A DNA stretch of 26,213 nt from a virus: IMG/VR virus record IMGVR_UViG_3300042471_000110, positions 1 through 26,213 of that record; one strand, written 5' to 3'. Made by a program: the position numbers and the translations under genes. Under the pieces are notes generated by a model that worked only from the letters and a program-made list of their open reading frames with translations, ran no database searches and was not told where the DNA came from. Each line of letters opens with the position of its first letter. Within the stretch, counting starts at the first letter, position 1. This document shows positions 1 to 26,213 of this stretch, in pieces.

Positions 1-2326
1 TTCCAGTTCCTGTAATATTAAACTCAGCAGCATCAAACCTGATAATTTCTCCATTAGCATAGAAATATCCTTGATATCTTGTTAACCAGTATACGCTTTC
101 ACCTAGATCTATTGTGTTATTTATGACTACCCCGCCAGATACCACGGGTGGGGTTGCTGGTAAGTTAGAATTGATAGGCATAGCACCCAAAACATAGTTG
201 CCTTGTTTTGCAGCAACCTCATTTATTGTCTTAGTGCTTTCCGTTCCCGCTACTTCCCACAAAAGGGCTGGCTTATAAATCCAAGTTTTTTCTCTATCAA
301 TCATGCTTGATTGTCTAATTGATCCATAAGATCTCTGCAAATATCTTGTAGTATAAGAAATTTTTCCATCATTATATACTTTTTTATCTTGAGAAGCAAT
401 AGATACTATGTTTGGCAAATCTCCAGAAGAAGAATTTTCAATAACACCAGTGTCAGATTGATTATTGTTTCCAAGTAATATAAAGTCTGTTGGTCTTTCA
501 TCTACAGTTGGCATCAAGTAATTTTTACTCATTACAACAAAATTATTATACTCATCAAAAAACATTGCTGTTTGTGTTGCTACTGCAAGTTGGTTTAAAA
601 CCTCTGCTACGTTTTGATCTGGGGCAACAAAGAAGTATGGTATGACGGGATCAGATTCTCCATCTATTCTTCTAAAAGTATAGTTTGTAAAACCAATATA
701 GTCTAACAATGTAGTTATTGCAAAACTTAAAGATGCCTGAGTTAGTAATAATCGTGGTGCTGGCATAGACTCAAGGAAAAAATAAAAATCTCTTAATTCA
801 ATATTAATTGATCCCGCATCTACATCAGCCTGTGGGAGTCCCTCAGAGTACATGGTTTTAACGGGAATGTAATAATCATACAAAAAGCCGTCTGTGTCTT
901 CTACGCTATTAACTACTTCATAAAATAAAAACTTAATATTTTTTCTTACATAGTCAGCAATGATACTAGACGAGTTGTTTTCATTAAATGCCTGATCATC
1001 ATCAAAAACAGACATCGTTCCAGTTGATGCAAGTAATTGCCCTACTGGCAAAGATGTAACTCCAACATCTGATAATATTTTTGTAATATCATATTGAATT
1101 GTTTTATCTGATAAATCTACTAATAATCTTGGTGAGAACTCAATAAGATCAAATGTTGAATCAAATTTATTCATTACTTCAACAACAATTCTAATGCCAC
1201 GCATATATTGAAACTCTCTGTAAGATGTTCCACCAGCAACAGGATCTGTAAAGGATGCTGGCGAAGTTAGATCTGTTACAAAAGATGTTTCATTTGTAAT
1301 TACTTCAGAGCCAAGAATCCACCCATATTCTGGTGTAAAGGTTTCGTAACTATCTCCATCCCAAATATAAAAATTTCCAATGTCTCCAGTATTTTGAATA
1401 ACAAGATAAGCAGAGCCAACTAGCGGTGCCTCTGGAAGCAGCGTACTTGAAGATAATGTTTCTGCAAATCTATATATATCTTTATAAGCATCGGGAATAA
1501 TTAATCCATATTGCAATTCAACATATCCGTCTGGTCCAATAATTGCTGATCCATCTGCTCTTGTATCATTTTCTCTAAAAGTATATGCATCTACCCAATT
1601 ATCCCCATTAAGATACTGCACTCTCCATCTTGTTGGAGTTCTTTTATTTTGTTCACCATATAATGGGTCAGATATTGATCCCGTTGCAGTACTATATGGT
1701 CCTAAATTAATATCTCCAACACCAGTTTGCATTTTTATCACAATTCTATTTGCTGGAACTTGATTTTTATAAACTACAAAAGGAGCAGTATCATCTATAT
1801 AGTTTAAACCATTTGATATATTTTTAGCAATTCCATATTCAACGTTATCTTCTGTTCTATAAGAAGTCCAATATCTAAACTGATCATATCTTGATGGCAT
1901 ATACCAACGTGGACGCTGTGCCATTGCTGAACCAGAATTTGGCAAATATGTTCCAGAAAAATATAAAGGCTTATTGATACCAGAACGTGGCCTAAATGGC
2001 CTTACACAATCCTCTAAAGAGTAAAGCATTTTCATTTTTTCTTTTAAAAGAGTAAACTGTTGTGGTGTTCCACTATTATCAAATCCACCATCTACTACTA
2101 CATCTGCATCTGTGGCGCCTGTGTAATACCCGCCAGAATCCAAAGAATCAAAAATAACTGGCAAAGTAAAAAAGTCTGAGCCTGCCGTTGTTGGACGGTA
2201 GCGATAATTACCAAGCAAAAATATATTGTCTGGCATATTCATATTCCACTCAGCAAGAACCAAAGATCTTAGTTGTATTGTTGCTGATGTTTCTAGATGA
2301 GTCTTTAATGTTTCATTAATAAACAT
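1..2326 (-). CDS. Minor tail protein, hub/baseplate type, 3' end cut by window edge
   Basis: The frame stays open from an ATG at 2326 to the window end, giving about 775 residues with no stop, so the protein is partial. It begins MFINETLKTHLETSATI. The ATG directly abuts the TAA of the preceding gene (TAAATG), with a purine-rich SD-like GAAGAGG inside that gene. The protein is beta-rich, with many Tyr/Asp/Asn and aromatic residues, no membrane segment and no obvious coiled coil. A central part (about residues 390-540, VEVMNKFDSTFDLIEF, then LLVDLSDKTIQYDITKI) resembles the domain organisation of siphovirus tail-hub proteins. Position after the tape measure and the distal-tail-like gene is where the hub or tail-associated protein normally sits. 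It probably builds the tail tip and takes part in host contact. Family assignment is by position and general character; no catalytic motif was recognised in the visible part. Confidence 0.75.
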   Translation of the reverse strand, partial: MFINETLKTHLETSATIQLRSLVLAEWNMNMPDNIFLLGNYRYRPTTAGSDFFTLPVIFDSLDSGGYYTGATDADVVVDGGFDNSGTPQQFTLLKEKMKMLYSLEDCVRPFRPRSGINKPLYFSGTYLPNSGSAMAQRPRWYMPSRYDQFRYWTSYRTEDNVEYGIAKNISNGLNYIDDTAPFVVYKNQVPANRIVIKMQTGVGDINLGPYSTATGSISDPLYGEQNKRTPTRWRVQYLNGDNWVDAYTFRENDTRADGSAIIGPDGYVELQYGLIIPDAYKDIYRFAETLSSSTLLPEAPLVGSAYLVIQNTGDIGNFYIWDGDSYETFTPEYGWILGSEVITNETSFVTDLTSPASFTDPVAGGTSYREFQYMRGIRIVVEVMNKFDSTFDLIEFSPRLLVDLSDKTIQYDITKILSDVGVTSLPVGQLLASTGTMSVFDDDQAFNENNSSSIIADYVRKNIKFLFYEVVNSVEDTDGFLYDYYIPVKTMYSEGLPQADVDAGSINIELRDFYFFLESMPAPRLLLTQASLSFAITTLLDYIGFTNYTFRRIDGESDPVIPYFFVAPDQNVAEVLNQLAVATQTAMFFDEYNNFVVMSKNYLMPTVDERPTDFILLGNNNQSDTGVIENSSSGDLPNIVSIASQDKKVYNDGKISYTTRYLQRSYGSIRQSSMIDREKTWIYKPALLWEVAGTESTKTINEVAAKQGNYVLGAMPINSNLPATPPVVSGGVVINNTIDLGESVYWLTRYQGYFYANGEIIRFDAAEFNITGTG

Positions 2327-2974
2327 TTAGACCTCTTCAAGGGTTAGATTTATATTCCAGAAATCATATGTGCTACCACCACGTTTTACGACAGAATAGT
2401 TAAAATCTGCAAAATAAACTTCAATAATTTGATTATATTGTGCTAGGTGTCCAAATGAAGCATCTGTGATTTCTCCACCTGTTTTAAAGTTGCTGTATTT
2501 ATCATATGCTAGGTACATCCAAAATGGTCCAGGATGTGATTGATACCAGTCTAATATTGCTACCCCGCCAGCACCGCCATCTGTTGTAAATTCTCCAGAT
2601 GTATTTTTATATGGAGATATGCCAGTAGAATCAAAATCTGCCACCTCAAAATATGCACGGGATGGAAGCATATTCCAAGACATACTAATACTAAGTTTAT
2701 CTGCGATATGGTATGAACGCATACGACCATTAATTGTGCGTTGACGCTTTTCAATTCTTTGTTGATCAAAACTAATTTCTCCACGATTATTGTCAGATAA
2801 GATTAAGAACTGATCAATTAAGTCTTGATCTGTACCGCCAGGAACAACAGCCCCAACTTCAAACCCATTTGGAAGATAAATACCACTTGTTAATGTGCCA
2901 GAATTGTTAGACCAAAGGACTGCTTCTGGGCGCTGATAGCGCTTACGACCTGTCATATATGCAGCGGTAGCCAT
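2327..2974 (-). CDS. Distal tail protein-like minor tail protein
   Basis: A 215-residue protein starting at ATG 2974, two bases after the tape measure stop, with AAAGGG upstream as a likely ribosome site lying inside the end of the tape measure gene. The C-terminal half (FWMYLAYDKYSNFKTGG, then YFADFNYSVVKRGGSTYDFWNINLTLEEV in part) has the beta-strand pattern and ending typical of short distal tail or tail-tip proteins, which form the ring joining the tail tube to the hub. No membrane segment or signal peptide is visible. It is translationally linked to both neighbours (2-base gap before it, zero-base gap after it), so it is probably made in step with the tail-tip proteins. The structural role is well supported by position; the exact family (Dit-like) is inference. 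Confidence 0.7.
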   Translation of the reverse strand: MATAAYMTGRKRYQRPEAVLWSNNSGTLTSGIYLPNGFEVGAVVPGGTDQDLIDQFLILSDNNRGEISFDQQRIEKRQRTINGRMRSYHIADKLSISMSWNMLPSRAYFEVADFDSTGISPYKNTSGEFTTDGGAGGVAILDWYQSHPGPFWMYLAYDKYSNFKTGGEITDASFGHLAQYNQIIEVYFADFNYSVVKRGGSTYDFWNINLTLEEV

Positions 2975-2976
2975 AA

Positions 2977-5900
2977 TTAAACCCTTTGTCCCTTAATTCT
3001 TTGTGAATCAATTTGTTTAATCTGTGTCATTACTGATCTTGCAATTTCATCAGGATTTGCACCAGATTTAACATTTACGCTTATACTATAATTATACACT
3101 GAATCACCATTGTATGTGCCATCATTTATGGCTTTCATATTATCAACACCAAAATCTTTTACAGCATATTTACTCATAATAAATTCTCCAGGGGATAACA
3201 TGGCTGGTATTGTGTCGCTACCCCTTGCAAATCCTCCAAAACCAAAATATTTTGGCTTTACCATTCCACCTTTTGCCAACATCTGCATCTCTCCATAGAA
3301 TCCACCACCACCACCGCCGCCACTAGGCTTAGAAAGACTTTGTTGATATGCAATTGCTTGTCCAGTATATCTTGCAGTAGACGCTGCCAAAGATGGATCC
3401 ATACCCTGAAGAGTTAGTCCAGAAAACATTGCATTCGCTATATTTGATGCAGATTCGCCAACAGAAACCGCAGCCGCTACTGCATTATTAATTTCTTCGG
3501 TAGTGCCTGCTGCAATTATAGTGCTAATTGCGCCTTCTTTAATTACTTTTTCTAAGGCTAAGGCGGCAGCAGCCGCATCGGCAGCAGCAATTGCTGCTAG
3601 TGCTGCTGCATCTGCTGCTGCTTTGTCTGCTGCTGCTTTATTTGGATCACTAGACTCTGAAGAATCTGCAACAACGCATGAGGAAAATGTAGATGATTGC
3701 ATCAATCCATTAACATATTCTTCTATATAGTTTGCTTTTCCAGAAGCACACTTTGTCTTTGATACGGACTTTACAACAGTTTTAGTTTCTCTTACTACTG
3801 CACCACCACTACTGCCCACTTTATTATTTGCTGAATATGTTCCTCCCATCGCAATAGCAAGTTGTTTTGCAAGACCAATTGCTCTTTCTAATTCCTTATT
3901 AAAATTAAAAGTAGCAAGTTCTGCATCAAGAATTGCCAATTCTACATCTCCCCAAGCGTCTTCTTCTGCCTGCAAACCAGCAAGAGCAGCCTCAGTTCTT
4001 TGTTGAACTTTTTCTAGTGTTAAACGTGCTGCATCTAATTTACTGTTTTCTATATCAAGTAGTGCTTGTGCAGGAAGCAATTCACTAAGCCTAATAGTAA
4101 GGATTTGGCGCTCTTTAATTTCTATTGCATCAAGTTCAACCTTACGAGCCTTTTCAATATTATAAATATCATCTTCAATACCACGAAGAATTAATTGTTG
4201 CTGTTCTCTTTGTTCTCCAAGAGTATAAATTTGATCTGCAAGAACGCTCATTTCTCTATTCTTTATTTCTCTTGCTTGTTCAATTGCATATATTCTATCC
4301 TGTAATGCAAGAACTCTGATATCTACTAGTTCTCTTTGTTCTTCAAGAGCAAATATTTGTTGTCCAATAGCAAATTGTCTATCCTCAATTTGTTTTCTAG
4401 TCATACCGTTACTTGCAATAACACGACCAATTTCTTGCTCTCTTGCTAAACGTAAGTTATCAGATTGATCTCCAACAGCCTTTTGTGCAGCCTCATTTCT
4501 CATTTCTTGTGCTAGTTGAGCGGCAGCAGAAATATCGCCTTGTGATAAAGCATCCGCAAGAGATATTCTTGCTTTTTCTTGATTTGCTATATCCTGGTTT
4601 ATATCTGATATTTTTTGTAATGATTCTTCTTGTTTATCATATTTTTCATTAATAGAATCAACAACTCTATCCATTAACTCTAACTCATTTGAAAGGTCGG
4701 ATGATTCTTCCTGTAAGGCAGCAATTGGCCGTTCAAAATTAATATCAATACTACGAGACAATGCATCTATTTGAGACTGTAAATCTTCAATTGGTTTACT
4801 AAATTCTAGTTCAACACTGCGAGATAAGTCATCAGATAACTCTTGTAGTCTTTCAATTTCTCTAGAAAGATCTGTTTCAATGCTGCGAGATAATTTTTCA
4901 GAAGCATCCTGTGCTGTCTTTAACGGTACATCAAACCTTAACTCTATGGCAAGTTTTGCTTTATCAATTTCAGTTTGAATTGCATCAATTCTCTTTTGAA
5001 TTACATTTACCGCTTCTTGTTCTACACGGACACGCTCCTCAGCAACCCTAACTGCTTCTTCTGCCTTTCTTTTTTCTGATCTAAACTGACGCTCAATTAA
5101 TGCACGGCGCAACTGAAAATATTTATTTACTTGCGAAGAAATTTCATCAATTTGTTTTTTAATTGCAGCAACTATATCTACCTTCATATCAATGCCTAAT
5201 TGTAAGTCTGCATTAATTGTTACACCTTCAAGTACATCAAAAATATCTTTAATCTTATTTGCTATTTCTTCTGATGGTACTGCTCCAGATAGTAAATCAC
5301 TAATTCCCTGCGCTAACTCTGGAGTATTTGCAATTTGTGCAAGTTGCTCTTTTGTAAAAGTACCGACGCTAATTCCTAATTCTTCTGATAATATTTTTTG
5401 TAACTCACCAGTTGTTGCACCAGTAAGTGCAGCAAGCGTTGTTTGCAGTTCAGTTGTTTTATCTCTAGTGGCTTGGGCAGTTTGTCTTAATGCTAAATTA
5501 AGAAGTTCTACCTCTTTCTTAGCCCGTTCTGCCTCATCTGCCATTGCTTTTAATTCATCTGGCTTAATGTCTTTACTTACAATAGCAATAGCCAATGATT
5601 CATCCTTGATCATTTCTAGTGCTTGACCATACTCAACACCAGCAGCACGTAGTTTTAAAAATGCTTGACGTTGTGCAATAGCCCCTTCTGCAGTGCGTTT
5701 TTGACTTTCTTGAAATTCTCCAATTGGTAACTCTGCAAACGCCTCATTGGCAGCCTTGCCAAACTCAGTTAATACAACCTTGCCCTTCTTGGTGACCGTA
5801 ATAAATTGAGCCATGGTTTCTTTATCTAAACCACTAACAAAATCTAAGAATCCTCTATTGGCCTGTATATCTTTACCAATTACTTTTCCTTTTTTATCTT

Positions 5901-8900
5901 TTGCTATAACACCCTCTTGTAGTTGCTGTAGCACACCAGAGAATTTATTTATTCCTTTACCCTGGGTAATTCTAAGAAGTTCTTTTACTCCACCCTCGGC
6001 ATTAATAGCAGCATCACGAACCATCTTAAGTTTGTTGAGAAGATTATCAAGTGCTGTGTCTCTTCCTGCTCTATCCTTCTTTGTTCCATCGCCAGCGCCT
6101 GGTGGAACAACATCTGTTGTTGTAGGTGTACCATAAAATGTTTCAACATCAAGTTGTGCTAATTCTTCATCAGTTTTACCTTTAGCGCCCTCCATTGAAA
6201 AACTATAAACAATATCATATACTTCTTTATATTTTTTGCCCTGAGATGCTTCCATGGCTTTTTTCTTAGCATATCTGCTTAGCCATTCTGCTTTTGCTTC
6301 TGGATCCTGGAAATCTGTTCTAAACTGATAAAAAGTTAAATATTTTTGTATTGCCTCTTTACGAACCTCTGGTGCAAGTTTTTTATAGTACTCCCAGTTT
6401 TCAATAATAGTATCAACGCCACCCTCTGGGAATCCAGCAGTTTTAAGAGCAATGGCTATTTCTTTGGGATCTTTAGAAAAATCAATTTCTTCTATTGCTG
6501 CTAGATCTCTGGAGAATTGCAATAGGCCGTCTTCTCCAAGACCTTCAAGCATTACCTTCATATTTATTTCAGTACCATTAAGTTCACTAATTACAGCAAT
6601 TGCTTTTGATGTTTGATCAAATTGTTCTGTTGGTAAAGCGGTAACTTTTAAGAAAATGTTTTGTGCTATTGCTTTTGCTTTTTTACCACTTCCAATTCCA
6701 GCAAGCAAAGATTGTAATTCAAATGTTTTTGCAGCACCTTGTGTTTTAACTGATAAGTTTAAAGCAGCACTAAGTGTTCCAAGATTTCCGCCTTCTGTAC
6801 CACCAAACATCCTAATAATTGATTCAATTTGATCTGGGTTTGCTAATTTGTTTGCAAGCAAAAGTTGCATCTCTACTTCAAAGTCTTGGGCAGCCTCTGC
6901 GGATTCAAATCCTGCTTTTTTAAACTCATCCTGTCTAAACGCATTTTCATCACTAATTTTTGAAAGTGTTTCAAGCAATCTATTTGCTGAAGTTTCAAAA
7001 TCTGTGCCTTTAAAAATATCCTTAACTTTGCCTTTTAATGCATCAAAATATGCATCTTCTTCGGCATCTCCACCAAAAAGAGATCTCGTAGTTGTATTTT
7101 GTATTTCTTTAAATTGTTTTAATGAAATCTTAAGAGATTTAGCAACTTCAGCAGTTAATGTTTTTTCTCCAGCAATCTGTTGCGAAATAAGCATGTTGAT
7201 CTCTTGCTGTATTCCAAGTTGTTCTTCTTTATCCTTGGTCATAGCAAGTTGGTCTTTTTTAGCCTTTATTTGTTTTTCATAATAAATAGTAAATGCATCC
7301 AATTGTGCTTGAGCAAACTCTGCGCTTGTGCCAGCAAGTCCTGCAAGTTGTGCTGGAGCCTTGCGCCCCCCACCCACAACATCAGTTTCTTTAAGAAGTT
7401 CCCGTGCTTTTTTTCCTGATTCTTGGATTAGGTTAACCCTAGCCTTTAGTGGCTCTCTTAGCAAATCTTCTCCATTAGGACCAACAAGCATAGTTAATTC
7501 GCCAGTAATTCTTGCATATAATCCAGCATCTCCAAGATTAGTAGAGATCTGCTCTGCAACACTTCTGGCTTGTTCTGCTGTCATTACACCATCAGAAATA
7601 TATGCACCCAATTGTAAAGCAAAGTCTTTTGCTGCTTTTTCTGTTCCATATACATCTTTGTTTGTCATAAATGCTTTATTAACTTGTTTGCCAATATCAG
7701 ATGATAAGAACTGACTTCCAAACTGCCTTCCTACACGTCCTGCTTCATTATATTGTCCTAATACCCCGCTAGTTCTTCTTGTTGCCATTAACTCTGAAGC
7801 GCCAACTTTGCCAGTAATTTCAGAAACCTTTTTCATTTGCTCGGTTGTTGCAGTAATGCTTCTTATAAACTGTTCTTCTTTTCTTGCTCTTTCTGCCATT
7901 ATTCTATTACCAGCATAGATTATTCCTGCAAATGCAAGGACTGCAGCACCAGCAGCAACATATGGATTCATTAACAATGGAGCAAAACTTGCTAAGAAAG
8001 ATGCACCCATCAATCCCATTCCAAGACCAGTATTGCCTGTTGCAAAGGCACCCATTGAGGCAACTCCTAGTCCAGCGCTAACTCCGCCAGCAATTTTACC
8101 AACCTTTGCTTTTCTTTCTGCTTGTTGAGTTTTCTTTTTATCTTCAGCGCTTTGCTGAATCATTGCTGTTTCGTTCTTAATGGCATTAAGCCTTCTTGTT
8201 TCCCATCCACGTTTTGCAGCCTGAGATCTTTTTTCTTTTGCCGCCTCTTCTTGTGGACTTAAAATCATATATGATCTAGCAGCAACATTTCTTTTCTTTG
8301 CTGCAGCGCTTAATCCTGCAGACTGAGACTTGACTTCTGAATCACCAACACCAAAACTTTGTGCCTTTTCCCCAGCAATCATTGCCTGAATTAATGGCTT
8401 ATTGGCTGGATCTTGTGCTGACTCTGCAGGGATAACGGCCTCTCCAGGAGTAAGCATTGCAGGTACGGTGTCTGTTCCTTTTGCATAATATTTTACATTT
8501 TTTGTTCCACGATTAAATTTCTTTGGAAGTTTTGATGTTGCACCCGCTGCTCCTGCCTTACCACCAACAAAAAATCCTGGATTAGTAGCAGCCAAACGAG
8601 CAGCAGCAGCAGAAGCCTGATTGTATGCTATAGCAAGTTGTCTTGCAGCGGTAGCCTCAATATTAAATACCTCTATTAATTTTGTATGACCAGTGTTCAT
8701 TGCTGCTGTCATTGAAACATTTTCTAATTCAGCAGTTGTCATATAATTAAAAGTTGAACCAAGTACGGTAGATGCACCTGTTGCTTTTCTCATTATCATA
8801 GTAAAGCCCCATACTGCTTTAACAGTATTTCCTACTAAGTTACCAAACAGACCAAGGGCCATAAGTACTGCTGGAAAAGCAGTAGCAAATACTAATATAA

Positions 8901-10578
8901 ATCTTTTTGTTCCATCTCCAAGTTCATTAAAGTTTTCAATTATTCTACCAACAAACTTAAGAACTGGAAGCATTGACTCTAAGAATAATTTTCCAAGTGG
9001 AAGAAGTTGTAGTTTTACCTCTTCTAATGTTTTTGTAAACTGAACACCAATAGCCTCTTCAACTTTACCTAACTCTCTTTCAGATAAAATTGCTAGTTCT
9101 TCTGTGCTTGCAGACATTAAATCTAATACTCTAGATGCCTGTGTTCCATCTTTTATAACATTTTGGAATAGAGTAGACAGACGAGCAAACTGGAATTTAC
9201 CAAATAATTGCTCAATAGCACGAGCACGATTTAGTGGATCTAGAGTGTCTAATGCTTGTGCAAAACCAACAACAATAGCACGAAGATTTCCAGCATTGGC
9301 TTCTACAATTCCTTTAATATTAATTCCAAATCCAGCAAGCATTTCTGATGCCTTATCTGTTGGATTAATAAGAGAAGCAAGGCCAGACTTTAATGCGTTT
9401 GCACCTTCAGATGCATTAATACCGCCTTCTTTCATAGCGGTTAAGAAAAATGCTAAGTCTTTAACATCTCCGCCAAGTTGTCTAATAATAGGAGCAACTT
9501 TAGGAATTGCAATGGTGATATCATCAAGCGATACAACAGTTTGGTTTTCAACTGCGTTTAAAAAGTCAATACTAGATGCTAAATCTTCTGTAGAAATTTG
9601 AAGAGCATTTTGCAAAGAAATAGTTGTTTCTAGTGCCTGTTGTTGCTCAATTTGTCCAAGTACTGCAAGTTTGTTTGCTTGAGTAACCTGTGCTTCTAAT
9701 GCCTTGCCACCAAAACCTGCTGCTGCAGCATCCGCAGCCATTTCCATAGTATCTTTGATCGGAATACCAAGTTTAGCAAACTCTTGTCCAATTCGCATAA
9801 TATTATTAACTGCTGCATTTGTTTCTGTTTCACTTGTAAAAAGATCGCCGTAAACACGACGAAAACGGAGTGTTGCCATTTCCATTTCTCTAAAGACTTT
9901 TGCAGAAGTAACTCCAAGCATAACTAGTGGCATCGTCAAACCAACCATCAACTGACGGCCTGCCCACTGTGTATTTTTACCCCAGTTAATTAGTCCTGTA
10001 GCACCCTGTCGCATTGTTGCATTTAGTATCTGCATTCTTTGTGCTGCCAACTGAGTTTTTGTAGCAAAGTCATCCATTGACTTAAGAGTTGTTGGAGTAA
10101 TCCTTAAGCCTTCAGTCCCACCAGCAATTCCAGGTTTTGTTAATCTAATCCACTGAGATTGTAATAGTTTTACTCTATCTTCATACGCTCTACGTAAAAT
10201 TGTTCTTTCTTGTGCAAACGCATTTCTAATTAACCCTACACGCTTGCTTAACGTTTTGCCTAATCCACCCTCTAAAAGTCCTGCAGCAGAATATCTAGCA
10301 TACTCACGTAGAGTTAGTTTGTTTCGCTCTAGGGCTGTTGTAAATCTTTCGGTAGTTCCAGTAATTCTTGCTTGGGCTGCAGACAAACCCTGAATAGAAT
10401 TTACCTGTTGAATTAGTCTTGAGTTAATTGCCTCTTGACTAATTGCGGCATTACGATTGCCACGAACTACGGCTTGATTAAATTCAGAAAGTGCTGCTTG
10501 CAGACGACGAAGTTCTGCAAGCGATTGGCCAGTATTAACATTAACATTAATGTTACTGTTATAATTATCTACTGCCAA
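2977..10578 (-). CDS. Tail tape measure protein
   Basis: A 2533-residue protein and the longest gene here. It sets tail length and is packed inside the tail tube. At the usual 0.15 nm per residue it predicts a tail of roughly 380 nm (inference). The best start is TTG at 10578 (MAVDNY), preceded by AAGGTG five bases upstream. Domains in order: N-terminal helical region; conserved tape-measure core at about residues 190-520; hydrophobic segments near 208-229, 558-582 and 830-893 that could be membrane-active during DNA entry; a KGTDTVPAMLTPGE motif at 700-713; a long helical middle; coiled coils at about 1780-2170 that include four 22-residue and four 21-residue repeats; a Ser/Ala-rich segment near 2290-2350; a glycine run; and a second copy of the PAMLxPGE motif at 2452-2466 near the C-terminus. 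No lysozyme or peptidase motif was seen. It follows the tail chaperones, as expected. Confidence 0.95.
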   Translation of the reverse strand: MAVDNYNSNINVNVNTGQSLAELRRLQAALSEFNQAVVRGNRNAAISQEAINSRLIQQVNSIQGLSAAQARITGTTERFTTALERNKLTLREYARYSAAGLLEGGLGKTLSKRVGLIRNAFAQERTILRRAYEDRVKLLQSQWIRLTKPGIAGGTEGLRITPTTLKSMDDFATKTQLAAQRMQILNATMRQGATGLINWGKNTQWAGRQLMVGLTMPLVMLGVTSAKVFREMEMATLRFRRVYGDLFTSETETNAAVNNIMRIGQEFAKLGIPIKDTMEMAADAAAAGFGGKALEAQVTQANKLAVLGQIEQQQALETTISLQNALQISTEDLASSIDFLNAVENQTVVSLDDITIAIPKVAPIIRQLGGDVKDLAFFLTAMKEGGINASEGANALKSGLASLINPTDKASEMLAGFGINIKGIVEANAGNLRAIVVGFAQALDTLDPLNRARAIEQLFGKFQFARLSTLFQNVIKDGTQASRVLDLMSASTEELAILSERELGKVEEAIGVQFTKTLEEVKLQLLPLGKLFLESMLPVLKFVGRIIENFNELGDGTKRFILVFATAFPAVLMALGLFGNLVGNTVKAVWGFTMIMRKATGASTVLGSTFNYMTTAELENVSMTAAMNTGHTKLIEVFNIEATAARQLAIAYNQASAAAARLAATNPGFFVGGKAGAAGATSKLPKKFNRGTKNVKYYAKGTDTVPAMLTPGEAVIPAESAQDPANKPLIQAMIAGEKAQSFGVGDSEVKSQSAGLSAAAKKRNVAARSYMILSPQEEAAKEKRSQAAKRGWETRRLNAIKNETAMIQQSAEDKKKTQQAERKAKVGKIAGGVSAGLGVASMGAFATGNTGLGMGLMGASFLASFAPLLMNPYVAAGAAVLAFAGIIYAGNRIMAERARKEEQFIRSITATTEQMKKVSEITGKVGASELMATRRTSGVLGQYNEAGRVGRQFGSQFLSSDIGKQVNKAFMTNKDVYGTEKAAKDFALQLGAYISDGVMTAEQARSVAEQISTNLGDAGLYARITGELTMLVGPNGEDLLREPLKARVNLIQESGKKARELLKETDVVGGGRKAPAQLAGLAGTSAEFAQAQLDAFTIYYEKQIKAKKDQLAMTKDKEEQLGIQQEINMLISQQIAGEKTLTAEVAKSLKISLKQFKEIQNTTTRSLFGGDAEEDAYFDALKGKVKDIFKGTDFETSANRLLETLSKISDENAFRQDEFKKAGFESAEAAQDFEVEMQLLLANKLANPDQIESIIRMFGGTEGGNLGTLSAALNLSVKTQGAAKTFELQSLLAGIGSGKKAKAIAQNIFLKVTALPTEQFDQTSKAIAVISELNGTEINMKVMLEGLGEDGLLQFSRDLAAIEEIDFSKDPKEIAIALKTAGFPEGGVDTIIENWEYYKKLAPEVRKEAIQKYLTFYQFRTDFQDPEAKAEWLSRYAKKKAMEASQGKKYKEVYDIVYSFSMEGAKGKTDEELAQLDVETFYGTPTTTDVVPPGAGDGTKKDRAGRDTALDNLLNKLKMVRDAAINAEGGVKELLRITQGKGINKFSGVLQQLQEGVIAKDKKGKVIGKDIQANRGFLDFVSGLDKETMAQFITVTKKGKVVLTEFGKAANEAFAELPIGEFQESQKRTAEGAIAQRQAFLKLRAAGVEYGQALEMIKDESLAIAIVSKDIKPDELKAMADEAERAKKEVELLNLALRQTAQATRDKTTELQTTLAALTGATTGELQKILSEELGISVGTFTKEQLAQIANTPELAQGISDLLSGAVPSEEIANKIKDIFDVLEGVTINADLQLGIDMKVDIVAAIKKQIDEISSQVNKYFQLRRALIERQFRSEKRKAEEAVRVAEERVRVEQEAVNVIQKRIDAIQTEIDKAKLAIELRFDVPLKTAQDASEKLSRSIETDLSREIERLQELSDDLSRSVELEFSKPIEDLQSQIDALSRSIDINFERPIAALQEESSDLSNELELMDRVVDSINEKYDKQEESLQKISDINQDIANQEKARISLADALSQGDISAAAQLAQEMRNEAAQKAVGDQSDNLRLAREQEIGRVIASNGMTRKQIEDRQFAIGQQIFALEEQRELVDIRVLALQDRIYAIEQAREIKNREMSVLADQIYTLGEQREQQQLILRGIEDDIYNIEKARKVELDAIEIKERQILTIRLSELLPAQALLDIENSKLDAARLTLEKVQQRTEAALAGLQAEEDAWGDVELAILDAELATFNFNKELERAIGLAKQLAIAMGGTYSANNKVGSSGGAVVRETKTVVKSVSKTKCASGKANYIEEYVNGLMQSSTFSSCVVADSSESSDPNKAAADKAAADAAALAAIAAADAAAAALALEKVIKEGAISTIIAAGTTEEINNAVAAAVSVGESASNIANAMFSGLTLQGMDPSLAASTARYTGQAIAYQQSLSKPSGGGGGGGFYGEMQMLAKGGMVKPKYFGFGGFARGSDTIPAMLSPGEFIMSKYAVKDFGVDNMKAINDGTYNGDSVYNYSISVNVKSGANPDEIARSVMTQIKQIDSQRIKGQRV
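3124..3225 (-). repeat. C-terminal copy of the PAMLxPGE tape measure motif
   Basis: Residues 2452-2485 of the tape measure read RGSDTIPAMLSPGEFIM and continue through KYAVKDFGVDNMKAIN. The first half matches a second motif at residues 700-717. Motifs of this kind (GTDTVPAMLTPGEFV) recur near the ends of many phage tape measure proteins. Their function is not established. Confidence 0.8.
4117..4368 (-). repeat. Four tandem 21-residue coiled-coil repeats in the tape measure
   Basis: Residues 2071-2154 of the tape measure fall into four units of exactly 21 residues. The units open IGQQIFALEEQRE, LQDRIYAIEQARE, LADQIYTLGEQRE and IEDDIYNIEKARK. The core pattern is D/Q-x-I-Y-x-L/I-x-x-x-R. Twenty-one residues equals three heptads, so the repeat fits an ordinary left-handed coiled coil. 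The DNA of the units has diverged, so this is an old protein-level repeat rather than a recent 63-base duplication. Confidence 0.85.
4681..4944 (-). repeat. Four tandem 22-residue repeats in the tape measure
   Basis: Residues 1879-1966 form four units of exactly 22 residues. The first three end LSRSI, LSRSV and LSRSI, and the fourth ends LSNEL. Units 1, 3 and 4 share F-x-x-P-I/L at positions 4-8, as in ELEFSKPIEDLQ and DINFERPIAALQ; unit 2 has DLSREIERLQ there. Twenty-two residues equals two hendecads (11-residue repeats), a periodicity associated with straight or right-handed coiled coils, unlike the 21-residue array 104 residues further on. Confidence 0.85.
8428..8481 (-). repeat. Internal copy of the PAMLxPGE tape measure motif
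   Basis: Residues 700-717 read KGTDTVPAMLTPGEAVIP. This matches the C-terminal copy at residues 2452-2466, although the two lie about 1750 residues apart. Each follows a basic, aromatic stretch: KNVKYYA here and KPKYFGFGGFA at the C-terminal copy. Confidence 0.8.
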
Positions 10579-10598
10579 TTTAGCACCTTCTTAAATTA

Positions 10599-10922
10599 TT
10601 ATTTCATTGCATTGAGCACATCGGCTGCATCTGCAAGTTGGATTCCAGAGGCTGTCTCTATGACCTGATAAACGGTAGGAAGATCAATACTATCTTCTAC
10701 CTTTTTACGATCTTCTGCATATGCTGGTGCAAATTGCTGGAAAGCAATCATTACACAGTCAATGAGAATATCCATAGACTTATCATTGTCATCCGCCACT
10801 GCTGCCAACTCTTGAAACTTCTTAGTGAATGGCTTCAAAAGTGAGATTTTTAAAGGCTTAATCTCTATTTCTGTACCATCAATAAGTTTGATTTTCTTTG
10901 GTTCATGAGTTGTTACTGCCAC
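10599..10922 (-). CDS. Short tail assembly chaperone (gpG-like), paralogue of the gene before it
   Basis: A 107-residue protein starting at GTG 10922, with AGGAGG four bases upstream; no competing start is better placed. Its N-terminal KIKLIDGTEIEIKPLKI matches KIQLVDGTEIEIVPLKI of the 237-residue neighbour, and the similarity continues through the helical part (ILIDCVMIAFQQFAP against HLLKCAQIAMKQYRP). It lacks the C-terminal extension of that neighbour. In lambda-like phages the G protein and its frameshifted GT form coat the tape measure and recruit tail tube subunits. This gene, directly before the tape measure, corresponds to the G form. It has its own extended -10 box at 10949-10957. 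Chaperone function is established for the family; encoding the short form as a separate paralogous gene is the unusual point. Confidence 0.82.
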   Translation of the reverse strand: MAVTTHEPKKIKLIDGTEIEIKPLKISLLKPFTKKFQELAAVADDNDKSMDILIDCVMIAFQQFAPAYAEDRKKVEDSIDLPTVYQVIETASGIQLADAADVLNAMK

Positions 10923-10948
10923 TTTTCCTCCTATATTAGGTTATGTCA

Positions 10949-10957
10949 ATTATAGCA
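10949..10957 (-). promoter_or_regulatory. Candidate extended -10 promoter before the short tail chaperone
   Basis: The minus strand reads TGCTATAATTGACA, giving a TGN extension and a perfect TATAAT box. It lies in the 56-base gap between the two chaperone genes. The predicted start falls about 20 bases before the GTG, leaving a short leader that contains AGGAGG. No -35 box is evident. Confidence 0.6.
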
Positions 10958-10978
10958 TAAAAAGCCTATTTTTTAAAA

Positions 10979-11692
10979 TTATGACTTCATAACAGATGGG
11001 TCTCGCATATCATCATAATCTAGACCCATACCAATTCCAAACCCAACCTTTTTAGCATTTTCTCCCTGTAGGGCTAGAATATCATTGCTATCTGTTGCCT
11101 TACCTTTACTGAATACCCTTGCTTTCATGTCTTCCCATTCTTTCTGGCCCTTAGACTGACCAGACTGAGCATCTAGATCTACCCCTTGCATTGCTGCTGC
11201 AAATTTTTTATCTTGATAATCTGACTCTCTTTTACTTTCCAAGGTAGCCATTAATTCTGGCATAGATAATGATAACTCTAACTCTTCATAATCTTTCCAT
11301 ATACCCAGCAAAAATACCTCTGATTCTAAAGTTGCTAAATCTAGTTCAGACCATTTTTTTCCACTTTTTTGTGCTTGTTCTTTTACTGGTTCTGTAGATT
11401 TTTTATTTACCTTAATATTAGCAGCAACACCAATTAGTTTATATAGATTATGAATATCTAAATTATCAGCAACATCTTCTGGTCTACCCGCCAATTCTGG
11501 GCGATACTGCTTCATTGCTATTTGTGCACATTTTAATAAATGATCAATTGATTCTTCATCTGTTCTTTTGGAATCTATGTCCTCAAAAAACAACATAAAC
11601 TCTCTAAGATATTTAATTTTCAATGGAACTATTTCTATCTCTGTTCCATCAACCAATTGTATTTTATCTTTTTTATAAATTTCTGTAGCCAT
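10979..11692 (-). CDS. Long tail assembly chaperone (gpGT-like in a single frame)
   Basis: A 237-residue protein if started at ATG 11692 (MATEIYKKDK). A TTG at 11716 would add eight residues, but the ATG aligns with the start of the paralogous gene downstream. Residues 1-95 form the G-type domain shared with that gene. Residues 96-113 are a charged linker. Residues 114-190 (LSMPELMATLESKRES, DKKFAAAMQGVDLD) carry the T-type extension typical of the long chaperone product. Usually this extension is reached only by programmed frameshift; here it is read in the zero frame. A slippery A AAA AAA at 11360-11354 ends the linker and could give a truncated 115-residue form. There is no SD upstream; a TGATAGAAT box ends eight bases before the A of ATG, suggesting a leaderless or nearly leaderless transcript. 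The gene follows a strong terminator. Confidence 0.85.
   Translation of the reverse strand: MATEIYKKDKIQLVDGTEIEIVPLKIKYLREFMLFFEDIDSKRTDEESIDHLLKCAQIAMKQYRPELAGRPEDVADNLDIHNLYKLIGVAANIKVNKKSTEPVKEQAQKSGKKWSELDLATLESEVFLLGIWKDYEELELSLSMPELMATLESKRESDYQDKKFAAAMQGVDLDAQSGQSKGQKEWEDMKARVFSKGKATDSNDILALQGENAKKVGFGIGMGLDYDDMRDPSVMKS
11354..11360 (-). other. Candidate -1 slippery heptamer in the long tail chaperone
   Basis: The in-frame heptamer is A AAA AAA (codons GGA AAA AAA TGG, residues 111-114). It sits exactly where the linker meets the T-type domain. A -1 shift would add ATG GTC and then meet TGA at 11348-11346, giving 115 residues ending in MV. This is a dnaX-like arrangement, where slipping shortens the product. 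No obvious downstream stem-loop was seen, and A runs are common in AT-rich DNA, so the call is tentative. Confidence 0.35.
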
Positions 11693-11699
11693 TTTATCT

Positions 11700-11708
11700 A
11701 TTCTATCA
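11700..11708 (-). promoter_or_regulatory. Candidate extended -10 box giving a leaderless start for the long chaperone
   Basis: The minus strand reads TGATAGAAT, then AGATAAA, then ATG. Seven bases separate the hexamer from the A of ATG, so the predicted transcript start lies at or within about a base of the start codon. No SD is present. It lies directly after the terminator at 11712-11746. Confidence 0.5.
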
Positions 11709-11711
11709 TAC

Positions 11712-11746
11712 AACAAAACCCACCCCGTTTAAGGGATGGGCTTGTT
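11712..11746 (-). terminator. Intrinsic terminator after the tail tube gene
   Basis: On the minus-strand RNA, GCCCAUCCC and GGGGUGGGU frame a UUAAAC loop, followed by UUUGUUGU. The core is eight GC-rich pairs including one G-U. Outer A-U and C-G pairs extend the stem to about 14 pairs with one bulged U. It starts 20 bases past the tail tube stop codon and would stop or reduce transcription into the chaperone genes. Confidence 0.8.
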
Positions 11747-11766
11747 ATTAATCTAAAATTAGATTA

Positions 11767-12402
11767 TTATGATGCTGGAGTCCAAGTACGGTCAATAAGT
11801 TTGCCGTACGAAGCACTACTGTCTTCAGGAAGAAGACGGAAAGAAACCTCAAACATGGAAGGTTCGTCACGCTTTGCGGATACTGTTACATTCTCAATTG
11901 AGAGTGCACGGTACGCAGCGTAAACACGCTCTACGTATGCGGAGTCTTCGCAGTCTCCAGTTCCAGGTCCAACAGCAACAATTCCACGCTCAACTGGGCA
12001 TTCTCCAATGTCTCCTGCGGAGAGATTAAGAGTTTGTCCTGCTGAAGTAGACTTGGTTCCTGTTAGGTCGCCGCTTGGAGCAGCAATAGCCAAGAGAAGA
12101 TTCTCAAGGGTAGCCTCTGCAAAAGCAGTTGCCATATTTACTTGCATTCCTTGCTTGTATAACTTAGCAACGTCAAGAAGTTGGTCAACCTGTACTTCAC
12201 CGAAGTCTGGTTGGAACTGCAATTCAAGACCGTTCATGGTATAACCTACGTTTGTAAAATCTGCATCGTCTGCAAGTGTTTCTCTGTAGGACTCTGAAGA
12301 TGTAAACGCAGGTAGTGAAGTCGAACTCAATGTTGTATCAGCAACAAAGAAAGCGGCTGCACCAACAATAATGTTGTTTGATGTACCACGTGTATATGCC
12401 AT
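11767..12402 (-). CDS. Major tail (tube) protein
   Basis: A 211-residue protein starting MAYTRGTSNN at ATG 12402, with AGAGGTG six bases upstream. Size, small-residue-rich beta composition, and position between the tail terminator and the chaperones match siphovirus tail tube subunits, which polymerise as rings around the tape measure. The C-terminal VSAKRDEPSMFEVSFRLLPE region fits the final strands of the tube fold. The gene has its own extended -10 box and a 75-base leader region upstream, and a strong terminator downstream, as expected for a product needed in hundreds of copies. Its GC content is visibly higher than that of its neighbours (29 of 60 in the sample from 11821), which suggests codon selection for high expression. 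Function rests on position and general character, but the match to the expected gene order is close. Confidence 0.85.
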   Translation of the reverse strand: MAYTRGTSNNIIVGAAAFFVADTTLSSTSLPAFTSSESYRETLADDADFTNVGYTMNGLELQFQPDFGEVQVDQLLDVAKLYKQGMQVNMATAFAEATLENLLLAIAAPSGDLTGTKSTSAGQTLNLSAGDIGECPVERGIVAVGPGTGDCEDSAYVERVYAAYRALSIENVTVSAKRDEPSMFEVSFRLLPEDSSASYGKLIDRTWTPAS

Positions 12403-12462
12403 ATTTTCACCTCTACTTTCAATATTTTCTATATTAAGTTTTTGGCGGGTTTCCTCAAAACA

Positions 12463-12471
12463 ATTATAACA
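12463..12471 (-). promoter_or_regulatory. Candidate extended -10 promoter of the tail tube gene
   Basis: The minus strand reads TGTTATAATTG within the 75-base gap after the tail terminator gene. The predicted start lies about 55 bases before the ATG, giving the longest leader in the structural region. An SD-like AGAGGTG precedes the ATG. No -35 box is evident. Confidence 0.6.
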
Positions 12472-12477
12472 GTGTTT

Positions 12478-13077
12478 TTAGGTGTACTGCTTTGAAAGTG
12501 CAGTATTTCCACCATAGTGGTAGTCGTATTCAATGAGTAGTTTATTAAGGGTTAATCCACGTACCGTCGCCAATTGGGTCAAGTCCCTGGCCTCTTCTAA
12601 CTGGTATACCTTGATATCATGAAAATATACGTTGGGTTCTGCTATTTCAGAATTTGGATCTATTGGATTTTTCACTAAAGGGGGCTGTGGAGGAACTGCA
12701 TTAGTTAGCCTTCCAGCCTGCATATCGGCAACAAATGCGTTTAAGTCCTCTGCTGCTGCATCTGATCTATCTAATAACTGAGAAATGATAATTATTGCGT
12801 CTGTAATTTTTTCTGGTAAACCATATACATAATAAAGAAGTTGTTCTGTTTTGATGTAATACGATGGACTTCTTCTAAATCTGAGAAGCCTGTCATATTG
12901 TACCGCAACATCTGGGTAAGAACCAAGAGTATTTTTATATATGTCATCAATTGCTGTAGGTGTTGACGGTACTACTAAAACATCCTGAAATTGATCTGTA
13001 TACTTTTTAAGTTCATTAATAATGTATGCATTTACCCACATTGGTGGAAAAGGCAAATCCCTGACGCTTAGTACCAT
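12478..13077 (-). CDS. Probable tail terminator protein
   Basis: A 199-residue protein starting MVLSVRDLPF. The ATG at 13077 overlaps the stop of the previous gene as TAATG, and GGAGG lies seven bases upstream inside that gene. The region RLLRFRRSPSYYIKTEQLLYYVYG and the later IKVYQLEEARDLTQLA suggest the mixed alpha/beta fold of tail terminator or tail completion proteins, which cap the finished tube and join it to the head. It occupies the canonical slot immediately before the tail tube gene. Assignment is mainly positional; a head-tail joining protein of another family cannot be excluded. Confidence 0.6.
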   Translation of the reverse strand: MVLSVRDLPFPPMWVNAYIINELKKYTDQFQDVLVVPSTPTAIDDIYKNTLGSYPDVAVQYDRLLRFRRSPSYYIKTEQLLYYVYGLPEKITDAIIIISQLLDRSDAAAEDLNAFVADMQAGRLTNAVPPQPPLVKNPIDPNSEIAEPNVYFHDIKVYQLEEARDLTQLATVRGLTLNKLLIEYDYHYGGNTALSKQYT

Positions 13078-13781
13078 TATTCAGCCTCCACTATATCTGC
13101 TGCTCCAACAATCCATCTGTATCCTGTTTCAATTCCAGCAAGTCTTCCGCCTCTGCGTTTCATTCCTTTACGAACTCCTTTTTGGAACGCTTTAGAAAAT
13201 GGTTTAACCAACATGCCAGATTGCATAAGTCTTGACTGACTTAAATATGTAACAAAAAATGTTCTAAAGTTTGAACCAAAAGATCCAACCACATAATTAC
13301 CGCCAGGATTTTCTACTCTAGAGTGATAGGATGTTACCCATCCTTCTAGTTTTTCATCATAGTATTTTAAGTAAGGCTCTTTGTTTGGATAAATATCTAG
13401 ACTAATTCCGTTTTCCATAATATATGCTTTGTCACGGAAAGGAACTGTACTGCCACGTCGTTTTTGCAATGTTTTAGATTGAGTGAATACTGAAGAAAAT
13501 GTCATTCCTGCTTTTGTATAAACTGGAACAATCTTAAATAATCTGGCAGATACCATACCAACACGATCCCATTCATAAACATGATGTAATGTCTCTGGCT
13601 CCATCTTTGCCATAGTGTCAATATAGTTACCAAGAATTGTTGCAATTTTTGGCCCCATCTGTTGCATGTATGCTTCTTTTCCATCTTCAAGACCTTGCAG
13701 TGTTCCAAGGGTATACTCAATAAAGAAATGCATATCTTTTTGAAATGGCTTAGGGTCTGTTAATACGCTAATTCTTGGCAT
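13077..13781 (-). CDS. HK97 gp10-like head-tail joining protein (by position)
   Basis: A 234-residue protein beginning MPRISVLTDPKPFQKD, started by an ATG that overlaps the previous stop (TAATG). The N-terminal half is helical and ends near residue 70. The C-terminal half has a very basic stretch (KAFQKGVRKGMKRRGGR) followed by an aromatic, acidic tail. Basic proteins between stopper and terminator in this position usually belong to the HK97 gp10 group, whose precise role in head-tail joining is poorly known. At 234 residues it is longer than a typical gp10 (about 150). The positive region could contact DNA or the connector (inference). Confidence 0.5.
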   Translation of the reverse strand: MPRISVLTDPKPFQKDMHFFIEYTLGTLQGLEDGKEAYMQQMGPKIATILGNYIDTMAKMEPETLHHVYEWDRVGMVSARLFKIVPVYTKAGMTFSSVFTQSKTLQKRRGSTVPFRDKAYIMENGISLDIYPNKEPYLKYYDEKLEGWVTSYHSRVENPGGNYVVGSFGSNFRTFFVTYLSQSRLMQSGMLVKPFSKAFQKGVRKGMKRRGGRLAGIETGYRWIVGAADIVEAE

Positions 13782-14230
13782 TAGTCTTCAATTCCCTGAT
13801 TTTCTGTTCTACGGAAAACAACTTTATAATAATCAATTTTTCCGAAAGGTCCCATTATTGGTTCCTGACTTGCAATTTCGTAAATAGTTCCTTTTCCAGT
13901 CCGCTCTCCAGAGGTTTCTCTGTAAATTAATTCGCCAGCAGCAGTTCTAATATTAGTAACTAAAACATTGGTGATAGAGTTTTCGTCTTTGTTGTCTGAG
14001 ACACGAATGTCTGTTCTTACTCTTCCCAATAAAAGATTTTCAAATTGCAATAAAAATTGTGGTCTAACTTCATCTTCTTGTAGTGAACCTACAGGGGTAG
14101 CATTGGTGGCTATAGTTTTATTATATACCCAGTCTTTTTTGATTTGGCCATAAACATTTTGTGCTGTTATTGGATAGTAAACATCACACAACATTGGATA
14201 TACAAAATCTGTGGTTTCACATGTTGCCAT
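13781..14230 (-). CDS. Probable head-tail stopper (head closure) protein
   Basis: A 149-residue beta-rich protein starting MATCETTDFVYP. The ATG at 14230 overlaps the previous stop as TAATG. The pattern YYPITAQNVYGQIKKDW near residues 19-35 followed by alternating strands fits small stopper proteins, which seal the connector after DNA packaging. Two cysteines (residues 4 and 15) lie close to the N-terminus. It follows the adaptor and precedes the gp10-like gene, the usual order in siphoviruses. The role is inferred from size, fold impression and order. Confidence 0.6.
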   Translation of the reverse strand: MATCETTDFVYPMLCDVYYPITAQNVYGQIKKDWVYNKTIATNATPVGSLQEDEVRPQFLLQFENLLLGRVRTDIRVSDNKDENSITNVLVTNIRTAAGELIYRETSGERTGKGTIYEIASQEPIMGPFGKIDYYKVVFRRTENQGIED

Positions 14231-15222
14231 TATAATACCCCAGGCTTACCAAAATTGGTAATGTATTTCTCCAAAATCTTATCCACTAAAAGATTTCCAG
14301 TTCCAAAGAAAGAACCCTTGTCATATTCAATTTTATACTGATCTGTAGAATACTTTGCTACATATCTCTTATGATAGTCTAATCTTCCACACTTTAAATC
14401 ATCAATAAGCATAAGGGTTGCATCTTTAATATCATAAGGAACTACTTTATATCCCGTCGCTAATTGGAACAGATAGTTCCATCCCATAGGAAATGTTACT
14501 CCTGGGGCTACGGCAATTGTGTTTGGGCTATCTTCTGAGTCATACATATAAATAGAATCGGAGTATGCTAGTGGAACTCCTCTTGGAAAACCTGCTTGAC
14601 GAATGTAAGAGTCTGTAATTTGAACCCAATCTTTAATAATTGCAGTTTTATCTTTTGTTAACAAATAATTCCATTGTCCATCGCCTTGTGCTTGTGGGCT
14701 GTCATCATTATCCCAAACAAGTTCATTATTTTCATATGCTTTAAGAATTAAATAAGTTCTTTCCCACAATGGCATAAAGTCTGTATTATTACCAATTGTT
14801 TCATACCAAGATCTCTCATAGTAGAATCCTCCAGGAACAATGGAGTCAATAATTGCTCTTGCTAATCCTTCATAATATGTATAGTCTTTGATTTCAGTTG
14901 CGGTAGTTCCAAGTGAACTTGGATCCACATATGGTCGCATGATCTCAAGATTATCTTCTACAACAATATCGCCTTCTTCTGCGCTTGTAGAAGCAGTAGT
15001 ATAAACTGCATCATAAATTGTCAAAGAGTATGACTCATCATAAGTATTAAATAAATCTGGAAGAATATAAGAAATTTGAGAACTTGCTGAAGATGTTATT
15101 GTTTCTGTAACATCATTTACATTTCTAGTACCCTCATTAATTACCAGGATGTAGTCTGTATTTGCTTCTGGCACATCATATGTGATAGAAAGTGGATAGG
15201 GTGGGAGTCTTAAGATCTGCAT
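14230..15222 (-). CDS. Probable head-tail adaptor with an extra N-terminal beta domain
   Basis: A 330-residue protein starting MQILRLPPYPLSITY at ATG 15222, overlapping the previous stop (TAATG). About residues 1-95 are strand-rich with Ser/Thr loops and look like an Ig-type or similar beta domain. From about residue 97 (RPYVDPSSLGTTATEI, then YEGLARAIIDSIVPGG) the sequence turns helical, as in adaptor proteins that dock below the portal, where an R-P-Y/F segment followed by helices is common. Typical adaptors are 100-200 residues, so this one is enlarged at the front. The position (first of the connector genes after the capsid genes) agrees. The adaptor call is moderate and the beta domain is seen only as a composition change. 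Confidence 0.55.
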   Translation of the reverse strand: MQILRLPPYPLSITYDVPEANTDYILVINEGTRNVNDVTETITSSASSQISYILPDLFNTYDESYSLTIYDAVYTTASTSAEEGDIVVEDNLEIMRPYVDPSSLGTTATEIKDYTYYEGLARAIIDSIVPGGFYYERSWYETIGNNTDFMPLWERTYLILKAYENNELVWDNDDSPQAQGDGQWNYLLTKDKTAIIKDWVQITDSYIRQAGFPRGVPLAYSDSIYMYDSEDSPNTIAVAPGVTFPMGWNYLFQLATGYKVVPYDIKDATLMLIDDLKCGRLDYHKRYVAKYSTDQYKIEYDKGSFFGTGNLLVDKILEKYITNFGKPGVL

Positions 15223-15572
15223 TATACTTTGCCGTAATGTTTGGCTACTTCTTCAGGCGTTGCTGATCGCACTGCCTTATGCTTTAGCCACTTTTCGGAT
15301 ACCTCCTTAGTAACAATATTATAACCCCTTTGAAGTTGCCCCACGCCATTCCAATGAAGATTCTTTTCTGAAAATACCGCTACCTTTTCTTGAACGGTAC
15401 TTGATTTAACTTCCTGATGATCCTCTCTAGGAACAAAAGGTAAAATCGCTTCTAATAAGTCTAGTTTTGTAGTTGCACCAAATGTATCAATATTATTTTT
15501 TTTAGCATATGACTTTAACTGTGGTACTGTCTTTTTATTAAATTCTTCTACTACTTCTTTTGTTGTTGCCAT
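15222..15572 (-). CDS. Small SAP/HeH-like protein of the head module
   Basis: A 116-residue protein starting at ATG 15572 (MATTKEVVEEF), with GGAGG five bases upstream. A GTG at 15584 would add four residues but would place the SD inside the gene. Residues 12-45 (KTVPQLKSYAKKNNID, TKLDLLEAILPF) follow the helix-extended loop-helix pattern of SAP or HeH/LEM-like motifs, which bind DNA or protein. The C-terminal part contains WNGVGQLQRGYNIV and a final basic helix (EEVAKHYGKV). Small proteins with such motifs occur between capsid and connector genes in many phages, with no settled role. An extended -10 box lies just upstream. Confidence 0.6.
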   Translation of the reverse strand: MATTKEVVEEFNKKTVPQLKSYAKKNNIDTFGATTKLDLLEAILPFVPREDHQEVKSSTVQEKVAVFSEKNLHWNGVGQLQRGYNIVTKEVSEKWLKHKAVRSATPEEVAKHYGKV

Positions 15573-15588
15573 TTTTTCCTCCACTGCT

Positions 15589-15597
15589 ATTATATCA
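15589..15597 (-). promoter_or_regulatory. Candidate extended -10 promoter before the connector genes
   Basis: The minus strand reads TGATATAATAG, a TGN extension plus TATAAT, in the 31-base gap after the 70-residue gene. The leader to ATG 15572 would be about ten bases and contains GGAGG. It could serve the TAATG-coupled run of connector genes. Confidence 0.5.
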
Positions 15598-15603
15598 GAA
15601 TCC

Positions 15604-15816
15604 CTATCTGTATAAACTTTGTGCTCTTCTTACTCCCGCAGGAGTCCCACTTATAATTACATTTTCACCAAAATTAGGTGTTGGTATGCATCCCAGTGCA
15701 TATCTTTCTGTGATAATTCCATTAGGTCCACTAATGATTGTTCCTATACCGCCAACTGCTATAGCGCCGTCACCACTGTGTTGATGATTTACTGTTGGTT
15801 GTCCTGGATATGACAT
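15604..15816 (-). CDS. Free-standing paralogue of the capsid protein N-terminal arm
   Basis: A 70-residue protein with a good SD (AGGAG, five bases before ATG 15816). Residues 3-24 align with residues 11-32 of the capsid protein: YPGxPTVxHQHxGDGAxAxGxIG. Further on, both contain TPNFG and then a GTPxG segment followed by an arginine and an aromatic residue, so almost the whole small protein matches the capsid arm and stops where the capsid fold begins. It is Gly-rich with no predicted helix, membrane segment or signal. It lies 66 bases after the capsid stop, separated by a hairpin. It could be a minor head protein, a decoration or plug that mimics the arm, or an assembly regulator; none of these can be chosen from sequence. 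The HxH pair is shared and could bind metal (speculative). Confidence 0.8.
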   Translation of the reverse strand: MSYPGQPTVNHQHSGDGAIAVGGIGTIISGPNGIITERYALGCIPTPNFGENVIISGTPAGVRRAQSLYR

Positions 15817-15831
15817 TTGTTCTCCTAATGT

Positions 15832-15866
15832 GATAAAGGAGGACAGTTTTACCTGCCCTCCTTATC
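15832..15866 (-). terminator. Hairpin between capsid gene and arm paralogue (weak terminator or processing element)
   Basis: On the minus-strand RNA, GAUAAGGAGGGCAG pairs with CUGUCCUCCUUUAUC around a GUAAAA loop. That is 14 pairs with one bulged base and one G-U pair. The G-U pair becomes an A-C mismatch in plus-strand RNA, so the structure suits minus-strand transcripts. Only a short U run follows (UUUAUCACAUU), so termination would be partial. It ends six bases before the SD of the 70-residue gene. Confidence 0.6.
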
Positions 15867-15882
15867 GGTTAGTTTTTACAAA

Positions 15883-17022
15883 CTATGCGGTTGGGTCAGA
15901 GGCTGCATCTGCGTAAGCAACTGCATCCTGCTCTTCCCATTGCAAGCCAAAACGAACGAATACTGTGTACTCGATTGTATCTTTCTTTGGCTTGTATTCA
16001 CGGTTTACGGTAATATCTCTCTGGAAACCCCATACACGGTTAGCAGGGAATGTCAAATCGACATAATCTGCTGGGTAGTAAGGAACTTCCATAACATCAA
16101 TTCCAAGAACACGAGTTGTACGTGCTCCACCGAATGTCTGTCCAACACCATCTAGGTATTGCTGACGGTTACGCTCTGTACCACCAGTACGAGGTGCAAA
16201 CGCTTCAGCAATTGCATCAGCGAGTGTACCGTTGTTCTTAACAATTCCCTGGAAAGCATCTGTACCAGCATAGAACTTTAGGTTCTGCTTGATAGCACGA
16301 TACTTACGTGGCATTGCAAGAATGATGTCCTGCATGACCTCTGTTGTCCAGTTGTCATCAGTAACAGTAACGAGTGCCTCATGAGCATCTCCGTCATTTT
16401 CTACTTTGTAAACAAAGCCTTCCATGATTGAAAGGAATGCTCCTGTAGAACCATCACCATTAATGGCTAGGTCTTCGATATCGTTAGCAAATGCATTGGT
16501 CATCAAGCGAACTAGATGATCTTCCAACGCACCTCCTTCAATATTGTCTTCAAGTGATTCTGTAGATACTTCCCAATCAAGACGAATCTTTTTGGTTGTT
16601 AGTTCTACCTTAGTGAATGAAGCACCTGTGTTTGTATAATCGTTGCTTGCTTGTGCAGCAGCACGAATAACACGCTCACCAACGTTAACCTTCTCGATTT
16701 CCATGGTGTTTGCTCGCATTGTAACTCTACGACCATCTTTGGCGAGAACTGTTGCATCCCACACGTAGTCGATGAAGCGGCGAGCCTGCTCTGGCAGAAG
16801 AATACCACCTGGTGTACCAGTTGGACTTACTGCGTTCGGGCCGTTTGTCACACCAAAGTTTGGTGTAGCAATGTTACCCAGTTGAGCGCCAACATCAGAT
16901 GTGGTTGGACTGGTTGCTGTTGCACCGCCAATGTCACCTGAAGCGAAAGCACCATCACCTGCGTGTTGATGCGCTACGGTTGGAGCACCTGGATAATTTT
17001 TTACGATTTCTTGTTCCGACAT
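15883..17022 (-). CDS. Major capsid protein, HK97 fold
   Basis: A 379-residue protein from ATG 17022 (MSEQEIVKNYPG). A GTG at 17031 overlaps the SD, so the ATG, eight bases after a perfect AGGAGG that extends as AGGAGGTGA, is preferred. About residues 1-75 are a Gly/Ala/Thr/Pro-rich arm with HQHAGDGA and TPNFG motifs. The HK97-type core follows: ARRFIDYVWDATVLAKDGRRV opens the N-arm/E-loop region, then VSTESLEDNIEGGALEDHLV (spine helix), AFANDIEDLAINGDGS and the P-domain/A-domain strands, ending with YTVFVRFGLQWEEQDAVAYAD. It comes directly after the protease-scaffold gene. The GC content is far above neighbouring genes (36 of 60 in the sample from 16741), as expected for a heavily expressed gene. 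Any cleavage site in the arm cannot be placed from sequence. Confidence 0.93.
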   Translation of the reverse strand: MSEQEIVKNYPGAPTVAHQHAGDGAFASGDIGGATATSPTTSDVGAQLGNIATPNFGVTNGPNAVSPTGTPGGILLPEQARRFIDYVWDATVLAKDGRRVTMRANTMEIEKVNVGERVIRAAAQASNDYTNTGASFTKVELTTKKIRLDWEVSTESLEDNIEGGALEDHLVRLMTNAFANDIEDLAINGDGSTGAFLSIMEGFVYKVENDGDAHEALVTVTDDNWTTEVMQDIILAMPRKYRAIKQNLKFYAGTDAFQGIVKNNGTLADAIAEAFAPRTGGTERNRQQYLDGVGQTFGGARTTRVLGIDVMEVPYYPADYVDLTFPANRVWGFQRDITVNREYKPKKDTIEYTVFVRFGLQWEEQDAVAYADAASDPTA

Positions 17023-17030
17023 ATTGTTCA

Positions 17031-17046
17031 CCTCCTAGTGAATATA
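17031..17046 (-). promoter_or_regulatory. Ribosome binding site of the capsid gene with a weak -10-like box
   Basis: AGGAGG (17036-17031) continues as TGA, a nine-base match to the 16S anti-SD end and the strongest in the window. It decides the ATG at 17022. A TATATT lies at 17046-17041, but without TGN, so a promoter here is only possible. Confidence 0.55.
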
Positions 17047-17049
17047 CCT

Positions 17050-17631
17050 TTAATTAAATAGGTCGGCTGTTTTGAGGAAACGTCCGCCCCATAGGGATTT
17101 TTGAGTTTTCATTTCTGGAAACTCCTGCACGATCTCGCCTAGATCGCCAGACTTGCGGAAAGCAGTATCTTTTTCTACAAGATCTACTCGCTTTCCAAAC
17201 TCATTAAAAGTTCCCTTTACTTGGCTTACCTCATTTGCTACAGACTTTACTTCGCCTGTAACTGTTTCAAGGGACTTTGTGATTGCTTCAACGTTAGCCT
17301 GCATAGACTTAACTGTTTCAGCAAGATTGCTCAAGGCATTAGTAAGAGAGTCATTGATTTCAGCAACAGACTTTGCAATCTCTGCTGCACTATCAACTAC
17401 TGCATCTACTGACTTTTCCGCTGCGATGTCAACAACAGGAGCATCTGCTACTGGTGCTGAATCTGCCACTGGCTCTGCAACAGGTGCTTCTGCAGAAACT
17501 TCTGCTGGAGCATCTACTGGAGCCTCTGCTACAGCATCTGCTGGAGCCTCTGGAGCAACCTCAACATGTTCAACTACTTCTGCTGCATCTGCAACTGGTG
17601 CATCTACAACTTCCATTGTTTCTTCTGTCAT
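17050..17631 (-). CDS. Nested scaffold protein from an internal in-frame start
   Basis: The in-frame ATG at 17631 (residue 248 of the protease, MTEETMEVVD) follows AAAGGAGG by eight bases, one of the best ribosome sites in the window and better than that of the protease itself. Initiation here gives 193 residues containing the Ala/Pro/Val-rich segment, the coiled coil (AEINDSLTNALSNLAETVKS and onward) and the C-terminal WGGRFLKTADLFN, i.e. a complete scaffold without the protease. This matches the lambda C/Nu3 layout, in which scaffold is made in excess from inside the protease gene. The start site is seen directly; the product and its scaffolding role are inferred. Confidence 0.78.
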   Translation of the reverse strand: MTEETMEVVDAPVADAAEVVEHVEVAPEAPADAVAEAPVDAPAEVSAEAPVAEPVADSAPVADAPVVDIAAEKSVDAVVDSAAEIAKSVAEINDSLTNALSNLAETVKSMQANVEAITKSLETVTGEVKSVANEVSQVKGTFNEFGKRVDLVEKDTAFRKSGDLGEIVQEFPEMKTQKSLWGGRFLKTADLFN

Positions 17632-18372
17632 AGGATTTTCCTCCTTTGTAATCTTAATTGTCCTAATGCCTTTTGCACTATCAACTAAGAACTTTACTGT
17701 TGTGATATCTTCTTGATCTTCAACAAATCCAATGTTTTTCATTGAACCATTGCAAGATGGACAAGTTTCATCAGAATCTTTTGAAAGTCTTACGATATCA
17801 TCTGTTTTGCACCAATAAACTGTATCAACAACTGCCTTTGCTAAATACCCGCCAAGTTGTCCCTTTTCAATAGAGATAACATTAGCAAATTGATTTGCTG
17901 GGTTGTCAACAAGCGATAATTCATGCAAGTCGTACTCTTTAATTATACGCACTGATTTATCAATTTTTTCATCATACATGTCATCAGACTTTGTAATATT
18001 TCCACCAATTGAAAAACCAGTTAAAGTTCCATCAAGGACTTTCTCCCAAGTATCCTGGGCACCTTTTGAAACATAAGCAGAAACATAGACTCCGCTATAA
18101 AACTTTTTTACCTGTGGATCAAAATAGCGATCCTCTTTAAAAGAAACAACCTTGCCTACAGCACTGGGTTGATGCATCTCACGAAGGTTGCCACGGAATT
18201 TCTTAAATGCCTCTATACTTGCTTCTGTCGTAACGATATCGCCTTGCTTATCTACGTTATCTAGAGTAGCAAAGCCAGAAACAATACGACGTTCTTGATC
18301 TACTTTACCAATGGGCATTGAAAAGCGAACATTGTCGCCATCAGTAACCCAGTGTGCTTTATTTATAGTCAT
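17050..18372 (-). CDS. Head maturation protease fused to scaffold domain
   Basis: A 440-residue protein starting MTINKAHWVTDGDNV. Residues 15-175 have the prohead protease pattern (S78/XkdF-like): SGFATLDNVDKQGDIV, a likely catalytic His67 in REMHQPSAVG, a likely catalytic Ser121 in GTLTGFSIGG, and the conserved HELSLVDNPAN at 150-160. Residues 188-207 contain C-x15-C-x2-C (WCK, CPSC), a partial zinc-ribbon-like knuckle with only three cysteines. Residues 254-315 are an Ala/Pro/Val/Glu linker. Residues 325-400 are a helical coiled coil of scaffold character. The protease digests scaffold and often the capsid arm during head maturation. No SD precedes the ATG; an extended -10 box ends ten bases before its A, so the mRNA may be leaderless or nearly so. 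The gene lies between portal and capsid, the canonical place. Confidence 0.88.
   Translation of the reverse strand: MTINKAHWVTDGDNVRFSMPIGKVDQERRIVSGFATLDNVDKQGDIVTTEASIEAFKKFRGNLREMHQPSAVGKVVSFKEDRYFDPQVKKFYSGVYVSAYVSKGAQDTWEKVLDGTLTGFSIGGNITKSDDMYDEKIDKSVRIIKEYDLHELSLVDNPANQFANVISIEKGQLGGYLAKAVVDTVYWCKTDDIVRLSKDSDETCPSCNGSMKNIGFVEDQEDITTVKFLVDSAKGIRTIKITKEENPMTEETMEVVDAPVADAAEVVEHVEVAPEAPADAVAEAPVDAPAEVSAEAPVAEPVADSAPVADAPVVDIAAEKSVDAVVDSAAEIAKSVAEINDSLTNALSNLAETVKSMQANVEAITKSLETVTGEVKSVANEVSQVKGTFNEFGKRVDLVEKDTAFRKSGDLGEIVQEFPEMKTQKSLWGGRFLKTADLFN
17640..17647 (-). promoter_or_regulatory. Internal ribosome binding site for the nested scaffold
   Basis: The minus strand reads AAAGGAGG, then eight bases, then ATG in the protease frame. 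It lies inside coding sequence where no SD would be needed unless a second protein starts there. Confidence 0.75.
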
Positions 18373-18381
18373 GGCAGTATT

Positions 18382-18390
18382 ATTATAGCA
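18382..18390 (-). promoter_or_regulatory. Candidate extended -10 promoter of the protease gene
   Basis: The minus strand reads TGCTATAAT, then nine bases (AATACTGCC), then ATG. The predicted start is about three bases before the ATG, so the leader would be too short for an SD, and none is present. It overlaps one arm of the inverted repeat at 18387-18405. Confidence 0.55.
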
Positions 18391-18405
18391 TTACTTTATA
18401 ATGCT
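18387..18405. repeat. Perfect 7-5-7 inverted repeat overlapping the protease promoter
   Basis: AGCATTA and TAATGCT are separated by five bases, and the repeat runs from the -10 box back towards -28. A protein bound there would block the extended -10. It is AT-rich with no U run, so it is not a terminator. It could be an operator or chance. Confidence 0.4.
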
Positions 18406-18412
18406 TTCTCAA

Positions 18413-20068
18413 CTATTGAGACGATCTGCCTTCACCTTGTGCATTTCTTCCAGATATGGTTGTAGGAGAATCTGATTCATTATTTGCTCTTTCAGCATCT
18501 CTTTCTCTGTTACCCGCCAAGTTTGCCCTAGCATCTGTGGCTTGTCTAGCACTCATTGTAAATGGGTCATCTCCATCTGGACGCTGTGACATGTTTAGTA
18601 TTTCACGTGCCTCATTTGGAGTAATAACCTGAGTCTTGACATACCGCTCAATAATCTGAGATTGGGCAATTTCATCTGTAAGTGTAAGTTCATTAAACTT
18701 AAGATCAAGAATGTCAGTCTTTTCCTTAACTATCTTATTTACGATCTTCTCCAAATGACGCTGGGCTGGACGAGAAACCTGCTCTTTAAAAGTTCTATCC
18801 TGTGCAAGGGCAGCAGCGATAGCAGCAGAGTCAGATCCGCCAAGTTTTGAAATAGGAACCTGATGGGCAACCAAAATATCATCACGATTTTGTTTACGAT
18901 ATTTTTCAAATGAACCTTCTTGGACACCATTTTCAATAGGTTGCATACTAAACTCAACCTTATTTCCATCTGTATCTCCAGGAAGTGGAATATATAATGT
19001 TCTGTGATTTTGTCCTTTTAGACCTGTTTGCATAAAACGGAACATCTTGTCTTCAGCATCAGCAGATAGTTTTGCACCTTTTACTGTGATGATATATCTT
19101 GGTACCGCTTTGTTTTGGAAATAATCAATATTATACTGAGCAGCAAGAGAGTCTCCAATAAGAGAAGAAACGGCAGATAAAATATCTGGAACCCCGTAAA
19201 ATGTATTTAAAGGAGAGTATTGTTTAAGATGTAAAATTTCGTTTGGTCTTTGATCTGCAGTAAGAGGATTTGTATTTTTTGCACCAAAGTTTCTAAAGTA
19301 TACTAACTTCTGACCAATGATTTGTACAAAGCCATCACGCAAACGACGGACACGAACTGTGGTTGCTGGAATGTGTCCAACATAACCAATCTCTCCAGTT
19401 ACGGTACGACCAATCTCAAGGAAGCCATTTCCTGTAGCCTGAACATCTGTATAGAACTTCTCCATTGTTTGCTGGAAAGTATCCTCATCATTTAAAGATT
19501 CTAGCCAGTCACGAACCTCTAGTTTCATACGCTCTACACGACGACGAGCACGATCAACGGCATCATCATCATCGTTCATTTCAAACCTTAACATTGTTCT
19601 ATCTGTTAATTCAAATTTATAACCAAGACCTACAACATTTTCTACCTTTGCATCAATAGCAGCATGATTAGCAAAAGAAGTATCATAATAACTTGCTAGT
19701 TCATAAAGGTTATATGGTGGTGTGATTACATCAAATAAGCCATAGCCATTTTGATATACCGTTCCAGGATTAATCTGTTTTGACTGTGCCCCGTCTTTTC
19801 CAGAAGGAAAGGCGTTTGCATCATTTAAATATGCAGGAGTTGGAGCAATTGCAGGATAACGAGGATTGTAAGTCTCTGGAGCCATAGAATACTTGGAAAC
19901 TGTTCTGCTAGTTCTGCGCTTGAAGTTAGTGTCTATGCCAGACAGATCTTTAAGTTGGTCCCATGATTTTAAGAAAGGGTCACTCTCAAGAAACTGATTG
20001 TTTCCTGTATCTTCTGTGTTTAGGCTTGCTTGAATATATTCAAATTCTCTATCCATTTTCGTATGCAT
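18413..20068 (-). CDS. Portal protein
   Basis: A 551-residue protein if started at ATG 20068 (MHTKMDREF), with GGAAGAG just upstream. A second ATG at 20056 would remove four residues; the choice is uncertain. About residues 1-115 are a Pro/Asn/Tyr-rich N-terminal extension. Residues 120-250 are the wing region. The signature at 288-323 (NTFYGVPDILSAV, then AAQYNIDYFQNKAVP) is typical of HK97/PBSX-type portals. About 395-475 hold the helical part (DDILVAHQVPISKLGG, TFKEQVSRPAQRHLE), and the C-terminal 60 residues are polar and probably disordered. The dodecameric ring sits at one capsid vertex and is the channel for DNA packaging. The start overlaps the end of the 136-residue gene by 20 bases, so the two are probably translated together. 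Confidence 0.93.
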   Translation of the reverse strand: MHTKMDREFEYIQASLNTEDTGNNQFLESDPFLKSWDQLKDLSGIDTNFKRRTSRTVSKYSMAPETYNPRYPAIAPTPAYLNDANAFPSGKDGAQSKQINPGTVYQNGYGLFDVITPPYNLYELASYYDTSFANHAAIDAKVENVVGLGYKFELTDRTMLRFEMNDDDDAVDRARRRVERMKLEVRDWLESLNDEDTFQQTMEKFYTDVQATGNGFLEIGRTVTGEIGYVGHIPATTVRVRRLRDGFVQIIGQKLVYFRNFGAKNTNPLTADQRPNEILHLKQYSPLNTFYGVPDILSAVSSLIGDSLAAQYNIDYFQNKAVPRYIITVKGAKLSADAEDKMFRFMQTGLKGQNHRTLYIPLPGDTDGNKVEFSMQPIENGVQEGSFEKYRKQNRDDILVAHQVPISKLGGSDSAAIAAALAQDRTFKEQVSRPAQRHLEKIVNKIVKEKTDILDLKFNELTLTDEIAQSQIIERYVKTQVITPNEAREILNMSQRPDGDDPFTMSARQATDARANLAGNRERDAERANNESDSPTTISGRNAQGEGRSSQ

Positions 20069-20459
20069 CTCTTCCGTGTGTTTTTAATGTTTTTTGTGCA
20101 GCGTCAACAGCGCCTAGATCATTTAGTGAAGGAATAAGTCCTTGATTAAATCTATCTACCTGCTCGCTATACTCTTCGTCTGTAACTCTCGTTAGACCTG
20201 GAACAAATACCGCCTGACCATCACCCTCATCGCCATAGAAAACTGCTGTTTGTTTTAATTTTGCAATCTGGGCAATATCTCCACGAAGCGACTCAATGTT
20301 TAAAACATTGCCATCTCCATCTGTAAACCACTTGCCATTAGCCTTTTTATAAACATAAAGACCCCAATTGTAGTCTTTCTCAATCACCTTACGGCGAACA
20401 TTACTTACAATGGGTTTGCCAGTTTTAGGATTAATCAATGGATTATTTTTAGAACTCAT
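20049..20459 (-). CDS. Unknown 136-residue protein upstream of the portal
   Basis: Starts at ATG 20459 (MSSKNNPLIN). I do not recognise the family. The N-terminal 25 residues are basic and Pro/Asn-rich. A central part (YNWGLYVYKKANGKWFTDGDG, quoted in part) looks beta-stranded, and the C-terminal 50 residues (TDEEYSEQVDRFNQGLI, VDAAQKTLKTHG) look helical. There is no SD. A TGCTATACT box ends seven bases before the A of ATG, which fits a leaderless transcript. The end overlaps the portal start by 20 bases, so it is likely to be a head-module protein made together with the portal. A small terminase was considered, but no DNA-binding helix-turn-helix is visible at its N-terminus. Confidence 0.75.
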   Translation of the reverse strand: MSSKNNPLINPKTGKPIVSNVRRKVIEKDYNWGLYVYKKANGKWFTDGDGNVLNIESLRGDIAQIAKLKQTAVFYGDEGDGQAVFVPGLTRVTDEEYSEQVDRFNQGLIPSLNDLGAVDAAQKTLKTHGRDAYENG

Positions 20460-20465
20460 ACCACA

Positions 20466-20474
20466 AGTATAGCA
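20466..20474 (-). promoter_or_regulatory. Candidate extended -10 box giving a leaderless start for the 136-residue gene
   Basis: The minus strand reads TGCTATACT, then TGTGGT, then ATG. Six bases separate the hexamer from the A, so the predicted transcript start is the A of the start codon. A TATAAT also overlaps the stop of the previous gene just upstream. Confidence 0.6.
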
Positions 20475-20476
20475 GA

Positions 20477-23400
20477 TTATACTGGTGTTGCAACATTGGT
20501 TGACCAGATTACCTCTGAATATAGGCTTAATTCGTTCGGTTCAATACTAAGTCCCTCATCATCATCAATAATAATCTTATTTGTTCCAAGATAGGTCTTA
20601 TATACATCTACTGGATTTACCCCATATAGTTCAGATGAGGAAATAATAAGAACACCTTCCCAGATAAAATTATTAAGCCAGAATTCCCATTCAAAGTTTG
20701 TTATACCGTCAGTTTCTACCCTGAGCCATGGCCTTGTAAGATTACTCTGGACCTGCTGAAGATTATTTGCCTGATAATAAGCAATATTATTAAACACCAC
20801 TGGACCATTAAGATTAATACCGCCCAGATATAAATCAAAGTTAAGAGATGTAGAAAATGCTAGACCAAGAACTCCCCATTCTTTAATTGTTATTATTGGC
20901 TCTCTTACTAGAATACCGTTCCAATAATAGGCAAGACCATTAAAGTTTCCACCAGTTGCTACGCTTTTTGCAAATACTCTTGCTCTTGACCCATCGCTAT
21001 CCAAGGCCTCCATAAAAAACTTAATCGTGTCACCTTTATACTCAATTTCAAATAGTTCTGTTTCTGCTAATGGGAATTTATCTAAATCAGATCTCATCCA
21101 CATCTGCATGGCGCTTACACGATAGTTATCAGCAATTGTGCTATTAATTGGAATAGCAATTCCACGACTTACCTGTGGATCATACTGTCCTCGTATTTCT
21201 ATGCCAGAAGTTCTATTTAGATACAGGTATGGAGTGCTGCCTTTATAAATGCTAAAAGGATTTTTTGCTTTGTAGTCATAGTAAAGACCAGCACGTGTGT
21301 ATGGAAATAGGTCAACACCAAATCGTGTTCCAACTGGATTAAACGAGTTATCATTAAACGCCTGAGATGCAAGTTCAAGTCTACGAAGTGTAATTGGCTT
21401 TGTCAAAATACCACGAATATTAAATTCAAGATGATAGACAATTGCCAAATCATTAAAGTCAACAGACTTATCAGGATAAATCAGGGTGTTATCTACTACC
21501 TCAAATTTTGTAACATCCCAATATTGATAATCTGAAATGTCTATAACAGATCCTTCTTTAGGTGGCTCTACGGTAGTAAAAGCAGACTGTGGTGAGTTAG
21601 CGCCATCTGCAACATACTGAAAAGTTAAATAACTTCTAATTGATGCTTCTGTGGTGTCGTATTCATAAAACTTAAGAGACTTAGACTCCATATCCTCATA
21701 ATTGTTCCAGCCAGTAAACAAGTAGTTGTCTAAATCATTGTATGTTCTTTGAACTGGATGACGATATTCTTGAAACAGTTCTTCATAAGTCCAGGATGAA
21801 GTGGTTTCATCTTCTAACAGTTTTGATGGTTTTGGATATCCAATATTAAACTGAATAAAGTCTAAATCGTAGTATGATCCACCCTCTTCATTTGTAACAA
21901 ATTGAGCAAAATATGATAGTGGCAAATAATCTTCCCAATACCCCGCAACTCCAATATCTAAATAATATGTGTCGTATGCCTCTGTAGGCAAAAGGGTATA
22001 ACTTGCGGTATGAGCAAGAAGCGCTTTAGCATTTTCTGATTCTGCTGAACCAGTGGCCAAATAACTATCCAAGATTGCAGTTCCGTTTAACTCAAAATGA
22101 TTTTCAATTTCAGATGCGTTGTATGATGTTGATAATCCTACAGAATAGATCTTTCCAGTGAACTGATATGTACCCGTTCCATCTCCACCAACATACATTT
22201 TTAATCCATTTTGATTACCAAAGAATGCTGCTACATTACCGCCAAAATAACTAGACAGGGTTTGGATTTGAATACCAGCAGCATATTTTTCATCTTCTAC
22301 AATTATGTCTGTAGTGTATATTTGCTCTTCTGTGCCATTAAAAGTTAAATAATAATGAATTTCATCCGATTCTTTTCTAATACTGAAATCATTACCAGTT
22401 AAAGGGTTATAGATTTTGAATAGTATTTCATCTGTTCCCAAGTCATCCGAAGAAAATACACCATAGATGCTATGAATACCCTCGTTTATAATATTAAATT
22501 GTGGGAAGTTAAAGTATGATTGAACAGAAACCCAAGAGGTGTTTGGTCTAAATGTTATGAAGGTATCATCATTAGGATCTTGAATTGCTTGATTATCATC
22601 ATAGAGTTCTTGTAGTGTTTTTGTACCAGTGCTTATCTGTGGTAAAGAATAGGTTGGAGTTGTTATAGATGTTTCTGTTGTTACGAGATTATCAAACGTA
22701 CCCTGGTCCCAACGGGCAAAGTCTGGATAGTTATAGTTTGCAGTGTAATCAGCAAACGGATAATCAATAAACGCCTGTGTTCCTCCATAAGCAGAGTTAA
22801 TAGTTTCTGGAGAAAGAACTCCTTGACCATAAACCCAACGACGCTTTGCTACCGTTACCGCAACAGAGTATGGATAGATAGCAATACAATCTAACTCAAT
22901 TGGACTTACTTCTTCATATGCATAAAATCCAAGCCAGTCTTGATCATCGCCGTATGCGTCTACAATGTTAGGTAAGTCCAAAGTGTCTGTATTGATACTT
23001 AAGCCTATGACTTCTTCTCCATTAATTAGTACGCTAACATTATTTCTAATCATTCTAATATGAACCAGCATAGGTCTAAACCATTCACCAACAAAGTGTG
23101 AAGAGAATTGTTTTCCAATAACTAAAGTTAAAAAGCCACCCTCAATATACAAACCATCTGTTGATGCTATAGGACCAAATATTCTTTTAGGGGCAAATGT
23201 ATTTGAGTTTATCCTCATCCAAAACTCAACAGTGTAATCTTTGAACTGACCATCTTTATTTAAAAACCCTTTGCCAGGAACGATGAGAGATGGCTCTCCA
23301 TCATTTTCTCTTAGCCTTGTAATATTTGATGCACCATAAACCATTGGAAGAGCAGTATTACGAGCCTTTAGATTATTATCATTAATTAAATAATATCCAA

Positions 23401-24085
23401 CCTGTCCACCAAGACCATAAGGATCTGCAGGAATAGCCTGAGCAGTTGTTAGTGGAATGTTTGATGGCAATGAAACTGGGGTAACGCCTAAAGAAACGGC
23501 ATTAAAATCTTCTGACCATTGTCCAAGAGTAAAACCATTTACATAAAATATATAATCAGATGTAGTTCCACCTTGATCATATTGAAACTCTATAACCATT
23601 CTTAATTCTGTATCTTCATCTGGTATTTCAAAGGTACCAGAAACAAAACTCCAAGCCTGAAAGGAGGTGGTATTAAAGGTTTGAAGTTTTTCTACAACTT
23701 GTGAAGAGGTTGTATCTGTGTATTGGTATCCTATTGATACCGCCGTTAAATAGGGGCTCTCTGAATAAAAATATGCACCAACACAAAATGTTTTTAGGTA
23801 TTGATCTATTTCTGTAAAGTTTATAATGTTTTGGCTAACACAGACAACGCTTTCTGAAGTTACCGCTGGAACATCGCCCTCAACTATAGATGTTACGCTA
23901 TCTGGAAATGGCTCATTTGAAAAAGAAGAACTTGTTGCTGTGCCATTTGTGACTGTCCACAGACCTAAATCTCTGTCTGTTTCATTAATAAGGCTAATAT
24001 AGTCAGCCTGATCATCTAACGCCCACATGATAGTGGGGTGTTCCGCAAATATCTTTTCTGCGTATAAGTTAGATGGGGTAGTCAT
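20477..24085 (-). CDS. Large LamG/concanavalin-like structural protein (probable adhesin or fibre)
   Basis: A 1202-residue protein starting MTTPSNLYAEKIFAEHP at ATG 24085, with AGGAG six bases upstream. It is almost entirely beta. About residues 85-195 form a jelly-roll-like part. Residues 230-410 read as a LamG-type lectin domain (DYTVEFWMRINS, VSVLINGEEV, WLGFYAY). A second similar region lies at about 510-670 (FLKIYN-type strands, GLKMYVGGDG, FTGKIYSVGL) and a third at about 960-1130 (VSAMQMWMRSD, FFMEALDSDG, NFDLYLGGINL). LamG-like proteins in phages are usually minor tail or fibre proteins that bind surface polysaccharide. No collagen-like or coiled-coil stalk is present. It lies before the portal rather than among the tail-tip genes, so attachment to head or tail is open. 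An extended -10 box precedes it. Confidence 0.8.
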   Translation of the reverse strand: MTTPSNLYAEKIFAEHPTIMWALDDQADYISLINETDRDLGLWTVTNGTATSSSFSNEPFPDSVTSIVEGDVPAVTSESVVCVSQNIINFTEIDQYLKTFCVGAYFYSESPYLTAVSIGYQYTDTTSSQVVEKLQTFNTTSFQAWSFVSGTFEIPDEDTELRMVIEFQYDQGGTTSDYIFYVNGFTLGQWSEDFNAVSLGVTPVSLPSNIPLTTAQAIPADPYGLGGQVGYYLINDNNLKARNTALPMVYGASNITRLRENDGEPSLIVPGKGFLNKDGQFKDYTVEFWMRINSNTFAPKRIFGPIASTDGLYIEGGFLTLVIGKQFSSHFVGEWFRPMLVHIRMIRNNVSVLINGEEVIGLSINTDTLDLPNIVDAYGDDQDWLGFYAYEEVSPIELDCIAIYPYSVAVTVAKRRWVYGQGVLSPETINSAYGGTQAFIDYPFADYTANYNYPDFARWDQGTFDNLVTTETSITTPTYSLPQISTGTKTLQELYDDNQAIQDPNDDTFITFRPNTSWVSVQSYFNFPQFNIINEGIHSIYGVFSSDDLGTDEILFKIYNPLTGNDFSIRKESDEIHYYLTFNGTEEQIYTTDIIVEDEKYAAGIQIQTLSSYFGGNVAAFFGNQNGLKMYVGGDGTGTYQFTGKIYSVGLSTSYNASEIENHFELNGTAILDSYLATGSAESENAKALLAHTASYTLLPTEAYDTYYLDIGVAGYWEDYLPLSYFAQFVTNEEGGSYYDLDFIQFNIGYPKPSKLLEDETTSSWTYEELFQEYRHPVQRTYNDLDNYLFTGWNNYEDMESKSLKFYEYDTTEASIRSYLTFQYVADGANSPQSAFTTVEPPKEGSVIDISDYQYWDVTKFEVVDNTLIYPDKSVDFNDLAIVYHLEFNIRGILTKPITLRRLELASQAFNDNSFNPVGTRFGVDLFPYTRAGLYYDYKAKNPFSIYKGSTPYLYLNRTSGIEIRGQYDPQVSRGIAIPINSTIADNYRVSAMQMWMRSDLDKFPLAETELFEIEYKGDTIKFFMEALDSDGSRARVFAKSVATGGNFNGLAYYWNGILVREPIITIKEWGVLGLAFSTSLNFDLYLGGINLNGPVVFNNIAYYQANNLQQVQSNLTRPWLRVETDGITNFEWEFWLNNFIWEGVLIISSSELYGVNPVDVYKTYLGTNKIIIDDDEGLSIEPNELSLYSEVIWSTNVATPV

Positions 24086-24102
24086 TAATATCTCCTACCC
24101 CA

Positions 24103-24111
24103 ATTATAGCA
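24103..24111 (-). promoter_or_regulatory. Candidate extended -10 promoter of the LamG-like gene
   Basis: The minus strand reads TGCTATAATTGGGG in the 27-base gap after the reductase stop. The predicted start leaves a leader of about 11-15 bases that contains the AGGAG. There is no -35 match in the end of the reductase gene. Confidence 0.6.
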
Positions 24112-24112
24112 G

Positions 24113-26143
24113 TTAGGATATTTTAATCATACATGTATCTGTAGTACAATATGCTTCGCCTTCAGCCTCTAAATTGTCTACCCCGTCATAAATGGCAGAC
24201 CAATTAATCTTCTTTATCTCACCAACATAGGCGTTATATTCATCTTTTGTAATTTGAGTGTATGGTTGCTGTGGGTATGTCTTGTTACCCATAGGCAAAA
24301 ATGATACGGCCTTAAGTTGACCCTCATACATATGAAGTGCTGGAGCAACATGCTCTGTCTCTTTGTCCTTGTCAAATGAAAGGGTAACAGAAACACCATT
24401 GTCTGACCAATACTTTTGAGTTGTAGCAGCAAGACCAATCTTCTCAAATAAAGTGACATCTTTTTCAGATCTAGCATGTCCAGAATGAACAGGGAAATAT
24501 ACAACAGTTGTATTTTGTGATACAAGATCTGCTTCCATTTTATACCCTGCTGCTTTAAACAAACTAATCATTGGATCTTGATTGCCAAAGCGGATTGCAC
24601 GAAGGAAGAAGTTTCCTCCTGGCCCCCAGTGAACTCCTGGAGTTGCACCAGACAACAATGATACTGAGCCTGATGGCTTAACAGTTGTCACACGAATAGA
24701 CTCACGAACACATAGCCACTCAGAGTAAGAATGATCATATTTACGAATAGTCTTGTATCCTTCATCCATCCATTCACGAACTGCTGGTAAACCTTTTTGA
24801 TCTGCAAAAGAAGCAATACCAGTAAGCGATGTTCCAATACGACGGTTGCGTTGCATAATGCCATTTGTAATCTGCCAATGTGTAGGAACAAGAGTAACGG
24901 TCTTGCCATATAGATAAGCAAACTTTAAAGTACGCAAGAAATCTTCTTTAGATTCATGACGATTTAAATGTACTTCTACCAGTGTGCAGAGTTCATATGA
25001 TTCCAATGGCTGCTCAGCACAAGGATTGAAGCCCATTACACGATAATCTTTTCCATCTGCAGGATCTGCAAGACGGCCATAGTTACGAGCAACATCAAGC
25101 CAAATAAATCCTGGCTCTCCATTGTCTGCAATTAAATCTACATAATCTTCATACTTGGTTCCAACTTCTGCTGCAATAGAATTATTGCTCATCCATGCCC
25201 ATCCAGGATTTTCTGGATCAAATGAGTTGCGCTCTGGAAACATCTCTGAATTCTTTAAATTAATAAATCCATCATCTGACGGACTTCCAAGTGCGAGTGT
25301 AGCAGAACGACGAACATTACCAGCAACCACACAAGTTCCAATAAGATTTACAATATCAACAATTGCACGAGAATCAAAAATATCTCCTGCTCTATCTCCA
25401 ATTACTTTACGAATGGTTTCATGTAATTTAATCAATGGTGCTGGACCTGAAGCGGTACCACCAAAACCTTTAATAGGTGCACCCAATGGTCTAATCAAAG
25501 AATAATCAAAATTAATCTTAGCCTGACCTTGTTTCAAATATGAATTAATAAGTAGTCTTACAGATTCTACCCATCCTTCTCTTGTATCAGGTATTTGATA
25601 TGATATTTCTTCTTTGGTATTAGCATATATTTCCATACCCTTTTCTTGTCCAAGGGTGTCAAATCCTACTCCTACCCCAAGCATCAGAGCATCCATAACC
25701 CAGCCAAAAAGGGCTCCAGGGTCGTTTCTATCAATGTCCCTAGTAGATACCATGGCACAGTTCTGTAAGGCCGCAGAATTGCGTCTCTCCATCGTCATAG
25801 GGGTGCCAAAGGCCCATAGTCCACGACCTGGGGGAGTCCATTTAAGATTAAACATACGATCATAGGCTTCTTGGGCAGACTTCTGCGCTTTATTGTCATT
25901 CCAAGGAAGGCGGTTTTCTTTAGCATGATTCTTTTGAACAGAATACATTCCTTCAATTACCCGCTTACAAACCTCATGCCAGCGTTCTTTTGTACCATCT
26001 TCTTTGACTCTTGAATATGTACGGATAAAAGTTATCTCACCTAAAGAGTTGCCACCTGCGTCAGTAAAGCCAAAAGGGGCCTCAACATCTTTATATTTAT
26101 TAACAAATTCATCCAATAGCCTAAAAGAAAATACATCTGACAT
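24113..26143 (-). CDS. nrdJ: Class II (adenosylcobalamin-dependent) ribonucleoside-triphosphate reductase
   Basis: A 676-residue monomeric-type reductase that makes deoxynucleotides for phage DNA synthesis in the cytoplasm. The visible active-site set matches the Lactobacillus leichmannii enzyme: Cys129 in LQNCAMVST and Cys386 in ELCTLVEV as the redox pair, Cys375 as the thiyl radical residue in FNPCAEQPLE with Asn373 and Glu377, and a C-terminal Cys666-x4-Cys671 pair in AYCTTDTCMIKIS for re-reduction. The spacing of 11 between Cys375 and Cys386 equals that between Cys408 and Cys419 of that enzyme. TVKPSGSVSLLSGATPGVH is the conserved loop near the end. Length is close to the usual 700-740. 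The ATG at 26143 has GAGAGG 12 bases upstream. It needs B12 and a thioredoxin-type reductant; neither is encoded here. It is the only metabolic gene in the window. Confidence 0.95.
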   Translation of the reverse strand: MSDVFSFRLLDEFVNKYKDVEAPFGFTDAGGNSLGEITFIRTYSRVKEDGTKERWHEVCKRVIEGMYSVQKNHAKENRLPWNDNKAQKSAQEAYDRMFNLKWTPPGRGLWAFGTPMTMERRNSAALQNCAMVSTRDIDRNDPGALFGWVMDALMLGVGVGFDTLGQEKGMEIYANTKEEISYQIPDTREGWVESVRLLINSYLKQGQAKINFDYSLIRPLGAPIKGFGGTASGPAPLIKLHETIRKVIGDRAGDIFDSRAIVDIVNLIGTCVVAGNVRRSATLALGSPSDDGFINLKNSEMFPERNSFDPENPGWAWMSNNSIAAEVGTKYEDYVDLIADNGEPGFIWLDVARNYGRLADPADGKDYRVMGFNPCAEQPLESYELCTLVEVHLNRHESKEDFLRTLKFAYLYGKTVTLVPTHWQITNGIMQRNRRIGTSLTGIASFADQKGLPAVREWMDEGYKTIRKYDHSYSEWLCVRESIRVTTVKPSGSVSLLSGATPGVHWGPGGNFFLRAIRFGNQDPMISLFKAAGYKMEADLVSQNTTVVYFPVHSGHARSEKDVTLFEKIGLAATTQKYWSDNGVSVTLSFDKDKETEHVAPALHMYEGQLKAVSFLPMGNKTYPQQPYTQITKDEYNAYVGEIKKINWSAIYDGVDNLEAEGEAYCTTDTCMIKIS

Positions 26144-26179
26144 TTAATTTACGAACCTCTCACTAAAAATAATATTAGA

Positions 26180-26198
26180 ACTTTACAAATCGTAAAGT
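26180..26198. repeat. Perfect 7-5-7 inverted repeat in the reductase leader
   Basis: ACTTTAC and GTAAAGT are separated by five bases, between a TATACT box and the reductase ATG. Geometry is the same as the repeat at 18387-18405 but the arms differ. It could be a repressor site or a small leader hairpin. It does not match the NrdR box (ACACWATATMTWGTGT). Confidence 0.35.
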
Positions 26199-26205
26199 AC
26201 TCCCA

Positions 26206-26213
26206 AGTATAGC
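26206..26213 (-). promoter_or_regulatory. Candidate -10 box upstream of the reductase, cut by window end
   Basis: The minus strand reads GCTATACTTGGG from the window edge. It matches the motif at 20466-20474, except that the first T of TGC lies outside the window. The predicted leader is about 55 bases. Confidence 0.5.

Follow-up and report, generated by a model that had tools for sequence, protein, structure and literature searches.

Why should a phage encode, directly behind its major capsid protein (MCP), a separate protein of 70 residues that resembles the N-terminal arm of that capsid and nothing else of it? The question is raised by a virus record of 26,213 bases (hereafter the window, meaning the whole stretch of DNA analysed), which carries a head and tail module on the minus strand. 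The first part of the module encodes a class II-type (B12-dependent) ribonucleotide reductase, a 1202-residue protein, a 136-residue protein, the portal, a prohead protease (Peptidase_S78; 17050-18372, minus strand) and the MCP. The small gene comes next, followed by genes for a 120-residue protein, a protein that weakly matches adaptors, further proteins and a tape measure protein of 2533 residues. The C-terminal half of the protease has weak matches of coiled-coil type, and for this reason we call it scaffold-like. The 1202-residue protein (20477-24085) has no PHROG match and a weak match to a carbohydrate-binding family (CBM_4_9) under Pfam's cut-off. The MCP gene (15883-17022, minus strand) encodes 379 residues from an ATG with AGGAGG upstream; an alternative GTG start at 17031 gives a protein of 382 residues (15883-17031, minus strand). 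The small gene (15604-15816, minus strand) starts at an ATG and encodes an arm-like acidic body with a basic C-terminal tail, VRRAQSLYR. Both genes lie where the preliminary description had placed them.

The 379-residue protein matched an HK97-fold MCP family of virion structural proteins (PHROG 1623; phrog_1623, E 2.1e-71) over its shell domain, residues 73-375. Its AlphaFold model was of low confidence (pLDDT 39 with 107 sequences). A Foldseek search with this model returned nothing at or below 0.001; HK97-type capsids stood among the weak matches (best 8ho3_M, E 6.7e-3) and were given no weight. A profile of the MCP gave no useful match among PDB sequences (the best, at 0.66, was a designed protein, with 8ho3 at 0.85). 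The small protein had been described as ending where the HK97 fold begins, and this agrees with the alignments of distant known MCPs, which among the matches listed start mostly at about residue 71-77 of the 382-residue reading, with a few starting at 31, 51, 120 or 143. The first long helix predicted by the low-confidence model begins at residue 77 of the 379-residue reading. The arm that precedes the shell domain comprises about residues 1-75 (16798-17022, minus strand) and contains the motif YPGAPTVAHQHAGDGA (16948-16995, minus strand). Its counterpart at the N terminus of the small protein is YPGQPTVNHQHSGDGA (15763-15810, minus strand).

The small protein is homologous to this arm. By BLASTP it is identical to the MCP at 30 of 66 residues (45%; E 4e-14 in a single comparison), and the match is limited to the first 75 or so residues of the capsid protein. 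The local alignment of small protein and arm scored 124, and the next best open reading frame of the window scored 40. Shuffling the small protein or the arm (5000 shuffles each) gave maxima of 61 and 62, respectively, and none of the 5000 reached 124. The real score is so far above these maxima that the objection of a chance likeness between glycine-rich sequences fails. In divergent relatives, the homology extends through NPSGTPNGIRLPxQ up to the start of the shell domain: the stretch SGPNAVNPSGTPNGIRLPxQNNF of the small proteins aligns with SGPNAVNPTGTPGGILLPEQARRF of the MCP, and arginine-rich tails come after it. Thus, the basic tail stands where the MCP has its shell domain; searches of Pfam and PHROGs at E 0.1 found no HK97 shell domain in the 70-residue protein. 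The tail was basic in all 81 distinct pairs of arm and small protein (net charge +2 to +7, median +5), with a length of 7-26 residues and runs of up to RRRRR. The bodies of the small proteins were acidic, as were the arms (median net charge -3 and -4, respectively, in the same 81 pairs). The window itself contains only the MCP arm and the small gene, with no second copy of the arm elsewhere. Among 15 long contigs, which may be incomplete, nine carry one small gene and six carry none, and no further arm copies were found in them at E 1.

How widespread the arrangement is was assessed in relatives gathered from viral contigs with five kinds of query (the small protein, its alignment, a divergent small protein and two MCPs), which supplied most of the 337 sequences examined, the window included. 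Before counting, we dropped loci with tandem (L104, L212) or split (L016, L124) MCPs, two from Streptomyces (L112, L113) and two on pieces without an MCP (L125, L247). The 329 loci corresponded to 237 distinct combinations of MCP and small protein, 201 of them with a full-length MCP, distinctness being defined by protein and not by contig. In this search-biased set, 92 of the 201 full-length MCPs had a small gene directly downstream, 101 had none and 8 were on pieces too short to judge; absence was scored only where at least 600 nt could be read downstream of the MCP. The expectation that a small gene stands behind the capsid gene in related phages is therefore borne out for many of them (92) but not for all, as 101 of the 193 MCPs judged are without it. 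Presence also depended on the query: the best 80 loci nearest the MCP of the window comprised 31 with the gene, 45 without and 4 undecidable, and the best 80 nearest a distant MCP (L111) comprised 0, 74 and 6. In phages without the small gene, the slot behind the MCP is occupied by a homologue of the 120-residue protein or by another gene.

Where the gene is present, its setting is constant. The window has a spacer of 66 nt between the two genes and a ribosome-binding-site-like word, AGGAGA (15821-15826, minus strand), ahead of the small gene (TTAGGAGAACAAATG), as the preliminary description had it. A spacer of 63-78 nt separates the MCP stop from the small gene in 88 of the 89 completely read small genes, the 89th being the truncated gene of L051, and 80 of 81 members have a Shine-Dalgarno-like word no more than 25 nt away. 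To arrive at the sets of 81 pairs, we removed duplicates of a given combination of arm and small protein, along with the truncated gene of L051 and three small genes that were cut off. In L051 (670-1859), a deletion seems to have fused the two proteins and shortened both, joining about residue 349 of the MCP to about residue 27 of the small protein; it may be an assembly error. On a tree of the shell domain (126 thinned ingroup rows), the distribution of the small gene needs 11 changes, whether gains or losses, 4 of them forced by supported branches, and near-identical shells occur both with and without the gene (L071, L072). Arm class could be compared with gene presence in three independent pairs, an underpowered contrast. 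Several phages that lie near gene bearers on the shell tree (L049, L086 and L064/L078/L092) have neither the HxH of the arm nor the small gene and look as if they had lost the two together.

The small proteins have a single, old origin on the simplest account. In a tree of 60 small proteins and 60 arms (120 rows, 82 columns), the small proteins formed one clade with SH-aLRT support of 100. Support was 98 when the tail and shell-start columns were left out, so that only arm-like columns remained, and 40 arms from genomes without the gene were added (160 rows, 66 columns). Many inner forks are unresolved because the trees have so few columns. The separation of small proteins and arms into two clades points to an old duplication, for which a single event is the simplest account; repeated independent duplications, considered as a cause of the likeness within genomes, are disfavoured on the same grounds. 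Over 645 pairs, dN/dS was 0.19 for the small protein, compared with 0.23 in the arm and 0.12 in the shell. These sequence comparisons indicate that the small protein is under purifying selection, and they show none of the relaxed constraint of a decaying pseudogene. A tandem arrangement of MCPs was found at L104:3497-6010, on a contig shared with L212. The two copies are near-identical from late in the arm onward; the second is preceded by the first 45 nt or so of a small gene, out of frame, and followed by an intact small gene. Such an arrangement could have come from unequal recombination of the arm with the small gene, or it may be an artefact of assembly.

The arm and the small protein have also changed in step. 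The segment YPG...HxH.G-G of the arm differs between lineages, and the small protein follows the MCP of its own genome: PTVxHQH occurs with PTVxHQH, PTExHAH with PTExHTH, a one-residue deletion is found in both partners, and LNGEG accompanies LNGEG where HxH has been lost. HxH is present in both proteins in 79 of 89 pairs and in neither in 9. The resulting agreement of 88 in 89 has one exception, L051, explained by the truncation of its small gene. Partial Mantel correlations between the arm motif and the small-protein motif, given the shell, were 0.58 in 54 thinned pairs and 0.60 in 81 (0 of 2000 permutations), and remained at 0.50 and 0.49 when the rest of the arm and of the small protein were also held. 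The second halves of the two sequences were likewise coupled (0.63). Across segments, the correlation between the arm motif and the rest of the small protein was lower (0.26-0.31 given the shell, in the 54- and 81-pair sets). Within the 45 thinned pairs that have HxH, coupling is not specific to the segment: the arm motif correlated with the small-protein motif and with the rest of the small protein to the same degree given the shell (0.42 and 0.43), and the motif-to-motif value dropped to 0.16 (2 of 2000) with all else held.

Comparison with other head proteins places this coupling in context. Six other head proteins, taken whole, gave values of 0.08-0.34 against the arm motif given the shell, among them 0.16 for the scaffold-like protease and 0.08 for the portal. 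Of 698 windows scanned, the two with the highest values (0.65) lay in the first helix of the MCP shell, which is nearly invariant; the motif of the small protein was the best outside the MCP (0.62), followed at 0.5-0.55 by another MCP stretch, DAFQGIVKNNGTLADAIA, a 149-residue protein and the adaptor. The best windows of the protease and the portal reached 0.32 and 0.47. The adjacent 120-residue protein correlated with the small-protein motif at 0.48 given the shell.

Arm and small protein matched modestly better within a genome than between genomes (amino-acid match 0.412 versus 0.382; in 64 of 81 the own-genome value exceeded the mean of the other genomes). Where the residues were identical, their codons agreed no more often within genomes (0.434) than between them (0.437), with 0.403 expected from usage. 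A match visible in amino acids and not in codons therefore speaks for selection at the protein level rather than recent copying, and recent gene conversion, as distinct from conversion older than synonymous saturation, is disfavoured as the cause of the match. Three genomes are telling, their arm and small protein agreeing against the expectation from the shell or from the nearest small protein. L225 has a shell 96% identical to those of deletion-type phages, yet neither its arm nor its small protein has the deletion. In L143, both are of the E type, and its shell is nearest to V-type phages among the gene bearers; on a larger tree, L143 groups with three phages that have neither the gene nor HxH. 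The small protein of L031 is nearest to those of the window type, yet it shares the deletion and the E with the arm of its own MCP. Phylogenetically independent co-changes numbered 1-5 per trait on the best tree and 1-3 on supported branches (67 thinned), and because they are so few a sign test cannot reach significance. Co-evolution of arm and small protein is thus supported, with few phylogenetically independent changes.

The interval between the MCP and the small gene contains a strong stem-loop (15832-15866, minus strand). Relatives have a comparable structure after the MCP whether or not they carry the small gene: the mean folding energy of the 66 nt after the MCP was -25.4 with the gene (n=92) and -27.2 without (n=108). 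An intrinsic terminator was considered and rejected, as the stem-loop is absent from the list of the terminator scan and folds equally well where there is no small gene. Downstream, between the small gene and the next, lies an extended -10-like element, TGATATAAT (15589-15597, minus strand). The corresponding pattern, TGRTATAAT, also occurs in the eight relatives inspected for it. In three examples it stands between the small gene and the next gene, and in six examples without the small gene it comes after the stem-loop. Promoter-like -10 sites in the region were as frequent as in shuffles (5 by scan versus 4.6), so that the case for this element lies in its recurrence among relatives. The next gene (15222-15584, minus strand; ATG at 15572) encodes the 120-residue protein, whose N-terminal half is weakly similar to Rho_N/SAP domains. 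A C-terminal pattern of this protein, xWxGVGxLxxGYN, appears by eye to recur in a shorter protein encoded behind the MCP of L110. Because the small gene stands behind the MCP stem-loop and ahead of the next promoter-like element, its product is probably made in a smaller amount than the MCP, by transcription through the stem-loop; we infer this low dose, the stem-loop not being among the listed terminators.

Taken together, the sequences suggest that the small protein is a minor head-assembly protein located among the MCP arms or at their binding site; to co-assembly with the arms, the leading form of this reading, we assign a probability of roughly 0.45. The preliminary description had proposed an arm paralogue that could enter the shell, occupy the binding site of the arm or decorate the head. 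As a paralogue it is conserved in relatives, adjacent to the MCP gene and co-varying as if it shared the site of the arm or contacted the arms; entry into the shell, decoration of the head and binding to protease or scaffold are candidate roles. The gene would have arisen when part of the MCP gene was duplicated long ago, in the simplest case just once, which freed a copy of the N-terminal arm, and the duplicate would have been retained for head assembly. The parts of the arm that we take to make contacts (the YPG..HxH..G-G motif, the glycine-rich linker and GTPxG) have been kept and the HK97 shell domain has been replaced by the basic tail. In the procapsid or head, the small protein may then take up places among the MCP arms, whether within mixed arm-arm clusters or in spots that lack an arm or would be better without one, its tail serving as an anchor to an acidic surface or to DNA and its dose held below that of the MCP by its position behind the stem-loop. 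That arm and small protein changed in step suggests that the free arm cooperates with the shell in building the head. More tentatively, free arms could mix with shell-bound arms in the same clusters, as a separately encoded, co-evolving and dose-controlled assembly part; such a component, having no shell domain, might complete or tune the peptide network of the shell.

Several observations count against co-assembly with the arms. The small gene is dispensable, given that 101 of the 201 related MCPs are without it, and 14 of those 101 MCPs have an HxH arm all the same. The windows in the first shell helix slightly exceed the small protein in their correlation with the arm motif, the coupling within HxH pairs lacks segment specificity, and the neighbouring 120-residue protein co-varies with the small motif. 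In a rival reading, the small protein mimics the arm and competes with it for the arm's binding site on a third partner (the scaffold-like protease, the portal, the adaptor or the shell). Assembly would be timed or limited in this way, and the arm and the small protein would match each other as both track the same partner. We regard such competition as rather unlikely, while noting that motif and co-variation fit it just as they fit co-assembly, that the protease offers a scaffold-like C terminus and that windows of the MCP core, the adaptor and the 149-residue protein co-vary with the arm motif (0.5-0.65). The protease, its most obvious partner, co-varies weakly, both whole and in its best window, and the whole portal hardly at all, although one portal window does better. 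Present evidence is compatible with both co-assembly with the arms and competition for a shared partner.

Other roles are less likely, and we take them in descending order. An arm-derived decoration or cement protein, binding outside the head at local symmetry axes, is improbable. Decoration genes commonly sit beside the MCP gene, as the small gene does, and the small protein is glycine-rich, with beta strands predicted at residues 19-38 (AlphaFold pLDDT 47 with 39 sequences, low confidence). For comparison, scaffolding proteins form helical or coiled-coil rods that are cleaved or released on maturation; the same low-confidence model shows no helix. The HxH of the small protein recalls the HxH motifs found in trimeric metal-binding fibre tips, but the motif is present in 79 of 89 small proteins rather than throughout. 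Nor did the protein match a described decoration family in Pfam or PHROGs at E 0.1, or in PDB sequences at E 10 with a profile of the family; the 70-residue protein had no match in an annotated phage collection at E 10, and the 39 family members gave a few weak matches to tape-measure or unnamed PHROGs (best E 0.079, tape-measure). A collagen-type run of GXY repeats, as in SPP1 gp12-type decoration proteins, was absent by inspection from the 39 aligned members. Slightly more improbable is an internal protein that docks by its arm inside the shell, holds packaged DNA with its arginine-rich tail and may be ejected with it. The invariably basic tail and the acidic, arm-like body would suit this role, yet the tail is short and the proposal presupposes an inward-facing arm, when the arm could be inner or outer. 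Least of all do we favour a functionless piece left by a capsid duplication, be it selfish or a relic, which is very improbable. The many relatives without the gene agree with it, and the tandem MCPs of L104/L212, unless assembly errors, illustrate a possible duplication route; against it stand the low dN/dS over 645 pairs, the nearly universal ribosome-site-like word and the match of the small motif to the MCP arm.

The MCP has relatives among known phages. In the annotated collection, 217 records matched it, all below 60% identity, and 127 of these were Streptomyces phages. We inspected eight: the Streptomyces phages Karp and TunaTartare, the Rhodococcus phages Weasels2 and NiceHouse, phages of Stenotrophomonas, Rhodobacter and Vibrio, and Dulem virus 37. 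In all eight the match to the shell of the window starts at about residue 18-23, and hence they have no such arm. Within 2.5 kb behind their MCPs, no open reading frame resembled the first 60 residues of the MCP beyond shuffle level, and profiles of the small proteins and of the arms gave a sole match there, at E 0.5. A pattern-based scan of the genomes of 84,980 species found one relative (L338, RGSB01000058.1), on a contig of a metagenome-assembled genome labelled Actinomycetota; it carries a relative of the MCP and no small gene, and may reflect an actinobacterial host or a free phage binned with it. This contig makes an actinobacterial host likely, and the group probably comprises phages of freshwater actinobacteria. 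The small gene may serve as a marker of this group in metagenomes.

Accessory proteins of phage heads are usually seen as unrelated add-ons; here, one derives from the arm of the capsid itself, and the match between the two persists across widely diverged phages, with the intervening shell evolving more slowly. If the free arm does build into the head, the phages would represent a natural experiment in which a capsid is tuned by a contact peptide supplied in trans, and a protein of 70 residues would provide a simple handle on the function of capsid arms. In the part of the literature searched (open-licence PMC papers), we came across no account of a system that employs a capsid arm in free form. 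The closest known MCPs, those of the Stanwilliamsviridae (Karp, TunaTartare) and of Weasels2 and NiceHouse, are of the same family (36-44% identity across the part of the shell that aligns) and follow portal and protease in the same order as in the window, but have 331-339 residues, without the 75-residue arm, and no open reading frame like the small family within 2.5 kb behind them. The small head proteins SPP1 gp12, lambda gpD and T4 Soc likewise have genes of their own; the small protein of the window differs from decoration and cement proteins in being MCP-derived, with neither a sequence match to them nor a GXY run. A portion of a larger head protein is likewise produced on its own for assembly in lambda Nu3/C and herpesvirus UL26.5/UL26, as may be the case here. 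The part shared in those systems is the scaffold end of the protease, read in the same frame; in the window, the shared part is the MCP arm, encoded by a separate and diverged gene. T4 gp24 is a full-length paralogue of the shell protein gp23 and thus, as in the window, an MCP paralogue within the same phage, but the paralogue in the window has dispensed with the shell domain.
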